Origin: Paenisporosarcina antarctica
GTDB taxonomy: Bacteria; Bacillota; Bacilli; Bacillales_A; Planococcaceae
DNA: 64,000 nt
Direction of reading: 5' to 3'
NCBI RefSeq assembly: GCF_004367585.1
Contig: NZ_CP038015.1
Coordinates: forward strand, 262,001 to 326,000
Positions 1-64,000 of this stretch are shown here, one piece after another (the stretch's first letter is position 1; each line of letters begins with the position of its first letter). The position numbers and the translations under genes were made by a program. The notes under the pieces were generated by a model. The model saw only the letters and a list, made by a program, of their open reading frames with translations, ran no database searches and was not told the DNA's origin.

Positions 1-997
1 ACGTTTTAACGGTCTGATTAACGGTCTCTTCCACTTCTTTTTCCGTGATTTTCTCTACCTCATCAATTGTTTCTGGTTCACTAAGATTAATTTGACATAA
101 TACTTCCCCGACATTCCCTTCTATCTTAATATTAATATCCACTTCGGGTTTTCCTTTGCTTACATTACCTTTAACCTCAGAATTGAGCCGAGTAATCTCT
201 ATAGTGGCTTTTCCTTCATTAGGACAAGATATAGGTGTTACTGTTGTTTTTACTGAGTTGGTGATGTCATTATACCCTTTACTTTCTTGTTCAGTTAACC
301 ATCCTACTAGTTTATCTTTTTTAAACACAGCCAATTGATCATATTGAATTCGAGCAGCAGGAGTAATCGATTCCACATTCTGTCTGCTTGATCCTAATTC
401 TTGGTTTCCAATTACTTGAATCCCCGTTAATACAGCTTCCTTACCTTCACTTGTAAGATCTGCTATCAGCTCATCTATTGTAATGCCGTTTGTTGCCCCC
501 CAAGCCCTTTCTGAAGTTTTAAGCGTGTTAAACATTTTATTGGCGGGTATGCTTTCTATAGTTGTTGAGACATTCAGTATCTCTTCCGCGGACTTATTTT
601 TAGCAACAACAACATAGAAATCCGATCGAAGTTCCCAATCCCTTGCCAGTAACTCTAAGGATTCCCCTATTCCTTCTCGAGATAATTCCTCACCGAGCAC
701 TAGCATTTGAAGGTGTCCAGGATATATTTTTCTAGGCGTTTCCTTTGTCATTTTTCGAAAGGCTTCATATACCGTTTTTCCGTTCGCATGAATGAGGGTA
801 ACCGGTGAACGCCCCGTACTTGATTTCACAGAATTTTCCGAAGGTACAACCACTTGAGCAGTTACCTGGTATTCATCTTCTACTTTATCGATTCCTAATG
901 CTATTATAATGCCAAGATCATTTAATTCCCTCCGGTCCCAACACCCCGTAAGAAAGAAGCTGAGAATCAGAAGAACAAACATGCATTTTTTCATCAT
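1..997 (-). CDS. Ger(x)C-family spore germination lipoprotein (C subunit), 3' end off the window
   Basis: C subunit of a GerA-type germinant receptor, a lipoprotein of the spore inner membrane. The protein starts MMKKCMFVLLIL and has a lipobox LTGCW near residue 19, the site of lipidation after signal peptide cleavage. About 332 residues are present and the frame stays open to the window edge; family members are usually 370-400 residues, so the C-terminus is cut off. The ATG at 997 directly abuts the TAA of the A-subunit gene, so the two are translationally coupled. An A-then-C order is that of gerK-type operons; a B (permease) subunit would be expected beyond the left edge. The ligand cannot be told from sequence. 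Confidence 0.9.
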   Translation of the reverse strand, partial: MMKKCMFVLLILSFFLTGCWDRRELNDLGIIIALGIDKVEDEYQVTAQVVVPSENSVKSSTGRSPVTLIHANGKTVYEAFRKMTKETPRKIYPGHLQMLVLGEELSREGIGESLELLARDWELRSDFYVVVAKNKSAEEILNVSTTIESIPANKMFNTLKTSERAWGATNGITIDELIADLTSEGKEAVLTGIQVIGNQELGSSRQNVESITPAARIQYDQLAVFKKDKLVGWLTEQESKGYNDITNSVKTTVTPISCPNEGKATIEITRLNSEVKGNVSKGKPEVDINIKIEGNVGEVLCQINLSEPETIDEVEKITEKEVEETVNQTVKT

Positions 998-2608
998 TTA
1001 AACCCCTTCGTACTCCTGATTTTTTGATGGTTCTGGTTTTGCAGAGGATGAATCTTGTTGCCTAACGATATTTTGTTGACTGATTAGACGCGGTCGAGTA
1101 AACATTTTCCATCTAGGCAAACGAATAAACGTATCCTTTTGATCCGAAACATTAAATGGAGCTAGTGGAGACATATAGGGTACGCCAAAAGAGCGCAAAC
1201 TGCATAAATGCAGAAGTAGAGCAAATAAACCTATCGTAATTCCATAAAAACCAAAAGTAGCAGCTAAGGCCATAAACCCGAAACGTAGCATCCTCACAGC
1301 AATCGCTATGTCGTAAGTGGGTGAAACAAAACTAGATATGGCGGTTATTGAAACGACGATGACCATCGCAGCAGAGACTAGGCCTGCTTCAACGGCTGCT
1401 GTTCCAATAACAAATGCCCCTACAATTGACATCGCTGCCCCGATGTTTCGTGGCATTCTTACACCTGCTTCACGTAAGATTTCAAAGGTGACTTCCATTA
1501 TGATTGCTTCAATAAATGCGGGAAATGGGACTCCTTCTCGTTGGGCTGCCAGATTAATGAGGAGTGCAGGTGGGAGCATAGTATACTGAAAAGTTGTGAT
1601 CGCAATAAACATTGCGGGTGCAAGTAATGCAATCGTGAATGCAAAAAACCGAAGGAGTCGAATAAGACTCGCAATATCGGCACGCTGATAGTAGTCTTCA
1701 GAAGATTGAAAAAATTGTATGAATAATGCTGGAGCAATTAGGACAAATGGTGTTCCATCCACCAAAATGGCTATTCGTCCTTCCAAAAGTGCTGCAGCTA
1801 CTATATCTGGACGTTCTGTATTGTAAATAGTAGGGAAAGGTGAATATGGTGCATCTTGGATTAATTCCTCGATATTTCCGCTTTCAAGAATTCCATCAAT
1901 GTCTATCCCATCCAAACGTAAACGGACTTCTTTCACTATTTCGTCATTTGCAATGCCATTGATATACATCATGGCAATGTTCGTTTTCGTGTATCTTCCA
2001 ATAACTTTTGATTCCATCCAAAGGTTCGGATCTTTAAGTTTCCGACGAACTAAGGCTGTATTTACGCGTAAATTTTCGGAGAATCCTTCTCGTGGTCCTC
2101 TAACTACCGACTGGGCCATTGGTTCTGTTACCCCACGCTCAACCCATTGCTTATTGGAGATGATTAAACCTTGGGCATATCCATCGATTAAAATAATCGT
2201 ATCCCCCGATAAAAGTCCGGTAAAAAGCACTTCAAAATTAGTTAATTCTTTAATCTCTCCTACCGTCATGGCAAAATCTTTTAATACGCTAATAAGATTT
2301 TGTTCAGGAGAGCGCTTTTTCTGTAATTCGGTCCCTTTGATATCTAGCATGAGCGTTTCTAAAATGAAATTTTGTAATGAGGCTGTATCTGTTAACCCAT
2401 CTGTATAGATAATACCGGCTTTAATAGTTCCTTCTTTTCCAATTCGAATTTCTCGAATGATAATATCCGAGCTTTCTCCAAGGGAATCTTTTATTCTTTG
2501 TATATTTTCTTGAAGGTTTGTTTTTAATTCGTTTGTTGAACTTGTCTTCATCGTTTGGCTAGAAGTAGAATTTATTTTAGTATTACTTTTCTTTTTGAAA
2601 AAGCCCAT
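998..2608 (-). CDS. GerA-family germinant receptor A subunit
   Basis: Membrane subunit of a nutrient germinant receptor of the spore inner membrane. The 536-residue protein has the family architecture: a hydrophilic, lysine/serine-rich N-terminus, a soluble domain to about residue 300, then a run of membrane helices to about 480 and a short polar tail. Typical GerA segments are the VDGTPF stretch near 280 and PRNIGAAMSIVGA near 400. It is the first gene of the operon seen here, followed directly by the C subunit. Spore-forming Bacillales express such operons late in the forespore under sigma-G, but I could not identify a convincing sigma-G promoter upstream. Family assignment is firm; orthology to GerA, GerB or GerK is not decided. 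Confidence 0.95.
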   Translation of the reverse strand: MGFFKKKSNTKINSTSSQTMKTSSTNELKTNLQENIQRIKDSLGESSDIIIREIRIGKEGTIKAGIIYTDGLTDTASLQNFILETLMLDIKGTELQKKRSPEQNLISVLKDFAMTVGEIKELTNFEVLFTGLLSGDTIILIDGYAQGLIISNKQWVERGVTEPMAQSVVRGPREGFSENLRVNTALVRRKLKDPNLWMESKVIGRYTKTNIAMMYINGIANDEIVKEVRLRLDGIDIDGILESGNIEELIQDAPYSPFPTIYNTERPDIVAAALLEGRIAILVDGTPFVLIAPALFIQFFQSSEDYYQRADIASLIRLLRFFAFTIALLAPAMFIAITTFQYTMLPPALLINLAAQREGVPFPAFIEAIIMEVTFEILREAGVRMPRNIGAAMSIVGAFVIGTAAVEAGLVSAAMVIVVSITAISSFVSPTYDIAIAVRMLRFGFMALAATFGFYGITIGLFALLLHLCSLRSFGVPYMSPLAPFNVSDQKDTFIRLPRWKMFTRPRLISQQNIVRQQDSSSAKPEPSKNQEYEGV

Positions 2609-3245
2609 ACACTACCTCATTTGCTGTGAATTTTTTGGATACATATACACATAATTTTTGTTTATTCCTCTGCTATTCTATTAATCATGTCCTATTATTC
2701 TTTTTTTATACGATATGAATTGCCATATTAAGTGGAACACTTGAAATAGAGAGGTTTATTTTCTTTATTGAAGTAATAAATATTATTAACTATCTAATAT
2801 AAATTAATTACTAATGTCATAAGGAGTTTAAAAGCTTTTTACTAGGGGCACACCAATCAAAAATGTGATAGAAATTAGACGGGGATGTCAATATTCAAAT
2901 TAATTTGGGTGTCCATTAAAAGTGGATACTCTTTTTTGAATTGAGCATATGAATTGTTAAATATTAATCGTCTATGTAACAAAACTCGTCCTTTTCTGAA
3001 TATGCCACAAATGGTTAAAAACACATCATTTTGGTTTAATAACGTTCAATAAAACTCTGTCCATTAATCTATGTTCATTAAATTGAATGAATATAGGATT
3101 ACTCTATAAATGATAAATTACTGGTGTAAATTGGATATGATCGAGTCGATCCAAAAAACAACGACCAGAGTAGAAGATAATTCTATTTTTTATCAGGTGA
3201 ATTTAACAATTATTTAATAAAGAAGTACCTTATTGATTTTCAAAG
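2609..3245. other. AT-rich intergenic region between germination and ars operons
   Basis: Divergent promoter region with no credible gene on either strand. It holds one terminator-like hairpin (2909-2937, GTGTCCA paired with TGGATAC, then TCTTTTTT) that has no visible gene in front of it, which suggests a lost gene. Otherwise nothing recognisable was seen. Confidence 0.5.
2907..2937 (+). terminator. Orphan terminator-like hairpin
   Basis: Stem GTGTCCA/TGGATAC with a 7-base loop, followed by TCTTTTTT. No gene ends upstream on this strand, so it may be a relic. Confidence 0.4.
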
Positions 3246-3259
3246 CATATAAGTATATG
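3246..3259 (+). promoter_or_regulatory. Probable ArsR operator, site 1
   Basis: Perfect dyad CATATA-AG-TATATG, followed by ATGATATAG, about 100 bases before arsR. A close relative (ATATAAGCATATGATT) recurs at 5511 before arsD. Position and repetition fit an ArsR-family operator for autoregulation; binding is inferred. Confidence 0.55.
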
Positions 3260-3355
3260 ATGATATAGTATTTAAAGAAAGAAATGCTTAGACTCAAAGG
3301 AAAAATAAATTATCCTAAATAGGCTAAACTAATTTACTGAAAGGAGCTAACAAGA

Positions 3356-3706
3356 ATGACAGATACAACAATACTGATAGAGCTTGATAAAGCGAGTTCG
3401 ATTTTAAAGTTAATGGGTGATAAAACAAGGTTATCCATGTTAAAACTGTTACAAAAAAATGAATGTTGTGTGTGTGAATTTGTAGCAATTTTTAATGTAA
3501 GTCAATCAGCTATTAGTCAACATTTACGAAAATTAAAGGATGTTGGTTTAGTAAACGAAAATCGAAAAGGGCAATGGATATTTTATTCGCTAAATAGACA
3601 GCATGAAGCTTATGAATTTGTTCAAAATCTTCTTGATTTCATTCCTGATCAGGATCAAAGAATAAAAGAATTAGAACAGCAAGGATTACGCATTACTTGC
3701 GAATAA
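3356..3706 (+). CDS. arsR: ArsR-family As(III)-responsive repressor
   Basis: Transcriptional repressor of the ars operon that leaves DNA when trivalent arsenic or antimony binds. The 116-residue winged-helix protein carries the metal-site motif ECCVCEF at residues 37-43, inside the helix before the recognition helix; this is the classical position of the arsenite-binding thiols. The recognition segment [13 protein letters not shown] follows. The start is the ATG 7 bases after AAAGGAG. It is the first gene of the operon, with arsB beginning 13 bases after its stop. A 14-bp dyad upstream is the likely operator. Confidence 0.95.
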
Positions 3707-3719
3707 TGGAGGGTTTAGT

Positions 3720-5015
3720 TTGACATCAGTTGTTTTAGCATCAGTAATTTTTCTTATCACTTTAATTTTTGTTATTTGGCAACCTAAAAATCTTTCTATC
3801 GGTTGGTCAGCTTGTGGTGGTGCAGTACTTGCTTTACTGGTAGGTGTTGTAGATTTTCAAGATGTAATCGATGTAACTGAAATTGTATGGAACGCCACAT
3901 TAGCATTCATAGCTATTATTATTATTTCGCTCATCTTAGATGAAATTGGATTTTTTGAGTGGGCCGCTTTGCACATGGCAAGAGCCGCAAAAGGTAATGG
4001 AGTTCGAATGTTTGTGTATGTAACGCTTTTAGGAGCGGTGGTTGCTGCATTATTTGCAAATGATGGAGCAGCGTTGATCCTTACACCCATCGTTCTTGCA
4101 ATGGTTCGAAGTTTGAAATTTGATGAAAAGATGATTTTCCCATTTATCATGGCGAGTGGTTTTATCGCAGATACGACCTCTCTACCATTAGTAGTAAGTA
4201 ACTTAGTTAACATTGTATCAGCTGACTTTTTTGGTATTGGATTTGTCGAATATGCTTCTAGAATGATTGTGCCGAACTTGTTTGCTCTTCTAGCTAGTAT
4301 TTTGGTATTGTACTTGTTTTTCCGAAAGAGCATTCCGAAAAATTATGATTTAGCAGATTTAAAACAGCCTCGTGATGCAATTAAAGACGTAAAAATGTTT
4401 AGATTATCTTGGTATATATTAGGCTTATTATTAGTCGGTTATTTCTCAAGTGAGTTTTTAGGACTTCCTGTTTCAATAGTGGCAGGCATCGTTTCGATAT
4501 TCTTTTTACTTATGGCTCAAAAGAGTAAAGCAGTTCAAACAAAACGTGTATTAAAAGGTGCACCATGGGCGATTGTTTTCTTCTCAATCGGCATGTATGT
4601 AGTCGTTTACGGCTTGCGAAATGTTGGATTGACGAGTGTATTAGCAGACGTGATTCAGCTTGCAGCTAATCAAGGTTTATTCGCAGCAACTATCTCTATG
4701 GGGTTCATTGCAGCTATTTTGTCATCGTTGATGAATAATATGCCTACAGTGATGATTAATGCACTAGCGATCTCAGAAACGACTACTCCAGAAACAATTC
4801 GAGAAGCATTAATTTATGCAAATATAATTGGTTCTGACTTAGGTCCAAAAATTACACCTATTGGTTCGCTTGCGACCTTATTATGGCTCCATGTTTTATC
4901 TCAAAAAGGCGTAAAAATCGCATGGGGTACTTATTTTAAAGTGGGAATTATTTTAACAATCCCAACACTATTAATCACGCTAATTGGACTTTATTTATGG
5001 TTACTAATCGTCTAA
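3720..5015 (+). CDS. arsB: ArsB-type arsenite efflux permease
   Basis: Integral membrane pump exporting arsenite/antimonite; it can act alone or be driven by the ArsA ATPase encoded downstream. The 431-residue length matches ArsB (about 429) and not ACR3, which is shorter and has a different helix pattern. Around 12 hydrophobic segments are visible, with family stretches such as [14 protein letters not shown] near 115 and [13 protein letters not shown] near 340. Translation most likely starts at a TTG at 3720, preceded by GGAGGG; no ATG fits the conserved N-terminus. Lies between arsR and arsC in the same transcript. Confidence 0.95.
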
Positions 5016-5042
5016 ATCTAAAACAAAGAGGAGTTTTTCATC

Positions 5043-5462
5043 ATGACTAAAAAAACATTATATTTCTTATGTACAGGTAATTCTTGCCGAAGCCAAATGG
5101 CCGAAGGTTGGGGAAAAAAATACTTAGGTGATGAGTGGCAAGTACTAAGTGCTGGAATTGAAGCACATGGGTTGAATCCTAATGCAGTAAAAGCTATGAA
5201 TGAAGTATCAATTGATATTTCAAATCAAACATCAGATATCATTGATACACAAATTCTTAACCATGCAGATTTTGTTGTAACACTTTGTGGCGACGCAGCT
5301 GATAAATGCCCGATGACACCACCTCACGTAAAACGCGAGCACTGGGGATTCAATGACCCTGCTAAAGCTGAAGGTACAGAAGAAGAAAAATGGGTTGTAT
5401 TCCAACAAGTTCGTGATGAAATTGGAGAACGTATTAAACATTTTGCTGAAACCGGTGAATAA
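5043..5462 (+). CDS. arsC: Thioredoxin-coupled arsenate reductase
   Basis: Reduces arsenate to arsenite so that it can be exported. The 139-residue protein is the low-molecular-weight phosphatase-type ArsC: the P-loop CTGNSCRS holds nucleophile Cys10, and Cys82 and Cys89 (LCGDAADKC) complete the three-cysteine relay used by the S. aureus/B. subtilis enzyme. This class is recycled by thioredoxin, which fits the thioredoxin reductase gene later in the same operon. Ribosome site AGAGGAG before the ATG. A short hairpin follows the stop at 5472-5495. Confidence 0.96.
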
Positions 5463-5471
5463 CTAAGAAGT

Positions 5472-5495
5472 AGTCGAGGAGGAAATTACTCGACT
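5472..5495 (+). terminator. Weak hairpin after arsC (possible attenuator)
   Basis: AGTCGAG and CTCGACT form a 7-bp stem with a 10-base loop, followed by an AT-rich but not T-rich stretch. It may reduce read-through or stabilise the arsRBC part of the message ahead of the second operator at 5511. Confidence 0.4.
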
Positions 5496-5510
5496 TATCT
5501 TCTATATAAT

Positions 5511-5526
5511 ATATAAGCATATGATT
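5511..5526 (+). promoter_or_regulatory. Probable ArsR operator, site 2
   Basis: ATATAAGCATATGATT, nearly identical to ATATAAGTATATGATG in the arsR promoter (3247-3262). It lies 26 bases before arsD, suggesting a second, internal ArsR-controlled promoter for arsDA-trxB. Inference from sequence repetition. Confidence 0.5.
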
Positions 5527-5551
5527 ATTTATTTGTGAAAGGATGAACCCA

Positions 5552-5911
5552 ATGACTAAAGTTGAAATATTTGATCCTGCTTTATGTTGTCCGACAGGCG
5601 TATGTGGACCAAGTGTTGACCCAGAGTTAACACGTGTAGCTGCAGCTGTCTTTACCCTTGAGAAACAAGGGTTTGACATTAAACGATATAACTTAGGAAA
5701 TGAACCTGGGATGTTTGTAGAAAACTTAATCATTAATCAAGTGCTACATGAAAAAGGACCAGATGCATTGCCTGCTGTTGTTGTTAATGGCGAAATGCTA
5801 AAAGTTGGAGAGTACCCTTCCAATGAAGAATTGGCTATATGGTTTGGTATTCAAGAAAGCGACTTGAAAATGAAGAAACCTACAAATCTTTTAGATATAA
5901 AATTCAAATAA
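5552..5911 (+). CDS. arsD: ArsD arsenic metallochaperone
   Basis: Binds As(III) and passes it to the ArsA ATPase, increasing the affinity of the pump; also a weak repressor in some species. With the start at 5552 the cysteines fall at 12, 13 and 18 (LCCPTGVC), exactly the numbering of the metal site in characterised ArsD. The in-frame ATG nine bases earlier (5543) sits on the GAAAGG ribosome site and is less likely. The 119-residue product lacks the C-terminal vicinal Cys pairs of plasmid R773 ArsD, as is common in chromosomal forms. arsA follows 14 bases after the stop. Confidence 0.93.
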   Translation: MTKVEIFDPALCCPTGVCGPSVDPELTRVAAAVFTLEKQGFDIKRYNLGNEPGMFVENLIINQVLHEKGPDALPAVVVNGEMLKVGEYPSNEELAIWFGIQESDLKMKKPTNLLDIKFK

Positions 5912-5925
5912 AGGAGTCTATCCTC

Positions 5926-7695
5926 ATGCAAAATTTTCACCCACGGTTACTTAAAGAAACGCCTTTTTTATTCTTTACAGGAAAAGGTGGGGTAGGGAAA
6001 ACATCAGCAGCTTGTGCAACAGCAGTGAATCTTACTGACCAAGGAAAAAAAGTGTTATTGGTTAGTACAGATCCTGCATCTAATTTACAAGATGTGTTTG
6101 GCATGGAGTTTAGTAACCAACCGACGAAAGTTGACAATGTCGATGGATTATTTGCATGCAATTTAGATCCTGAAGAAGCGGCTAAATCTTACAGAGATAA
6201 AGTTGTAGATCCATTTCGCGGAAAATTACCTGATGCAGTTGTCGACCAAATGGAAGAGCAATTGTCTGGTGCATGTACAGTTGAAATCGCGGCATTTGAT
6301 GAATTCACAAATTTACTTACGAATTCTGAATTAATTAGTGGTTTTGATCATGTTATTTTTGATACAGCTCCGACTGGTCATACATTAAGATTGCTGCAAC
6401 TACCAAATGCGTGGAATGGGTTTTTAGAAGATAGTACACATGGTGCATCCTGTTTAGGTCCGTTATCTGGACTGTCTGCAAAAAAGGAATTATATGCGAA
6501 CACAGTGAAAGTACTTTCTGATTCTAGTCAAACCAAACTAGTATTAGTGACTAGACCAGATTCATCCACTTTCTTTGAAGCACAAAGAGCATCAACAGAG
6601 TTAAAAGAAATTGGTATTAAAAATCAATTATTGATTATCAATGGATTACTGAAGAAGCCTATCGACAATGATGAAATTTCCAGTGCCTTTTATAACAGAC
6701 AACAAAAGGCGTTAAAAGAACTACCTGAGTCTTTAAAGCAATTAGAAACATATTCGTTGCCTTTTGTTTCCTATTCCTTAATAGGTAGTGAAAGTCTCCG
6801 CCATTTGTTTAAATCATATCTTCTTTCAAGTAGTTCACAGGAATCAGTGGAATTAAAAAGTGATAATTTGTTGACACTTAACCAAACGATTGATGATTTG
6901 TATGTTAAGAACACACGTGTTATTTTGACAATGGGTAAAGGTGGCGTAGGAAAAACAACAATCGCTTCCTTACTTGCAGTTGGATTAGCTAAGAAGGGTA
7001 AAAAAGTCCATTTAACCACAACTGATCCTGCGGCACATTTAGAATTTGTGTTTAAGGATGAGTTAGTTATGGATAACCTCACCATAAGTAAAATTGATCC
7101 TTCAGCTGAAGTAGAGAAATATAAAGCAGAAGTTCTTCTAACGGCAGGCGCTGGTTTGGAAGAAGATGCTTTGCGTTATTTAGAAGAGGATTTGAATTCT
7201 CCTTGTACAGAAGAAATTGCTGTATTTAGGGCATTCGCAGATGTAGTTGAGAAATCAAATGAGGAAATCGTGGTAATCGATACGGCACCAACAGGTCATA
7301 CATTATTGCTGCTTGATGCTGCGAAATCATATGAAAAAGAACTATCCAGATCAACTGGTGAAATTCCTGATGCGGTTAAAAACTTGCTTCCGCGTCTTCG
7401 TAATCCTGAGGAAACCAGTGTGCTAATTGTTACTTTACCTGAAGCTACACCTGTTTTTGAAGCAATGCGTTTACAACAAGACTTAAAAAGAGCTGGTATT
7501 CAACCGAAGTCATGGGTAATTAATCAGAGTCTTTATGGAACAGAAACGATTGATCCTATTTTAAGTGCTAAGGCAACTAGTGAAAAAGTGTGGATTAAAA
7601 AAGTCAGCGAAGAACTCACTAAACAAACAACGATTGTAAAGTGGCAGCCTGAAGATAAGCTAGGAAATATAGAAGTAGAAGAACTTATTAACTAA
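5926..7695 (+). CDS. arsA: ArsA arsenite-translocating ATPase
   Basis: Cytosolic ATPase that energises ArsB. The 589-residue protein is the full double-length form with two homologous halves, each with a P-loop GKGGVGKT(S/T) (near residues 17 and 336) and the signature DTAPTGHT. Cysteines in LSGACTVEIAAF and LNSPCTEEIAVF match the As(III)-binding cysteines of the two halves, and HGASC in the first half matches the third. The start is the ATG at 5926 with AAGGAG nine bases upstream; the open frame extends further upstream only by overlapping arsD. Acts with arsD and arsB of the same operon. Confidence 0.96.
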   Translation: MQNFHPRLLKETPFLFFTGKGGVGKTSAACATAVNLTDQGKKVLLVSTDPASNLQDVFGMEFSNQPTKVDNVDGLFACNLDPEEAAKSYRDKVVDPFRGKLPDAVVDQMEEQLSGACTVEIAAFDEFTNLLTNSELISGFDHVIFDTAPTGHTLRLLQLPNAWNGFLEDSTHGASCLGPLSGLSAKKELYANTVKVLSDSSQTKLVLVTRPDSSTFFEAQRASTELKEIGIKNQLLIINGLLKKPIDNDEISSAFYNRQQKALKELPESLKQLETYSLPFVSYSLIGSESLRHLFKSYLLSSSSQESVELKSDNLLTLNQTIDDLYVKNTRVILTMGKGGVGKTTIASLLAVGLAKKGKKVHLTTTDPAAHLEFVFKDELVMDNLTISKIDPSAEVEKYKAEVLLTAGAGLEEDALRYLEEDLNSPCTEEIAVFRAFADVVEKSNEEIVVIDTAPTGHTLLLLDAAKSYEKELSRSTGEIPDAVKNLLPRLRNPEETSVLIVTLPEATPVFEAMRLQQDLKRAGIQPKSWVINQSLYGTETIDPILSAKATSEKVWIKKVSEELTKQTTIVKWQPEDKLGNIEVEELIN

Positions 7696-7714
7696 TCATT
7701 CGGAGGAGATCAAT

Positions 7715-8662
7715 ATGCATAAAGTAGTAATATTAGGCACTGGACCAGCTGGTTTAACGGCAGCAATCTATCTGGCAAGAGCAAATATGAATCCAATTGT
7801 AATTGAAGGAGACCAACCAGGAGGACAATTAACTTTAACGACAGAAGTTGAGAATTTCCCAGGTTTTGTTGATGGTGTTATGGGTCCAGAGTTGATGGTC
7901 AATATGCGTAAACAAGCTGAACGTTTTGGAGCTGAGTTTAAAAACGGATGGGTAACAGAGGCAAATTTATCTGAAAAACCATTTAAACTTACTGTAAGTG
8001 GACTAGGTGAGATTGTAACAGAATCCTTAATCCTTTCTACAGGTGCTTCCGCTAAACTTCTGAAAATTCCCGGGGAAAAAGAAAACATTGGAACTGGTGT
8101 TAGCACGTGTGCGACGTGTGATGGATTTTTCTACAGAGGAAAAAAAGTAATCATTGTTGGTGGTGGAGATTCTGCCATGGAAGAAGCAAACTTCCTTACA
8201 AAATTCGCTTCTGAAGTAGTTATTGTGCATAGAAGAGAAGAGTTACGTGCGTCTAAAATCATGCAAGATCGAGCAAGACAAAATCCTAAAATCTCTTGGA
8301 AATTAAATAGAAGTCCAGTTGAAGTGATGTCCAATGGTGTTAAAGTAAATGGTCTAAAAGTGATGAATAATGAATCAGGTGAAGAAGAAATTATTGAGAC
8401 GGATGGGATTTTTGTAGCCATTGGTCACACACCGAATACGGCATTCTTAAACAACCAAATTGATACAGACGAAGTTGGCTATATTCAAGTGAAACCTGGA
8501 ACAACGGATACAAATATTCTTGGCGTCTATGCTTGTGGAGATGTTCAAGACAATAAATATCGACAAGCGATTACAGCAGCTGGAACAGGTTGTATGGCTG
8601 CATTAGACGCAGAACGTTATTTAGAAGGCCAGGCAACTCACGACTGGAGTCAATCATTATAG
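7715..8662 (+). CDS. trxB: Thioredoxin reductase, ars-operon type
   Basis: FAD/NADPH flavoenzyme reducing thioredoxin. The 315-residue protein has an N-terminal dinucleotide site GTGPAGLTAA, the redox-active CATC at Cys132/Cys135, a second nucleotide site GGGDSAMEEA and the C-terminal GVYACGDV flavin motif. It follows arsA by 19 bases with its own GGAGGAG. Because ArsC of this type is regenerated by thioredoxin, a dedicated reductase here is functionally coherent. It may be an additional paralogue to the housekeeping trxB elsewhere in the genome. Confidence 0.93.
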   Translation: MHKVVILGTGPAGLTAAIYLARANMNPIVIEGDQPGGQLTLTTEVENFPGFVDGVMGPELMVNMRKQAERFGAEFKNGWVTEANLSEKPFKLTVSGLGEIVTESLILSTGASAKLLKIPGEKENIGTGVSTCATCDGFFYRGKKVIIVGGGDSAMEEANFLTKFASEVVIVHRREELRASKIMQDRARQNPKISWKLNRSPVEVMSNGVKVNGLKVMNNESGEEEIIETDGIFVAIGHTPNTAFLNNQIDTDEVGYIQVKPGTTDTNILGVYACGDVQDNKYRQAITAAGTGCMAALDAERYLEGQATHDWSQSL

Positions 8663-8663
8663 A

Positions 8664-8702
8664 TTTACCACATTAGTTTGAGGGTGTGTAAAGTGTGGTA
8701 AA
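8664..8702 (+). other. Inverted repeat between trxB and the HesB-like gene
   Basis: TTTACCACA and TGTGGTAAA form a perfect 9-bp stem with a 21-base loop. No T-run follows, so it looks like a processing or message-stabilising hairpin, or an operator, rather than a terminator. Confidence 0.45.
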
Positions 8703-8767
8703 TGCTACATTTGCAAAGTCTAGAAATAAAAATAGGTTATTAAACCAATTAGGGGATGTGTTTATTT

Positions 8768-9037
8768 ATGATTATTACAGATACTGCTAAAGAAATGTTA
8801 ACAAATGCAATGGCGGAAAAAAATGCTGCCGGAATTCGTTTTTACTTTGTGGGTCAAGGTTGTTGCGGTCCACAACTAGGTTTATCTTTAGATGTTCCCG
8901 AAGAGCAAGATGTTATTAAAGAGGTCAATGGCGTTCAAGTAGCAATTGATCAACGCGTACTTACCATGGCCGAAGAAGTTACCATTGATATGCAAGATGG
9001 AAGTTTAACGTTGGTTGGTCTTCCTGAAAACTGTTAA
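8768..9037 (+). CDS. HesB/IscA-like protein at the end of the ars operon
   Basis: Small protein of the HesB/IscA (Fe-S biosynthesis-like) superfamily, 89 residues. Visible: ITDTAKEML at the N-terminus, the cysteine pair in VGQGCCGPQLGLSLD near 30 and a terminal Cys in PENC; the canonical CGCG motif of true IscA is absent, so Fe-S assembly activity is doubtful. The start at 8768 is chosen because AGGGG lies 12 bases upstream; the ATG at 8756 overlaps that site. It lies 105 bases after trxB and before a strong terminator. The thiols suggest a role in metal or arsenic handling, which is inference. Confidence 0.8.
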   Translation: MIITDTAKEMLTNAMAEKNAAGIRFYFVGQGCCGPQLGLSLDVPEEQDVIKEVNGVQVAIDQRVLTMAEEVTIDMQDGSLTLVGLPENC

Positions 9038-9047
9038 ATAGTACATT

Positions 9048-9085
9048 AAAGCAGAGCCCTCGTTTATCGAGAGGGCTCTGCTTTT
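9048..9085 (+). terminator. Terminator of the ars operon
   Basis: 14-bp perfect stem AAAGCAGAGCCCTC / GAGGGCTCTGCTTT with a 9-base loop and a T-tract. Confidence 0.93.
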
Positions 9086-9171
9086 TAAATGGTGAGAAAG
9101 TATATAATTTTAGTGAGCCATGAATCCAGTATTTCCGGTATTTTAAGGAGTAGGTTCTAGTATGATACCAC

Positions 9172-9429
9172 TGATTTGCGCTCCAGGCGGACGCTTTCCA
9201 CGGGGCGGACGGAGAGCCTCCTCAGGCCAACACGATGTTGGTCACAAAGGCGTTGTCACATGATGTGACGTTCTTAGCCTTTGTTCCACTTAGCGCTCCA
9301 ATACGGGGTCTCGCCTGTCCCGCTAATCCCGTAGGAAAGATATTGGACGAACTGTCATTCGTCCAATATCTTTGCGACGAGTAACCGCAGGAGCACATGC
9401 TTTTCCCGCCGCCTTCCGCTCCAATCAAG
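9172..9429 (+). repeat. Dispersed GC-rich intergenic repeat, copy 1
   Basis: About 258 bases of GC-rich DNA in an AT-rich setting. It begins GATTTGCGCTCCAGGCGG and ends in CGCCTTCCGCTCCAATCAAG. Inside, 9336-9373 is a perfect 16-bp hairpin (AAAGATATTGGACGAA and complement, 6-base loop) followed by CGACGAGTAACCGCAGGA. A second copy lies at 10342-10600 in the opposite overall orientation. No credible protein is encoded. It resembles the intergenic repeats common in Bacillaceae/Planococcaceae genomes, but I cannot name the family. Confidence 0.75.
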
Positions 9430-9595
9430 TAAATGTTTTCGAATTGATCATAAAAGAAAATACAACTTAAAAAGAAGGGATTGCAGAACAGTGGTTTGCA
9501 TGATGCACACTCGCTACAATGAGGCATGCCGCCGAAGATGAAGTTTCGGCAAATTTTATTTAAGTATTCTCAATCTATGAAGTGTCTTGCAATGT

Positions 9596-9750
9596 CGAGC
9601 GAAAGCTCAGTTGTAATTAGTAGGTGTCACGTTGTAATTATGGAAGGTGACGTTATAAAAATAGGCATCCACGTTGTAAAAATCGTGGTCCACTTTATAA
9701 TAGTTAAAATATGGAATTTAATTAGTCGATTATTCTTTCATTCTATAACT
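9596..9750 (+). repeat. 21-bp direct-repeat array, GTTGTAA family, locus A
   Basis: Five GTTGTAA-type cores start at 9610, 9631, 9652, 9673 and 9694: an exact 21-bp period. Most are preceded by CAC or GAC (consensus CACGTTGTAA); the rest of each unit varies. A small hairpin GAGC-gaaa-GCTC precedes the array and an AATAGTT...GGA...AT...TCGATTATT tail follows. Locus B at 18001-18165 has the same leader, number of units, period and tail. Confidence 0.8.
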
Positions 9751-9791
9751 TAACCTCGAGAGTATCACTTCAATCAGAAAGGTAATGTTTT

Positions 9792-10046
9792 TCAAAAGTG
9801 ATTTTGATGCAATTTCACGGGATTCTCGCACCAGATTAGATTGAAAAGCTCATTTTCTTCTACATTTAACACAAGGGACAATTTCTTAATGAGTGAACCA
9901 GAAGGGTGAAGTAAGTCCATTTCCAATCGATCAACAATTTGATGCGAAACTTTTAATTGGTCGGCAAACATCTCTAACGAAAGGTTTTTAAATTCTCGAG
10001 ATTCTTTAATAAACTTTCCAAAGCCAATACATGGTTTATTTAACAT
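9792..10046 (-). CDS. Small HTH (Xre/Cro-type) DNA-binding protein
   Basis: 84-residue protein made almost only of a helix-turn-helix: FGKFIKESREFKNLSLEMFADQLKVS then HQIVDRLEMD, with a helical tail ending in IWCENPVKLHQNHF. Probably a transcriptional regulator; target unknown. The ATG at 10046 is chosen because AAGGAG lies eight bases upstream; an in-frame GTG at 10055 overlaps that ribosome site. It stands alone, with repeat DNA on both sides, which is typical of a lone acquired or relic regulator. Confidence 0.7.
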   Translation of the reverse strand: MLNKPCIGFGKFIKESREFKNLSLEMFADQLKVSHQIVDRLEMDLLHPSGSLIKKLSLVLNVEENELFNLIWCENPVKLHQNHF

Positions 10047-10194
10047 CACACACACTCCTTATTAATGTATAATGATTTACTTATATATTAATTTAAACCA
10101 AATGTATCAATTAAGTCAACGAATAAATTGTTAAAAAATACTGAATATTGTAAACGATTTGTAAATGTTGTTACGACCTTCAGTTAATTTGAAA

Positions 10195-10226
10195 AAGCCG
10201 GTTTTCCAATGTAGGAATACCGACTC
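10195..10226. terminator. Bidirectional hairpin upstream of the HTH gene
   Basis: AAGCCGGTTTTCC pairs with GGAATACCGACT (one mismatch and a G-T pair), with A-rich and T-rich flanks. No gene clearly ends here. Confidence 0.45.
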
Positions 10227-10341
10227 TTTATTATATATACATGAGTCAATTTCATAACTCCTCAATTCTATAATAAACACGAACATTTAATTGCTTTTTA
10301 TATTAATTATCTGTTAACTGTTTATTTTAATCAGGTATCGT

Positions 10342-10600
10342 TTGATTGTAGCGCAATGCGGCGTAAAACATCTGCTCCTGTTTCTGTTTCTGCATCGCTT
10401 TGCTAGCTTCGAAACATGAAAGTGAGCTGCATCGCTGCGCTTAGCTTCGTCGCAAAGACTAGCACGAACTGAAAGCCCCGCAGGAAAGATGCTGGCAAAA
10501 GCCAGTGTCTTTACGACGAGTAACCGCAGGACCGTGGAACGAAGACTAAGAACGCCACGTCGTGCCCCACGGAAAGCGTCCGCATGGAGCGGAAATCTAG
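10342..10600 (-). repeat. Dispersed GC-rich intergenic repeat, copy 2 (inverted)
   Basis: Second copy of the 9172-9429 element. Read on the minus strand it starts GATTTCCGCTCCATGCGG and ends CGCATTGCGCTACAATCAAA, matching both ends of copy 1. The internal hairpin (AAAGATGCTGGC / GCCAGTGTCTTT plus CGACGAGTAACCGCAGGA) is on the plus strand, inverted relative to the element ends when compared with copy 1. Stem sequence differs from copy 1 but pairing is kept. Confidence 0.75.
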
Positions 10601-10679
10601 TTTGTTCGGATTTTATTCCTAGATTTTTTATTATAAATTTGACTCACATATGTATTAATTTATATTGATGTTTCATAAT

Positions 10680-11822
10680 TTAGGTATTCAAAAGATATTT
10701 TGAAATGACGATTCTTTGAATTTCATTTGTTCCTTCATAAATTTGCGTAACCTTCGCATCGCGAAACAGTCGTTCAACGGGGTAGTCCTTAGTGTAGCCA
10801 TAACCACCATAAATTTGAACAGCTTCAATAGCAGACTTCATAGCTGTATCTGTAGCAAAGCATTTTGCCATTGACGCCTCTTTCCCGCATTCAATCTCTC
10901 GACTTCGCAAATCGGCAGCTCGATAGACTAGCATTTTTGCTGCCTCAACCTGAGTAGCCATATCAGCCAATTTAAAAGAGATTGCCTGCATCTCTGCAAT
11001 AGGTTTACCGAATTGTTCCCGTTGTTTTGCATATTTTATTGAATAGTCTAAAGCAGCTTCTGCAATCCCTAGACCTTGCGCAGCAATTCCAATACGTCCT
11101 ACATCAAGATTGGCCATGACAATTTTAAAACCTTCACCTTCCTGCCCAAGTAGGTTTTCTGCTGGTACTTCGACATTCTCAAAAAATAATTCCGCTGTAT
11201 TGGAGCCATGAAGTCCCATTTTCTTTTCAACTTTCCCAACTGTAAACCCAGGAGTGTTTTTTTCTACGATAAATACTGAAAGCCCCTTTTTGCCCTTTTC
11301 AGGATCAGTAAGGGCAAGGGTAATATAGGTGTCCGCTACTCCAGCACTGCTAATGAAGACTTTAGCTCCATTCAAAACATACTTATTCCCTTTTTTTACT
11401 GCTGTTGTTTTGATGTTTCCAGCATCAGATCCGGCGCTTGGCTCTGTCAGAGCAAAAGCTCCTATGAACTCTCCTGTTGCTAGTTTAGGAATGTATTTCT
11501 TTTTCTGTTCGTCTGTTCCAAAATATAAGATAGGATTAGTCCCTACGGAAGAGTGAACTGAAAGCATTTCACCAACTGTTGCACTTACCTTCGAAATTTC
11601 GTTAATAACTAGAATAAAAGAGGTGAAATCTAAAGCCGAACCTCCGAACTCCTCAGGAACTGTCATGCCCATTAAACCTTGTTTGCCCATTTTCCGGACT
11701 ACCTCTAATGGGAATTCATCTGTTTCTTCCATATGCAAAACAGCAGGTGCAATAACATTTTGAGAAAAGTCGCGTGCCATTTTACGAATCAATTGTTGTT
11801 CTTCTGTAAATTTCAAATCCAT
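10680..11822 (-). CDS. Acyl-CoA dehydrogenase
   Basis: FAD-dependent alpha,beta-dehydrogenation of acyl-CoA thioesters, short/branched-chain type by similarity to MmgC/Bcd-like proteins. The 380-residue length is typical. Motifs: FALTEPSAGSDA (flavin/substrate loop, about 128), YVLNGAKVFISSAG, a C-terminal QIYGGYGYTKDYPVERLFRDA and the IYEGTNEIQR segment carrying the catalytic glutamate near 365. Start ATG with AAAGGAGAG upstream. It lies alone; the MarR-GNAT gene ends up to 89 bases away in the same direction, so cotranscription is possible but unproven. Chain-length specificity cannot be read. Confidence 0.93.
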   Translation of the reverse strand: MDLKFTEEQQLIRKMARDFSQNVIAPAVLHMEETDEFPLEVVRKMGKQGLMGMTVPEEFGGSALDFTSFILVINEISKVSATVGEMLSVHSSVGTNPILYFGTDEQKKKYIPKLATGEFIGAFALTEPSAGSDAGNIKTTAVKKGNKYVLNGAKVFISSAGVADTYITLALTDPEKGKKGLSVFIVEKNTPGFTVGKVEKKMGLHGSNTAELFFENVEVPAENLLGQEGEGFKIVMANLDVGRIGIAAQGLGIAEAALDYSIKYAKQREQFGKPIAEMQAISFKLADMATQVEAAKMLVYRAADLRSREIECGKEASMAKCFATDTAMKSAIEAVQIYGGYGYTKDYPVERLFRDAKVTQIYEGTNEIQRIVISKYLLNT

Positions 11823-11910
11823 TAAAATCTCTCCTTTACCCCGTTTTTATACTAGTTTTAAGAAAGACAACTCTTATCCTAGTATGTTCGCGTATGTCCA
11901 TTTAAAATAT

Positions 11911-12837
11911 TTAATTATCAGTTGTAAGATCAAGGTCCCAACGTTGTTCCATTAATTGAGATTCAGTCCATTCCTCATTTGGTTTTTCTTCAGTTAATGT
12001 AAAGTTATATTTTTGATAAAGGTAGCGTGCTGTGTTTAAAATACTCACTGTCCATAAGAAAATATGTTGATAGTTTTGTTGCTTACAGAAATCGAGGGCA
12101 GTTTCCATAAGTTGTTTACCTATACCCAATCCTTGATAATGTTCATCCAAAACAAACCATCTTAACTGAGCTACTGAATCACTAGAGTGAGTAATTGCGA
12201 TAGAGCCTACGATTTCACCATTAACTAAAGCGACCCATAAATCGCCTCCTTCTGTATTCACCATGAATTCCGTTAATCCTTTCATAACGTAGTATTCAAA
12301 CAGTGGCCCAAAGTTGTATGTTTTATCGTAGAGCTTGCCATGTAGATGAGCTACTAAACCTATATCTCCTGGCTTAAATGAACGAATGGAGACTTCGAGA
12401 TTTTTATGTTGTTGAGAAAAAATAGATTCGATTGTTTCCATGGCTTTTACAATCTTGGACTGATCTATTTTCGATATGGATTGAATCATGTTACCTACTT
12501 CACGATTTGCATTTTCAACCAAACCATTAAATACTTCTTTTCCGTAATCAGTTAGATAGAGTAAATATTGACGTTTATCTACTAATGAATTCTTTTTATA
12601 AATAATTTTGTCATCCTCAAACCGCTGAACAATTCGGCTCATATACCCACGGTCAATACCAAGATGCTCTCTAATTTCTGTTGCAGTGCAACCGTTTCTT
12701 AAATTTATTTCAGTAATTACGCGCGCTTCTGTTAATGGTATTGGACGATTATAGATTTCTTGATCAATTTTCCCAAGAAAGTTCGCATAATACCTATTGA
12801 ATTTCCGTATATTTTCTATATTTTGAATGGATTCCAT
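11911..12837 (-). CDS. MarR-family regulator fused to a GNAT acetyltransferase
   Basis: 308-residue two-domain protein. Residues 1-150 form a MarR winged helix (TATEIREHLGIDRGYMSRIVQRFEDD recognition region, given in part). Residues 150-300 form a GNAT acetyltransferase with the acetyl-CoA loop QGLGIGKQLMETAL and a C-terminal NTARYLYQKYNF segment. Such fusions are known in bacteria and may couple sensing and modification of a small molecule or protein; the substrate is unknown. AAGGGGG precedes the ATG. The perfect dyad at 12890-12910 in the divergent promoter region is a likely autoregulatory operator that could also govern the methyltransferase at 13021. Confidence 0.92.
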   Translation of the reverse strand: MESIQNIENIRKFNRYYANFLGKIDQEIYNRPIPLTEARVITEINLRNGCTATEIREHLGIDRGYMSRIVQRFEDDKIIYKKNSLVDKRQYLLYLTDYGKEVFNGLVENANREVGNMIQSISKIDQSKIVKAMETIESIFSQQHKNLEVSIRSFKPGDIGLVAHLHGKLYDKTYNFGPLFEYYVMKGLTEFMVNTEGGDLWVALVNGEIVGSIAITHSSDSVAQLRWFVLDEHYQGLGIGKQLMETALDFCKQQNYQHIFLWTVSILNTARYLYQKYNFTLTEEKPNEEWTESQLMEQRWDLDLTTDN

Positions 12838-12889
12838 ATAGAGCCCCCTTAATAGTTTGAAAATTTAGCTAACTATATTGTAAGTTACT

Positions 12890-12910
12890 TTAGTTGATTT
12901 AGTCAACTAA
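12890..12910. promoter_or_regulatory. Probable MarR operator in divergent promoter
   Basis: TTAGTTGA-N5-TCAACTAA, a perfect 8-bp inverted repeat about 55 bases upstream of the MarR-GNAT start and 110 before the methyltransferase. A related half-site (TTAGCTAACTA) lies at 12865-12875. Confidence 0.55.
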
Positions 12911-13020
12911 GCGTAGTTGGAGTCTTGAGAGACATCAATTGCGAATAGTATAAGGGGAATTGTAAAATAAGGATGACGGAAGTAAAAGATAGTAGTAAGG
13001 CTATGAAGGAGTATGAGAAA

Positions 13021-13626
13021 ATGAACAATCAATGGGACAATCGATTTCAAATAAATGACTATTTATTTGGTAAGGAAGCGAATGAATTTATCAAATATTG
13101 TTACGAAAACTTTCAACTGAAAACTGGAGATGCATTAGCCATAGCAGAAGGTGAAGGACGGAATGCTGTATTTGTAGCTCAAAAGGGTATCAATGTAACC
13201 ACATGGGATTATTCGGAAGTAGGTCTAGAAAAAACAAGAGAGCTTGCTAAGGAAAATGGGGTAGTTGTTAAGGCAGAACATGTTGATTTAAATGACGCTC
13301 CTTGGAAAGAAAACCAATGGGATCAAATTTTTTGTGTGTTTGGTCATTTTCCTAAACAGTTGCGAGAGTCAACTCTAGCTAATATTAAGAAAGCATTAAA
13401 ACCAGGAGGTTATTTCATAACAGAAGTGTATTCTGTTCATCAACTTCCATATCAAAGTGGAGGGCCTAAAGATGCTTCATTACTGTACACTCCTGAAGAG
13501 TTTATTAGTCAATTTAATGACTGGCGTACGATTCATTTCTTTATGGGTGAAGTCATGCGTGATGAAGGGTCGCACAATGGTTTATCTCATGTTATTCAAC
13601 TAGCTGTTCAGAAACCTACGCTGTAG
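13021..13626 (+). CDS. Class I SAM-dependent methyltransferase
   Basis: 201-residue methyltransferase with the SAM-binding motif I LAIAEGEGRNAVFVA followed by an acidic-loop region (TTWDYSEVGLEKT) and motif post-I/II stretches (DQIFCVFGHFP, LKPGGYFITE). The class resembles TehB/thiol-methyltransferase-like proteins. The ATG at 13021 is preferred, giving MNNQWDNRF, because AAGGAG lies nine bases before it; upstream in-frame ATGs at 12973 and 13003 have poor spacing. Divergent from the MarR-GNAT gene, with a shared operator candidate between them. Substrate unknown. Confidence 0.88.
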   Translation: MNNQWDNRFQINDYLFGKEANEFIKYCYENFQLKTGDALAIAEGEGRNAVFVAQKGINVTTWDYSEVGLEKTRELAKENGVVVKAEHVDLNDAPWKENQWDQIFCVFGHFPKQLRESTLANIKKALKPGGYFITEVYSVHQLPYQSGGPKDASLLYTPEEFISQFNDWRTIHFFMGEVMRDEGSHNGLSHVIQLAVQKPTL

Positions 13627-13645
13627 AAATTTACGAACAATTATA

Positions 13646-13682
13646 AAGGAGGTCCTCATAGAAATTATATGGGGACCTCCTT
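13646..13682. terminator. Bidirectional terminator between methyltransferase and fhs
   Basis: AAGGAGGTCCTCAT and ATGGGGACCTCCTT pair around an AT-rich loop; flanked by TTATAA and TTATT. Serves the convergent genes on both sides. Confidence 0.8.
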
Positions 13683-13703
13683 ATTCGGTTCTTGAAGGTT
13701 AAT

Positions 13704-15368
13704 TTAAAATAAACCGACGGCATTTCCATCATCATCAATGTCCATTTTGAGAGCAGCGGGTTGTTTCGGTAAACCAGGCATGGTCATAATGTCACCTGTT
13801 AAACAGACTAAGAAGCCTGCACCCAGTTTAGGGATAATGTCTCTTATTGTAATGGTAAATCCCTCAGGTCTCCCATATAGCGCGGGTTGGTCAGAAAGAG
13901 AATATTGCGTTTTCGCCATACAGATGGGCAGTGCATCCCAACCATATTTCTTTAATTCTACTAGCTTTTTCTTAGCTTTGTCTGAAAGGTGAATGCCAGA
14001 ACCACCATAAACTTGTTGGACGATAATCCGAAGTTTTTCTTCCACGGAATCAGTTTCATCATAAAGCATGGTAAAGTTTTTCGGTTTTGCTAACTCTTGT
14101 TTAACCAGTTTAGCTAATTCAAGTCCACCTTTACCACCATTCTCCCATACATGTGTGAGGGCAATTTGAACACCATGTTGTAGTGCCCAATTCATAACTT
14201 CTTCTAATTCTTCGTTTTCATCCGTGATAAAACGATTTAATGCAATAACCGGTTCAATCCCAAACTGACGAATCGTATGTACGTGTTTCTCCAAATTCGC
14301 CATTCCACGTTTAACGGCGCTAGCATTTGGGTGTGTCAGTTCAGTTTTTTCGACGCCACCATGCATTTTTAGAGCTCGAATAGTTGCCACAATGACAACG
14401 GCATCTGGGTGGAAATTTCCTTTTCTTGATTTGATGTGCATGAATTTCTCTGCACCTAAATCCGCTCCAAATCCAGCTTCCGTTATAACGATGTCAGCAA
14501 GTCTTCTAGCTGTGTTTGTAGCTAATAAGGAATTACAACCATGCGCAATATTTGCAAAAGGACCTCCGTGAATAATTGCAGGAGTACCTTCTATTGTTTG
14601 AACTAAATTTGGTTTGAATGCATCTTTTAATAGCAAAGTTAAAGCACCCTCTACTGCTAATTGTCTTACTGTAATGGGTTCTTTGTCATATGTATAAGCA
14701 ATCACCATTTGAGCAAGTCGCTCTTTTAAATCTTTCAATGTAGTTGCCAAGCATAAGACTGCCATGATTTCTGAAGCAACAGTGATATCAAACCCATCTT
14801 GTCTAGGAACACCTTGCAGTGGACCACCTAAGCCGATAGTTATTTGTCGCAATGCACGGTCATTAATATCTAAAGCACGCTTCCAAGCAATTCTTCTCGG
14901 GTCTATGTTCAGTGCGTTGCCTTGATGTAAATGATTATCAATCAATGCGGCTAACGCGTTATTTGCAGACGTGATCGCGTGTATATCTCCTGTAAAGTGA
15001 AGATTGATGTCTTCCATCGGTAATACTTGTGCAAAACCACCACCAGTGGCCCCACCTTTTACACCCATAACAGGACCTAGAGAAGGTTCACGCAATGCAA
15101 CGATGACGGATTCGTTCAGTTGGTTGAATGCATCTGCCAGTCCCACTGTTACCGTTGATTTTCCTTCTCCAGCAGGAGTTGGACTTATAGCCGTTACTAA
15201 TACGACTTGTCCAAGTTTAGTTGCAGGAGGTAATGAATCGACGTTAATCTTTGCTTTATAGTTGCCGTATAATTCAAGTGCTTGTCTAGGAATTCCTGCT
15301 TTATCAGCTATTTCATTAATAGGTAATATGGTTGCATTGGTTGCAATAGATAAGTCAGTAAAGGTCAT
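13704..15368 (-). CDS. fhs: Formate--tetrahydrofolate ligase
   Basis: Makes 10-formyltetrahydrofolate from formate, THF and ATP in one-carbon metabolism. The 554-residue protein has the normal length, a P-loop [15 protein letters not shown] at about 65-80, and the family stretches [31 protein letters not shown] and [22 protein letters not shown] is the likely ribosome site before the ATG. Monocistronic by context: a bidirectional terminator follows it and about 260 bases of AT-rich promoter DNA precede it. Confidence 0.97.
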
Positions 15369-15630
15369 GAATGTTCACCCTTTCGTGTTCGTCTTATTTT
15401 AGAGAAAAATCTATAATTGATTAGTCTTTTGTAATAGTTTAAACAATATTTATCATATCATAATTTCTGATACATAAAGACTTCTAAAGTTGTGAGGATA
15501 TTATAGCTCTGTTCATATTTTTTTTTATGGATCAACCATTTCAACTATCGAGAATTATTGCTAAAGAATGGTGTTTTAAATAGAGAATTTGGGAATACTA
15601 AAACAACCTATATATGACGGAGGAATACTC

Positions 15631-15795
15631 ATGTTCGATTCTAATAATAAGTATAAACAAGAGGATAAAACTAAGACAAAAATTGAAAATGAGAAGAAGA
15701 GCATCAAGCTATCTGCTAATGATGTGTCAGAGGAAAAAAGTGAGAATACGGAGACTGTTGTGTTACAAAACCGAATTAATACAGAAGGACTATAA
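15631..15795 (+). CDS. Small hydrophilic protein of unknown function
   Basis: 54 residues, starting MFDSNNKYKQEDK, very rich in Lys, Glu, Asn and Ser, with no cysteine, hydrophobic segment or recognisable domain; probably disordered or helical. The main support is a good ribosome site (GGAGGA eight bases before the ATG at 15631); the frame extends upstream to 15589 without a second site. Followed within 50 bases by a terminator hairpin. I do not recognise a family. Confidence 0.55.
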   Translation: MFDSNNKYKQEDKTKTKIENEKKSIKLSANDVSEEKSENTETVVLQNRINTEGL

Positions 15796-15840
15796 AAGTA
15801 TTCGTATTCGAGCAGCACTAGCCAAAACCAAACCAATTAG

Positions 15841-15876
15841 GCCCCTACACACTGCGTGTTTCGGGGTATTTTTGTG
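15841..15876 (+). terminator. Terminator ahead of 21-bp array
   Basis: CCCC-TACACAC-tgc-GTGTTTC-GGGG stem followed by TATTTTTG. A near copy (GCCCCTTACACTTCGTG...) stands at 58590-58620, also ahead of an array. Confidence 0.7.
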
Positions 15877-15886
15877 GGATAAATTG

Positions 15887-16012
15887 GGCGAAAGGGAATA
15901 AACTCTGCTTGAACGGGAATAAACGGGGTTTGAACGGGAATAAAGCGACTGTGGACAGGAATAAACACCTCGCGAACGGGAATATATCAAAATGAAAGGG
16001 AATAAACCCGTC
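15887..16012 (+). repeat. 21-bp direct-repeat array, GAACGGGAATAAA family, locus C
   Basis: Six units; the GGGAATA core starts at 15894, 15915, 15936, 15957, 15978 and 15998 (21-bp steps, last step 20). The core GAACGGGAATAAA is constant and the 8-base remainder varies. A T-GGGCGAAAGGG leader precedes it. Too short in repeat and spacer for CRISPR. The same core forms arrays at 41991-42115 and 58486-58728. Confidence 0.85.
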
Positions 16013-16190
16013 GAGCGCGCCTACTAGTAAACGTAGCTAATTCTTTGATCAAGTTAAAGATATTAAGATAATCGTAATTCACTCGAAGCTTATATAGCTC
16101 ATGGTGTATAATGCAACTGTGAGCAAGAATCATATCTACTGTTTGAATATCGTAATATAAAGAGACAAACATGAAAGCGAGTGAAAAAAT

Positions 16191-16910
16191 ATGGGGCGCA
16201 AATGGAATAATATTAAAGAAAAGAAAGCTTCGAAGGATTCAAATACTAGTCGTATTTATGCGAAATTCGGACGCGAAATTTATGTAGCAGCAAAACAAGG
16301 TGAACCGGATCCAGATTCAAATCGTGCATTAAAAATTGTACTAGAACGCGCAAAAACATATAGTGTTCCAAAAGCTATTGTGGATCGTGCAATTGAAAAA
16401 GCAAAAGGCGGCTCAGAAGAAAATTATGATGAATTGCGTTATGAAGGTTTTGGACCAAACGGCTCTATGGTAATCGTCGAAACACTGACAAACAACGTCA
16501 ATCGTACAGCATCAGATGTGCGTGCTGCATTTGGTAAAAATAGTGGGAATATGGGTGTAAGTGGATCAGTAGCTTACATGTTTGATGCGACTGCAGTCAT
16601 TGGCATGGAAGGGAAAACAGCAGATGAAGTTCTTGAACTTTTATTAGAAGCAGACGTGGACGTGCGAGACATTTTAGAAGAAGAAGAAGCGGTTATTGTG
16701 TACGCTGAACCCGATCAATTCCATGCGGTGCAAGAAGCATTCAAGAATGTTGGCATTATAGAATTTACAGTAGCTGAACTGACAATGCTAGCACAAAATG
16801 ACATTATACTCGATTCTGATGCACAAGTACAATTTGAGAAAATGATTGATGCCTTAGAGGATTTAGAAGACGTTCAACAAGTTTATCACAACGTTGATTT
16901 GGGCGAATAA
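16191..16910 (+). CDS. yeeN: YebC/YeeN-family protein
   Basis: 239-residue cytosolic protein of the YebC/PmpR family. The N-terminus [20 protein letters not shown] is the form seen in B. subtilis YeeN and differs from the MAGHSKW N-terminus of the second paralogue. Family stretches [31 protein letters not shown] and [10 protein letters not shown] are present. The family was long described as transcription regulators and more recently linked to relief of ribosome stalling at proline-rich sequences. The upstream 100 bases contain no clear AGGAGG; GAGTGAAAAAAT precedes the ATG. A strong terminator follows directly. Confidence 0.93.
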
Positions 16911-16919
16911 AGATTGAAT

Positions 16920-16968
16920 AAGCTGTACCTTAAATCAGGATTAACCTGGTTAAGGTACAGCTTCTTTT
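16920..16968 (+). terminator. Terminator of yeeN
   Basis: AAGCTGTACCTTAA and TTAAGGTACAGCTT, a perfect 14-bp stem, then CTTTT. Confidence 0.9.
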
Positions 16969-17028
16969 AATGGTATTTTCTTTTATTCTGAGTCATAGCG
17001 CAGTTACGCTGGTCTTAATAAAATTGGA

Positions 17029-17065
17029 AAAGGGACATGCCTGGTTAGACATGCCCCTTTGTTTA
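17029..17065. terminator. Second hairpin, direction uncertain
   Basis: AAAGGGACATG and CATGCCCCTTT pair with one bulge; T-rich on both sides. Could end a minus-strand transcript coming from the structured region at 17105-17245, or insulate yeeN. Confidence 0.5.
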
Positions 17066-17104
17066 TATAAGATAACATAATAACTTTGAATGATATTGTT
17101 CATC

Positions 17105-17245
17105 CCGAATATTCGGGGAATAATTTCCTAAGAAAGTGTTCCTTGCTTTCCGTGCCGCGGTCATTTGTCCACTGGTTGTCTTCCTTAAGCAACGTAAACC
17201 CTACCTTCTTTTACGTCCTTGCGACCCTATAGTCGCGCCAGTGTG
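17105..17245. ncRNA. Candidate structured RNA or element (three-way junction)
   Basis: No open frame. CACTGG (17170-17175) pairs with CCAGTG (17238-17243); inside are ACGTAAA/TTTACGT (17192-17198 with 17210-17216) and GCGAC/GTCGC (17221-17225 with 17232-17236). A 14-bp palindrome CCCGAATATTCGGG lies at 17108. The region is clearly more GC-rich than its surroundings. I compared it by memory with common riboswitches, 6S, SRP, RNase P and tmRNA and saw no match. Strand unknown; a transcript on the minus strand would end at the 17029 hairpin. Confidence 0.35.
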
Positions 17246-17531
17246 AATAAGTTTAATCAAAAACATCGAGTAGATGCCAGAATTTCAAATCTTACTTGCT
17301 ATCTTATCTTGTTAACTAGAGTATTATCACATGATTCTTTGTTTTTGTCAATAAACTTTCTAATATCCTTTTAATTATGTTAGTGAAAGAAGCTGCTTAT
17401 TTCTTCTTTACAATTACCCGTTACTGGTGACTACATATCACCAAACGGAATAAAACTCCGCTAATCCCTAGGTCCCTTAATATAAATTACATAAGATAAT
17501 AATAAATAATGAAAGAAAGGGGGACTTTACA

Positions 17532-17696
17532 ATGGATAATTATAGTGCTTATGGTGCTTACGGTGATTGTGGAGGCTATGCTCCAGTTGGTGGCCAGTAC
17601 GAGAGCTACCCTCGTAGAGGGAATACATTTGCTTTAATTGTGGTTCTTTTCATTCTATTAATTATTATTGGCGCACATTTCCAGAAAAAATGTTAA
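17532..17696 (+). CDS. YjcZ-family sporulation-type peptide
   Basis: 54-residue peptide: a Gly/Tyr-rich N-terminal half (MDNYSAYGAYGDCGGYAP), a basic turn PRRG, then the hydrophobic helix TFALIVVLFILLIIIGAHF. This is the plan of the YjcZ/YtzL-like small proteins made in sporulating Bacillales and found with the spore membranes or coat. GAAAGGGGG lies 10 bases upstream of the ATG. A terminator follows 100 bases later. Function is not established for the family. Confidence 0.85.
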   Translation: MDNYSAYGAYGDCGGYAPVGGQYESYPRRGNTFALIVVLFILLIIIGAHFQKKC

Positions 17697-17794
17697 GTAG
17701 TAAACATTTTTGTGTGCAGTGAAAGAAAAAATATAATTACTCCCCCCGAAATTTCCCCATTCAAATAAAGATTGGAACGTATAAAGCAAATGTT

Positions 17795-17826
17795 CACCAC
17801 AACTAATCGAGTTGTGGTGTTTTTTG
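17795..17826 (+). terminator. Terminator after the YjcZ gene
   Basis: CACCACAACT / AGTTGTGGTG with a 5-base loop and TTTTTT. Confidence 0.9.
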
Positions 17827-17900
17827 ATTAGAATTCTGCTCGACTAATTTTTCAGTTCACTTTGAACGGCAAACCCACGGCACCATAAGTTAGAGAATGA

Positions 17901-17945
17901 AATCCTATCGATGTGACATGACAGAGTCACATCGATAGGTTTCTT
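17901..17945. terminator. Long perfect hairpin ahead of array B
   Basis: AATCCTATCGATGTGAC and GTCACATCGATAGGTTT form a 16-17 bp stem with an 8-base loop, followed by CTTAAATTT. No gene ends near it, so it may belong to the repeat locus. Confidence 0.55.
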
Positions 17946-18000
17946 AAATTTAGGCAATCTTGCGGCAGATGAATGTCCGAGGCTCCCCTAGTTTTATTAT

Positions 18001-18165
18001 CGAGCGATTGCTCAGTTGTAATTATTGGCTGTCACGTTGTAAATCTGGACGGTCACGTTGTAAATATAGACCTTCATGTTGTAAAAATCTCGATCCACGT
18101 TGTAATAGTTGAATTTTGGAAGATAATATCGATTATTATTTAATATTCATTAACTCAACGACTCT
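18001..18165 (+). repeat. 21-bp direct-repeat array, GTTGTAA family, locus B
   Basis: Five GTTGTAA cores start at 18015, 18036, 18057, 18078 and 18099: an exact 21-bp period, with consensus CACGTTGTAA. The leader hairpin GAGC-gatt-GCTC and the tail AATAGTT...GGA...ATATCGATTATT match locus A at 9596-9750. The variable part of each unit differs between loci. Same orientation as locus A. Confidence 0.8.
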
Positions 18166-18334
18166 AAAATGATATTCACTTATCGTAAGTCTCAGCACCA
18201 TTTTAAGCTGCTAATTTCTTGAAAGTAAAAGCATACTTTGATCGAGTTTTCTGGATTTGAATGAATCTTATCCAAAGATTTTTCTTCGAATTAAAAAATG
18301 TTTTTCCAAACGTACTTTTCTTTTAGAAATTCAT

Positions 18335-18365
18335 TTGACATTGACGTAACGTAAAGGTGTACGAT
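18335..18365 (+). promoter_or_regulatory. MerR-type promoter with 19-bp spacer
   Basis: TTGACA (18335) and TACGAT (18360) are 19 bp apart, the long spacing typical of promoters activated by MerR-family regulators; the spacer contains ACGTAACGT. Transcription would start near 18372, which excludes the ATG at 18364 as the start of the regulator. Confidence 0.65.
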
Positions 18366-18387
18366 GAGTTTGTCAGGAGTTGATGAA

Positions 18388-19152
18388 ATGGAATATACGG
18401 TGCAAAAACTAGGGAGGTTAGCTGGCGTTAGTACACGGACGTTACGCTATTATGACGAGATGAATCTTCTTAAGCCTGCGAGAATCAATTCATCGGGCTA
18501 TCGTATTTATGGGCAAACTGAAGTGGATCTATTGCAGCAAATCTTATTTTATAGAGAACTGGGTATGAGTCTCGATCAAATCAAGCAAATTGTGAACAAT
18601 CCATCATTTGATGGTGTAAAGGCACTGAACGCTCATCGCTCACAACTCCTAGACAAACGACAGCAATTAGATAAACTGATTGCCAATGTAGAAAAAACAA
18701 TTTCTTCAACGGAAGGGAGTATCATTATGACGAACAATGAAAAATTTGAAGGCTTTAAACAAAAAATAGTGGATGATAATGAGCAAAAGTATGGAAATGA
18801 AATACGAGACAAATATGGCGATGATGCTGTGGATCAATCTAATGCTAAAGTTCAAGCTATGACACAAGCGCAACATTTAGATGTGAAACAACTAGCGAAA
18901 GACATTACCTCAACTTTGGCTGTGGCATTTAAAACAGGAGACCCAGCGAGTGAACTTGCGCAAAATGTAGCGGAATTGCATAAGCAGTGGCTTATGTTTT
19001 ACTGGAGTGAATATAGCATAGAAGCGCATGAAGCGCTTGCACAAATGTACGTGGATGATGAAAGATTTAAAGCTTATTATGATAAAGAAGTTCCTGGAAC
19101 GGCAGAGTTTTTGCGAGATGCTATTGTTGTTTACACCAATGCATTAAAATAA
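18388..19152 (+). CDS. MerR-family activator with TipAS-type ligand domain
   Basis: 254-residue regulator. Residues 1-70 are a MerR winged helix (YTVQKLGRLAGVSTRTLRYYDEM), then a coiled-coil dimerisation helix, then a C-terminal TipAS-like helical domain from about 115, as in TipA and Mta-type regulators that sense bulky antibiotics. The ATG at 18388 has AGGAG eight bases upstream; the earlier ATG overlaps the -10 box. The promoter's 19-bp spacer implies autoactivation. The erythromycin-esterase-like gene is convergent, so it is not an obvious target. Confidence 0.93.
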   Translation: MEYTVQKLGRLAGVSTRTLRYYDEMNLLKPARINSSGYRIYGQTEVDLLQQILFYRELGMSLDQIKQIVNNPSFDGVKALNAHRSQLLDKRQQLDKLIANVEKTISSTEGSIIMTNNEKFEGFKQKIVDDNEQKYGNEIRDKYGDDAVDQSNAKVQAMTQAQHLDVKQLAKDITSTLAVAFKTGDPASELAQNVAELHKQWLMFYWSEYSIEAHEALAQMYVDDERFKAYYDKEVPGTAEFLRDAIVVYTNALK

Positions 19153-19158
19153 AAATTT

Positions 19159-19194
19159 TTGGTCCAAAGTCTATAGACTACGGACCATTTTTTT
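19159..19194 (+). terminator. Terminator of the MerR gene
   Basis: TGGTCC / GGACCA enclosing AGTCTATAGACT, then seven T. Confidence 0.88.
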
Positions 19195-19216
19195 AGGTTC
19201 CGATAAGTTTTTCTTG

Positions 19217-20470
19217 TTATTCAAGAGGAGAAAGAGCTTTCGTCTGATCTAGGTAAATAAAAGCGTCATAGCGGTTTCCGATTTTGGAAGGAACATAATT
19301 ATATTGTGCTTCATACACAGGGTCGTACACCACGCCAATTGCTCTATGGCCAATCCAGTCAGTAAAGAAATGACGATTTTCATTAGTAAAGATTAACAAC
19401 TTATTAAACGCACCACTCATATGTAAAGAATCCTCCCACGAGCCCTTCAAAGCGGAAGGCACTTCAATCTGTTTATAAGGAACTCCCCATTCTTCTGCTG
19501 CAATGACAGTTCCTCGATGAGTACCAAACCCCACAGTATAGACATCTTTCTTTTTATTCTGTAATCGAACAATCTGACCTACATTCATCATGTCGGATGC
19601 TTCCATATCTGTAGCTGAAGCATCTCCTAGATGGGAGTTGTGTTCCCAAACGATAATCTTTGCTTGTTCTCCGTGGTAATCCATTACTTCATTGATAACT
19701 TCAACCATATGCTTATCTCTAATATTCCAAGACAACTCATCACTTCGAACCGTTGCGCGGTAATAGTTTTCAGCGTTATGTACAACCATGGCATTCACTA
19801 GTAAATCCAAAGTTTCTTCTTGTTCAATTTTACTTTTGTCCTTATTGTGTGCTCGAATGGAAGTCAAGAGTTTTGAAACTGCATCTACACATGCTTGTGA
19901 AATGTTAACAGAGGCCATCGCATAGCTATGAGAATCCCGGTTAAATGGTTTAAAACAACGGAACGCTTTTTTGGCTAACTCTAAATCAGTTCCGTCAGGA
20001 TGTGTTTTTCTTAAATATGTAATCACTTCATCTAAGGATTCCCACAAACTGTATACATCAATTCCATAAAATCCTATTTTGTGATTCGCTTCTTTTTGTT
20101 GGTTGTGCAGCTTTAACCATAAAATAAATTCAGCGATTTCTTCATTCGCCCACATCCATGAAGGCCATCGTTTAAATGTACTTAAAACATCTCGTACATC
20201 TTTCTTCTCTACGTCATAGTCTTTAATAAACCTGTTAATTTGCTGGGTGGATGGCCAATCCCCCTCGATAGCAATAAGCGTAAATCCTTTTTCTTGGATT
20301 AGCTTTTTTGTTAATGCTGCCCGAACTGAATAAAATTCAGAAGTACCGTGGGTAGCTTCTCCTAATAGGACGATTTTAGCTTCCCCAATTGCTTCAATAA
20401 TAGGTTTTAAATCTTCGTCTGTTTCGAATGGAAGGGCATTTCTTTTAATCGATTTTTCAAGAGGATTCAA
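19217..20470 (-). CDS. Erythromycin-esterase-family protein
   Basis: 417-residue hydrolase-like protein of the EreA/EreB superfamily. The catalytic-type motif GEATHGTSEF (Glu38, His41) and the later AIEGDWP and WEHNSHLGD segments are kept, so the active-site residues look intact. True EreA/B open the macrolide lactone ring; most chromosomal relatives in Bacillales have no proven macrolide activity, so resistance should not be assumed. Start ATG at 20470 with AGGAGCG upstream. No partner genes; the next gene upstream has its own terminator. Confidence 0.88.
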   Translation of the reverse strand: MNPLEKSIKRNALPFETDEDLKPIIEAIGEAKIVLLGEATHGTSEFYSVRAALTKKLIQEKGFTLIAIEGDWPSTQQINRFIKDYDVEKKDVRDVLSTFKRWPSWMWANEEIAEFILWLKLHNQQKEANHKIGFYGIDVYSLWESLDEVITYLRKTHPDGTDLELAKKAFRCFKPFNRDSHSYAMASVNISQACVDAVSKLLTSIRAHNKDKSKIEQEETLDLLVNAMVVHNAENYYRATVRSDELSWNIRDKHMVEVINEVMDYHGEQAKIIVWEHNSHLGDASATDMEASDMMNVGQIVRLQNKKKDVYTVGFGTHRGTVIAAEEWGVPYKQIEVPSALKGSWEDSLHMSGAFNKLLIFTNENRHFFTDWIGHRAIGVVYDPVYEAQYNYVPSKIGNRYDAFIYLDQTKALSPLE

Positions 20471-20612
20471 TATAAACGCTCCTTTTCATCTAAGTATTAG
20501 TCTAAAGAAAATATTTCAGTCATACTTCATAAGAACTTACATGAATACAAGGAATGAAACCATTTTTCTGTAAGCATACACGAGATATAACTAGCAGCAA
20601 AACATATTAACA

Positions 20613-20650
20613 AAAAAAATGGCCATAAGTCAGTAGACTAAAGGCCATTC
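20613..20650 (-). terminator. Terminator of the asparagine synthase gene
   Basis: On the minus strand, ATGGCC(TTTAG...)GGCCAT followed by eight T. Confidence 0.88.
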
Positions 20651-20654
20651 CGTC

Positions 20655-22502
20655 TTATTCAATTATTTGTATACGTGTGTCTTTAAACCAAACATGCATT
20701 TGTGCTAAGTGCGCGAGTAACTGCGGACCTGACATTAGCTGTCCGAACCATGGTACTTTGAATGCGGATCCTTTAGAATCAACTAGTTCGTTTAGTCGGT
20801 TACGATCAAAAAGCTCATGTAGAATTGAATTCTTGTCTTTCAGAATTTCTTTTAGCCAGTATTGAACACGGTCAGTGTAATAAGGGTTATGTGTTTTCGG
20901 ATAAGGACTCTTTTTACGATAAAGCACTTCGTCAGGCAACATGCCATCTAATGCTTTACGTAAAATGCCTTTTTCCCGATTTCCAGCCATCTTCATATCC
21001 CATGGAATGTTCCAAGCGTATTCGACGAGGCGATGATCGGCAAACGGCACTCGAACTTCAAGGCTAGCTCCCATACTCATGCGATCTTTTCGATCAAGCA
21101 GGGTCGTCATAAACCACACTATGTTTAAATAAAACATCTCTCTTCGTTTGGCGTCTATGCTACTTTCTCCATCAAGTCTAGGGGTTTCGGCTACAGTTTC
21201 GTCATATGCTTGTCGAGCGTAGGCTTCAAGATTTAGTTTTTGACGCCAATCATCTTTTAACAATGATACACGCTCATTCGTTGACCGCATCCAAGGAAAT
21301 CCAGTACCGTTTAAATCTTTGACGTTGTGGAACCACGGATAACCTCCAAAAATTTCATCGGCACATTCTCCTGACAACCCGACTGTGAAATCTTGTTTTA
21401 TTTCCCGGCAAAACCACAGTAAAGAAGAATCAACATCCGCCATTCCTGGTAAGTCACGGACATGAACAGCTTCAGTCAAATCATTGATTAACTGGTCTTG
21501 GGTAATGATAGAAGAATGGTGAACGGTACCGAATGTATCCACTATTTTATCGATATAAGTACTATCTGCATTTGGTTGGAACTCATTCGCTTTAAAAAAT
21601 TTAGCGTTGTCTTCGTAGTCAATGGAATACGTATGGAGTGGATCTTTTCCATCTAACTTATAACGATTGGCAGCGATAGCGGTAATGGCGCTGGAGTCAA
21701 GGCCACCTGATAAAAATGTGCAAAGTGGAACGTCGGATACGAGTTGTCGTTCCACTGCATCAGTTACGAGGAATCGAACTTTCTCTGCAGTTTCATCGAG
21801 AGAATCTGTATGCACTTCACTTTTAACATTCCAGTAGCGCCAAATTCGCAGACCTAGTCGAGAAATAGTTAAAGCGTGAGCAGGGCGTAGTTCATGTATT
21901 CCGTGGAAAACTCCTGAACCAGGCTTTCTAGATGGACCAACAGCTAATACTTCAGCCAAGCCTTCGCGCGAAAGCTGAGGTTTTACATCGGGATGTGCAA
22001 GAAGGGACTTTATTTCTGAACCAAAAAGAAATCCTCCATTATTTTCACTATAAAACAATGGTTTGACCCCAAGACGGTCACGTGCAATAAAAACTTTCTG
22101 GTCTTTTTCATCCCAAATGGCAAAGGCAAAAATCCCATTAAAATACTCAACGCATTGTTCTTTCCACTCGATATACGAAGTCAATAATACTTCCGTATCG
22201 GAATGTCCTGAAAAAGTATAGCCTTTTCTTAGCAGTTCTTTCCGAAGATCTTCCGTATTATATAATTCGCCGTTGTAGCTAAGTGTATACCGATTGTCAT
22301 GATGAACTTTTGACATCGGCTGTTTGCCACCTATAGGATCGACAACTGTCAATCGTCGGTGACCAAAAACTGCATGTGTATTTAACCACACATTCTCATC
22401 ATCAGGTCCACGCTTAGACAGCGTCTTCGTCATTTTCTCAACGACAGATGCTTGCGTACGTAAATCTCGGTTAAAATGAACCCAACCTGTAATCCCACAC
22501 AT
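20655..22502 (-). CDS. asnO: Asparagine synthase (glutamine-hydrolysing), AsnO-like
   Basis: Makes asparagine from aspartate, ATP and glutamine. 615 residues: an N-terminal class II glutamine amidotransferase with catalytic Cys2 (MCGITGW) and an asparagine synthase domain with the PP-loop FLSGGLDSSAITA near 265. The length and N-terminal style match the sporulation-linked AsnO of B. subtilis (614 residues) more than AsnB; that orthology is inference. Upstream spacing and a dedicated terminator indicate a single-gene transcript. Confidence 0.92.
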   Translation of the reverse strand: MCGITGWVHFNRDLRTQASVVEKMTKTLSKRGPDDENVWLNTHAVFGHRRLTVVDPIGGKQPMSKVHHDNRYTLSYNGELYNTEDLRKELLRKGYTFSGHSDTEVLLTSYIEWKEQCVEYFNGIFAFAIWDEKDQKVFIARDRLGVKPLFYSENNGGFLFGSEIKSLLAHPDVKPQLSREGLAEVLAVGPSRKPGSGVFHGIHELRPAHALTISRLGLRIWRYWNVKSEVHTDSLDETAEKVRFLVTDAVERQLVSDVPLCTFLSGGLDSSAITAIAANRYKLDGKDPLHTYSIDYEDNAKFFKANEFQPNADSTYIDKIVDTFGTVHHSSIITQDQLINDLTEAVHVRDLPGMADVDSSLLWFCREIKQDFTVGLSGECADEIFGGYPWFHNVKDLNGTGFPWMRSTNERVSLLKDDWRQKLNLEAYARQAYDETVAETPRLDGESSIDAKRREMFYLNIVWFMTTLLDRKDRMSMGASLEVRVPFADHRLVEYAWNIPWDMKMAGNREKGILRKALDGMLPDEVLYRKKSPYPKTHNPYYTDRVQYWLKEILKDKNSILHELFDRNRLNELVDSKGSAFKVPWFGQLMSGPQLLAHLAQMHVWFKDTRIQIIE

Positions 22503-22649
22503 TGTTCTTCATCCCTTCTACCTTCAAGGCTTAATTAATTGCATCTCCCTAGCCTATGCAAAATAATTAATATTGCTCACGAGATAGGAAATGAAACCAA
22601 CTCTGTCGAAGCATTTGGATAAAGACAGTGGATAGAAAGGGGGATATGT

Positions 22650-23013
22650 ATGAAAATATTTTCTGCTTACAACTGGGTGGAATATTGCATACGTTGTTCC
22701 ATACGCATTATTCAAGGCAAGCCTAATTTTCAAGAGAGTTTTGAGATTATTAGAGTTTGAAGAAAGTCAAAGGGTTGGATATGCTCTTTAAAAAAGATGT
22801 GGAGGAGTTTGTCGCTGCGTGGGAAAGTAGTTTGGAAAATGAACTTTTGCAAGAGACCAAACAAGATGCAGCATAGAAACCCTCAGATGGGGGGAGATAA
22901 TGCGCCACGTCATCGCACATGAAATCCATCATGTCGGTCAAATGTCTGTGTGGGCTAGGGAAATTGGGAAATAACCCGTCTCAGCAAATCTAATAAGAAG
23001 AGGACTGACTTAG
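22650..23013 (+). pseudogene. DinB-family protein, degraded
   Basis: Fragments of one DinB/YfiT-superfamily protein in shifting frames: MKIFSAYNWVEYC near 22650 and GKPNFQESFEI, then LFKKDVEEFVAAWESSLENELL in another frame, then WGEIMRHVIAHEIHHVGQM and SVWAREIGK up to a TAA at 22972, after which the same frame continues PVSANLIRRGLT to a second stop. The order matches intact family members, and the metal-site AHEIHH is still readable. At least two frameshifts, a deletion near the N-terminus and one internal stop make it non-functional. GAAAGGGGG still precedes the first ATG. Confidence 0.85.
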
Positions 23014-23060
23014 GTTTGGGGGAGTTAGTTAATTACTGTCTCAAATTATGAAGTAAAAAT

Positions 23061-23107
23061 AAGGATGTACAACTAAGTTAATAGTAACTTAGTTGTGCAT
23101 CCTTTTA
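23061..23107. terminator. Strong bidirectional hairpin
   Basis: AAGGATGTACAACTAAGTTA and its complement (one mismatch) form a 20-bp stem with a 4-base loop, then TTTTATT. It ends the DinB relic on the plus strand and may also stop the minus-strand cluster. Confidence 0.85.
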
Positions 23108-23162
23108 TTAGCCAAGAAATGATAAGTTTTTTTTAGCAATACGGTGCCTTTCGCTTTTCTTA

Positions 23163-23363
23163 TTAGGATGCATCCATTTCGGCAATGGCCTCAATAAAAG
23201 CTTGAAAAGAAACAGTGCCGAAATGGTTCGGATCTCCTTTGAAGAATTGTTCAAGCATATCTTGTTTTGCGCAGGAAGCTGAGCATTCTTTTGCGCGCAT
23301 AATTAAATTAAGATAGGCGACAAAATAAGATTTAGACAAATTACCACCGTGGTTTACCACCAT
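23163..23363 (-). CDS. Small Cys-containing protein in the flavoprotein operon
   Basis: 66 residues, soluble, with a CSASC motif (Cys27, Cys31) and a C-terminal segment GDPNHFGTVSFQAFIEAI that superficially resembles an EF-hand loop but lacks acidic residues at positions 5 and 12. GGAGGG precedes the ATG at 23363. It starts 25 bases after the flavoprotein stop, so it is the second gene of that operon. I do not recognise a family; the thiols match the cysteine-rich character of its neighbours. Confidence 0.72.
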   Translation of the reverse strand: MVVNHGGNLSKSYFVAYLNLIMRAKECSASCAKQDMLEQFFKGDPNHFGTVSFQAFIEAIAEMDAS

Positions 23364-23388
23364 TTTTCTCCCTCCATATCTTTTATCT

Positions 23389-24717
23389 TTAACAACAAGA
23401 ATTTTTTGTAAGCAAGTTCGTACTACAGACGCCCGTTTCTGGTAAATCTAATTCTACGCGTTTAGCTGCTTCTAAATCTCCTGTTAAGTGAGCGACAACT
23501 GACCTTACTTGCTCATAACCTGTGGCCATTAAAAAGGTTGGAGCGCGTCCATAACTCTTCATACCTACGATGTAAAAGTTCTTTTCAGGTTGACGAAGTT
23601 CAGTTTCTCCATGAGGTCGGACAGTGCCGCAACTGTGTAAGTTCGGATCAATAAGTGGCGCAAGTTTAGAAATACTTTCAGTTGCAGAATCAATGTCTAA
23701 TCGAATTTCTCGTAAAAAATTAAAATCGGGACGAGACCCAGTATTCGCGATAATTTCATCAATATGGTGAATCGTAGTTCCTTCACCTTTCGTGGTTCCA
23801 TGAATGGTTAAAGAGTTACCTTCATCAATCACTTGATGTATTAGAAAAGGGGTATGAGTGGAAATTCTCCCATTATCAACTAATTGGTGTATACGAGATC
23901 CTAATTGACCTCTAGCTGGAAGTGCATCTAAAGCTTCTCCGCCATATGCATCTTCCACACGGTTTTTGCGAAGAATCCACACGATTTCGGTCCCTTCCAG
24001 AGTGGCTAATTCTAAAATAGTATTGATTGCAGAGTGACCGCCACCTACTACTGCAACTCGCTTATGTTCAAATTTAGAACGAGATTCTCCCGTTATATCA
24101 GGAATGCCATACGTTATTTTAGATGCAAGTAATTTCTCTTGTTTTGTCCAGACATTGTCCGCATTAACAGGATTCGGTTGACCCCAAGTTCCAGTGGCAT
24201 CTATGATTGCTCTAGCTTCAATTCTTTCAGTTTGACCTTCTTTTTCTACATACAAAACAAACGACTGTTCATCTCGTTTCGCATTCTTCATCTTATCTAA
24301 TCCATTTTTGCTAATGGCCATAACTGTTGAATCTAATTTAATAAACGGTTTAATTTGAGGCAGATTGGCTAATGGGATTAAATAATCCTCAACGATATTT
24401 TTTCCGTATGGCAAACGTTTCATAACGGGTGCTAGCCAACCGTTCTCTTGTAAAAGTTGCATAGCTACTTTATCAATATTGAACTGCCACGATGAGAATA
24501 AACGTACATGTCCCCAAGTCAAAATATTATTTCCTACACTAGGACCAGACTCAATAAGTAGAAACTTTTCATTTTTAGCTACTAAATGTGCTGCTGCAGC
24601 CAAGCCAACTGGACCTGCTCCGATAATTGCGATTGGCATAGTGGATAATTCACTATTATTTGAGGGTACTTCAGAATACTTTGATAGGATGTTAAAGTTC
24701 ATTTTGTCTTTCGTCAT
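23389..24717 (-). CDS. FAD/NAD(P)-dependent flavoprotein oxidoreductase, ArsO-like
   Basis: 442-residue flavoprotein with an N-terminal FAD site IIGAGPVGLAAAAHL, the stretch HVRLFSSWQFNID, a second nucleotide site AVVGGGHSAINTILEL and a C-terminal MATGYEQVRSVVAHL. It resembles the putative flavin monooxygenases (ArsO) seen in some ars clusters, but the reaction is unproven. The C-terminus ends with GVCSTN...NSCC, an unusual vicinal cysteine pair. Start ATG 24717 with AGAGGA upstream. A MarR operator candidate (24741-24753) lies just before it; MarR and an acetyltransferase gene with the same operator follow. Confidence 0.82.
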   Translation of the reverse strand: MTKDKMNFNILSKYSEVPSNNSELSTMPIAIIGAGPVGLAAAAHLVAKNEKFLLIESGPSVGNNILTWGHVRLFSSWQFNIDKVAMQLLQENGWLAPVMKRLPYGKNIVEDYLIPLANLPQIKPFIKLDSTVMAISKNGLDKMKNAKRDEQSFVLYVEKEGQTERIEARAIIDATGTWGQPNPVNADNVWTKQEKLLASKITYGIPDITGESRSKFEHKRVAVVGGGHSAINTILELATLEGTEIVWILRKNRVEDAYGGEALDALPARGQLGSRIHQLVDNGRISTHTPFLIHQVIDEGNSLTIHGTTKGEGTTIHHIDEIIANTGSRPDFNFLREIRLDIDSATESISKLAPLIDPNLHSCGTVRPHGETELRQPEKNFYIVGMKSYGRAPTFLMATGYEQVRSVVAHLTGDLEAAKRVELDLPETGVCSTNLLTKNSCC

Positions 24718-24740
24718 GTGGATTCCTCTTTTCTTTATAA

Positions 24741-24753
24741 TTGTAAAATGCAA
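24741..24753. promoter_or_regulatory. Operator copy 1 (flavoprotein promoter)
   Basis: TTGTAAAATGCAA followed by GTATTA; nearly the same as TTGCAAAATGCAACTATTA at 25270. Lies 24 bases upstream of the flavoprotein start. Confidence 0.6.
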
Positions 24754-24786
24754 GTATTAACTAAGTATAAGCAAGATTTCTCTTGC

Positions 24787-25233
24787 TTAGATTAATGGTG
24801 TGCAGCAAACACTTGATTTCGACATGGCATTATTTAATAGCTTAATCGATCTTAAAACGGTTTCTTGTTCAAATTCATTCATATGTGAGAAGATTTCATC
24901 TAAATATGCGTTCATTGATGATTCTACTGATAGTGCTATTTTATGTCCTTCGTCTGTTAAAGATAAAATATAAAAGCGTTTATCATCTGAAGAGGGAGAC
25001 TTTGCAACAAGTTGCATCTTTATTAACGTTTGTATTTGGCGACTAAATGTCGTGACATCAATCGCTAAAATGTCTGCGATTTGTTGCATCGATGGACTAT
25101 GTTGTTTATCTATTTCATATAGAATATGACTATGCACGGTTGTAATATCGATGTTCCCACCTGCACAACAGTTTTTATTTAATATACCGAAGCGGCGAGT
25201 TAAAATTTGAAAAAGCTCACGTTTGTTATCCAT
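24787..25233 (-). CDS. MarR-family regulator with two vicinal cysteine pairs
   Basis: 148-residue winged-helix regulator. The DNA-binding part is SMQQIADILAIDVTTFSRQI with the wing SSDDKRFYILSLT. Two vicinal cysteine pairs are placed at the ends: Cys22-Cys23 (NKNCCAGG) and Cys143-Cys144 (SVCCTPLI). In MarR dimers the N- and C-terminal helices pack together, so the pairs could form one thiol site for As(III), another soft metal, or disulfide sensing; this is inference. AGAGGTG precedes the ATG. The perfect dyad at 25270-25282 lies in its divergent promoter. Confidence 0.9.
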   Translation of the reverse strand: MDNKRELFQILTRRFGILNKNCCAGGNIDITTVHSHILYEIDKQHSPSMQQIADILAIDVTTFSRQIQTLIKMQLVAKSPSSDDKRFYILSLTDEGHKIALSVESSMNAYLDEIFSHMNEFEQETVLRSIKLLNNAMSKSSVCCTPLI

Positions 25234-25269
25234 GTTGTCACCTCTTTAAATTAATTATATGTCATTCAT

Positions 25270-25282
25270 TTGCAAAATGCAA
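25270..25282. promoter_or_regulatory. Operator copy 2 (marR/GNAT divergent promoter)
   Basis: Perfect dyad TTGCA-AAA-TGCAA between the divergent MarR and acetyltransferase genes. The near copy at 24741 indicates one regulon of flavoprotein operon, MarR and GNAT. Confidence 0.65.
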
Positions 25283-25321
25283 CTATTATGTTAAAGTTAA
25301 TTTAAAATAAGGAGTGTTCAT

Positions 25322-25822
25322 ATGAAATTTATAATTCGTCAAATGCTTCCATCAGATTGGGGTCAAGTTAAAGAAATTTACGAAGAGGGTATCAAAACGA
25401 AAAACGCGACTTTTGAAACAATGGCACCATCGTATGAAAAATGGATGGGATCAGCACACCCAGGTTGTCATTTAATTGTAGAAGAAGATTTTCAAGTGTT
25501 GGCATGGGCAAAAGTACTTTATACATCATCCCGTCCAGTGTATGCCGGTGTGGGAGAAGTCAGTATTTACGTCCATCCAAAAGCAAAAGGAAGAGGAATT
25601 GGAAAACAGCTTTTACTCGAGCTAATCCGAGTTTCTGAGCAACATGGATTTTGGACATTAAAAGCAGTCATCTTTCCTGAAAACGAAGCGAGTATTCGGT
25701 TACATAAAAAGTGTGGATTTCGAGTCGTGGGAAAACATGAGAAGATGGGAGAACTGGATGGTGTATGGCGAGATAATATAGTATTGGAAAAAAGAAGTGA
25801 TGAAGTAGGAATTGATAAATAA
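25322..25822 (+). CDS. GNAT acetyltransferase, phosphinothricin/ArsN-like
   Basis: 166-residue acetyltransferase of the PAT branch: N-terminal IRQMLPSDWGQVKEIYEEGI, the VSIYVHPKAKGRGIGKQLL acetyl-CoA loop, and the C-terminal HKKCGFRVVG with MGELDGVWRDNIVLE, which is typical of PAT proteins. PAT relatives acetylate phosphinothricin, methionine sulfoximine or, as ArsN1, the arsenical antibiotic arsinothricin. The divergent cysteine-rich MarR and ArsO-like neighbour make an arsenic link plausible but unproven. AAGGAG lies before the ATG. Confidence 0.88.
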   Translation: MKFIIRQMLPSDWGQVKEIYEEGIKTKNATFETMAPSYEKWMGSAHPGCHLIVEEDFQVLAWAKVLYTSSRPVYAGVGEVSIYVHPKAKGRGIGKQLLLELIRVSEQHGFWTLKAVIFPENEASIRLHKKCGFRVVGKHEKMGELDGVWRDNIVLEKRSDEVGIDK

Positions 25823-25835
25823 GTTAGTGTCTGTA

Positions 25836-25877
25836 AAAGAAAAAGTCACACAAGCATTCTCAAAGTACTTGTGTGAC
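25836..25877 (-). terminator. Terminator between GNAT and tautomerase genes
   Basis: GTCACACAAG / CTTGTGTGAC stem; on the minus strand followed by TTTTTCTTTT, so it mainly serves the tautomerase gene. Confidence 0.85.
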
Positions 25878-25893
25878 ATGTTCAGCACTTTCA

Positions 25894-26097
25894 TTATTTA
25901 CCTAGGTGACGTCTCTCGGTTACCGATTGACCACCAATTCCCCAATTGTCAGTATTTACTTCATCAATAACAACAACAGTTGTTTCAGGATTTTTGTCTA
26001 AAACATCCACTAATAGCTGTGTGACGCCTTTAATAAGTTCTGCCTTTTTCTCTGGAGTTACATGTTCACTTGTAATTTTAATGTTTACGTAAGGCAT
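25894..26097 (-). CDS. 4-oxalocrotonate tautomerase-family protein
   Basis: 67 residues once the start is set at the fourth possible Met, giving MPYVNIKITSEHVTPEKK. After Met removal Pro1 is N-terminal, as needed for the catalytic base of this family; a GAGGAG site eight bases upstream agrees. The C-terminal GGQSVTERRHLGK is family-like. Substrate unknown; B. subtilis relatives (YwhB/YolI type) are small oligomers. Single-gene unit with its own terminator. Confidence 0.9.
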   Translation of the reverse strand: MPYVNIKITSEHVTPEKKAELIKGVTQLLVDVLDKNPETTVVVIDEVNTDNWGIGGQSVTERRHLGK

Positions 26098-26255
26098 TTT
26101 CATCACTCCTCGCTATTCTTACATGTAGAATTCATGATTTTCAAGTTATAATCTTTTGCTTCAAGCGGCAACCATCGTGCGCTTTTACGGGGGCAGAAAG
26201 GCGCAATTTTCGCTTTCCATCTTCGGTGCAAGTTAAGAAGACGTTTGAGCTTTGC

Positions 26256-26618
26256 TTACATCCATTCTAGAAATTCTAATCGATTACCGAAGGGGTCATC
26301 CACATAGAACCGTTTCGCTCCTGGTAATTTATCGTCAACTTGAATCGAGATACCTTTTTCTCTGATATGAGTAGCAAACTCTTCGATATCTGACACTTCA
26401 AAAGCGGGATGTGCTTTTTTCGCTGGTATAAAAGATTTTTCTACGCCAACATGTATGTGTACATGTCCATTCGAAAACCATACCCCTCCATTTTTCTTTA
26501 ACTCATGCGGTTTTTCTACTTCTTGCAATGAAAGAATTCCCTGAAAAAATAAGCGTGCTTTTTCTTCACTACCAATTGGTGCTGCTAGTTGAATATGATC
26601 AACTCGTTTAATTAACAT
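26256..26618 (-). CDS. VOC (glyoxalase/dioxygenase) superfamily protein
   Basis: 120-residue single VOC fold: KRVDHIQLAAPIG at the N-terminus supplies the first metal-ligand His, HIHVGVEK the middle strand and FYVDDPFGNRLEFLEWM the C-terminal Glu ligand. The role (glyoxalase-like, or antibiotic-binding) cannot be decided. The start at 26618 or 26621 lies inside the 3' end of the MFS gene, so the two genes overlap by about 11 bases and are translationally coupled; the ribosome site GGCGGAAAG is modest. Confidence 0.87.
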   Translation of the reverse strand: MLIKRVDHIQLAAPIGSEEKARLFFQGILSLQEVEKPHELKKNGGVWFSNGHVHIHVGVEKSFIPAKKAHPAFEVSDIEEFATHIREKGISIQVDDKLPGAKRFYVDDPFGNRLEFLEWM

Positions 26619-27789
26619 CATCTTTGCTTTCCGCCCTTTCATGTTTAACTAATGGAAGTAAAAATAGTGCGGCGATAAATACTACTAAAGCTGCGCCTGA
26701 AAGTGCCCCTATATAACTTTCTGTTTCTGCAGTTAATACTCCTGCAATCGAAGGTCCAATCATTTGTCCAAGTGCATAAACGGTCGTCATGATAGCGATG
26801 ACTCGTGCACTACCAAGAGGGTTTCTATCACGTGCAAAGGCTGTGGCAAGAGTCGTTACTCCCATAAAAGTTGCACCAAAAAGAATGGCACTTACATAAA
26901 AACTGAAAGAAGAATCGGATAACGCTGGTAATACGATTCCAACAGCTTGAATGAGTAATAGAATCATTAAGGACAACATGTACCCGTATTTACTTCCAAA
27001 GTATGACCAGATGACGCATGAAGGGATTGCCATTAAACCAACTAAGACCCAAACACTTGTGGCATTGCCACCAAAAGAGGGAGTCTGTTGAGCAATTGCA
27101 ACAATGAATGTCCCTGTGACAATATAGCCTAATCCTTCTAATCCATACGATGCTAGTAACCAAAGGAGCCATTTTGTCTTTTTCTTTGGTTTTATAGGTG
27201 TAATAGGCAGATTGACAGTAGGTTCGGTAGTATCTTCTTTAATTGTTAGAAACACAATAATACTTAAGAGTCCGGCTAAGCAAGCAAGACCTATCCAAGC
27301 ACCTTGATAATGAAAGTTCTCTATTAATAGAGGAACAAGTAATCCCGATATGAAAATACCAAGACCAACCCCGCCATACATAATGCCAACCCATCCAAGT
27401 TTCCGTTGTTTTGCCAATTGATCAAGTATTAAACTCGAAGCTAAGACAAAAACGAATGCACTGGTAATACCTGAAAAGAAACGCCACACCATCCATGAAG
27501 TGTGACTGTATGTAAGACCCATCAATAACGTAAATAAAACACTGAAAATGATAGTAACTCGCAAAAAAATGGCGCGATTGCGTTTTAAAGGAACAACAAT
27601 GGCGATAATAGCACCAAGCAAATAGCCTGCGTAATTACTTGAGGCTAAGAAACCAGCGAAGCGTGTAGAAAATTCAGCTTCTTGTTGCATAAAAGGCAAG
27701 ATAGGTGTGTAAGCAAAACGCCCTATACTCATGGCAATAAAAAGGGCGAAAACGCCACCGATGACAATTGAATAAGGATTTCTAGACAA
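26608..27789 (-). CDS. YbfB/YjiJ-type MFS transporter
   Basis: 393-residue, 12-helix MFS permease. The N-terminus GRFAYTPILPFMQQEAEFS, the NYAGYLLGA segment of helix 2 and the later ALGQMIGPSIAGVL mark the YbfB/YjiJ subgroup, whose substrates are not established. Starts at TTG (27789), seven bases after AAGGAGG; no ATG fits. Forms a two-gene operon with the overlapping VOC gene, which suggests uptake or export of a small molecule modified by the VOC protein, an inference. Confidence 0.88.
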   Translation of the reverse strand: MSRNPYSIVIGGVFALFIAMSIGRFAYTPILPFMQQEAEFSTRFAGFLASSNYAGYLLGAIIAIVVPLKRNRAIFLRVTIIFSVLFTLLMGLTYSHTSWMVWRFFSGITSAFVFVLASSLILDQLAKQRKLGWVGIMYGGVGLGIFISGLLVPLLIENFHYQGAWIGLACLAGLLSIIVFLTIKEDTTEPTVNLPITPIKPKKKTKWLLWLLASYGLEGLGYIVTGTFIVAIAQQTPSFGGNATSVWVLVGLMAIPSCVIWSYFGSKYGYMLSLMILLLIQAVGIVLPALSDSSFSFYVSAILFGATFMGVTTLATAFARDRNPLGSARVIAIMTTVYALGQMIGPSIAGVLTAETESYIGALSGAALVVFIAALFLLPLVKHERAESKDDVN

Positions 27790-27914
27790 GGCGAATCCTC
27801 CTTTATTTTTCTTTTCCCATCATACTCTATTAAATAAAAAATTGAAAAAAAGGTTTGATTTCCATGATAAAGAGGAGATATATATAGAAAAGCAAAGAAA
27901 GTAGGACATAACAT

Positions 27915-28256
27915 ATGAATGTTCAACAATTAAAGCAATTGAAAGATCAACTAACGCAAGACTTGCAAGAAGTAAAAGGACGTCTTCAGGAAGATGCCCT
28001 TTTAGAAACAACATAGTTATCCAATTATGATAATGATCTTGCTGATAACGCGACGGATTTGACAGGTCAAAATACAGAAATGGCGATTGAACATCACAAG
28101 GAAGAAGAAATAGAACAAATTGAAACGGCATTGCAAACAATTGAAAATGGTACGTACGGAATATGTGCAGTAGGTGGGGAAGACATTCCATTTGAAAGAC
28201 TTGAAGCTTTACCAACAGCACAAACATGTGTTGAACATGCCGATCAAGATGTTTAA
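27915..28256 (+). pseudogene. YteA/DksA-like protein gene interrupted by an in-frame TAG
   Basis: The frame reads MNVQQLKQLKDQLTQ... to a TAG at 28014-28016, then continues in the same frame LSNYDNDLADNATDLTG up to GICAVGGEDIPFERLEALPTAQTC and a TAA. This is one continuous member of the TraR/DksA zinc-finger-like YteA family, 113 codons with one nonsense codon where relatives usually have Glu before LS(S/N)YDN. One zinc-finger cysteine is also replaced by Gly. A single-base mutation (GAG to TAG) explains it; a restart at ATG 28080 or read-through is possible but less likely. Confidence 0.82.
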
Positions 28257-28300
28257 ATAACAAGAAGATAAGAAAGATTAAACAGATAATTTTAAATATA

Positions 28301-28337
28301 AAAAACGCAAACGAAGAATTCTTTCGTTTGCGTTTTT
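28301..28337 (+). terminator. Terminator after the yteA-like relic
   Basis: AAAAACGCAAACGAA / TTTCGTTTGCGTTTTT hairpin with a short loop. Confidence 0.9.
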
Positions 28338-28496
28338 CACCTATTTCAGTAAAAGTTCCACACTATTCAAAAGAGCAGACTTTATTCTATAATTGAAAAT
28401 ATGAAAGGTATATAAATTGAACGAAGAAACAAATAATTGCAAAATAAGTGGTCATTTCATTAATGTTCAACTTTTATGAAAAAGGGGTAATTTAAG

Positions 28497-29006
28497 ATGA
28501 TATTAGTCAAGCCATCACTTGAGTGGAAAGAACAACACAAAGCTTACATGGTAGATTGGGGATCTGCACGAATGGTTCCGAGTAGCATGGATTTATCAGG
28601 ATTTCATACATATGAAGAATATTTATATGCATTGGAGGCACGTGCAAAAGGCAAGGCTCCTTGGGTACCGAGTTCCCATTACTTTTTAGTGAATAATGAC
28701 CATCAAATCGTGGGAATGGTCGATATTCGTCATAAACTCGACGAGTTTTTGCGAACAATCGGTGGACATATAGGGTACGGTATTCTTCCCTCTGAACGAA
28801 ATAAAGGGTACGCAACCTATTTATTAAAAGAAGCGCTTAATAAATGTAAAGAACTTCATATTAATCAAGTTCTAATAACATGTGATGAAGACAATATTGG
28901 TTCTACAAAAGTCATTTTAAATAATGGGGGAGTAGAAGACGATTTGTTTATTACTGAAGAAGGTCAGATGAAAAGAAGGTTTTGGATTTCTGTTAAGGAA
29001 TCTTGA
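28497..29006 (+). CDS. GNAT acetyltransferase
   Basis: 169 residues; the central strand and acetyl-CoA loop are readable in GYGILPSERNKGYATYLLKEAL, followed by QVLITCDEDNIGSTKVILNNGG, the YkkB/YjcK-like arrangement for small-molecule acetyltransferases. AAAGGGG precedes the ATG. Monocistronic by context, flanked by AT-rich intergenic DNA. Substrate unknown. Confidence 0.88.
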   Translation: MILVKPSLEWKEQHKAYMVDWGSARMVPSSMDLSGFHTYEEYLYALEARAKGKAPWVPSSHYFLVNNDHQIVGMVDIRHKLDEFLRTIGGHIGYGILPSERNKGYATYLLKEALNKCKELHINQVLITCDEDNIGSTKVILNNGGVEDDLFITEEGQMKRRFWISVKES

Positions 29007-29355
29007 AATAAATGAATGTCTGAATATTTTATAAATTTTTTCATCTAATTATAATGGAATTATTTTCTTATGTGATAGTATAAGATAAATAGCCTATTAA
29101 ACTAGCTATCGGTACCTATTGCCAAGTGGGATTTAACTGAATAAAATGAATTTATTTACAATAAAAACAGTTAAATGTTGCTAAAAAGTATAAAAAGTAA
29201 TAAAAAATGGTAAAATTCTGTTTTCAATCTATCAATTATCAGTTAAACTTAATTTAATTAAATGAAAATTCGAATTATTAGGACGCTTAATTATATCTTT
29301 GATTTTTATAAATGCACCCCATATTTGTCTAATTCAATTGAAAGGAGTCCGAATT
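29007..29355. other. Intergenic promoter region of the histidine kinase
   Basis: AT-rich, no gene, no clear hairpin or repeat. Probably only promoter sequence for the kinase; I see no confident sigma-A or Spo0A motif. Confidence 0.4.
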
Positions 29356-30435
29356 ATGAATCAATTAGTAGAAACTATGGAATCAAATGAAATACTTCAA
29401 AGTGAAATGATGTATAGCCAAATAATTGAATATTCAGTTGAGTCCATTATTATTCATGCAGAAAACAAAGTACTCTATATTAATCAAGTAGGATCTGAAT
29501 TTTTAAGAGGAACAAAAGAACAAATAATTGGCTCAAACTGTCTAAATATTATTCAGGATGACATGAGAGACATGATTAGTGAACGAATTCAACAAGGCAT
29601 GTGTGGAGAACCTCTTGAAGTTATTGAACAATCAATTATACGATGTGATGGGACCCTCGTGGATGTTGAGTTTTACTGTCAGCAAGTTCAATTTGGTAAT
29701 CGAAAAGCCATGCAAACCGTTTTTAGGGATATTACGATGCGAAAAGAAACGGAAAAAATGTTGTATGATCGACAAAAAATGGCGTCGATTGGACAAATTG
29801 CTGCAGGAATTGTACATGAAGTGAAGAATCCGCTAACTTCAGTTAAAGGTTTTTTACAATTACTAAAGGAGAATAATCCACACCCTTATATACTAGCGAT
29901 GGAAAGTGAATTAGAGAAGGCAATTGATACATTGTCAAATTTACTTCAAGTAGCTAAACCCGATCTCTACAGCGAACCAATTACCGAAATTGATTTATGT
30001 AAAGAACTGTCCTCTCTTTTGTTTTTGTTTCAAGACAAACTATATGACATAGAGATTGAAACAGATATTCAAGATTGTGATAAACATATATATGGAAAGA
30101 AGAATATGTATTTAAAAGCATTTTTTAATCTGATTAAAAATGCAATTGAAGCAATGCCGGGTAAAGGGAAGCTTCGAATTGAACACTACTATCAAAGTGA
30201 CAGCGTTAATGTGAAAATTATCGATACCGGTGTCGGTATTCCTAAAGATAAAATTAATTTACTTGGAACTCCATTTTATTCGAACAAAAGCGATGGAACC
30301 GGCCTAGGTTTAACACAAGTATTCTCTACAATTAATGATCATGGTGGACAAATAACTGTACACAGTGTTGTCGACCGGGGCACAACAGTTCACATGAAAT
30401 TACCAGAGAAACCAGTTGGTTTTGAAATGCATTGA
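29356..30435 (+). CDS. PAS-domain sensor histidine kinase, sporulation-kinase type
   Basis: 359-residue soluble kinase without membrane helices. An N-terminal PAS domain (about 18-130, IIEYSVESIIIHAENKVLYINQ), then HisKA with His154 in GQIAAGIVHEVKNPLTSVKG, then HATPase with the N box NLIKNAIEAM, G1 DTGVGIP and G2 GTGLGLT. The VHEVKNPLT H-box and short linker are those of the KinA-E phosphorelay kinases that feed Spo0F/Spo0A. No response regulator lies next to it, again as in phosphorelay kinases. Start ATG 29356 with AAAGGAG. Signal unknown. Confidence 0.92.
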   Translation: MNQLVETMESNEILQSEMMYSQIIEYSVESIIIHAENKVLYINQVGSEFLRGTKEQIIGSNCLNIIQDDMRDMISERIQQGMCGEPLEVIEQSIIRCDGTLVDVEFYCQQVQFGNRKAMQTVFRDITMRKETEKMLYDRQKMASIGQIAAGIVHEVKNPLTSVKGFLQLLKENNPHPYILAMESELEKAIDTLSNLLQVAKPDLYSEPITEIDLCKELSSLLFLFQDKLYDIEIETDIQDCDKHIYGKKNMYLKAFFNLIKNAIEAMPGKGKLRIEHYYQSDSVNVKIIDTGVGIPKDKINLLGTPFYSNKSDGTGLGLTQVFSTINDHGGQITVHSVVDRGTTVHMKLPEKPVGFEMH

Positions 30436-30529
30436 TTATGTCTATTTGTCGATTTCTCAGATATGAGAAATGTATAGTGAAACTCAAATTTCAATGTTGA
30501 TATAGTAGAGATTAAGTATTATAGCTGTT

Positions 30530-30570
30530 AATGTCCATTCAGATATCCTGAAAAGGGCATTTTTTTTTTC
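30530..30570 (+). terminator. Terminator of the histidine kinase gene
   Basis: AATGTCC...TTCAG/CTGAA...GGGCATT stem followed by nine or more T. Confidence 0.8.
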
Positions 30571-30624
30571 ATTAATTTACTAGATATGAAAGTATAATTT
30601 TTTTCGAGCAATACCTTCGTACCT

Positions 30625-30710
30625 TGAGTTGTTATGTCTAGCTTCGAGCTCCAACACCAAAGGTTCAAAACCAGTAATGAGCTAGAAGGCGCATTCTGCT
30701 TTTCTTATTT
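30625..30710. repeat. Possible dispersed intergenic repeat fragment
   Basis: GTCTAGCTTCGAGCTCCAAC and AATGAGCTAGAAGGCG resemble intergenic repeats frequent in Planococcaceae genomes; a short related stretch (ATGTCGAGCTAGAAGCAG) lies at 59938-59955. Based on recollection and one internal match. Confidence 0.35.
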
Positions 30711-30719
30711 AAATTCATA

Positions 30720-30752
30720 AAAAAGCACCAATCTATGAAAGACTGATGCAAA
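30720..30752 (-). terminator. Terminator of OsmC-SDR operon
   Basis: Minus strand GCATCAGTCT / AGATTGGTGC stem, then TTTTTT. Confidence 0.8.
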
Positions 30753-30757
30753 AAAAA

Positions 30758-31549
30758 TTATAGAGCTTTTAACATACCGCCGTCTATGATAAGAGATTGA
30801 CCGGTCATATACGTATTTGCAGGAGATGCTAGAAATAACACAACCTTAGCAAATTCTTCAGGTTGTCCATAACGTCCGATTGGAATTAAACTTTCACTGC
30901 GTTTTACAATGTCTTCAACAGAAACACTTTGTTTAGCTGCTGCAATTTGGTCGAGTTCAGCAACGCGGTCTGTTGCAATACGACCTGGACCGATGGTATT
31001 TACTAAGATATTATTTTTAGCATATTCTCTAGCTAAACTTTTTGTCAGTCCAACCATACCAGATCTGAAGGTATTAGATAGGATCAACCCATCGATGACT
31101 TCTTTTGTCGAAGAAGAAGAGATATTGATGATACGTCCGAAATTAGTTGCTTCCATATGAGGCAATACAGCACGTGTCGTCCGAATATAACTAAGTAAGT
31201 TCTTTTCAAACGCAGCCATCCAATCACTATCTTCTAAGTCTTTAAATCCACCAGCAGTTGGTCCTCCTGTATTATTAATTAATATATCGGCACCGCCAAA
31301 TTCTGCCGTTACCCAAGCGAAAAGAGCGTTTATGTCTTCAACTGAAGACATGTCACATGTTTTAGCATAAACTTGCTGGTTATTCGTCAGTTGCTTAATT
31401 TCATCAACTGTCTGAGCCAATGTTGCTTCATTACGACTGGATATAAGAACTGTAGCCCCTTCTTTAGCAAATTCAAGAGCAGTTGCTTTTCCTAAACCTT
31501 TACTCGAAGCTGTAACGAGAACAACTTTATCTTTTAATTGTAAATCCAT
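30758..31549 (-). CDS. Short-chain dehydrogenase/reductase
   Basis: 263-residue SDR with the NAD(P) site TASSKGLGKATALEFA, NTGG in the position of NNAG, catalytic Ser-rich NISSSSTKEV and a C-terminal TGQSLIIDGGML. The usual YxxxK is replaced by a variant (ILSNTFRSG), so the catalytic Tyr is Phe-like or displaced; this occurs in the YkvO/YvaG-like branch and makes activity uncertain. Start ATG 31549 with AGAGGG. It follows the OsmC gene by 22 bases, in one operon. Confidence 0.88.
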   Translation of the reverse strand: MDLQLKDKVVLVTASSKGLGKATALEFAKEGATVLISSRNEATLAQTVDEIKQLTNNQQVYAKTCDMSSVEDINALFAWVTAEFGGADILINNTGGPTAGGFKDLEDSDWMAAFEKNLLSYIRTTRAVLPHMEATNFGRIINISSSSTKEVIDGLILSNTFRSGMVGLTKSLAREYAKNNILVNTIGPGRIATDRVAELDQIAAAKQSVSVEDIVKRSESLIPIGRYGQPEEFAKVVLFLASPANTYMTGQSLIIDGGMLKAL

Positions 31550-31571
31550 ACAATCCCTCTTTTCTTTAAAC

Positions 31572-32009
31572 TTATATGACTTCAAGCTTAACTTCTAATT
31601 CAATCTCTACATTCCCTTTAAGTGCCCGACTGATCATACAAGAACTTTCGGCTTTTTTTGCTATTTTCTGCGCTAACTCCAAATCTGTTCCAAATTGTAA
31701 CTTGAGATGAGGACGATGAATAATCTTTTTGTACGTGATGACTCCTTTGGTAATATCAACGATGCCTTCAGAGGTCATCGTTAAACTTTCTTTCTCTATC
31801 TTGCTACGTTCAAGCATAGCGGCAAGAGTAATAATATAACAAGTAGCAGCTGCGCCAAGTAACATTTCATCAGGATTCGTTCCGATTCCAGGACCGTCCA
31901 TCTCAGGCGGAATCGAAATCTTGGTATGTAAGTTTGCGGTCTCTATTGTTCCCACATCATTACGAAGACCGGGCCAATTTGCCTTTAAATGAAAAGAATG
32001 AAGTGCCAT
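31572..32009 (-). CDS. OsmC-family thiol peroxidase-like protein
   Basis: 145-residue OsmC/Ohr-superfamily protein; family members reduce organic hydroperoxides with two cysteines. The two Cys are in GAAATCYIITLAAML (first half) and ESSCMISRAL (second half), as in the family, and the substrate-facing NPDEMLLGA is present. The start is the ATG at 32009 with GAGGGGG before it. A 16-bp palindrome 31 bases upstream (32040-32055) is a likely regulator site. Operon with the SDR gene. Confidence 0.9.
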   Translation of the reverse strand: MALHSFHLKANWPGLRNDVGTIETANLHTKISIPPEMDGPGIGTNPDEMLLGAAATCYIITLAAMLERSKIEKESLTMTSEGIVDITKGVITYKKIIHRPHLKLQFGTDLELAQKIAKKAESSCMISRALKGNVEIELEVKLEVI

Positions 32010-32039
32010 AAAAATCCCCCTCGTTCTTCTATTCTTCAT

Positions 32040-32055
32040 TGTAAATGATTTTACA
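32040..32055. promoter_or_regulatory. Palindrome in the OsmC promoter
   Basis: TGTAAA-TGAT-TTTACA, perfect 6-bp arms. Position just upstream of the start of an OsmC gene suggests an operator; the regulator is not identified (it does not match the PerR or OhrR consensus well). Confidence 0.45.
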
Positions 32056-32166
32056 GAATAATATAGTAATGATGTTTCATGAAGTGAAACTTTTTAATTG
32101 AATTTACAGTAGGACTAGCTTCTTTTTGGGGCAGATGGAAATTGCGGTAATAAAGAGTGAGGAGGA

Positions 32167-32340
32167 ATGGTGCAATGTTTTATATTTGATTCTGAATTAT
32201 TTCGTGCCTTCATGCAATGGAAATACCATCCTGAATAGCGCGAATATATCGTTCATCTTTTTGGAGCATTATTTTTAATGCTCGTTGTCCTAATAGAGGC
32301 TTATACAAATTGGGTAGAAATTTTGCTAGAATTATTGTAA
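32167..32340 (+). pseudogene. Possible small membrane-protein relic with internal stop
   Basis: After GGAGG the frame reads MVQCFIFDSELFRAF...HPE, a TAG at 32236, then REYIVHLFGALFLMLVVLIE... to a TAA, giving one hydrophobic helix. The spacing from ribosome site to ATG is too short and no family is recognised, so chance is quite possible. Confidence 0.25.
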
Positions 32341-32437
32341 TCCTTTTTCTATCTACTATAGTAGAAACTTAAACAGTAGAAACTTAAACAGTGGTACACT
32401 TAAATTACATTTTAAGGGTACAAAGGGGCGTGAATAC

Positions 32438-33292
32438 GTGGATGAGCGAATGCTAACATTAAAAGGAAAGAGTTTTCAAAACTTTGACGAAGCGGCCGAA
32501 TGTATTTTACAGATGATGAGTAAAATTGTCGATATGAATACACTGTTTATCGCAAAAAACGATAAGGAAACAAATCGGATTATCAAAGCAGTGAATGCAA
32601 AAGATCATCTTATAAATGAAGGGGAAGAACTGCCTTTTAAAGATACTTTTTGCAAATTGACTGTAGACCATGGTCGTAAAATCTTAGTGATTGAAGATAT
32701 AACTCAACACCAACAGGCTAATGAACTCCAAGTGACAGCAGATTTAGGGAGCGGCTCTTTCATAGGCATTCCTATTTATTTTGAAAATGGAGAAAACTAT
32801 GGAACCATCTGTGGATTAGATACGAAAAACATAGAGTTTCCTGAGCAGCATATACAAATATTTGAATCAATGGCTTCTGTCCTTACATATGTACTTGAAC
32901 TGGACAAGGCAAATGAACATATTCAAACACTAACTGCTCCTTTAGTGCCTATAACAAAAGGTGTAGCTATTTTACCGATTATAGGTGATATTACAGCACA
33001 ACGAGCAGAAAATATTATTCAAATTGCTTTAGCGAAAAGCCAAGATTACGATCTAGACTATTTAATCGTCGATTTGTCCGGAGTTACTCAAATTAATGCT
33101 ACCGTTAGTGGGGCACTTTTAAAACTCGTGAAAATACTAGAAATTATTGGAGTCAAACCTATTTTGACAGGTTTCCAACCTCAAATGGCTATGAATGCAC
33201 TACAAGTACATATGGATCTCAAAGACATCACGATTGAGTCTACTTTAGAACGAGCGCTCCAGCGAATCGGTTTTGTATTACAACGTGAATAG
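32438..33292 (+). CDS. GAF-STAS domain protein (RsbR-like)
   Basis: 284 residues with an N-terminal GAF domain (about 5-155, KSFQNFDEAAECILQMMS, SFIGIPIYFENGENYGTICGLD) and a C-terminal STAS domain (about 168-278, APLVPITKGVAILPIIGDI, YLIVDLSGVTQINATVSGAL). STAS proteins of this layout are RsbR-type stressosome or sensory antagonists that work with RsbS and the RsbT kinase, but none is adjacent here. A Thr is kept in the NATVSG phosphosite region. Probable GTG start at 32438 with AAAGGGG nine bases upstream. The GAF ligand is unknown. Confidence 0.87.
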   Translation: MDERMLTLKGKSFQNFDEAAECILQMMSKIVDMNTLFIAKNDKETNRIIKAVNAKDHLINEGEELPFKDTFCKLTVDHGRKILVIEDITQHQQANELQVTADLGSGSFIGIPIYFENGENYGTICGLDTKNIEFPEQHIQIFESMASVLTYVLELDKANEHIQTLTAPLVPITKGVAILPIIGDITAQRAENIIQIALAKSQDYDLDYLIVDLSGVTQINATVSGALLKLVKILEIIGVKPILTGFQPQMAMNALQVHMDLKDITIESTLERALQRIGFVLQRE

Positions 33293-33350
33293 CCAAAAGA
33301 AAGCACCTTTTCACATTGGAAGGTTTTTTCTTTTGGCTATTTTTTTTTTT
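33291..33350 (+). terminator. Terminator of the GAF-STAS gene
   Basis: AGCCAAAAGAAA / TTCTTTTGGCT stem that begins inside the stop codon, then at least ten T. Confidence 0.85.
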
Positions 33351-33385
33351 TAATAAGAGTGCCAGAACTATATATGAGAAACAAA

Positions 33386-33415
33386 GCATGACACGATGAT
33401 ATTTACGTGTCATGC
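33386..33415. other. Perfect hairpin without T-tract
   Basis: GCATGACACG / CGTGTCATGC arms of 10 bp with a 10-base loop, in the region before the LysM gene. Could be an operator or RNA hairpin; nothing else seen in 33351-33660 except a likely promoter TATGAT near 33647. Confidence 0.45.
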
Positions 33416-33686
33416 GTACGGTTAGAGAAATTGATAAAACACAGTAAACCATCAAAAATTAAATATTATCCGACAATTATAGACATTATTACCTATAATT
33501 ATTAAATAATTATTTGTGGGTACTTTTTCTATAAGAATAATGTGGGCATATAGGTATATATTACAAATGTAACAGAAAGCTCAATCTTGTCATGTAATTG
33601 ATAAGTCCTTCACGCTTTTTCGTAACGCTCCTGTCATCTTAGGATGCTATGATGATGGTCGTTAGTGAAAAGGAGGAAATTCATTT

Positions 33687-34442
33687 ATGAAAAAGAAAAT
33701 CGTTGCACTAACTGCAATTGCAGCACTATCAGTAGGAGCAGCAGGCCAAGCATCTGCATCAGGAGTTCATACGGTACAATCAGGAGATACATTATGGTCT
33801 ATTTCACAAGGCAATAATGTTAGCGTAGCAGATTTACAAGCTTGGAACGAGTTAAATTCTACTCTTATATATCCTAAACAAGAGCTCAAGTTAGCAGATA
33901 AGGTAGCACACAAGGTAGCAGAGAAGTCGGGGAAACATGTTGTAGTTAAAGGTGATACGCTTTATAAAATAGCCTTGACACATAATATTTCATTGGATGA
34001 CTTAATGAATTGGAATAACATTTCAAGTGATTTAATCTTCCCAGGTAATGTGTTTGTATTGCAAGGAACTTCAGCGCCAGTACAAACAACAACAGCACCT
34101 GCACCAGCTAAAACAACTCAAGCTTCTGCACCTGCACCAACTTCATCTACTGCAAAAGAGATGACAGTAACAGCAACAGCATATACTGCTTATTGCGCAG
34201 GGTGTTCAGGAACAACTTACACGGGTATTGACTTGCGTTCAAATCCAAACCAAAAAGTTATCGCAGTAGATCCATCAGTGATCCCACTTGGATCACGTGT
34301 ATGGGTTGAAGGTTACGGAGAAGCAATCGCAGGAGATATTGGTGGCGCGATTAAAGGCAACATCATAGATGTCTTTATGGCAGATCAACAAGACGCTCTT
34401 AACTGGGGTCGTCAAACAGTAAATATTAAAATATTAGATTAA
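33687..34442 (+). CDS. LysM-LysM-3D cell-wall protein (YocH-like)
   Basis: Secreted muralytic-type protein, 251 residues. Signal peptide MKKKIVALTAIAALSVGAAG ends in ASA near 25; two LysM repeats (about 27-69 HTVQSGDTLWSIS, and 84-126 HVVVKGDTLYKIA); a Pro/Thr/Ala linker; and a C-terminal 3D domain (about 158-251) with the three conserved aspartates in IAVDPSVIPLGS, AGDIGG and IDVFM. YocH-type proteins cleave or bind peptidoglycan and are WalRK-controlled in B. subtilis; I did not find a clean WalR box here. AAGGAGG lies before the ATG. Confidence 0.93.
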   Translation: MKKKIVALTAIAALSVGAAGQASASGVHTVQSGDTLWSISQGNNVSVADLQAWNELNSTLIYPKQELKLADKVAHKVAEKSGKHVVVKGDTLYKIALTHNISLDDLMNWNNISSDLIFPGNVFVLQGTSAPVQTTTAPAPAKTTQASAPAPTSSTAKEMTVTATAYTAYCAGCSGTTYTGIDLRSNPNQKVIAVDPSVIPLGSRVWVEGYGEAIAGDIGGAIKGNIIDVFMADQQDALNWGRQTVNIKILD

Positions 34443-34461
34443 TTTAATTGATTGAGAGAAG

Positions 34462-34492
34462 AAAAGATGAGCCTTGTGCTCATCTTTTTTTG
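34462..34492 (+). terminator. Terminator of the LysM-3D gene
   Basis: AAAGATGAGC / GCTCATCTTT with a 5-base loop and T-tract. Confidence 0.9.
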
Positions 34493-34630
34493 TTTTAAAG
34501 AGGAATTGAAGTGAAACGGTGTTCAGATGTAAAAAAATAACGTTGTATAGTGAAAAATCTGTCTTTTATTCTAACTAGAATTAAAAGATTTAACTTTACG
34601 TAAGCAAAATTCCTAGAAATCAGTTAATAC

Positions 34631-34671
34631 AAAAAACAAGCTTGAGAGATTGCTCTCTCAAGCTTGTTTTG
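34631..34671. terminator. Bidirectional terminator at end of siderophore operon
   Basis: AAAACAAGCTTGAGAG and its complement, 16-bp stem, 5-base loop; T-rich on both strands. Confidence 0.9.
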
Positions 34672-35337
34672 TTATCTTGGGCAAGTTTTACACGTTTTTA
34701 CAGCGTCATGTGTTTGATAATATAGGCAACATGTTTTACGTAAAGTACTTCGTCCAGATTCATATAAAGCGATTGGATGTAGCTTTTTAACTCCGAATTC
34801 TAAAGCCGATGATTCTATTAACTGCTGAAAAGTAATGTTATCTTGAAGTTTAGAAATGAAAATCCATCTAATGTAGATACATATATTTTCAAATAATACA
34901 ACACGTGAGATGCCTTTTTCTTTCGCGAGTAATTCAACGATAGGAACGATAGTTTGAGCATACAACTCTTGCTTGATCCATTCTACTGTAGACTGGTAAG
35001 GTTCTGCCGTTTCGAGAGGAAACGAATAAACAGGTATCCAACTAGTATTTGTTGACTCTACGGCAATCGTTACAAATGTGCATACTTTAGGGTGTATCAA
35101 AATAGCGTGTTTGTTACGAGCATAAATCATAAGAGCGGCTATGTATCCAATTCTTTTTGCCGTCATCGAAGCAGCGTGTGCGCGTGTTGGACTACCGAAT
35201 TCAGTCGTCAATCGAGTTAGATGTTGATTGAGAGATGGTTCATGAAATAAATCGGATAGTGTTAATGTGTGTAATGCAAGTTGATCTTGATGCCAACGGA
35301 AATTTTCGACCATGTCTTCCAAGATAGCCCTCTTCAT
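34672..35337 (-). CDS. FhuF-like [2Fe-2S] siderophore-iron reductase
   Basis: Cytosolic ferric-siderophore reductase releasing iron by reduction. 221 residues; the C-terminus has the diagnostic cysteine cluster TCCLYY...CKTCP (CC-x11-C-x2-C), the unusual [2Fe-2S] site of FhuF. The ATG at 35337 overlaps the TAA of the upstream permease gene (TAATG), so the reductase is translationally coupled to the transporter. FhuF proteins act on hydroxamate complexes in characterised cases, which suggests but does not prove the transporter's substrate. Confidence 0.87.
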   Translation of the reverse strand: MKRAILEDMVENFRWHQDQLALHTLTLSDLFHEPSLNQHLTRLTTEFGSPTRAHAASMTAKRIGYIAALMIYARNKHAILIHPKVCTFVTIAVESTNTSWIPVYSFPLETAEPYQSTVEWIKQELYAQTIVPIVELLAKEKGISRVVLFENICIYIRWIFISKLQDNITFQQLIESSALEFGVKKLHPIALYESGRSTLRKTCCLYYQTHDAVKTCKTCPR

Positions 35338-36374
35338 TAAGTACCACCCTTTTTGCGTCCTGTCATTAATAAGAAAATAAAATAAGGTGCTCCAACAGCA
35401 GCCGTCCAAACACCAGCTGGAACTTCAATCGGAGCAAATGCAACACGTGCAATCCAGTCAGCAATAAGAACAAGAAGCGCACCAATTCCTGCTGAAAATA
35501 AAACCATGGATTGAAATTTTGGTCCAACGATTCTTCTTGCAATATGTGGAGCGAGCAAGCCTACAAATCCGATACCTCCAGCAAAGGCAACAGCTACTCC
35601 GGTTAGTCCAGTACTTACTAATAGTAATAAAATTCGGTTTAGTTGAACACGAGACCCAACTCCTGTTGCAATTTCATCTCCAAGTTCTAAAATATTCATT
35701 TGTCTACGTAACAAGAGAGAAATTGTGATAAATAATAACGCCCAAGGCATAATGACAAAAACTTGCGACCAATTTGCCCCGTATATGCTTCCAGTCGTCC
35801 AAATTGTAGCTTGGCTTGCACGATAAATGGGTCCCATTAATATCCATACAGTTGTGCCAGCTTGCATAAATGCGGCGACTGCAATCCCTATTAACAAGAG
35901 TCTAAACGGGGCAATCCCATTCTTCCATGACAATAAGAAAACAACTAATGCAGTCAAAGTAGCACCCAAAAAGGCGAATAATGGCAACCACTGAATACTC
36001 ACAGTTAATGAATTATTGTCATCTGAGAATAGAGTTAAAAATAAAACAACAGCGAAAGAAGCACCTGCTGTGATTCCTATTAAATCAGGTGAAGCAAGTG
36101 GGTTTTTCGTAATACCTTGTAAAATTGCCCCGGATACGGCTAGTGACATTCCGACAAAGAGAGCCATCACGATGCGAGGTAACCTAAAGTCGATTAAAAC
36201 AGTTCGGTCAAATTCATCTCCGAAACCAAATAGAGCAGCAACTACTTTCGTTGGAGATAATGGGAATTCTCCAGAACCAGCTGATAATAACATGACCGTA
36301 ACGACGGCAAGGAAAACAATAATTGTGGCAAAGAAGGGATGGCGAGTAAAATCAAGTCGATTGAATATTTTCAT
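35337..36374 (-). CDS. FecCD-family siderophore ABC permease, second subunit
   Basis: 345-residue inner-membrane permease of iron-siderophore importers with about 10 helices; family stretches SLAVSGAILQGITKNPLASPDLIG, GDEIATGVG (ATPase coupling region) and GIGFVGLLAPHIARRIVG are clear, the last being the conserved EAA-like cytoplasmic loop. Pairs with the preceding permease gene, from which it is separated by 3 bases. YfhA of B. subtilis is the nearest type I recognise. Confidence 0.93.
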   Translation of the reverse strand: MKIFNRLDFTRHPFFATIIVFLAVVTVMLLSAGSGEFPLSPTKVVAALFGFGDEFDRTVLIDFRLPRIVMALFVGMSLAVSGAILQGITKNPLASPDLIGITAGASFAVVLFLTLFSDDNNSLTVSIQWLPLFAFLGATLTALVVFLLSWKNGIAPFRLLLIGIAVAAFMQAGTTVWILMGPIYRASQATIWTTGSIYGANWSQVFVIMPWALLFITISLLLRRQMNILELGDEIATGVGSRVQLNRILLLLVSTGLTGVAVAFAGGIGFVGLLAPHIARRIVGPKFQSMVLFSAGIGALLVLIADWIARVAFAPIEVPAGVWTAAVGAPYFIFLLMTGRKKGGT

Positions 36375-36377
36375 TTG

Positions 36378-37376
36378 TTATATCCCCAACTTTCTGCGCG
36401 CCACAAAAATAAAGAAAGGCACCCCAATGAGAGCAGTCATAACACCTACTGGTAACTCTCGAGGCATTAATACATAGCGCCCTCCTATATCTGCAAGCAG
36501 TAAAAGAGCTGCGCCACCCATAGCAGAATAAGGAAGAATCCAACGATGATCGAGTCCAACTAATGACCGGATTAAATGTGGAATGATAATACCAACGAAT
36601 CCAATAGGACCAGCAACCGCGACAGCAGATCCAGCCAAAACAACAGCACATGCGCCGAAGAAAAACTTAATCCAAGCTGTTCGTTGACCAAGACCTACTG
36701 CAACGTCATCCCCAATACTTAATACATTCAATTCTTTCGCACGTACAAAAGCTAGCAATAGAGCAACGACCATATAAGGTAACGCGTTAACCAGTAGATC
36801 GAGTGGGCGATTAGCTACTGAACCGGCTAACCAGAATAATACTTGATCAAGAGCGGTTTCATTTAAAACTAATAATCCTTGGGTAAACGATGCAAATAAT
36901 GCTGTAATTGCGGAACCTGCCAGGGTTAATTTAAGTGGTGTAAGACCTTCGCGACCAGTGCTACTTAAGATGAATACAAGTGAAAAAGCAAAAGTTGCTC
37001 CTGCAAAACTAAGCCACATGTAGGATTGTAAACTTTGAACAGACAAAAAAACGACCCCTACAACGACAAAGAAACTGGCCCCAGCATTAACACCAAGAAT
37101 ACTTGGTGAAGACAGTGGGTTTCTCGTGATGGACTGCATAATGGCACCTGAAACACCAAGACATGCACCAACGAAGGCTGCGATCACTGCGCGAGGAAAC
37201 CGTACATCACGAATAATTATATGCTCATTTGAAGTAGTCGGATGAAAAAAAGCCAAGAACGCATCTGCCCAAGTGGTATTGGTATATCCATAAACCAAAC
37301 TAGAACTCATTAAAATAAGGATGGTCATGATGCCGATAGCAACACCCCAACTACGTGTAATATTTGTATGTAACAT
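36378..37376 (-). CDS. FecCD-family siderophore ABC permease, first subunit
   Basis: 332-residue permease, first gene of the minus-strand operon. Motifs: GACLGVSGAIMQSITRNPLSSPSILGV, GDDVAVGLGQRT and GPIGFVGIIIPHLIRSLVG. Heterodimerises with the next permease. Its start faces the siderophore-binding lipoprotein across a promoter region with a Fur box. No ATP-binding subunit gene is in the cluster, so a shared ATPase (as YusV serves YfiZ/YfhA in B. subtilis) is likely; inference. Confidence 0.93.
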   Translation of the reverse strand: MLHTNITRSWGVAIGIMTILILMSSSLVYGYTNTTWADAFLAFFHPTTSNEHIIIRDVRFPRAVIAAFVGACLGVSGAIMQSITRNPLSSPSILGVNAGASFFVVVGVVFLSVQSLQSYMWLSFAGATFAFSLVFILSSTGREGLTPLKLTLAGSAITALFASFTQGLLVLNETALDQVLFWLAGSVANRPLDLLVNALPYMVVALLLAFVRAKELNVLSIGDDVAVGLGQRTAWIKFFFGACAVVLAGSAVAVAGPIGFVGIIIPHLIRSLVGLDHRWILPYSAMGGAALLLLADIGGRYVLMPRELPVGVMTALIGVPFFIFVARRKLGI

Positions 37377-37448
37377 ATAAGACCTCTGAATTTTTTATTT
37401 AAAAAACACTTGTTGACAAGTAAAATCGTATCATATAAAGTACTAACT

Positions 37449-37467
37449 GTAAATGATTTTCATTCTC
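37449..37467. promoter_or_regulatory. Fur box in the divergent siderophore promoter
   Basis: GTAAATGATTTTCATTCTC, 14 of 19 matches to the GATAATGATAATCATTATC consensus, between the permease operon and the lipoprotein gene. Iron-dependent repression of both sides is the expected consequence. Confidence 0.75.
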
Positions 37468-37494
37468 AATTGGATGATAAAAAGGAGAAAGATT

Positions 37495-38442
37495 ATGAAG
37501 AAATTAGGTATTTTATTAATAGCTTTCATGCTACTAATTTTAGCAGCATGTGGTGAAACACAAGAAAAACCTGCGACAAGTGGTGAAGATACAGCAAAAG
37601 AGGAAAGTTACACAGTTACACATGCAATGGGAGAAACAACGATTAAAGCTGAGCCAAAACGTATCGTTGTGTTGACAAATGAAGGAGTAGAAGCTGTCCT
37701 AGCAATGGGCGTAACACCTGTTGGAGCTGTTGAAGCCTTTACAGGAGATACGTGGTATAAACATACAGCTGACCAATTAAAAGATACAAAAACAGTTGGT
37801 AACGAATCAGAACCTTCACTTGAAGCGATTGCAGCTCTTAAACCAGATTTAATAATTGGAAACAAAATGCGTCAAGAAAAAATTTACGATCAGTTGAGCA
37901 AAATAGCTCCAACTGTATTCGCCGAAACATTACGCGGAGACTGGCAAGAAAATTTCAGTCTATATTCAAAAGCAATTAATAAAGAAGACGTAGGACTAGA
38001 AAAATTGGATGCATACAATAACCGCATTGAAGATTTAAAAGTAACTTTAGGTGATCAAACGAAGCAAAAAGTATCTATGGTGCGCTTTATGGCAGGTGAT
38101 GTACGTATTTACCATAAAGACTCATTCTCAGGTGTAATTTTAGAACAACTTGGCTTTGCACGTCCTGCTGAGCAAGATTTACCTGATTTCGCAGAAAAAG
38201 GTGTAACAAAAGAACGAATTCCAGCCATGGATGGCGACATTATGTTCTATTTCACTTATGAAACTGGCGATAAGGAAGCGACAAAATTAGAAGATGAGTG
38301 GATTAACGATCCTCTGTTCCAAAACCTTGAAGTTTCAAAAGCGAAAAAAGTATTTAAAGTAGATGATGTTATCTGGAACACAGCAGGTGGTTATTTAGCT
38401 GCTGATTTAATGCTTGATGACTTGGAAACGCATTTCAAATAA
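37495..38442 (+). CDS. Iron-siderophore-binding lipoprotein (FecB/YfiY-like)
   Basis: 315-residue substrate-binding lipoprotein. Signal MKKLGILLIAFMLLILAAC with lipobox LAAC (Cys19), then the periplasmic-binding fold: RIVVLTNEGVEAVLAMGV, LKPDLIIGNKM, and the C-terminal VDDVIWNTAGGYLAADLMLDDL typical of YfiY/FhuD-like proteins. Delivers ferri-siderophore to the divergently encoded permeases. ATG 37495 has AAAAAGGAG upstream. Fur-regulated by the box at 37449. Confidence 0.92.
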   Translation: MKKLGILLIAFMLLILAACGETQEKPATSGEDTAKEESYTVTHAMGETTIKAEPKRIVVLTNEGVEAVLAMGVTPVGAVEAFTGDTWYKHTADQLKDTKTVGNESEPSLEAIAALKPDLIIGNKMRQEKIYDQLSKIAPTVFAETLRGDWQENFSLYSKAINKEDVGLEKLDAYNNRIEDLKVTLGDQTKQKVSMVRFMAGDVRIYHKDSFSGVILEQLGFARPAEQDLPDFAEKGVTKERIPAMDGDIMFYFTYETGDKEATKLEDEWINDPLFQNLEVSKAKKVFKVDDVIWNTAGGYLAADLMLDDLETHFK

Positions 38443-38522
38443 TTAAATTAGCTAGACACTACTTAAATGGACAAAACTAAAAGGTAAGTTATTTTAATGA
38501 AAAAAACTTAAAAATATTATTC

Positions 38523-38572
38523 AAGAACTAGTGTTTTGACATTATTAATTGTCAAAATACTAGTTCTTTTTA
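38523..38572 (+). terminator. Terminator of the lipoprotein gene
   Basis: AAGAACTAGTGTTTTGACA and complement (one mismatch), 8-base loop, TTTTTA. Confidence 0.9.
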
Positions 38573-38606
38573 TGATAAAATAGAAAGAAAGAAAGGGTGA
38601 ATAATC

Positions 38607-38807
38607 ATGGCAAATGGTCAAATTCGTGCAGATGTGAAACCTGGCTTACAAGTTAACGTAATTTTGAAAAATGATCAACGCTCAGGTGTTAAAACAACAG
38701 GCATAGTTAAAGATTTACTAACCAAATCGCCAAAACATCCTCACGGCATTAAAGTCCGTTTAGAAGATGGACAAGTTGGTCGCGTATGTGACATTTTATC
38801 TACTTAA
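38607..38807 (+). CDS. ywbE: YwbE family protein
   Basis: 66 residues that read as YwbE: IRADVKPGLQVNVILKNDQRSG, TGIVKDLLTKSPKHPHGIKV and a final GQVGRVCDIL. A small basic SH3-like cytosolic protein of unknown function found across Firmicutes. AAAGGGTG precedes the ATG. The next gene follows 26 bases later and may be cotranscribed. Confidence 0.92.
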   Translation: MANGQIRADVKPGLQVNVILKNDQRSGVKTTGIVKDLLTKSPKHPHGIKVRLEDGQVGRVCDILST

Positions 38808-38833
38808 TTGATCTATTTAAGGGTGGAAAATAC

Positions 38834-39229
38834 ATGAATTTTTACGTGGCATCTAGTTTTCAAAACAAAGAAGTCGTTAGAGAGGTGTCATTCCAACTCA
38901 AGAAACTTGGGTGGCATCATACATATGATTGGACACAAAATGAACAGGCAAATTCACTTGAAGACTTACAAAAAATAGGAATGCTTGAAAAACAAGCAAT
39001 TGCAGATTCAAATGTCGTCGTGGTGCTTTTACCTGGTGGAAAAGGAAGTCATATTGAACTTGGACTGGCAATTGCAGGACAAAAAAAGATTTTCCTCTTT
39101 TCGCCGAACTTAGAAGCGATGAATATGGAAACGACCAGCACGTTTTATCAACTACCCGAAGTGCAGATTTGCTTAGGGTCGATTGAGGAGTTAATTTCAA
39201 CAGTCATTATTAAAGGGACCACAAAATAG
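38834..39229 (+). CDS. Nucleoside 2-deoxyribosyltransferase-like protein
   Basis: 131-residue Rossmann-like protein: MNFYVASSFQNKEVVREV, a Gly-rich LLPGGKGSHIELGLAIAGQKK with the Glu expected of the nucleoside deoxyribosyltransferase (PF05014/YtoQ-like) fold, and a short C-terminal tail. May salvage nucleosides or bind nucleotides; the exact activity is not established. AAGGGTGG before the ATG. Between ywbE and a peptidase gene, all same strand. Confidence 0.8.
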   Translation: MNFYVASSFQNKEVVREVSFQLKKLGWHHTYDWTQNEQANSLEDLQKIGMLEKQAIADSNVVVVLLPGGKGSHIELGLAIAGQKKIFLFSPNLEAMNMETTSTFYQLPEVQICLGSIEELISTVIIKGTTK

Positions 39230-39286
39230 AATGACAAGTAATCTTCAATACAAAATCGGAAAATAATTAGGATGGGGGATGACGAA

Positions 39287-39973
39287 ATGAGACAAGTTAT
39301 TGCTTTAGGTGGTGGCGGCTTTTCAATGGAGCCAGAGAACCCTCTACTGGACCGATATATATTAAAACAATGCAAAAAAGTAAATCCTAAGATTTGCTTT
39401 ATTGCAACGGCAAGTGGTGATGCAGAGGAATATATCGAACAATTTTATGACTTCTTTAAAATGGAAAAGTGTGAACCTACACATCTTTCTTTATTTAAAC
39501 CACATACGCGAGATATTAAGAAATTTATTATGAATCAAGATATTATTTACGTTGGTGGTGGCAATACCAAAAATTTAATGGCACTGTGGCGTGAGTGGGA
39601 ACTCGATATAGCCATTCGTCAAGCCTACGACAATGGTACGATTCTTGCTGGGTTGAGTGCAGGCTCACTTTGTTGGTTTGAAGAAGGAGTAACAGATTCT
39701 TATGGTTCTGGACTTGAACCCATATCATGTCTTGGCATACTGCGAGGTAGCCACTGTCCTCACTATGATGGTGAAGAAAATCGAAGACCCGCTTATCAAA
39801 AGTTCATAAAAGAGGGAAGTATCATAAGTGGTTTTGCAGCAGATGATGGAGTGGCTCTTCATTTTATTGATGAAGAATTGGATTGTATTGTAAGCTCTCG
39901 CCCAACTGCCCACGGTTATCGCGTGGATAAAGATAAAGAAACACAATTATCCACACTATATTTAGGTTTATAG
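39287..39973 (+). CDS. Peptidase E (S51 family)
   Basis: Cytosolic aspartyl dipeptidase family, 228 residues. N-terminal VIALGGGGFS, IYVGGGNTKNLMALW and the nucleophile elbow GLSAGSLCWFE with the catalytic Ser; HCPHYDGEENR and GFAADDGVALHF complete the fold. Similar in length to B. subtilis YgaJ. The ATG at 39287 is preferred because GGGGGA lies eight bases before it; the in-frame ATG at 39272 overlaps that site. The PaiB-like gene follows 20 bases later. Confidence 0.9.
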   Translation: MRQVIALGGGGFSMEPENPLLDRYILKQCKKVNPKICFIATASGDAEEYIEQFYDFFKMEKCEPTHLSLFKPHTRDIKKFIMNQDIIYVGGGNTKNLMALWREWELDIAIRQAYDNGTILAGLSAGSLCWFEEGVTDSYGSGLEPISCLGILRGSHCPHYDGEENRRPAYQKFIKEGSIISGFAADDGVALHFIDEELDCIVSSRPTAHGYRVDKDKETQLSTLYLGL

Positions 39974-39993
39974 CAGAGAAAGTAGGGGTTAAT

Positions 39994-40614
39994 ATTTACA
40001 TCCCATCATATTTTGAAATGAAAAATCGACAAGAAATAGACGAAGTAATAACTGCCCACGGGTTTGCGACTTTAACATCTATTCATCAAGGCTCATTAAC
40101 AGCTACACATCTTCCGTTGCTGTTAAGTCATGATAAAACTGAACTAATTGGTCATTTTGCAAAAGGAAATCGACAATGGGTTGACTTGGAAGACCAAGAA
40201 GTATTGGTTGTGTTTCAAGGACCCCATTGTTACATTTCACCATCTTGGTATGAAAACCACAACACTGTTCCAACATGGAATTATGTAACGGTTCATGTAA
40301 AAGGGAAAGTTCAACTCATGAAAGAGGATGATCCACGACTATGGCAATCAATGGTCGAATTAACCGAAAAGTACGAAGAACCTTCAAGTAAATATTCTTT
40401 ACATGATGTCGAACCAGGGTATATATCCTCTTTATCAAAAGGCGTTGTTGGATTTGTTGTTTCTATCGATAACATTCAAGGGAAAGCAAAGTTAAGTCAA
40501 AACCATTCTAATGAGCGAGTAGAGCGCGTAATTGCTGCTCTAACAAAGATAGATAAATCCCATGAACAAAATATTGGGGAATGGATGGAAAAGACATCAC
40601 TACCTATAGAATAG
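39994..40614 (+). CDS. PaiB-like FMN-binding protein, apparent ATT start
   Basis: FMN-binding split-barrel protein of the PaiB/negative transcriptional regulator family (B. subtilis PaiB affects sporulation and degradative enzymes). 206 residues if started at ATT 39994: (M/I)YIPSYFEMKNRQEI, matching the conserved family start MY-P--F. No ATG, GTG or TTG gives that N-terminus; the first ATG (40018) would delete eight conserved residues. AGTAGGGG stands five bases upstream of the ATT. Other family segments: THLPLLL, GHFAKGNRQW, SPSWYENHNTVPTWNY and GVVGFVVSIDNIQGKAKLSQN. PaiB and a GNAT (PaiA-type) are often adjacent, as here. Confidence 0.88.
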   Translation: MYIPSYFEMKNRQEIDEVITAHGFATLTSIHQGSLTATHLPLLLSHDKTELIGHFAKGNRQWVDLEDQEVLVVFQGPHCYISPSWYENHNTVPTWNYVTVHVKGKVQLMKEDDPRLWQSMVELTEKYEEPSSKYSLHDVEPGYISSLSKGVVGFVVSIDNIQGKAKLSQNHSNERVERVIAALTKIDKSHEQNIGEWMEKTSLPIE

Positions 40615-40626
40615 TGGGGCAGAAAA

Positions 40627-41130
40627 ATGAAGATTCGTAAACTAATAGGAGAAGATGCTGAAGTCTATTGGAATTTGAGACTTGAAGCATTACAACAAAA
40701 TCCGGAAGCTTTTGCAACTACTTATGAAGATGCGATATCAAGATTAAACCCTTTGAAACGAGTAGCAAGTAATTTGGATGCCATAGAGGCTGCAACAATT
40801 GGTGTATTTATCGATAACGATTTAGTTGGAATAATGACAATTGCAGAAGAAGCAGCCCCTAAACTTCGTCACCGATTGAATTTGTTTGCTGTATACGTAA
40901 CTCCTAGAGTGCGTGGTAAACAAATAGGATCGGCTCTTTTGCATGCAGTAATTGATCATGCAAAAGAATTGCCACATGTGGAAAAAATTAATTTAACTGT
41001 CGTATCAACAAATATACAAGCAATTCGATTATATGAAAAAGCTGGTTTTATAGCTTTTGGTATAGAGCAACATGCAATGAAAACTGGCGATACATATGTA
41101 GATGAAGTTTACATGAGTCTGGAATGGTAG
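40627..41130 (+). CDS. GNAT acetyltransferase (PaiA-like position)
   Basis: 167 residues; the acetyl-CoA loop is in YVTPRVRGKQIGSALLHAVIDHA, followed by INLTVVSTNIQAIRLYEKAGF, the usual GNAT C-terminal motif. It follows the PaiB-like gene by 12 bases. In B. subtilis paiA encodes a polyamine/spermidine acetyltransferase beside paiB, so a similar role is possible; the sequence alone does not prove it. GTGGGG precedes the ATG. Confidence 0.88.
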   Translation: MKIRKLIGEDAEVYWNLRLEALQQNPEAFATTYEDAISRLNPLKRVASNLDAIEAATIGVFIDNDLVGIMTIAEEAAPKLRHRLNLFAVYVTPRVRGKQIGSALLHAVIDHAKELPHVEKINLTVVSTNIQAIRLYEKAGFIAFGIEQHAMKTGDTYVDEVYMSLEW

Positions 41131-41201
41131 ATGAATAAATAAGCAGAGCAAAAAGCAATTCGATATACCAGGATAAATTAATTAAAATGTGGTGATTAAA
41201 T

Positions 41202-41813
41202 ATGGAGCAAGAATACCTCTCAATTTTTGATGAAAAACATCAAAAGGTTGGAAAAAATACGAGGTCATTTATTCATAAACATGGTCTTTGGCATGAGACA
41301 TTTCATTGTTGGTTTGTCTATATTGAAAATGGTGTACCTTATCTTTATTTTCAACAAAGAAGCAAAGTGAAAGAAGATTTTCCCGGTCTTTTCGATATTA
41401 CGGCAGCAGGACACATACTCGCCAACGAAACTGTGAATGATGGAATTCGTGAAGTGAAAGAAGAACTTGGCATCAACATGAGCATGGAAGAACTCCAATC
41501 CATCGGCATTATTAAAGATAGTATTTTGCAAGAAGGGTTTATGGATAATGAATTTGCGCACACATTTATATACATTACAGAAAATAAGCATCTCCCCTTT
41601 CATCTACAGGAAGAAGAAGTAAGCGGCATATTCTCTTCACCGTTAGCCGAAGTTGCAAGATTATACGACAAGAAGGTTGCACACATTTCGTTACAGTGCA
41701 TCCATTCAAAAAATGATGACCTAATAGCAATAAATGCCACACTAAAAGATTTTGTCCCACATGGCACCGGGTATATAAATACAGTCTTGATGAGTGCGAT
41801 ACGAATAAAATGA
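41202..41813 (+). CDS. Nudix hydrolase (YfcD/isopentenyl-isomerase-like)
   Basis: 203-residue Nudix protein: the box is GHILANETVNDGIREVKEELGI (G-x5-E-x7-REVKEELGI), all metal-binding glutamates present. The N-terminus (LSIFDEKHQKVGKNTRSFIHKHGLWHETFH) matches the YfcD/IDI-like branch rather than MutT. Substrate unknown. GTGG before the ATG is a weak ribosome site. A Fur-box-like sequence lies just after the stop. Confidence 0.88.
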   Translation: MEQEYLSIFDEKHQKVGKNTRSFIHKHGLWHETFHCWFVYIENGVPYLYFQQRSKVKEDFPGLFDITAAGHILANETVNDGIREVKEELGINMSMEELQSIGIIKDSILQEGFMDNEFAHTFIYITENKHLPFHLQEEEVSGIFSSPLAEVARLYDKKVAHISLQCIHSKNDDLIAINATLKDFVPHGTGYINTVLMSAIRIK

Positions 41814-41824
41814 GTAACGTATAA

Positions 41825-41843
41825 GTTAATGATTGTCATTGTT
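41825..41843. promoter_or_regulatory. Orphan Fur-box-like sequence
   Basis: GTTAATGATTGTCATTGTT, 14 of 19 matches to the Fur consensus. No iron gene is adjacent; a terminator hairpin follows 50 bases later, so it might control a short non-coding transcript. Confidence 0.4.
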
Positions 41844-41892
41844 GATAACTTTTTTTAATTGGAATTGAGCACATAATATTGGATAAATAGAA

Positions 41893-41942
41893 AAAGAAGC
41901 TAATCATCACTATTTATATGAGTGAATATTAGCTTCTTTAAT
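41893..41942 (+). terminator. Terminator hairpin before array D
   Basis: AAAGAAGCTAAT / ATTAGCTTCTTT arms with inner CACT/AGTG pairing, then TTTAATTGTTTG. Either ends the Nudix transcript or a short Fur-controlled RNA. Confidence 0.7.
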
Positions 41943-41990
41943 TGTTTGTATTGGAGGAAATTCTTACTTATCACAATTTGAAAAAATAGG

Positions 41991-42115
41991 GTGAAAGGGA
42001 ATAAAACGTGTGCGAACGGGAATAAATCAAATTAAACAAGAATAAACTGCGTTTGAACGAGAATAAACCAATTGTGAACAGGAATAAATCACTTTAAACG
42101 GGAATAAACAACTGT
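41991..42115 (+). repeat. 21-bp direct-repeat array, GAACGGGAATAAA family, locus D
   Basis: Six units; the core starts at 41997, 42018, 42038, 42059, 42080 and 42100, steps of 20-21 bp. Preceded by AAAAATAGGGTGAAAGGGAA as at other loci. The rest of the 41814-42314 interval has no gene. Confidence 0.83.
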
Positions 42116-42314
42116 ACACTGAGGATTATTCCTATGTGTGCATCCAGTATGTTCAATATAAAAGTCCGGAAGCGCCGAATGTGTTCTTGGGGGGAGTCGT
42201 TCAGTAGTTTCACAAGCTAACAGTCACTTTTATGTTAATTAATAGATTCATCGAAACTTTTGGTTGATGTCATCCGTATTAAGAAGTAGAACATCTAAGA
42301 AATGAGGAATTCAC

Positions 42315-43982
42315 ATGGGATTAACTTTACTATATAGCATTGGAGTGGCAATTGTTTCAGCACTTTTAATCATGCCACTTACATTGCCGAAAGAAAAACG
42401 CAAAGGGATTGTTGCGGGAATCATTGGCTCAGCGGTTGTGTTAGCAATCATTGTCTTTACACTTTATTATGTAACGAATATAGATCGAAATCCATCCGCA
42501 CTATGGCCACTTGCGATTTTGGTAACCGGGATTGGCGCTTTTTCAACAAAAGGTAAAGAACAACGTGTGAAAGGTGTGCTATTCTTAGCAGCCATTGTCT
42601 TTGGAGGCTATATGTTAAGCGCTGTTTTATTTAATGCAGATGAAAAATTTGAGTCTGCACAAATGAAACAAGAAGTTGAAATTGAAGCATTTGATGAAAC
42701 TGAAACTCCAGCAAGTGTTCCGCCGAAATTTGCTCGAAATAAAATGAAAAAAGCTTTTGGTCAAGTTCCAAATACGAGTTACTACGAATTAGGTAGTTTG
42801 CAAATACAAAAAGTAAATGATGAATATGTCTATATTGCACCAGTTGAATTCTCTGGATTTTTCAAGTGGTTTAATGGAGATACGACACCAGGATATTTCA
42901 CAATGAATGCAACTAACTCTTCAGATAATCCGAAGTTTATTAAAGAAGAAATGACCTATACACCATCATCATTCTTTCAAAAGAATGTCGCGCGTCATCT
43001 ACGTTTAGAAATGCCGGAAGCGATTTTCAATGGAGCCATGCAGCTTGAAATTGATGATGAAGGAAAACCTCATTATATCCGTACATTCGGGGAATTTGTT
43101 TCTGCTCGAAACGGTTTTGAAGTAACTGGAGTAGCTGTGGTGGAGCCGCAAACTGGTGACATCAAAGCATATGCTCTAGATGAAGTGCCAGCCTTTATAG
43201 ATGGAGCAGTTTCACCAGAAACAGTAAGTTTACAAAATAGTTACTTTGGTAACTATATACACGGATACTTGAACAGTAAATTTAGTAAGAAGGATGTGAG
43301 ATTGCCTTCTGATGAAGGAACCGAAGCAAATGTCAGCCCTGTATTTAACGAGAAAGGAGAAATGTTCTACTTCACTGATTTCACGAGTCCAAAAGAAGGC
43401 GTTGATTCCATGCTTGGGTATTCTTTAACGGATGCACGAACCGGAGAAGCCACATATTTCACAGGGAATATGGAAGAATCTTATATGGATTCACAAGGTG
43501 CATTACAAATTATTGAAAAGAAATTTATTGAGAAAAAATGGTCAGGAGAAATGCCAATTCTATATAATTTTTATGGGGAGGCAAGTTGGTTAACACCTGT
43601 ACTAGATGCGAATGGCTTCTTGCAAAACTATTTTATTGTTTCAGCTGCAAATCCTGAAATATCTACTTTTGCAAACACGCCAAACGAAGCATTAAAGTTA
43701 TATAAAACGGCATTACAACGAGGCGTTAGTAGTGTAGATGGTAGTTCGAATGCAGAAGAAGAAAAGGTTAGTGGTACAGTCGAACGTGTGTACAAAGAGC
43801 GTGTCGGTGAATTCACAATCGTGTCATTCTTGCTAAATGATGGAACCAATTACTTGGTCTCCAGCGAAATATCACCGCTAGTGGTTTACTTAGAAGTGGG
43901 GGATAAAGTAACTGTGACGTATTTAAATACGGAGGAGTTATTTCTACCTGTAAAAGAGTTATCGATAACTGAATTGGACTAA
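42315..43982 (+). CDS. Membrane protein with large extracytoplasmic domain, unknown function
   Basis: 555 residues. Three hydrophobic segments at about 4-20, 33-52 and 62-78 plus one at about 88-106, then a long soluble part. The soluble part contains internal repeats of beta-rich style (FNEKGEMFYFTDF, VLDANGFLQNYFIVS) and a C-terminal OB-like stretch GTVERVYKERVGEFTIVSFLLNDG. Relatives appear in Bacillales as unannotated membrane proteins; I do not recognise a named family. GAGGAA precedes the ATG. Monocistronic, with its own terminator. Confidence 0.8.
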   Translation: MGLTLLYSIGVAIVSALLIMPLTLPKEKRKGIVAGIIGSAVVLAIIVFTLYYVTNIDRNPSALWPLAILVTGIGAFSTKGKEQRVKGVLFLAAIVFGGYMLSAVLFNADEKFESAQMKQEVEIEAFDETETPASVPPKFARNKMKKAFGQVPNTSYYELGSLQIQKVNDEYVYIAPVEFSGFFKWFNGDTTPGYFTMNATNSSDNPKFIKEEMTYTPSSFFQKNVARHLRLEMPEAIFNGAMQLEIDDEGKPHYIRTFGEFVSARNGFEVTGVAVVEPQTGDIKAYALDEVPAFIDGAVSPETVSLQNSYFGNYIHGYLNSKFSKKDVRLPSDEGTEANVSPVFNEKGEMFYFTDFTSPKEGVDSMLGYSLTDARTGEATYFTGNMEESYMDSQGALQIIEKKFIEKKWSGEMPILYNFYGEASWLTPVLDANGFLQNYFIVSAANPEISTFANTPNEALKLYKTALQRGVSSVDGSSNAEEEKVSGTVERVYKERVGEFTIVSFLLNDGTNYLVSSEISPLVVYLEVGDKVTVTYLNTEELFLPVKELSITELD

Positions 43983-43984
43983 GA

Positions 43985-44022
43985 AAATGGCTGTCTCAGA
44001 TTAATGAGACAGCCATTTTTTG
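43985..44022 (+). terminator. Terminator of the membrane-protein gene
   Basis: AAAATGGCTGTCTC / GAGACAGCCATTTTTT, 8-base loop. Confidence 0.92.
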
Positions 44023-44136
44023 TAATTAATTATAAAAATATAATTTTTTGTCAAAGTACATACTAGAGCACTATAGGAGTCGAACTAGTAAACGCTTCTA
44101 TGCTTTTTTAAGTGAAATGTTGCCCTCCCACTTTTC

Positions 44137-45078
44137 TTAATCACGTACTTTTAATATGGCCATTTGTTTTTGATCACGTATTTGAGCATGCTCATCAATC
44201 GTCTTGTGATTATAGGATTCTCGAGATTTTGTTGCTAAACGGGAGATGACCTCTTCATTCATCATAAGATTACCTTGTGCCGCCCAGCTTTTTTCCATCG
44301 TTGATCCTAAGTGACGCATAAATGCTTCCATACCGCCATGACCACCGCCTAAATGCATGCCGAGCATTGGTCCAGAGGCTGCCCAGCGTAAGCCGATCGA
44401 ATCTTTCACGATTTCATCGACATCTTCCATTTTAACAACGCCTTCATCCACTAAATACATAGCTTCACGCAACATTGCAAACTGCAAACGGTTTGCTACA
44501 AAGCCGAACACTTCTTTTCGTATGAGCTGTGGTGCTTTTCCAAGTGCTTTATAAAAGAGCAGTGCATCTTCAACAGCTTCATTAGAAGTGAACTTGCCCG
44601 GCACCACTTCGACCAGTGGCATCACAAGTGGTGGATTAAACGGATGCCCAATTAGCATACGACTCTTATCTTTCATAGATGCTGAAATATCACTTGCTGG
44701 AATTGTCGATGAAGATGACAGTAACAATGTATGTGGATTAATGTAGCTTTCAATGTCAGTAAACAATTGTTGTTTCAGTTCTAATTTTTCTGGCCCGTTT
44801 TCTTGAATAACCGCTGCACCAGTTATAGCTTGTTGTAAGTCATCGCCTATTGATAAACGCAACTCAAAGCCATTTTCTGGAAGTCCAAGTAGTGATAAAG
44901 TGGAACCAATGGACTTGAAATGTTGATCAACTACTTCTTGCAAATCAGTTCTTGGATCAAATAATCGCACAGTTAATCCATGAGCTAAAAACAAAGTTGC
45001 CCATGAAAGTCCAATTGTCCCGGCACCAATTACTGTGACGGGATTAAAGCGTTGTAAGTCACTATGTATGTGTGTCAT
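44137..45078 (-). CDS. 3-hydroxyacyl-CoA dehydrogenase-family oxidoreductase
   Basis: 313 residues: N-terminal NAD site VTVIGAGTIGLSWATLFLAHG, ENGPEKLELKQQLF and the catalytic-type SSSSTIPASDIS, GHPFNPPLVMPLVEVVPG (with the active-site His), and a C-terminal dimer domain. The arrangement resembles L-carnitine dehydrogenase/lambda-crystallin-type members as well as 3-hydroxybutyryl-CoA dehydrogenase; substrate undecided. Divergent from the short SDR-side genes. Start ATG 45078 after GGAGG. Confidence 0.9.
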   Translation of the reverse strand: MTHIHSDLQRFNPVTVIGAGTIGLSWATLFLAHGLTVRLFDPRTDLQEVVDQHFKSIGSTLSLLGLPENGFELRLSIGDDLQQAITGAAVIQENGPEKLELKQQLFTDIESYINPHTLLLSSSSTIPASDISASMKDKSRMLIGHPFNPPLVMPLVEVVPGKFTSNEAVEDALLFYKALGKAPQLIRKEVFGFVANRLQFAMLREAMYLVDEGVVKMEDVDEIVKDSIGLRWAASGPMLGMHLGGGHGGMEAFMRHLGSTMEKSWAAQGNLMMNEEVISRLATKSRESYNHKTIDEHAQIRDQKQMAILKVRD

Positions 45079-45171
45079 TGTTCAACCTCCTTAATCGTTG
45101 TTCATACATGTTTACATGTTATTATTATTATTATTACATAAATATCATCGGAAAAGAGTGGATGTGGTAAG

Positions 45172-45267
45172 GTGTTTAGTTTTAGTGGAATACCGGAATG
45201 GTTTTATATTCTTGTTGTTGTGGTGGTCGTTGGGATTGTATTAGTTAACGAATGGTGGACACGTTAA
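45172..45267 (+). CDS. Possible 31-residue single-helix membrane peptide
   Basis: GTG start, then FSFSGIPEWFYILVVVVVVG and IVLVNEWWTR: one complete transmembrane helix with aromatic caps. The coding is plausible as composition is far from random, and it lies 23 bases before the SDR gene on the same strand, but the ribosome site (GAGTGG or TAAGG) is weak. Too short for homology by eye. Confidence 0.4.
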   Translation: MFSFSGIPEWFYILVVVVVVGIVLVNEWWTR

Positions 45268-45290
45268 TATAAATTGAAAGGTGGATTACT

Positions 45291-46025
45291 ATGAATCAAG
45301 CACAGGTCGTTATCGTTACAGGTGCTTCGCAAGGTATTGGGCGGGGAATTGCGGAAGCTTATGTGGCAAAAGGAGCACAAGTAATCATTGCTGATATGAA
45401 TGAGGAATTAGGAACAGAAGTTAGTGATCAACTTGTGCGTAGTGTTTTTATAAAAACGGATGTTCGAAAAGAAGAAGATGTTAAACGTTTAATGGGGCAA
45501 ACAATTGCTAAATTCGGGCGCATCGATATTTTAATTAATAATGCAGGGAAGAGTGATTTTAAGCCTTTGTTCGAGTTATCAATAACAGAATGGGACGACC
45601 TGATAAATACTAATTTAAGAAGTGTTTTCTTGTGTTCTCGTGAAGTAGCTTTACACATGCGCAAGCAGGATAGTGGTGGAGCTATCGTGAATATTTCTTC
45701 TACCCGTGCAACGATGTCGGAACCAAATTCTGAAGCATATGCTGCAACCAAAGGTGGGATTATAGCCATTACTCACGCACTTGCAGCGTCTCTGGCTGAA
45801 CACCACATTACAGTCAATTCTATATCACCAGGTTGGATTGAAACCGGTGATTATAGTGAACTTCGAGATATTGATCACGTACAACATTTATCGGGGCGAG
45901 TAGGCAAACCTTCAGATGTTGCTAAAGCATGCCTGTATTTAACGGATCCCCAAAACGATTTTGTCACAGGCATTGATTTAGTTGTGGATGGTGGAATGAC
46001 ACATAAGATGATTTACGAACATTAA
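45291..46025 (+). CDS. Short-chain dehydrogenase/reductase
   Basis: 244-residue classical SDR: TGASQGIGRGIAEAY cofactor site, NNAGKSDF, catalytic Ser in VNISSTRAT, Tyr and Lys in AYAATKGG, and a C-terminal TGIDLVVDGGMTHKM. The Asp after the second strand (IIADMNEE) predicts NAD(H) preference. AAAGGTGG before the ATG. The Nudix gene follows 21 bases later in the same direction. Confidence 0.93.
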   Translation: MNQAQVVIVTGASQGIGRGIAEAYVAKGAQVIIADMNEELGTEVSDQLVRSVFIKTDVRKEEDVKRLMGQTIAKFGRIDILINNAGKSDFKPLFELSITEWDDLINTNLRSVFLCSREVALHMRKQDSGGAIVNISSTRATMSEPNSEAYAATKGGIIAITHALAASLAEHHITVNSISPGWIETGDYSELRDIDHVQHLSGRVGKPSDVAKACLYLTDPQNDFVTGIDLVVDGGMTHKMIYEH

Positions 46026-46046
46026 GTTGAGTAAGGAGGAACATCG

Positions 46047-46475
46047 ATGTTTAAGTGGAAAGGTGCCTCGGGTGTGTGCATCAATGAAGACAACCAAGTA
46101 TTAGTGGTATTGCAAGCAGCCCATGATGAAGAGCCAAAATGGACTGTTCCTTCAGGTGGACTTGAAGACAATGAGACGTTTGAACAATGCTGTGTTCGTG
46201 AATTTCGGGAAGAGACAGGCTTGAAAGTGAAGGTCGTATCAAAACTTAAAGATAAGAATGGGACCAACGAGGAATATAAAATTACATATGAGTTGCAGTA
46301 TTTTCAAGTGAAAGTAGTAAGTGGGGATTTAATCGTGCAGGATCCTGATGAATTCATTTTAGATATAGCTTGGAAGTCTGTTGAGGAATTAGATCAATTG
46401 AAAATGAGCTATCCAGAAGATGTTGAATTCTTAAAAGAATTATTGGAAAACCAAGCTGGAAATAATTTTGAGTAG
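46047..46475 (+). CDS. Nudix hydrolase
   Basis: 142 residues; Nudix box GGLEDNETFEQCCVREFREETGL, with the REFREETG glutamates present and an inserted Cys pair in the helix. N-terminal KGASGVCINEDNQVLVVLQ. Typical of small nucleotide-cleaning hydrolases; substrate unknown. AAGGAGG before the ATG. Likely in one transcript with the SDR gene. Confidence 0.9.
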   Translation: MFKWKGASGVCINEDNQVLVVLQAAHDEEPKWTVPSGGLEDNETFEQCCVREFREETGLKVKVVSKLKDKNGTNEEYKITYELQYFQVKVVSGDLIVQDPDEFILDIAWKSVEELDQLKMSYPEDVEFLKELLENQAGNNFE

Positions 46476-46884
46476 AGACAACTTACGGGAAGTTACTGTT
46501 AAAAAATACATAAGGTTAATAGAATCGAAAACAATTAAATAGAAAAAAGAAAACTTTCTAAGAACTCTTTAGAAGGTTTTTTCCATTTATTTGACTGTAT
46601 GAAAATACTTCTGACCATTCTTAACAAAAGCATAAAAAGAAAGGCTTAATAATGTACAAATTAAGAATAATATAGTTACTAGTTCGTAAATATTTAGATC
46701 ATGTTGCGATATTTACACGAAATAAGAACATAATGGAAGGGTAATACATTCACAAATTCTAGTTAGAAAATAGCTAAAAGTAATAGCCAGTAGATTCTTT
46801 CTTATTATGTGTATCCAAATCTGTTTAATGTCTTTAAATTTATTTTGAAAATTTTTTAAAAATAGTAGGAAAGGGTTGGTTGTA
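46476..46884. other. Intergenic region before the DASS transporter
   Basis: 409 bases. Holds the terminator-like hairpin at 46550-46584 and AT-rich promoter DNA; no gene or repeat seen. Confidence 0.5.
46550..46584 (+). terminator. Terminator of the SDR-Nudix unit
   Basis: AAAACTTTCTAA / TTTAGAAGGTTTT arms followed by TTCC. Confidence 0.65.
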
Positions 46885-48375
46885 ATGACTTCTGAAATAC
46901 CAATGCCAAGGAAACAAGAAAAGAAAAATAGTAAGCCTCTTTGGATTATTCTTGCATTCATCGTCTTAATCACTATTGTTTTATTGCCAAATCCAGAGGC
47001 CTTGCCTGTAGCAGGACAGCGAGGATTAGCAATTTTAGCATTTGCCGTTATTTTATGGGTAACGGAGGCAGTCTCCTATCCCGTCAGTGCTGCCATGATA
47101 ATTGGATTAATCGCTATACTTTTAGGGCTTGCTCCGAGTATCGATGATCCATCCATCATGCTGGGAACAAAAAATGCACTTAAAATGGCTTTAGGTGGAT
47201 TTAGTAATCCGGCTGTCGCTTTAGTAGCTGCTGCTTTATTTTTAGCTACTGCCATGCAAGCAACTAATTTACACAAGCGACTTGCTTTATGGATTTTGTC
47301 GAGAGTTGGAACGAAAACTGGAAGTATTGTGTTTGGTGCTATTTTAGTTTCAATCGTATTAGCATTTTTTGTTCCTAGTGCGACCGCACGTGCTGGTGCT
47401 GTTGTCCCAATTCTCCTTGGGATGGTTGCTGCATTTGGACTTCCAACAAATAGTCGATTGGGTGCTTTGCTTGTTATTACAGCTGTTCAGTCTGTATCAA
47501 TTTGGAATGTCGGAATTAAAACGGGTGCTGCTCAAAATATGGTGGCTCTAGGATTTATCGAAAAAGAATTTGGTGTTACCATTTCTTGGAGTGCCTGGTT
47601 TATGTACGCAGCGCCATGGTCGATTATCATGTCAGTTATTTTGTATTTCATTATGATGAAAATAATTAAACCTGAAACTAAAGTGGTAGAAGGCGGAACA
47701 GAATTGGTTGTTGGCCAATTAAAAGAACTAGGACCGCTTAAATCTTCTGAACTTCGTTTAATAATAGTTTCTGTGCTTCTCCTATTCTTTTGGGCAACAG
47801 AAGAAAAATTGCATCCATTTGATACAACAACTGTCACCATTATTGCAATTGCCTTTTTATTAACCCCCAAAATAGGGGTATTTGATTGGAAAACAGTTGA
47901 AAAACTAATTCCCTGGGGAACAATTTTGGTTTTTGCAGTTGGTATTTCGCTTGGAACGATCCTTTTAGATACACAAGGTGCACAGTGGCTTTCAGATAAA
48001 GTATTTGGTTCAATGGGACTTGATGAGATGCCGATTTTGGCAACCATTGCCTTGTTAGCACTATTTAATATTTTAATCCATTTAGGATTTGCTAGTGCCA
48101 CCAGTTTATCGTCAGCTCTGATACCGATCTTTATCGCTTTAACAACAACCATTGCGCTTGATGTGAATGAAATTGGTTTTGTGTTAATTCAACAATTTGT
48201 CATTAGTTTTGGTTTCTTATTACCAGTAAGTGCTCCTCAAAATATGTTGGCATATGGGACAGGTGCTTTTACCGTCAAAGATTTCTTGAAATCCGGTGTA
48301 CCCTTAACGATTGCTGGTTATTTACTCATTTTGTTATTTAGTGCAACTTATTGGAAATGGATAGGATTGTTATAA
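46885..48375 (+). CDS. DASS (SLC13) family anion:sodium symporter
   Basis: 496-residue permease with about 12 helices; the family signatures are TEAVSYPVSAAMIIG near 60-70, FFVPSATARAG, and SAPQNMLAYGTGAFTVKDFL near 455. The DASS family carries dicarboxylates, sulfate or related anions; substrate not decided. The ATG at 46885 is preferred with AGGAAAGGG nine bases upstream, as the TTG at 46876 lies on that site. Single gene with its own terminator. Confidence 0.9.
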   Translation: MTSEIPMPRKQEKKNSKPLWIILAFIVLITIVLLPNPEALPVAGQRGLAILAFAVILWVTEAVSYPVSAAMIIGLIAILLGLAPSIDDPSIMLGTKNALKMALGGFSNPAVALVAAALFLATAMQATNLHKRLALWILSRVGTKTGSIVFGAILVSIVLAFFVPSATARAGAVVPILLGMVAAFGLPTNSRLGALLVITAVQSVSIWNVGIKTGAAQNMVALGFIEKEFGVTISWSAWFMYAAPWSIIMSVILYFIMMKIIKPETKVVEGGTELVVGQLKELGPLKSSELRLIIVSVLLLFFWATEEKLHPFDTTTVTIIAIAFLLTPKIGVFDWKTVEKLIPWGTILVFAVGISLGTILLDTQGAQWLSDKVFGSMGLDEMPILATIALLALFNILIHLGFASATSLSSALIPIFIALTTTIALDVNEIGFVLIQQFVISFGFLLPVSAPQNMLAYGTGAFTVKDFLKSGVPLTIAGYLLILLFSATYWKWIGLL

Positions 48376-48378
48376 TAT

Positions 48379-48425
48379 CACCAACAAAAGATGCTCAGAT
48401 TAGTGAACATCTTTTGTTGGTATAA
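48379..48425 (+). terminator. Terminator of the DASS gene
   Basis: ACCAACAAAAGATG / CATCTTTTGTTGGT, 14-bp perfect stem, then ATAAAT. Confidence 0.8.
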
Positions 48426-48499
48426 ATAGACAATAAATTAATTATAAATATTTATTTTTAAAGTAAACGGTTACATTGATTAAATAGGAGAAATGCGTG

Positions 48500-48527
48500 T
48501 TGACAATTATCTGAATTTTGTTATTCT
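48500..48527 (+). promoter_or_regulatory. Probable sigma-A promoter of the serine operon
   Basis: TTGACA at 48500 and TATTCT at 48522, 16-bp spacer, at the right place to start the T-box leader. Confidence 0.55.
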
Positions 48528-48534
48528 TAATGAA

Positions 48535-48812
48535 ATTCCATACTTATTAAAATATGTTGATGAAGATACGCCTTATGGGTTTGAAATCTTTAGAGAGCTG
48601 ATGGTTGGTGAGAATCAGCGATTTCTACATAATGTAGCACTTTTGAATAGATGAGTTGAATCCTTATTTGTAAGCTCATTCGCTTCATGCACGTTAAGCA
48701 TGTTAACCAATGAGGCTACACTCTGTTAAAAAGGGTAGCAAAAAAGGGTGGTACCGCGTAAGTTACAAACTTTTCGCCCCTTACACTAGTAAGAGGAGGA
48801 AGGTTTTTTTGG
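48535..48812 (+). ncRNA. T-box riboswitch, serine (UCC) specifier
   Basis: tRNA-sensing leader of the serine operon. The T-box consensus AGGGTGGTACCGCG is at 48745-48758. Stem I distal elements (AGAGAGCTGATGG, then GTGAGAATCAGCG) are at about 48590-48625. The specifier region GAA-TCC at about 48658-48663 gives UCC, a serine codon, in agreement with the serine-biosynthesis genes downstream. A terminator, CCCCTTAC/GTAAGAGG then GGTTTTTTT, follows (48776-48811). Uncharged tRNA-Ser would favour the antiterminator. Confidence 0.9.
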
Positions 48813-48837
48813 TTTTAAAAACGAGAGGAGAATGATT

Positions 48838-49998
48838 ATGTTAGCTGATCAACAAATTCTACGAATTCCAGGACCAAGCCCGATACCACCAAGTGTTCAA
48901 CGTGCTATGACTCAACCTATGATTGGGCACCGAGGACAAAATACGTCTGATATGCTAAGAAAAATAGGACCCAAATTGAAGGCGATCTTTGGGACTTCAC
49001 AAGAAGTAGCCATCATTACAGGAAGCGGGACAGCTGGTTTAGAAGCTGCTGTAGTAAACGTAGTTAAGCCAGGTGATGAGGTATTAGTTATTGTTACAGG
49101 GGCTTTTGGGGACCGTTTCGCAAAAATTTGTGGAGCATACCAGATTAACTATCAAAGAATTGATGTTGAATGGGGCAAAGCGTTAAACCCTGCCGCAATT
49201 AAATCTTACTTACAAGAACACCCACAAATAAAAGCTATTTTCTCTACATATTGTGAAACTTCGACCGGAATTTTGAATCCAATTAAAGAATTAAGTGAAG
49301 CTGTTCGACAAGTAAGTGACGCTTTGATTGTTGTAGACGGGGTTTCGTGCGTTGGTGGTGTAGATACTCAGATGGATGAGTGGGGAATTGATGTCATGGT
49401 AACGGGCTCTCAAAAAGCATTCATGCTACCTGCAGGATTAACTTTTGTAGCTGCCAGTGAACGAGCGTGGAAGGTAATTGAGCAAAATGACCAACCTCGT
49501 TTTTACTTGGACTTAAAAAAATATCGTGATAACTTAATAAAAGATACAACACCTTTTACACCTGCATTATCTTTACTATTTGGGCTGGAACAAGTTTTAA
49601 ACTTAATAGACGAAGAAGGACTAGAACAAGTTTACAAAAGGCATACATTGATGATGCAGATGACACGCGCGGCTTTTCATGCAATGGGAATCCCTTTATT
49701 GACAAGTGATGAGCATGCTTCTCCTACAGTCACAGCTGTAAAACCGAATGATTTTGATGCGGAAGAACTTCGGAAAGTATTGAAAAAAGAATTTGGACTA
49801 TCTATTGCAGGAGGCCAGCAACATTTAGCGGGCAAAATAGTTCGAATCGGACATATGGGTTACTGTTCACCAGCTGATGTTCTTCAAATTATTAGTACGG
49901 TGGAAATTGGATTACAGTTAATTGGAAAAGAGATTGTATTAGGCACGGGAACAGCTGCAGCTCAAAAAATTTACTTGAATCAAGGAGTGTTAGTCTAA
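48838..49998 (+). CDS. Class V aminotransferase of the serine pathway (SerC-equivalent)
   Basis: 386-residue PLP enzyme of the class V (alanine-glyoxylate/soluble-hydrogenase-subunit) type: IPGPSPIPPSVQRAM, ITGSGTAGLEAAVVNV, VVDGVSCVGGVDTQMDEWGID, and the PLP lysine in TGSQKAFMLPAG. It takes the place of serC in serine operons lacking a canonical phosphoserine aminotransferase. The ATG at 48838 is preferred; GAGGAG stands 7 bases upstream, while the ATG at 48832 is too close. Follows the serine T-box and directly abuts serA. Confidence 0.88.
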   Translation: MLADQQILRIPGPSPIPPSVQRAMTQPMIGHRGQNTSDMLRKIGPKLKAIFGTSQEVAIITGSGTAGLEAAVVNVVKPGDEVLVIVTGAFGDRFAKICGAYQINYQRIDVEWGKALNPAAIKSYLQEHPQIKAIFSTYCETSTGILNPIKELSEAVRQVSDALIVVDGVSCVGGVDTQMDEWGIDVMVTGSQKAFMLPAGLTFVAASERAWKVIEQNDQPRFYLDLKKYRDNLIKDTTPFTPALSLLFGLEQVLNLIDEEGLEQVYKRHTLMMQMTRAAFHAMGIPLLTSDEHASPTVTAVKPNDFDAEELRKVLKKEFGLSIAGGQQHLAGKIVRIGHMGYCSPADVLQIISTVEIGLQLIGKEIVLGTGTAAAQKIYLNQGVLV

Positions 49999-51585
49999 AT
50001 GGCTTTTAATATATTAATCAGTGATCCGTTAAGTGAAGAAGGAATCTATCCGCTAAGACAGGCGGAGGGAATGAATATTGTCATCGAAACGGACTGGTCA
50101 CCAGAGGAATTGGCAAATCGTATTAATGATTTTGATGCTTTGCTCGTTCGAAGCCAAACCCAAGTTACGTCTGATATTATTGCCAAAGCAACTAAGTTGA
50201 AAATCATAGGTCGTGCAGGAGTAGGTGTAGATAACATCGATTTAAATGCAGCTACGGAACAAGGAATCATTGTCGTCAATGCACCTGATGGGAACACCAA
50301 CTCTGCTGCTGAACATACGATGGCTATGCTGATGTCACTTGCAAGAAAAATACCACAAGCATTTCATGCCTTGAAAAACAATAAATGGGATCGTAAGACG
50401 TACGTAGGAGTTGAACTAAAAAACAAAACTCTTGGTGTCATAGGTCTTGGTCGAATTGGTGCGGAGGTAGCTGCTAGAGCGCAAGGGCAACGAATGAATG
50501 TAATTGCCTATGATCCTTTTTTAACGGCTGAAAAAGCTCTGAAGATGGGCATTGACTTTGGTTCTGTAGAAGATGTACTGCGAAAAGCAGACTTTATTAC
50601 AGTTCACACGCCTCTAATGAAAGAAACAAAGCATTTAATTAATGCAGAAGCATTTAAAATAATGAAAGACGGTGTTCAAATTATCAACTGTGCTAGAGGA
50701 GGCATTATTGATGAGGAGGCATTGTATGATGCCATCGTTTCTAAGAAAGTGGCTGGGGCAGCTTTAGACGTTTTTGAACAAGAACCAGCTGTCAATCATA
50801 AGCTCCTTACTCTTCCTGAAGTAATAGCGACACCACATTTAGGGGCAAGTACAATTGAAGCACAGGAAAGTGTTGCGGTAGACGTAAGTCAAGATGTCGT
50901 TAATTTCCTAAATGGTGGACTGGTTCGAAATCCGGTCAATCTTCCATCTGTCTCAAAAGAAATTATGAAAAAAATTGAGCCATACTTTGATTTATCTGAG
51001 AAATTAGGCGCGTTTGTTATTGGATTAACAAACGAAGTAATTGAAGAAGTTAATATTTATTATTCTGGTGATTTAGCAGATTTTCAAGTGAGCCCATTGA
51101 CTCGCAACACGTTAAAAGGAATTTTGAAACGTAATCTTGGTGATCATGTGAATGAAGTGAATGCGAAATTCTTTGCAGATCGTATTGGGATTCAGGTCAA
51201 CGAACACAAATCATCTGCTTCAAAAGGATTCACGAATTTATTAACTGTCGAAGTGAAAACAGAGACCGGTACTAGAAAAGTCGCGGGTACTCTTTTAAAT
51301 GGCTTAGGAGCGCGTATTGTTAAAGTAGATAACTATCTTGTAGATGTTATTCCTGAAGGACATATTGTATTTATTAAACATACTGACCAACCGGGTGCAA
51401 TTGGCCGTGTAGGTACATTGTTGGCAAAAGAAAACATCAATATTGCCACGATGCAAGTAGGACGATCAGCGCTTGGTGGAGATGCGATTATGATGTTAAC
51501 AATTGATAAACACATCGAGCCGAATGAAATTGCACGATTGAAAGAGTTAGAGGACATTGATGATGTCACTGCGATTGATTTATAG
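49999..51585 (+). CDS. serA: D-3-phosphoglycerate dehydrogenase
   Basis: First enzyme of the phosphorylated serine pathway: 3-phosphoglycerate to phosphohydroxypyruvate with NAD. 528 residues, the long form: catalytic and NAD domains (RIGRAGVGVDNID, LGVIGLGRIGAEVA, NCARGGIIDEEAL), an intervening domain and a C-terminal ACT domain (FIKHTDQPGAIGRVG) for feedback control. The ATG begins directly after the TAA of the aminotransferase gene, with AAGGAG inside it. Expression set by the upstream T-box. Confidence 0.96.
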   Translation: MAFNILISDPLSEEGIYPLRQAEGMNIVIETDWSPEELANRINDFDALLVRSQTQVTSDIIAKATKLKIIGRAGVGVDNIDLNAATEQGIIVVNAPDGNTNSAAEHTMAMLMSLARKIPQAFHALKNNKWDRKTYVGVELKNKTLGVIGLGRIGAEVAARAQGQRMNVIAYDPFLTAEKALKMGIDFGSVEDVLRKADFITVHTPLMKETKHLINAEAFKIMKDGVQIINCARGGIIDEEALYDAIVSKKVAGAALDVFEQEPAVNHKLLTLPEVIATPHLGASTIEAQESVAVDVSQDVVNFLNGGLVRNPVNLPSVSKEIMKKIEPYFDLSEKLGAFVIGLTNEVIEEVNIYYSGDLADFQVSPLTRNTLKGILKRNLGDHVNEVNAKFFADRIGIQVNEHKSSASKGFTNLLTVEVKTETGTRKVAGTLLNGLGARIVKVDNYLVDVIPEGHIVFIKHTDQPGAIGRVGTLLAKENINIATMQVGRSALGGDAIMMLTIDKHIEPNEIARLKELEDIDDVTAIDL

Positions 51586-51610
51586 AAGGTTGAAAATAAA
51601 CAAATAACAA

Positions 51611-51652
51611 AAAAGTATGGAAAAATCATTATTGATTTTTCCATACTTTTTT
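51611..51652 (+). terminator. Terminator of the serine operon
   Basis: AAAAGTATGGAAAAATCA / TGATTTTTCCATACTTTT, 4-base loop, T-tract. Confidence 0.92.
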
Positions 51653-51674
51653 ATTACCCTTTTAAAGACTTAGA

Positions 51675-52460
51675 CTATAAGTTTTCTAAAATCGAAAATA
51701 GCTCTTCCAAGTTAGTGATTTCGTATGTAGGTTTTACCTCTTTATCCGGCTGTTTGAGTTCTCTATTTATCCATACCGAGCGGATACCTGCTCGAGAGGC
51801 TCCTAAAATATCAGTCATTAAGTTATCTCCAACCATAATGGCTTCATCTGCTTGTAAGTTACTTTGAGAGAGAGCAAATTCGAAAATGGAAGGATCAGGT
51901 TTTCCTCTACCGAATGCGCCTGAAATAATAATATGCGTAAAGTAAGGCGCAATTTCTGATGTTATTTCAAGTTTGGTCTTTTGCAATGTAGGAGAACCAT
52001 TGGTTAAGAGTACAAGCTGGTAATAATCTTTAAGACGTTCAAGCACTTGGAATGTTTCTTTGTATATGAACGGGTTAGCTTTCCGAGCTTTAGGAAAATA
52101 CTCAGCTAATTGTTTTCCAAGTTCTGGATCGTCAATATCCATTCTACGTAATCCTCTGGTCCATGCTTCTATGCGATATCCAGGAACAATTTCTTTCATT
52201 TTCTGAAACTGTTCACCTACATCATCAAATGTACCCCATAATCCTTCAAATGGATTAATACCAATCATTTTAGTAAATGGAAAGGTCTCATAAGAGGCAT
52301 AGAGTTCGCTTGCTTCAAACCTAACAGCTTCTTCTAAAAGGGCAGGGTCAATTTGAAGTTTTTTTGCGGCAAATTGGCAAGTTTCCTGAAATGCAACTTC
52401 TACACTTTTTTTATCCCACAATAATGTATCATCTAAATCGAAAATAATTGTTTTTATCAC
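51675..52460 (-). CDS. HAD-superfamily phosphatase (YfnB-like)
   Basis: 261-residue haloacid-dehalogenase phosphatase: motif I IFDLDDTLLWD with the nucleophile Asp, motif II LLTNGSP, motif III Lys in GRGKPDPSIF and motif IV MVGDNLMTDILGA. The cap is helical. Substrate unknown; the serine operon ends convergently nearby, so an L-3-phosphoserine phosphatase role (serB) is possible since no serB is in that operon, but this is speculative. GGAGGTG precedes the ATG. Confidence 0.85.
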   Translation of the reverse strand: MIKTIIFDLDDTLLWDKKSVEVAFQETCQFAAKKLQIDPALLEEAVRFEASELYASYETFPFTKMIGINPFEGLWGTFDDVGEQFQKMKEIVPGYRIEAWTRGLRRMDIDDPELGKQLAEYFPKARKANPFIYKETFQVLERLKDYYQLVLLTNGSPTLQKTKLEITSEIAPYFTHIIISGAFGRGKPDPSIFEFALSQSNLQADEAIMVGDNLMTDILGASRAGIRSVWINRELKQPDKEVKPTYEITNLEELFSILENL

Positions 52461-52706
52461 AAATGGACACCTCCTTAATATAATTGATAGAGAAAAATCT
52501 TAGGTAAATATCGATGAAATGAATAATATGACTGAAATATTCACAAAATAATACTTTCAGAAGTCATAAATAATTTCACTATTTTTTCAAAATTCACTTT
52601 CATATATGACTGTGATTATAGCTGTTATTGTTTTATAGTGTCAACAAAATTTACCGTGTTCATGTGCTATAATTAGCCAAAGAACCATTATGAAAAGAGG
52701 ATTATT

Positions 52707-53174
52707 ATGTTAACATTTGAACAAAAACAAGTAATTATTGAATCATTTCCTGAACTAACGAAAAAAGATGTTTCGTTAAAGCGTGTGAACTATCACTTTG
52801 AAGGTAGTTTATATGATAAAAAAATAGTCATTTATCACCTACACCCTAACGGTAATGGTTTTGTATTTGTTGGAGATTTGAAAAAATACGAATCAGACAA
52901 TAAAGGAATGACTAACATTCGTGAAGCGACGGAAGTTGAGTTACGTGAGATGATTGCAGATTCAATTGGCATCTTGTCTGAAGAAGAACAGTTTGAAGAA
53001 GAAGTTGTAGAAGAGCAAGTGTGGATGAATGCTGAAGGACAAGAATTGAAACTTGTTCATGAAGACACTCTTTGGAATATTTATCACTCACACAATTTGG
53101 AAGAAAGCCATGAGTCATTTGGTGAAGCTGAAGAGTACTTATTAAGTGAAGGCTTCGAACTTTCTTCAAAATAA
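52707..53174 (+). CDS. Hypothetical protein, acidic
   Basis: 155 residues without a membrane segment or motif I recognise. The N-terminal half contains mixed beta strands (KRVNYHFEGSLYDKKIVIYHLHPNGNGFVFVGD), followed by a strongly acidic linker (SEEEQFEEEVVEEQVW) and a C-terminal segment ending SEGFELSSK. AAAGAGGA precedes the ATG. Its stop overlaps the start of the acetyltransferase gene (TAATG), so the two are coupled. Confidence 0.75.
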   Translation: MLTFEQKQVIIESFPELTKKDVSLKRVNYHFEGSLYDKKIVIYHLHPNGNGFVFVGDLKKYESDNKGMTNIREATEVELREMIADSIGILSEEEQFEEEVVEEQVWMNAEGQELKLVHEDTLWNIYHSHNLEESHESFGEAEEYLLSEGFELSSK

Positions 53175-53635
53175 TGATGTTAATTCGTAAATTAAACCCT
53201 GGTGAAACTCCTCCATGGGAGTTATTAGAACTTGCTGATCCTTGTCGTATAATTGTAGAAGGATATATAAAAAGTAGCACGATCTATGTAGGTGAAGAGT
53301 CAGGCGAAGCTATCGCTGTATATGTGCTTAAAGAAACGCTAAAAGTTGTAGTAGAAATCATGAATGTCGCTGTCCATGAAGATTTTCAAGGAAAAGGACT
53401 AGGAAAACAATTAATTTCTCATGCAATTGAAGAGGCTTCTAAAAGAGGATATGCACAACTAGAAATAGGGACAGGCAATTCAAGTATTCATCAATTAAAG
53501 CTGTATCAACAATGCGGATTTCGTATTGTGGGTGTCGATTTCGATTATTTTACCCGAAGCTATGATGAACTGATTTATGAAAATGGATTGCTATGTCGCG
53601 ATATGATTCGCTTATGTTACACATTTGAGAGCTAG
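53174..53635 (+). CDS. GNAT acetyltransferase (YvbK-like)
   Basis: 153 residues similar in layout to B. subtilis YvbK: IRKLNPGETPPWELLELADP at the N-terminus, VAVHEDFQGKGLGKQLISHA as the acetyl-CoA loop, then SSIHQLKLYQQCGFRI. The start overlaps the preceding stop codon and has no ribosome site of its own, so translation depends on the upstream gene. Substrate unknown. Confidence 0.87.
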   Translation: MMLIRKLNPGETPPWELLELADPCRIIVEGYIKSSTIYVGEESGEAIAVYVLKETLKVVVEIMNVAVHEDFQGKGLGKQLISHAIEEASKRGYAQLEIGTGNSSIHQLKLYQQCGFRIVGVDFDYFTRSYDELIYENGLLCRDMIRLCYTFES

Positions 53636-53658
53636 GGAAGTTAACTAGCTCTTTTTTA
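53627..53658 (+). terminator. Terminator overlapping the GNAT stop codon
   Basis: GAGAGCTAG / ACTAGCTCTTTTTT; the stem starts inside the coding end. Confidence 0.8.
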
Positions 53659-53723
53659 TATTGGAGCATTTAAACTTTTATCGATATACTAGAAATAACA
53701 ATTATCGATAGGTGGTGAACGGA

Positions 53724-55034
53724 TTGACTATTGAATATAAAGATAAAGTAACGAACAAGCTGTATAGAGAAGTTATTGCTTTTGCAAATGGAACAGGTGG
53801 CACCATAAAGATTGGAATGAGCGATGAAAAAAACATTTTAGGATTAGAAAATCCGTTAGCAGAGGAAAATGCAGTGTATGACCAATTGAGTAAAATGGTA
53901 GAGCCTCTTCCTCTAGTTGAGATCATTCAAGAACATATAGATGGCAAAGTTATTTTAGAGGTGAGAGTCACAGCAACTGAACACGTCTACCGTCAAAGAG
54001 ATACGTTATTTGGAGACCTCTATGTTCGATATGGCTCAAAAAAACAATTGTTAAAAACAGCAGATGAAGTTCATGGTTTTCTGCGCTTACGTTATTTAGA
54101 CGAATCGGAAAATGCACTAACCAACACTACTTTCCGTACAAAAGATTTTTCAGGTCTGATTGATATTATTCAGAATGCGAATACCACAACAGATAGATTT
54201 AAAAATATGCAAAAAAATTTAGAAGATGTTCTATCTTCTTACAATATTATTAGATGGAATAATGGTGAATTTGTTCTAACAAGATTAGGTTCATGGTTAG
54301 CTGATTCTTCTCATACACGCTCAGTATTATTGCAATACAGTGGAGACAGGTCTACTTCATTTTGCCAACAAGTGAGTGATTTTTCTGGATCAATTGTAAC
54401 TCAAGTCAGTAGAATTATGACGATGTTACAGACAGTCCAATCTTTATATCCTAGAGAGCTCGTTCAACAGAGTGTTGTTAATGCGTTTGTTCATCGAGAC
54501 TACTCTATCGAAGGTGATGTATCTGTTATTATTTTTGCCAATCGTATGGAAATATCATCACCTGGAACTTTAATAGAAGGTTTATCAATGGAGTCAATAA
54601 AAAAAGGAGCACGAATTGTCCGCAGAAATCCACTTTTACATGCACTGTTTGTTGACCTTGGTTTAACTGATGGGCGTGGTGACGGAATACGTCAAATTAT
54701 AGATAGTTATAGTGAAGGTGATGAGAAACCAAAAATTTCTGTTCAGAAAGATAGCATAAGCGTCAGGCTTCCTAGAAAAGAACAAGTCGAAAAAGTAAGT
54801 AATAATAACCAGCGAACATCAACTCATAAAGAAATAACACATGAGGATGCTATACTCTCCTATTTACTTGAGCATAAACATGCGAAAAATGTAGACTTAC
54901 AAAAAATATTAGGTGTTTCTCCATCTCGCGTAACTCAAATAGTTCGTGATATGGTTACGAAGAACCAACTCGTAGCAATAGGAGAGCGAAAAGGACGTAT
55001 ATATACACTAGCCAACACAAAACAGGAGGAATGA
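53724..55034 (+). CDS. AlbA_2-type ATP-binding transcriptional regulator
   Basis: 436-residue protein of the divergent-AlbA/RecG-like group: N-terminal AlbA_2 fold (EVIAFANGTGGTIKIGMSDEK), a central helical part with winged-helix features, a GHKL-like segment (NAFVHRDYSIEGDVSVIIF, then GRGDGIRQIIDSYSE) and a C-terminal helix-turn-helix (NVDLQKILGVSPSRVTQIVRDMV). Such proteins are found in defence and stress settings, but the function is not known. The start is probably TTG at 53724 (AGGTGG eight bases upstream). The downstream membrane-anchored gene begins 5 bases after the stop. Confidence 0.83.
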   Translation: MTIEYKDKVTNKLYREVIAFANGTGGTIKIGMSDEKNILGLENPLAEENAVYDQLSKMVEPLPLVEIIQEHIDGKVILEVRVTATEHVYRQRDTLFGDLYVRYGSKKQLLKTADEVHGFLRLRYLDESENALTNTTFRTKDFSGLIDIIQNANTTTDRFKNMQKNLEDVLSSYNIIRWNNGEFVLTRLGSWLADSSHTRSVLLQYSGDRSTSFCQQVSDFSGSIVTQVSRIMTMLQTVQSLYPRELVQQSVVNAFVHRDYSIEGDVSVIIFANRMEISSPGTLIEGLSMESIKKGARIVRRNPLLHALFVDLGLTDGRGDGIRQIIDSYSEGDEKPKISVQKDSISVRLPRKEQVEKVSNNNQRTSTHKEITHEDAILSYLLEHKHAKNVDLQKILGVSPSRVTQIVRDMVTKNQLVAIGERKGRIYTLANTKQEE

Positions 55035-55039
55035 GAAGT

Positions 55040-55411
55040 ATGAAAGGCAAAAAAGCCGTAATTTTAGTCGTACTCTTATCGCTCATTGCTATAGCAGCTG
55101 TCGTAGTATCAATTACGATATTTTTTCAAAATAACCCAACACAATTTGGTTCTTCAATGTCAATAGAAGGCACAGTTGCCAAAATAGATGATACACGTGT
55201 GTTAGTAATAAGTGGTAAGGATGCAACAGATTTAGATGGGCAAACAGAACAAGAAATGCTCAAAGAAATCGATGAGGCAATATGGTTTACACTGTCAATG
55301 GATCAATTGAAAATTGTAAAAGAGTTTGACTCTGTTCGTGTCGCATATAGTCAAATCGATCAATCGTTTCCAGGACAAGCTAGTGCAGATAGGATAGAAA
55401 AAATTAAGTGA
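55040..55411 (+). CDS. Membrane-anchored protein, DUF3221-like
   Basis: 123 residues: one N-terminal helix (VILVVLLSLIAIAAVVVSIT) with a short lysine-rich cytoplasmic start, then an extracytoplasmic beta-rich domain (IEGTVAKIDDTRVLVISGK...VRVAYSQIDQSFPGQASADRIEKI) of the kind seen in YobA/DUF3221 proteins. No lipobox. ATG 55040 has AGGAGG nine bases upstream; the ATG at 55031 abuts that site. Coupled to the AlbA-type gene before it. Confidence 0.78.
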   Translation: MKGKKAVILVVLLSLIAIAAVVVSITIFFQNNPTQFGSSMSIEGTVAKIDDTRVLVISGKDATDLDGQTEQEMLKEIDEAIWFTLSMDQLKIVKEFDSVRVAYSQIDQSFPGQASADRIEKIK

Positions 55412-55525
55412 AAATAAGAACGATTAATGTCATGAGAAAATTAATTTTTATAGAAATTAAGGTTTTATTACACATTTTAGAGTAGGATGAAAAGATTAAT
55501 AGTAACCTATAAGAGGTGTACAAGT

Positions 55526-56164
55526 TTGAAAATAGATAAGCCGAAAATCCCGTCACTACTCGAAGAATTAGATGTTTCGACTATAATTGACGTAGAGGAA
55601 GAGAGATTTATTTCCCGGGGAATTGTGTCGTATTGGAACGTTTTAGAATTACCAGAGAACAAAATAAGTTTTGATCAAGTACATTTCCGTGACGTGGTTT
55701 TTGATGGAGTTCGTTTTGATCAAGTGGAATTTATCGATTGCAAGTTTGAACGCTGTGACTTGTCCAATGTTGATTTTGGAGAATCTGTGTTTCATCGAGT
55801 GGAGTTTTACCAGTCTAAACTTGTAGGAATACAGTGCACACAAAGTCGATTTGGACATGTTGTAATGAAGAATTGTGTGGCAAACTATGCTGCATTTAGT
55901 TTTAGTAAAATGAAACGAGTGAAGTTTCAGCAAACTACGTTTAATAAAGCCGATTTTTTTGAATGTATATTTGAAAAAGTGGAATTCCATGAATGTGAAT
56001 TAGATGGTTCCAACTTTACAGAAACGAGTTTAGAGAATATTGATTTAAGCACATGTACATATGAACAACTAACGGTGAGTGTAGAAAAATTGTCAGGATG
56101 TACGGTCTCACCAGAACAAGCGATGGGATTCGCAAAATCACTAGGGCTACTTATAAAAGATTAA
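55526..56164 (+). CDS. Pentapeptide-repeat protein
   Basis: 212 residues, most of which form pentapeptide repeats (F/L at the centre of each five): VHFRDVVFDGVRFDQVEFID, CKFERCDLSNVDFGESVFHR and so on to about 185, predicting a right-handed quadrilateral beta helix. Relatives include QnrB/MfpA-like DNA mimics, but many family members have no such activity. Start probably TTG 55526, seven bases after AAGAGGTG; an ATG at 55487 has a worse site. Single gene with its own terminator. Confidence 0.85.
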   Translation: MKIDKPKIPSLLEELDVSTIIDVEEERFISRGIVSYWNVLELPENKISFDQVHFRDVVFDGVRFDQVEFIDCKFERCDLSNVDFGESVFHRVEFYQSKLVGIQCTQSRFGHVVMKNCVANYAAFSFSKMKRVKFQQTTFNKADFFECIFEKVEFHECELDGSNFTETSLENIDLSTCTYEQLTVSVEKLSGCTVSPEQAMGFAKSLGLLIKD

Positions 56165-56206
56165 AAGCTACCACACTCACAATAAGAGTATGGTAGCTTT
56201 TTTTGG
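56163..56206 (+). terminator. Terminator of the pentapeptide-repeat gene
   Basis: AAAAGCTACCA / TGGTAGCTTTTTTT with inner ACTC/GAGT. Confidence 0.9.
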
Positions 56207-56228
56207 AATAAATAAATTTTTTGAAAAA

Positions 56229-56254
56229 TGAAACTTTTATCAAATGAAATCGTA
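56229..56254 (+). promoter_or_regulatory. Sigma-W promoter of yuaF-floT
   Basis: TGAAAC-N16-CGTA, an exact match to the ECF sigma-W consensus, 45 bases before yuaF. In B. subtilis the yuaFG(floT)I operon is sigma-W controlled, so the match supports both the promoter and the gene names. Confidence 0.88.
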
Positions 56255-56298
56255 AATATAGGTATCACTAAAGAATTGCTGAAATGGGAGTGTCTGGT

Positions 56299-56835
56299 AT
56301 GGCGATTGAACAAATCTACTTATATGCATTACTCATTATGGGAGCCGCGACAATTCTGTATGTATTTTTCGGAGATGTAATAGAAGGGATAGATGAAGGT
56401 ATTCCTTTTTTTAATCCTTCCGTCATTATGGCATTCGGGACGTTAGTTTCAGCAACTGGCTATGTGCTCGAAGTTTCGACATTTTGGAACAGTTGGTTTA
56501 TTTTAATTGTCAGTGTTGTAGTCGGGGTGATTTTAGATATTTTATTATACTTTTTTATCTTACTTCCGATGTCATCAGCAGAGGTATCAATGGCATATAC
56601 TGACGAGTCTTTAGCTGGTCAAGTGGGGAAGGTAATTACACCAATTCCCATTGATGGTTATGGCGAAATTGTTATCGAAACCGTGAACGGATTAATCAAT
56701 AAACGGGCAATTGGATTCGATAACGAAGAAATCGACTATGGCAAAGAAGTATTAGTGATTGATGTAAAAGAAGGTACGTTTCTCGTTCGAGAATACGAAG
56801 CTTTTGATTTCATGAAAAAAGAATGGGGGAATTGA
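56299..56835 (+). CDS. yuaF: NfeD-like membrane protein YuaF
   Basis: 178-residue partner of flotillin: three or four membrane helices in the first 105 residues, then a C-terminal OB-fold (GQVGKVITPIPIDGYGEIVIETVNG), the NfeD2 arrangement. Works with FloT in functional membrane microdomains. The ATG at 56299 is preferred, with GGGAG eight bases before it; the ATG at 56284 lies on that site. Stop codon two bases before the floT start, so the pair is coupled. Sigma-W promoter upstream. Confidence 0.9.
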   Translation: MAIEQIYLYALLIMGAATILYVFFGDVIEGIDEGIPFFNPSVIMAFGTLVSATGYVLEVSTFWNSWFILIVSVVVGVILDILLYFFILLPMSSAEVSMAYTDESLAGQVGKVITPIPIDGYGEIVIETVNGLINKRAIGFDNEEIDYGKEVLVIDVKEGTFLVREYEAFDFMKKEWGN

Positions 56836-56837
56836 GT

Positions 56838-58379
56838 GTGGATTTAGGTATTGGTGTAGTTATTGGGGTAGTAGTATTTCTATTAATTGCAATTATTGCG
56901 GTATACGTAACGAAATACAAAACAGTTGGTCCAGATGAAGCATTGATAGTTACAGGTAGTTATTTAGGGTCAAAAACCGTTCATACAGATGATTCAGGTA
57001 ATAAAATAAAAATTATTCGTGGTGGTGGTACATTTGTTTTACCAGTTTTCCAACAAGCAAAACCACTTAGCTTATTATCAAGTAAATTAGAAGTAATGAC
57101 GCCTGAAGTGTATACAGAACAAGGTGTACCTGTAATGGCAGATGGTACAGCCATTATAAAAATTGGTGGATCCATCTCTGAAATCGCAACTGCTGCTGAG
57201 CAATTTTTAGGGAAATCAAAAGAGGATCGTGAAAATGAAGCGAAAGAAGTACTTGAGGGTCACTTAAGATCTATATTAGGTTCAATGACAGTTGAAGAAA
57301 TATATAAAAACCGTGATAAATTCTCACAAGAAGTTCAACGTGTCGCTTCGCAAGATTTAGCGAAAATGGGACTTATCATTGTGTCATTTACGATCAAAGA
57401 TGTTCGAGATAAAAACGGATATTTAGATTCACTTGGTAAACCTCGTATTGCACAAGTCAAACGGGACGCTGACATTGCAACAGCTGATGCTGATAAAGAA
57501 ACTCGTATTAAACGTGCAGAAGCTGCAAAAGAGGCACAGCAATATGAAATTGAACGTGCAACAGAAATTGCTTTAGCAGAAAAAGAGAATTTGTTAAAGG
57601 TGGCGGAATATCGCCTTGAACAAGATGTTGCCAAGGCTCGCGCTGACCAAGCATACGAACTTCAAACTGCACGCTCAAAACAAGAGGTAATGGAACAAGA
57701 AATGCAAATAAAAATTATTGAGCGTCAAAAGCAAATTGAACTTGAAGAGAAAGAAATTTTGCGTCGTGAAAAACAGTACGACTCTGAGGTTAAAAAGAAA
57801 GCTGATGCTGATCGTTACGCAATTGAGCAAAAGGCAGCAGCTGAGAAATCGCGTGAAATGGCTGAGGCTGATGGAGAAAAATATAGAATCGAAGCAAGAG
57901 CGAAAGCTGAAGCCGATAAAGTACGTCTTGACGGATTAGCGAAAGCCGACTCTGAGCGTGCACAAGGTGAAGCAGAAGCAGATATCATTCGACTTAAAGG
58001 TCTTGCTGAAGCAGAAGCGAAATGGAAAATTGCTGAAGCCTTTGAACAATATGGTCAAGCTGCTGTTCTTGACATGGTTGTAAATATGATGCCAGAATAT
58101 GCCAAGCAGGTTGCAAGTCCGTTAGCAAATATTGACAAAATCACAGTGGTCGATACAGGTAGTGGCGAAGGTGGAGGAGCCAATAAAATCACATCATATG
58201 CAACAAATTTAATGTCTACCCTACAAGAAACATTAAAGGCTTCATCAGGTGTTGATTTGAAAGAAATGATCGAAAACTATTCAGGTAAAGGAACTATCCG
58301 TCCAAGTTTAGATCGCATATCTTATGAGATGCAGGAAAAGAAAAAAGAAGATAAAGCCGAAGAACACGTATCAGTGTAA
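56838..58379 (+). CDS. floT: Flotillin FloT
   Basis: Membrane-microdomain scaffold protein. 513 residues: N-terminal hydrophobic hairpin (GIGVVIGVVVFLLIAIIAVY), SPFH/PHB domain (about 50-250), then a long charged, Glu/Ala/Lys-rich coiled coil (AEADGEKYRIEARAKAEADK repeats, about 250-440) and a C-terminal oligomerisation segment. Start probably GTG at 56838, 7 bases after GGGGGA; the ATG at 56823 lies inside yuaF. B. subtilis FloT is 509 residues. Terminator follows. Confidence 0.93.
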   Translation: MDLGIGVVIGVVVFLLIAIIAVYVTKYKTVGPDEALIVTGSYLGSKTVHTDDSGNKIKIIRGGGTFVLPVFQQAKPLSLLSSKLEVMTPEVYTEQGVPVMADGTAIIKIGGSISEIATAAEQFLGKSKEDRENEAKEVLEGHLRSILGSMTVEEIYKNRDKFSQEVQRVASQDLAKMGLIIVSFTIKDVRDKNGYLDSLGKPRIAQVKRDADIATADADKETRIKRAEAAKEAQQYEIERATEIALAEKENLLKVAEYRLEQDVAKARADQAYELQTARSKQEVMEQEMQIKIIERQKQIELEEKEILRREKQYDSEVKKKADADRYAIEQKAAAEKSREMAEADGEKYRIEARAKAEADKVRLDGLAKADSERAQGEAEADIIRLKGLAEAEAKWKIAEAFEQYGQAAVLDMVVNMMPEYAKQVASPLANIDKITVVDTGSGEGGGANKITSYATNLMSTLQETLKASSGVDLKEMIENYSGKGTIRPSLDRISYEMQEKKKEDKAEEHVSV

Positions 58380-58382
58380 TCT

Positions 58383-58414
58383 GAAAAGCTCTCCAGTTAC
58401 TGGAGAGCTTTTCT
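58383..58414 (+). terminator. Terminator of yuaF-floT
   Basis: GAAAAGCTCTCCAG / CTGGAGAGCTTTTC, 3-base loop. Confidence 0.9.
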
Positions 58415-58485
58415 AGTTAAAGAAGAGAATATTAGTTTTTATCAAGGGATAAGATTGGTAGAAAATAGGGTGTGTGGTATAAAAA

Positions 58486-58728
58486 TGGTTTGAACAGGAA
58501 TACAACAAAGTGAACAGAATAAACTCAGCCACCCTAGGCCATAACGCAGCTTACACTTTCAAATGGGTAGAGAAAATCAATCGAATTAGCCCCTTACACT
58601 TCGTGTTTTGGGGGTTTTTTGAAAGAAATAGGGTGAACGAGAATACAATATGTTGAATCGGAATAAATCAATTTGAACCGGAATAAAACTAAGTACGAAC
58701 TGGGGTAAACAAAATGAATTGAATAAAC
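58486..58728 (+). repeat. Decayed arrays, GAACGGGAATAAA family, loci E and F
   Basis: Two groups separated by a hairpin (58590-58620). E: cores at 58496 and 58516. F: cores at 58639, 58659, 58679, 58701 and about 58720, steps of 19-22 bp, with mutated cores (GAACGAGAATAC, GAATCGGAATAAA, GAACCGGAATAAA). The leader AAATAGGGTG recurs. Less regular than loci C and D, so older or relaxed. The remaining 58380-58913 interval has no gene. Confidence 0.65.
58590..58620 (+). terminator. Terminator-like hairpin between arrays E and F
   Basis: CCCCTTACAC-ttc-GTGTTTTGGGGG then TTTTTT; near copy of the hairpin at 15841. Confidence 0.65.
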
Positions 58729-58913
58729 AAAAAATATAAAAAGCTATACCTACACCTATTAAATTATTATGCTTTAGTACAAAAGTGAAATTTCTATTTA
58801 ATTTGAATTTTTTATCTAATAACCCGATTTAAAGTGACAAATAACACAATAAAAGTTACAGTAAAAGAACTGTAGTAAATAATAACAATTGGTTTTGTTA
58901 CATGGAGGCCCCT

Positions 58914-59852
58914 ATGAAGCTAACAATGGATCAAATCAAATATATTAAAGAAAATCAAGCGCTTGACCGTATAGATATTGGTCATGCTGTATCGACTTAT
59001 ATTGGGGAAACTGAAACCATTGCGTATAGTCTTTTCTCGTTATTGGCGCAACGTTCATTCTGGGTGAGATATTCAGGAGAAGAAGGTAACCATATAACAG
59101 AATTGTATACGATAGTTCAAGGTGAAATAGAAGTGCAATACGAAGGGAATACATTCTTTCTTCGAGAAGGCGATACGTTAGATGCATCTATTTACCCGAA
59201 GTTGCTGTCGTTTTATAGCAAACATGCAGTTGAAATTTTTGTGGAAATGTCAGTTGATGTATTTGAAACAAATTTTAATTATACCGAAATTGTTCAACGA
59301 GACGCAGCTGCCATTGAACGGGTTGATGGCTACACATATCATCATTGCTCACGAATAAAAGACTATTCTATTGAACTATGGAAGAAACTTGAACAACCAA
59401 TTGAAAGCGTAACCAAGCTTCGATGGGGTGCTTATTTCCATGACATTGGAAAATTAGCAGTTCCTATAGAAATTTTAAATAAAAAAGGAAAACTTACTTT
59501 TGAAGAGTGGGAAATAATGAAAACCCATTCCACTATTGGGGCACAAATGATGCGAGGACATGAAGTTGAATGGTTACGTGATTCAGCTTTTATAGTAGAA
59601 GAACATCATGAGCGATTTGATGGAAAAGGATATCCTAATGGGTTAAAAGAGGAAGAAATTTCATTAGAGGCTGCGATTGTGTCAGTAGTTGATTCATTCG
59701 ACGCAATGACAACAAATCGAATTTACCGTGAAGCCTTTTCGATTGAAGAAGCTATCCAAGAAATTGTTAGAGGAAGAGGAACGCAATTCAATCCTGTAGT
59801 GGTAGATGCATTCTTGAATCTATTACATGATCAACAATATAAATGGAGATAA
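58914..59852 (+). CDS. Cupin-like sensor plus HD-GYP phosphodiesterase
   Basis: 312 residues. An N-terminal cupin/cNMP-binding-like beta domain (LYTIVQGEIEVQYEGNTFFLREGDTL) precedes an HD-GYP domain: YHHCSRIKDYS, the HD pair YFHDIGKLAVP, HSTIGAQMM and EEHHERFDGKGYPNGL. The HHERFDGKGYP motif is complete, so c-di-GMP hydrolysis is expected; the N-terminal domain may regulate it. The preferred ATG (58914) has GGAGG upstream. Single gene with its own terminator. Confidence 0.88.
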   Translation: MKLTMDQIKYIKENQALDRIDIGHAVSTYIGETETIAYSLFSLLAQRSFWVRYSGEEGNHITELYTIVQGEIEVQYEGNTFFLREGDTLDASIYPKLLSFYSKHAVEIFVEMSVDVFETNFNYTEIVQRDAAAIERVDGYTYHHCSRIKDYSIELWKKLEQPIESVTKLRWGAYFHDIGKLAVPIEILNKKGKLTFEEWEIMKTHSTIGAQMMRGHEVEWLRDSAFIVEEHHERFDGKGYPNGLKEEEISLEAAIVSVVDSFDAMTTNRIYREAFSIEEAIQEIVRGRGTQFNPVVVDAFLNLLHDQQYKWR

Positions 59853-59883
59853 AGACTCGGAATTTGTCCAAGTCTTTTTTTCT
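59851..59883 (+). terminator. Terminator of the HD-GYP gene
   Basis: AAAGACT-GGA / TCC-AGTCTTT hairpin and T-tract. Confidence 0.85.
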
Positions 59884-59987
59884 ATAAACTGAAAAGTATA
59901 TTTTTAAATTAGCAATAGCTTCATACTTGGAGTATTTATGTCGAGCTAGAAGCAGTTTTACACTTTTCTTAATAGGAGTGATAATAG

Positions 59988-60644
59988 TTGAAAGCAATAT
60001 TATTTGATTTGGATGGAACATTGCTTAACCGAGAAGCAACTTTACTAGTTTTTTGTAAAGCACAGCACCAAAAGTTTAAGCTTCCGTTGACACAAGAGGA
60101 ATTTGTAAAACGAGTTGTTGAATTAGATGCCAATGGCTATGTCCCTAAAGACATCGTTTATAGACAAATTGCAAAAGACATCGATTTATCTGCAGAAATG
60201 GAAAAATTATTATTTGAAGACTATATCAATCATTTTCACAAATTTTGCGTTCCTTTTGAAGGATTAATTGAAACACTTACTCTTTTAAAGCGTCAAAATT
60301 TTCTGCTCGGGCTTATTTCAAATGGTCGCCACGCCGGTCAACAAGCGAGTATTGAGGCTCTTTCAATCGAATCATTCTTCGATGTTGTATTGATTTCAGA
60401 ATCGCAAGGACTGTCAAAACCAGATGCCGCTATTTTTGAACGTGGGTTGGAGCGTTTGAATGTGAAGGCTAGTGAAGCTTGTTACGTGGGAGATCACCCA
60501 ATAAACGATATAGAAGCTGCCAGAAAAGTAGGTTTAATGACAATTTGGAAAAGGAATGGGCAATATAAAGATATACTTGCAGACAAAGAAATTGATACGC
60601 TGCCAGAAATATTGTCAATATTGAAAGTGCGTAATTCAACTTGA
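59988..60644 (+). CDS. HAD-superfamily phosphatase
   Basis: 218 residues: motif I LFDLDGTLLNRE, motif II LISNGRH, motif III with Lys in GLSKPDAAIFERGL and motif IV YVGDHPINDIEAA; a helical cap at about 20-85. Starts at TTG 59988, eight bases after AGGAG; no ATG precedes motif I. Substrate unknown. Single gene, terminated by the hairpin at 60675. Confidence 0.88.
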   Translation: MKAILFDLDGTLLNREATLLVFCKAQHQKFKLPLTQEEFVKRVVELDANGYVPKDIVYRQIAKDIDLSAEMEKLLFEDYINHFHKFCVPFEGLIETLTLLKRQNFLLGLISNGRHAGQQASIEALSIESFFDVVLISESQGLSKPDAAIFERGLERLNVKASEACYVGDHPINDIEAARKVGLMTIWKRNGQYKDILADKEIDTLPEILSILKVRNST

Positions 60645-60674
60645 ATTACATACAAATAATTTTTAATATGAAAA

Positions 60675-60727
60675 GGGGGCTGAGAATAAAAGTCATTTTA
60701 AATGACTTTTGGGACAGCCCTTTTTTA
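60675..60727 (+). terminator. Terminator of the HAD gene
   Basis: Outer GGGGGCTG / CAGCCCTTTTTT with a second inner stem AAAGTCATTT/AAATGACTTT. Confidence 0.85.
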
Positions 60728-60870
60728 AATTTGAACATACTACCTATAAATAAGTTATGGGCTTTCTAAAATCGGAACAATAAAGCTATAGTATTATGCA
60801 TAAAATAAAGGAAACTTGATTATTATGTCGAATCTTGTAGATAACATCATTTGTATTTTCAAGTGATTTA

Positions 60871-61029
60871 ATGAGCCCAATAAATGAGCTTCATGAAGTT
60901 ATCGAAAACATTTATGAAGAAGTCTATTCAACAGTAACGAGCGTCCATCATAAAAGTACAAAACCCGTACAAGAGAAAAGAATGATCTGCACAGCTTTAC
61001 GATTCGATAGCATAATAAACGAAGATTAG
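60871..61029 (+). pseudogene. Possible gene relic overlapping the next gene's end
   Basis: Protein-like frame MSPINELHEVIENIYEEVYS then TVTSVHHKSTKPVQEKR..., 52 codons, no ribosome site. It looks like the N-terminus of a larger helical protein truncated after about 40 residues, and its end overlaps the convergent 60997-61251 gene. Family not recognised. Confidence 0.35.
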
Positions 61030-61251
61030 TAAAGCAATGATGAGTGTATTCATCACGTAATATGTATTCCTTGAAATTAGTCGGTCGAAAAATGTAGAAC
61101 GGTCAACCACTTTGTAACTTACGACCATTATTAAAATGATGATAATCATAGATACAAAAGTAGACATATCATAAACATAAATATCAATAAAGCGAACAAA
61201 AATTAGTGTAGCGGCCATAATAACGCCATAAGCAACTCGTTTTAACTCCAT
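60997..61251 (-). CDS. Small three-helix membrane protein
   Basis: 84 residues with three hydrophobic segments (about 7-23, 32-48, 64-82) and basic loops. No recognised family; probably a small membrane protein of unknown function. GGGGATAAACC before the ATG is an acceptable ribosome site. Convergent with the preceding plus-strand genes. Confidence 0.72.
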   Translation of the reverse strand: MELKRVAYGVIMAATLIFVRFIDIYVYDMSTFVSMIIIILIMVVSYKVVDRSTFFDRLISRNTYYVMNTLIIALLIFVYYAIES

Positions 61252-61361
61252 GGTTTATCCCCTTTCGAATGTAATAAGTATAGCAACTAGCTCTGTGGAT
61301 AGAAAGGGAACTAATGGAATGCGAAAAAAGTAAGACATTACAAACTTGAGGGGGACTTCAA

Positions 61362-62360
61362 ATGATTCAATTTGTTGGGTTTGACCAGCAATACTTACCG
61401 GCTATGGCAATTCTTTTAGCGAAAAGACATCAAGTGGAACGTAGTCGCTATTCATTCTTACCATCTCGTTTTGAAGACTCATCAGAAACAGAAATCCTTC
61501 TAAGAAAAGAAGGTGAAAAACCTTTCGTTAATGGTATAGTGGCACTTCGTAATGACGAAGTAATTGGATATATGTTGTATGAGTTTAAAGAAGATGCAAA
61601 AAAAGGTCGACATATTATCATCGATTATTTAGGTTTAGCGATTGCAGAAGATGCACATCCGAGGCTAGTACGTCTATTGTATGCTGAAGCTGGTGCTGAA
61701 TGGATAGCTGGTGGTTATTTCCAACATATTGTATACGTCCCAATTGGTTATGATCGACATGTATATGAATGGTTAGAACAAGGATTTCGGTTCGAACAAA
61801 AATATGCAATTCTCGATATTCAAAACTATGAACCAAAAGCAAAAGAGGCAGAAAAAAGTGCTTTACGTATTCGTAGGTTAGCAGATAGCGATACCGAGAT
61901 TCTTAAGCGTATGTCGCGCTGGAATAGTATTCATCAAGCCTCTGCCCCTTCTTGGAATCCAATTACTAAAGAATCATTAGAAGATGTGAAAAGTGGATAT
62001 GCAGCACTAGCTAAAGATGCCGAGGCTATTGTGATGATCGGTGAACAAGACAGTATTCCAGTAGGCTTCCATGTCTATTATGAAGCTGATTCTTCAGTCA
62101 ATATGTATACACCTGAAAGGACTGTGGAGCTTCCAGCTGCATCTACAAATCCACAATACCGAGGTCGTGGAGTAGGGAAAGCACTTGCTGATGCGAGTCA
62201 CGCCCAGTTACAAGAGTTGGGATACGACTATTCTCTAGCAGACTGGCATACGCCTAACCATTTAGCATCGTACTTTTGGCCAAAGCTTGGCTACCAAACG
62301 TTTATGATACGTATGGTACGTACAGTGGATAATCGAATTGCTTGGGCACATGGCAACTAA
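61362..62360 (+). CDS. Tandem GNAT acetyltransferase
   Basis: 332 residues made of two GNAT-like halves. The first (about 1-150) is degenerate, with YLGLAIAEDAHPRLVRLLYAEAGAEW in place of a clear acetyl-CoA loop; the second (about 165-325) holds NPQYRGRGVGKALADASHAQL and LADWHTPNHLASYFWPKLGY. This two-domain plan is seen in aminoglycoside- and mycothiol-synthase-type GNATs, but no substrate can be named. GAGGGGG before the ATG. The P-loop kinase gene overlaps its end. Confidence 0.88.
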   Translation: MIQFVGFDQQYLPAMAILLAKRHQVERSRYSFLPSRFEDSSETEILLRKEGEKPFVNGIVALRNDEVIGYMLYEFKEDAKKGRHIIIDYLGLAIAEDAHPRLVRLLYAEAGAEWIAGGYFQHIVYVPIGYDRHVYEWLEQGFRFEQKYAILDIQNYEPKAKEAEKSALRIRRLADSDTEILKRMSRWNSIHQASAPSWNPITKESLEDVKSGYAALAKDAEAIVMIGEQDSIPVGFHVYYEADSSVNMYTPERTVELPAASTNPQYRGRGVGKALADASHAQLQELGYDYSLADWHTPNHLASYFWPKLGYQTFMIRMVRTVDNRIAWAHGN

Positions 62361-62838
62361 AATACGTATTGTAGGGTCAGTGGGAAGTGGAAAAACCACA
62401 CTTGCACGGAAACTTGCTCTACAAAAAGGAATCTCCATGTATTCATTAGATGATGTGGTATGGTCGAGAAGTACAATAGGTGATTGTCGAAATTCAGAGG
62501 AACTACGAGATGCAAAATTACAAGCGATATTAAGTGAACCATCGTGGATTATCGAAGGTGCCCATTTGGGCTGGTCGTTAAAGACATTTGAAGAAGCAGA
62601 TCAAATTTTCTTTTTGCATCCAAGTTTACCTGTACGTATTTACAGGATTTCACGAAGGTTTTTACAACAAAAAAGAGGCATTGAACATGCGAGTTATACA
62701 CCTACATGGAAAATGTATAGTCGAATGTTTAAGTGGACCTATCAATACGAAACCATATATAAAAAACAAGTACGTGCTATATTAAAGAATTCAAAAAACG
62801 CTATTGAAATACGAGATGGCTCAGAGTTAGGAGTTTGA
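62350..62838 (+). CDS. P-loop kinase-like protein (FlaR/topology-modulation type)
   Basis: 162 residues: Walker A IVGSVGSGKTTLARKLA at the N-terminus, YSLDDVVW substrate-binding segment, WIIEGAHLGW and a basic RISRRFLQQKRG lid, as in the small adenylate-kinase-like FlaR proteins. The ATG at 62350 gives the family start MATKIRIVG and overlaps the end of the tandem-GNAT gene by about 11 bases, so the two are coupled. The Dph6-like gene follows at once. Confidence 0.85.
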   Translation: MATKIRIVGSVGSGKTTLARKLALQKGISMYSLDDVVWSRSTIGDCRNSEELRDAKLQAILSEPSWIIEGAHLGWSLKTFEEADQIFFLHPSLPVRIYRISRRFLQQKRGIEHASYTPTWKMYSRMFKWTYQYETIYKKQVRAILKNSKNAIEIRDGSELGV

Positions 62839-62840
62839 CA

Positions 62841-63500
62841 ATGGAAAATAAACCTTTTGTTGCTTCATGGAGTGGTGGAAAAGATTCAGCAATGGCATTT
62901 TATCGCGCGGTGCAATCAGGTATGAAGCCAAAACGATTGCTCACAATGTTTCAAGAAGATGAAGAAGTGTCTAAGTCACACGCCTTGCCATTTTCAGTAG
63001 TACTCGCACAAGCAGAGCGTATAGGTATTCCTTTAATGATCCGCGGAGCGGGTTGGAGCGACTACGAAATGAAGTTTATTGATGCCATGGATGAATGTCG
63101 AGCAGATGAAATTACACATGGAGTATTTGGTGACATTGATTTACAAGGACATCTTGAATGGGTGCAAAAAACTTGTAAAAAATCGAATATTGTACCGATC
63201 CATCCACTTTGGCAAGAGCCTCGTCGTGCGATATTAGAAGAGCTATTAGAAGTCGGTTTTGAAGCGGTGATTGTCGTAATCAATACAGGAATGATGTCTC
63301 GTGAATACATTGGACGAACTTTCACCCGCGAATTGATGGATGAATTAGAAGAACTCGGAATCGATTCTTGTGGAGAAAATGGTGAATTTCATACAGTAGT
63401 GGTTGATGGCCCAATCTTCTCATCTCGCGTCCCTGTGGCATTTGGAGAAGTGCGTGAGAATGAGGGATATGTGTTCTTAGACGTATCATTGAAAGAATAA
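62841..63500 (+). CDS. Diphthine--ammonia-ligase-family ATP pyrophosphatase (Dph6-like)
   Basis: 219 residues; PP-loop SWSGGKDSAMAFYRAV at the N-terminus, HGVFGDIDLQGHLEWVQ and PIHPLWQEPRRAILEELL, then GENGEFHTVVVDGPIF, the signature of the ATP_bind_4 (PF01902) family. In archaea and eukaryotes this family amidates diphthamide; bacterial members have an unknown role, as bacteria lack diphthamide. ATG 62841 has TAGGAG seven bases upstream. Ends an operon with the GNAT and P-loop genes. Confidence 0.88.
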   Translation: MENKPFVASWSGGKDSAMAFYRAVQSGMKPKRLLTMFQEDEEVSKSHALPFSVVLAQAERIGIPLMIRGAGWSDYEMKFIDAMDECRADEITHGVFGDIDLQGHLEWVQKTCKKSNIVPIHPLWQEPRRAILEELLEVGFEAVIVVINTGMMSREYIGRTFTRELMDELEELGIDSCGENGEFHTVVVDGPIFSSRVPVAFGEVRENEGYVFLDVSLKE

Positions 63501-63544
63501 GTGAGTTTTTAGTAAGGTAGTAAAGCCAAGAGCTGGATTTAAAA

Positions 63545-63584
63545 AAAGACAATCCTCTGATATAGAGGATTGTCTTTTTTTTGA
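63545..63584. terminator. Bidirectional terminator
   Basis: AAGACAATCCTCT / AGAGGATTGTCTTTTTTTT, 5-base loop, A-rich on the other side; serves the convergent genes. Confidence 0.92.
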
Positions 63585-63603
63585 CCCATGTATCAAATAG
63601 AAA

Positions 63604-64000
63604 TCATAGATAGTCTTTTAGTTCATTCTCTAAGAAAGGTTTGACTTGTAAGAAATCTACAAACGCACGGTATTTTACTTGTTCTTCTGAAGTGGTTTTT
63701 TTCCCTGTGAAATATGCTCGAATCAAAATATTTTTCGGTGTATGTTCCATGTCAATAAATTCGAGTAACTGTGCTTCATACCCAACGAGTTTTAATAGTT
63801 CGGCTCTTATTGAATCGGTTGCAAGTGCAGCGAAGCGTTCTTTGACAAGGCCATGCTGTAACATTAAATCCAGTGTGGGGCTATTAAGTTGGGTATTTAA
63901 CTCATGTTGACAACAAGGGACACTTAAAATTACTTTCGCTCCCCATTTTACAGCGCGAGCAAGTGCCATATCCGTGGCAACATCACATGCGTGAAGCGTT
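63604..64000 (-). CDS. SAM-dependent methyltransferase, 5' end off the window
   Basis: C-terminal 131 residues of a class I methyltransferase of the kind with LHACDVATDMALARAV followed by VILSVPCCQHELN (METTL25/Methyltransf_32-like). The frame is open to the right edge, so the SAM-binding part lies beyond it; an internal ATG at 63969 is not the start. The PCCQHEL motif is characteristic of the group. Substrate unknown. Confidence 0.85.
   Translation of the reverse strand, partial: TLHACDVATDMALARAVKWGAKVILSVPCCQHELNTQLNSPTLDLMLQHGLVKERFAALATDSIRAELLKLVGYEAQLLEFIDMEHTPKNILIRAYFTGKKTTSEEQVKYRAFVDFLQVKPFLENELKDYL

What the first reader, a model, noticed from the sequence alone, without database searches (positions are those of the whole stretch)
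15887..16012. Six-unit, 21-bp-phased GAACGGGAATAAA array (locus C)
Direct repeats with a constant 13-base core and variable 8-base filler, stepping 21 bp (15894, 15915, 15936, 15957, 15978, 15998). The step is about two helical turns, so the cores face the same side of DNA. The core is conserved while the filler is free, which points to protein binding or another DNA-level function, not to simple slippage. I know no named element with this core.
Basis: partly seen in the sequence, partly recalled or inferred. Interest (0 to 1): 0.75.

Follow-up and report, generated by a model that had tools for sequence, protein, structure and literature searches.

The report
Phased 21-bp arrays behind gene terminators
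Short DNA arrays of about six near-identical sites, spaced about two turns of the double helix apart, sit behind the stop signals of many genes in this bacterial group and use different 'spellings' in different species, which looks like an undescribed landing platform for an unknown DNA-binding protein.

Summary
The array is real: six units at 15890-16006, steps 21,21,21,21,20. A model finds 51 such elements, some partial, in this Paenisporosarcina-group genome. A full copy has six units of a 13-base core, GAAnnGGAWTAAA, plus 7-8 bases of filler. Units of one element agree 0.86 in core and 0.34 in filler (12 elements). With up to 1 mismatch, neighbouring cores are 20/21 bp or multiples apart in 191 of 192 cases, about 10.4 bp per turn. 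A terminator-like hairpin and T-tract stands within about 40 nt upstream of 23 of 46 elements, against 4.2% of random positions; relatives 14 of 23. Most run with the upstream gene; some lie behind tuf and five rRNA operons. Related genomes keep the architecture but change the core, once at the same yebC locus. Best reading: phased one-sided sites for an unidentified DNA-binding protein, acting as a boundary behind transcription units. Phasing, core/filler contrast, terminator enrichment and dialects are shown; protein and boundary role are inferred. Closest described kind: staphylococcal STAR elements.

The parts
15631..15795 (+). 54-aa upstream ORF, the gene whose 3' side carries the array; a similar ORF stands in front of yebC in several relatives
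   Evidence: Read by eye
15810..15889 (+). leader of the element: terminator-like hairpin (arms about 15842-15845 and 15863-15866), T-tract 15869-15873, and the constant prefix TGTGGGATAAATTGGGC
   Evidence: Aligned with 15 other leaders; hairpin before the T-tract scored -12.3 kcal/mol; the simple consensus scanner did not call it a terminator
15890..15902 (+). unit 1 core GAAAGGGAATAAA
15911..15923 (+). unit 2 core GAACGGGAATAAA
15932..15944 (+). unit 3 core GAACGGGAATAAA
15953..15965 (+). unit 4 core GGACAGGAATAAA
15974..15986 (+). unit 5 core GAACGGGAATATA, followed by the 7-base filler TCAAAAT that recurs at this index in many copies
15994..16006 (+). unit 6 core GAAAGGGAATAAA
16191..16910 (+). 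downstream gene, YebC/TACO1 family; the orthologous locus compared across the genus
   Evidence: Pfam PF01709 and PF20772; found in 9 of 9 genus genomes
41993..42108 (+). second family-A array in the window, six units, steps 21,20,21,21,20
58635..58709 (+). third family-A array, four units, steps 20,20,22, behind a hairpin and T-tract at about 58590-58620; degenerate units also at 58492-58525

Best explanation
Each element is a platform of about six direct-repeat binding sites for one (unidentified) sequence-specific DNA-binding protein. The sites are spaced two helical turns apart, so that several copies of the protein bind side by side on one face of the DNA. The platforms lie behind the 3' ends of transcription units, often right after the terminator, and act there as a protein-occupied boundary: most likely a roadblock or insulator against polymerase that reads through, or an anchor that separates a strongly transcribed unit from its neighbour. 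New platforms arise by copying of whole elements and by tandem duplication. The core drifts in step with the recognising protein, so lineages acquire dialects. Shown here: phasing, core/filler contrast, terminator enrichment, orientation, copying, dialects. Inferred: the protein, its cooperative binding, and the boundary function.
For: Spacing: 43 neighbouring steps of 20 bp and 136 of 21 bp, then multiples, in 269 kb; in ten G001 stretches 139 steps of 21, one of 22, five of 42. In 21-base units the filler carries 0.0-0.4 bits apart from its last base. Within one element core identity is 0.86 and filler 0.34 (180 and 120 unit pairs, 12 elements; in G006 0.75 and 0.34). Position: hairpin plus T-tract within about 40 nt upstream in 23 of 46 elements, 4.2% of 2000 random places, 8 of 51 on the opposite side; in relatives 14 of 23 (G004 7 of 9), control 4.05%. 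Orientation: upstream ORF co-directional in 38 of 51; six of the other 13 lie behind rRNA operons in the same direction. Dialects: in G006 core position 8 is T in 73% and position 10 is G in 64% of 44 units (A in 100% and T in 99% of 72 G000 units), while filler order is still related to G000 (permutation 1 of 2000; 26 of 2000 without the fifth filler). G001 has core AGTGTCCYAATG, 99 phased pairs there and none in 60 other genomes, including an eight-unit array at the yebC locus behind a hairpin and T-tract. At one locus with the same flanking genes G000, G004 and G008 all carry an array, and the G000 core differs from the other two.
Against: No protein was identified and no neighbour family recurs: of 63 neighbour proteins no Pfam family matches more than 2. 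Half of the scored elements (23 of 46) fail the terminator score, among them the copy behind tuf and five of the six behind rRNA operons. The passing copies are not independent: about 13 share one kind of leader and by eye nine have terminators of their own. Units were recognised by likeness to the core, which inflates core identity. Filler is not free in the 20-base units (up to 1.6 bits, TCAAAAT-like). Five of 51 elements run against the upstream gene, two of them weak matches. Seven of nine genus genomes show no GAACGGG-type array before yebC, so no single platform is essential. No transcription or binding was measured.
Confidence: 0.5

Rival explanations
1. A non-functional dispersed repeat (minisatellite-like or MITE-like): regularities come only from descent and slippage, and the terminator link comes from where copies happen to insert or survive.
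For: Whole elements are clearly copied: same-index fillers within G000 agree 0.51 against 0.37 for different index (66 element pairs), and 235-237 bp tandem duplications occur at several loci. Presence varies between species at yebC. Replacement by a new sub-family of copies could mimic the G006 dialect.
Against: Within one element fillers are nearly as different as random while cores stay alike; neutral units would diverge evenly. Spacing is kept while most filler sequence is not. G001 and G018 show the 21-bp step with unrelated cores.
Confidence: 0.22
2. An RNA-level element: read-through transcripts carry a purine-rich, unfolded array that an RNA-binding protein or nuclease recognises.
For: Arrays mostly run with the upstream gene and lie where read-through RNA would run; the array consensus has no fold.
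Against: RNA recognition gives no obvious reason for exact 20-21 base spacing with mostly random filler.
Confidence: 0.12
3. A DNA-mechanical element (phased bends, a gyrase- or nucleoid-protein wrapping segment), functionally like E. coli BIMEs (recalled) at operon ends.
For: The 10.5-bp harmonic of A+T exceeds the 21-bp and 7-bp harmonics in 10 of 13 families, without a shuffle control; arrays are about 115-117 bp and some lie behind tuf and rRNA operons.
Against: Wrapping does not need a 13-base core; filler A+T is nearly flat in 21-base units of family A. No curvature or gyrase calculation or measurement was made.
Confidence: 0.1
4. Short guide array, TIGR-Tas- or CRISPR-like, with the 7-8 base fillers as guides.
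For: Constant repeat with variable filler.
Against: 0 of 9 genus genomes have a Nop-domain protein over the cut-off, one sub-threshold match in G004; dozens of dispersed copies with inherited fillers next to unrelated genes.
Confidence: 0.02
5. Iteron-like decoys against plasmids, or an uptake-sequence-like dialect system.
For: Phased direct repeats of about 20 bp resemble plasmid iterons (recalled); a Psychrobacter plasmid has such units; dialects recall Neisseriaceae DUS (abstract).
Against: No BLAST match of the window array in 72,556 plasmid or 50,697 phage records, though BLAST sees short repeats poorly; DUS are not phased arrays as far as the abstract tells.
Confidence: 0.04

Closest known systems
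STAR elements of Staphylococcus (PMC3532100; outline, abstract and passages seen)
   Same: Interspersed intergenic direct repeats with a conserved 14-bp motif and locus-specific spacers; different genomic places in different species; units expand and contract; function unknown.
   Different: STAR motif is GC-rich T(G/A/T)TGTTG(G/T)GGCCC(C/A) with at least 40 bp between motifs; here 7-8 bp filler and a 20-21 bp step. The word 'terminator' does not occur in that paper's main text.
TAACTGA heptamer repeats of marine Beggiatoaceae (PMC4679880; passages seen)
   Same: Many short intergenic direct-repeat sets with a proposed but unknown binding factor.
   Different: In the BOGUAY genome most lie just upstream of start codons, with a 7-bp unit; here the arrays lie at gene 3' sides with 21-bp units.
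DNA uptake sequence dialects of Neisseriaceae (PMC3630211; outline and abstract seen)
   Same: A short motif that differs between related species but is conserved within each.
   Different: Thousands of copies per genome with a shown role in transformation; nothing comparable is known here.
BIME/REP elements of enterobacteria (recalled, no source read)
   Same: Dispersed elements at 3' ends of operons.
   Different: Palindromic units linked to RAYT transposases; here direct repeats with no fold in the array, and no Y1_Tnp match in 4 of 9 genus genomes, all four with arrays.
Plasmid iterons (recalled, no source read)
   Same: Direct repeats of about 20 bp, phased by two turns, bound by one protein.
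   Different: Replication origins next to a rep gene; here dispersed next to unrelated genes.

Membership tests
STAR elements | 14-bp GC-rich motif T(G/A/T)TGTTG(G/T)GGCCC(C/A) | tested here: not met
   Core is GAAnnGGAWTAAA; motif definition
STAR elements | at least 40 bp between motifs | tested here: not met
   7-8 bp filler, step 20-21
STAR elements | intergenic, motif conserved and spacers locus-specific | tested here: met
   the fifth filler is shared between many loci
REP/BIME with RAYT | palindromic unit | tested here: not met
   no consensus pair in the array; the leader has a hairpin
REP/BIME with RAYT | Y1_Tnp transposase in the same genome | tested here: not met
   no match in G001, G002, G004, G008, which have arrays; matches in 5 of 9 genomes including G000
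TIGR-Tas | Tas protein with Nop domain | tested here: not met
   0 of 9 genomes over the cut-off; one sub-threshold match in G004
TIGR-Tas | processed dual-guide RNAs | not testable with these tools
   needs RNA-seq
Known structured RNA (Rfam) | match to a covariance model | tested here: not met
   15700-16200 no match at E up to 5; the three window matches lie elsewhere
Plasmid iterons | array next to a replication initiator gene | tested here: not met
   no neighbour family recurs beyond 2 of 63 proteins (25 of 130 families shown)
Plasmid iterons | direct repeats phased by two helical turns | tested here: met
MITE | terminal inverted repeats and target-site duplication | not tested
   no systematic search for inverted ends or duplications was made

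The most novel reading that the evidence does not exclude
A bacterial boundary system not yet described: a family of fast-changing DNA-binding proteins and their helically phased arrays, placed behind terminators across Bacillales. Core dialects are rewritten genome-wide whenever the protein's specificity shifts, in the manner of eukaryotic satellite- or PRDM9-type co-evolution.
Probability: 0.25. Interest if true: 0.92.

Novelty: new variant of a known kind. Interest (0 to 1): 0.7.

Why it matters
If the arrays are protein platforms behind terminators, they would give bacteria a sequence-specific insulator layer that current annotation does not see. The dialects (same architecture, changed core, sometimes at the same locus) would be a natural series for studying co-evolution of a DNA-binding protein with its sites. 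A pull-down can test it directly, because the sites are multiplied and phased. Even if no protein is found, a repeat class with a fixed 21-bp step, enriched behind terminators in several genomes, needs an explanation.

Tried and rejected
RNA structure of the array: none, no Rfam match. Coding heptad (21 bp = 7 codons): the 20-bp steps shift the frame and the core GAACGGGAATAAA holds a stop in one frame; rejected by inspection. Stop-codon trap for translation: unlikely, since copies also lie behind rRNA operons. Replication-strand signal: the origin was not mapped; most copies point away from the contig start on both halves, but 3671312 does not, and it follows its upstream gene and terminator. 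A second such copy, 2482081, has an upstream ORF that overlaps it and may be spurious. RAYT mobility and TIGR-Tas. Plasmid or phage source: no match; the hits (E 0.4-0.8, 25-38 bases) are taken as chance. Linked gene: none recurs. G008/G002 empty-site comparison fell in a region of gene duplication and was not decisive. The consensus scanner found no terminator at 15400-16300, although folding scored one. The literature searches, of which I saw listings, showed no description of these arrays; preprints and most subscription papers are not in that library.

Full report
WHAT IS THERE. The six units lie at 15890-16006 on the + strand, with core starts 15890, 15911, 15932, 15953, 15974 and 15994. 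With up to 2 mismatches the window holds 17 core matches against 2.5 expected, and 0 of 100 shuffles reach 17. Two further family-A arrays lie at 41993-42108 and 58635-58709. A scan without a motif (chains of at least four 11-mers with up to 2 mismatches, periods 13 to 45 with a tolerance of 1) found three arrays in the window, all in bins 20-22: 15889, 41994 and 18015 (a different family, B). It missed the array at 58635. One block shuffle tested at 20-22 gave none.

GENOME-WIDE. With up to 1 mismatch the genome has 112 core matches (25 forward, 87 reverse) against 14 for the reversed pattern. A sequence-only model of 17 arrays finds 51 elements in the 3.97-Mb genome at E up to 0.01, some partial; the elements it was built from match by construction. 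In 269 kb of window and fetched stretches, chosen because they hold elements, all pairwise spacings up to 130 bp with up to 1 mismatch are 20 (43), 21 (136), 40-42, 61-64, 81-84, 102-105 and one of 122. Neighbouring steps up to 64 bp are in phase in 191 of 192 cases; with 2 mismatches 213 of 262, the rest scattered; with 3 mismatches chance matches dominate (386 of 1850 in phase), though 21 is the commonest step. Tandem duplicates are counted as they come. The mean single step of 20.8 bp is two turns at 10.4 bp.

ANATOMY. A full element has six units. Over 78 distinct 21-base units the conserved part is GAA..GGA.TAAA, and filler positions carry 0.1-0.4 bits apart from a preferred T or C just before the next core. 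The 32 distinct 20-base units differ: their 7-base filler is itself conserved (up to 1.6 bits, like TCAAAAT). In 12 chosen six-unit elements of G000, units of one element agree 0.86 in core and 0.34 in filler; in G006 0.75 and 0.34. Units were recognised by likeness to the core, which raises the core figure. Before the first core stands a prefix like TGTGGGAGAAATTGGGC, often with a hairpin and T-tract before it. Some copies carry a shared leader with its own hairpin (16 aligned, 14 of them from the 27 found); others sit behind clearly different terminators, as in G004. The array alone has no consensus fold. Leader-array units of 235-237 bp are tandemly repeated near 2540, 2781, 2782 and 3058 kb.

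POSITION. Of 51 elements, 46 had a usable 5' end (five whose model match begins late were dropped). Of these, 23 have a hairpin of -8 kcal/mol or better directly before a T-tract within about 40 nt upstream, against 4.2% of 2000 random positions, coding ones included; the opposite side gives 8 of 51. The 23 are not independent: about 13 have the shared kind of leader and by eye nine have different terminators. In relatives the score is passed by 14 of 23 elements (G004 7 of 9, G008 3 of 5, G006 4 of 7, G005 0 of 1, G002 0 of 1), control 4.05%. The upstream ORF runs with the element in 38 of 51; in 16 of those the downstream gene is convergent, where co-direction is automatic. Of the other 13, six lie behind five rRNA operons in the same direction, five about 300 bp and one about 820 bp beyond 5S, where the ORF caller saw spurious ORFs; only one of these six passes the terminator score. 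Two lie inside a tandem cluster with spurious ORFs. Five are true exceptions or weak matches (168685, 2489566, 2524084, 2524284, 3028491). One element follows tuf at 209 bp; it does not pass the terminator score. Of 73 neighbour ORFs I gave 63 to Pfam (those of 100 aa or more, less three judged spurious); no family matches more than two.

RELATIVES AND DIALECTS. The genus is Paenisporosarcina by inference: four G004 contig lengths equal those of Paenisporosarcina sp. OV554. Model matches occur in 9 of 9 genus genomes, weakly in G001 and G003. Within the genus the core changes. G000 also has GAAGCSGAWTAAA; G006 has GAACGGGTAGAAA; G002 and G008 have GAAARGGAATAAA-like cores. In 44 units of 8 G006 elements position 8 is T in 73% and position 10 G in 64%, while in 72 G000 units they are A in 100% and T in 99%; the other positions mostly keep their bases. 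Filler order in G006 is still related to G000 (observed 0.441, permuted 0.370, 1 of 2000; without the fifth filler 0.375, 0.336, 26 of 2000). For that I used 6 of 8 G006 elements (those with six units) and 10 of 12 G000 elements (near-duplicates left out). The signal is modest and rests mostly on TCAAAAT.

ORTHOLOGOUS LOCI. Upstream of yebC, G000 has the window array. By eye, G002, G003, G004, G005, G006, G007 and G008 have no GAACGGG-type array there (G006 has a short run of TTATCGSTCAAA-like units). G001 has eight units of AGTGTCCYAATG, all 21 bp apart, behind a hairpin and T-tract and after a similar prefix. That core has 99 phased pairs in G001 and none in the 60 other genomes searched. 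Between the same two convergent genes, G000 (522646), G004 and G008 all carry arrays; the G000 core is GAAGCSGAWTAAA, the other two GAAARGGAATAAA-like. A decayed G000 copy (3028491) corresponds to an intact G004 array.

BREADTH. The pattern of three phased GAWTAAA units occurs in 23 of 261 genomes of the order, in 9 of 19 genera, with 347 matches; the reversed control has 16 matches in 7 genomes (summed by hand). One of the 23 (G163) is a simple GAATAAA repeat, and G022 may be chance. In 250 genomes drawn from the class, 5 match, of which 2 lie outside the window's family (228 such genomes). In the listed matches different genera show different cores before GAATAAA. Of 13 families compared, all but Filobacillus (mostly 20) step mainly by 21 bp; Peribacillus also has 8 steps of 19. 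Most of these loci came from patterns or a model that presuppose 20-22 bp, so the period is independent evidence only for the window, the G001 yebC array and G018. G018, scanned blind over 100 kb, gave three chains at 21: two of GGCGATTATT units and one that may be a coding repeat; it also gave one chain near 36. 100 kb each of G010, G015 and G021 gave no 21-bp chain (G010 had one near 13 and one near 41).

MECHANISM. Most filler sequence is free but filler length is not; the core is held; cores face one side of the helix; the position is behind gene 3' ends, often right after terminators. This fits several copies of one protein bound side by side as a boundary (best explanation). The protein and its effect are inference. 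The parallel change of two core positions in G006 fits a shift in a recognising protein; replacement by a new sub-family of copies is an alternative that these data do not exclude. Rivals are scored in their own section.

KNOWN KINDS. STAR elements are closest in kind but fail motif and spacing. TIGR-Tas, RAYT-linked REP elements and Rfam families were tested and not met, and the array has no plasmid or phage match. Iterons, BIMEs and gyrase wrapping are comparisons recalled from memory. I found no description of these arrays in the searches.

Noticed in passing
window 9610-9710 and 18015-18125: A second dispersed element, family B: three to five units of RACGTTGTAAWWAT 21 bp apart, mostly behind a leader with a GAGCGATAGCTC-type hairpin; 36 exact phased pairs in the genome.
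   Followed up: partly
window 9227-9293 (-), 17179-17266 (+), 48548-48784 (+): Rfam matches: Bacillaceae-1 RNA, BsrC and a T-box leader.
   Followed up: no
window 15631-15795: Small 54-aa ORF upstream of yebC; similar ORFs stand at the same place in several genus relatives.
   Followed up: no
L409:3780-3860 (contig C2 of the window's genome): Degenerate three-unit array with core AGGTACAAAT at about 21 bp on the 75-kb second contig.
   Followed up: no
L407:6500-6830 (contig C2): A lipoprotein-like ORF with a repeated KAEVEAKA-type stretch, a coding repeat of 24 bp.
   Followed up: no
L229:2076-2163: Psychrobacter plasmid with about 20-bp GAGTAGAATAAACACAAAAT units, iteron-like.
   Followed up: no
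L184: A Flammeovirgaceae contig end with 21-bp units like TCGGAATAAAGGTCCGAGCCC, so a similar architecture may exist outside Bacillales.
   Followed up: no
L395:8400-8530 and L396:18430-18520 (G018): Arrays of GGCGATTATT at 21 bp; the first lies next to a hairpin terminator.
   Followed up: partly
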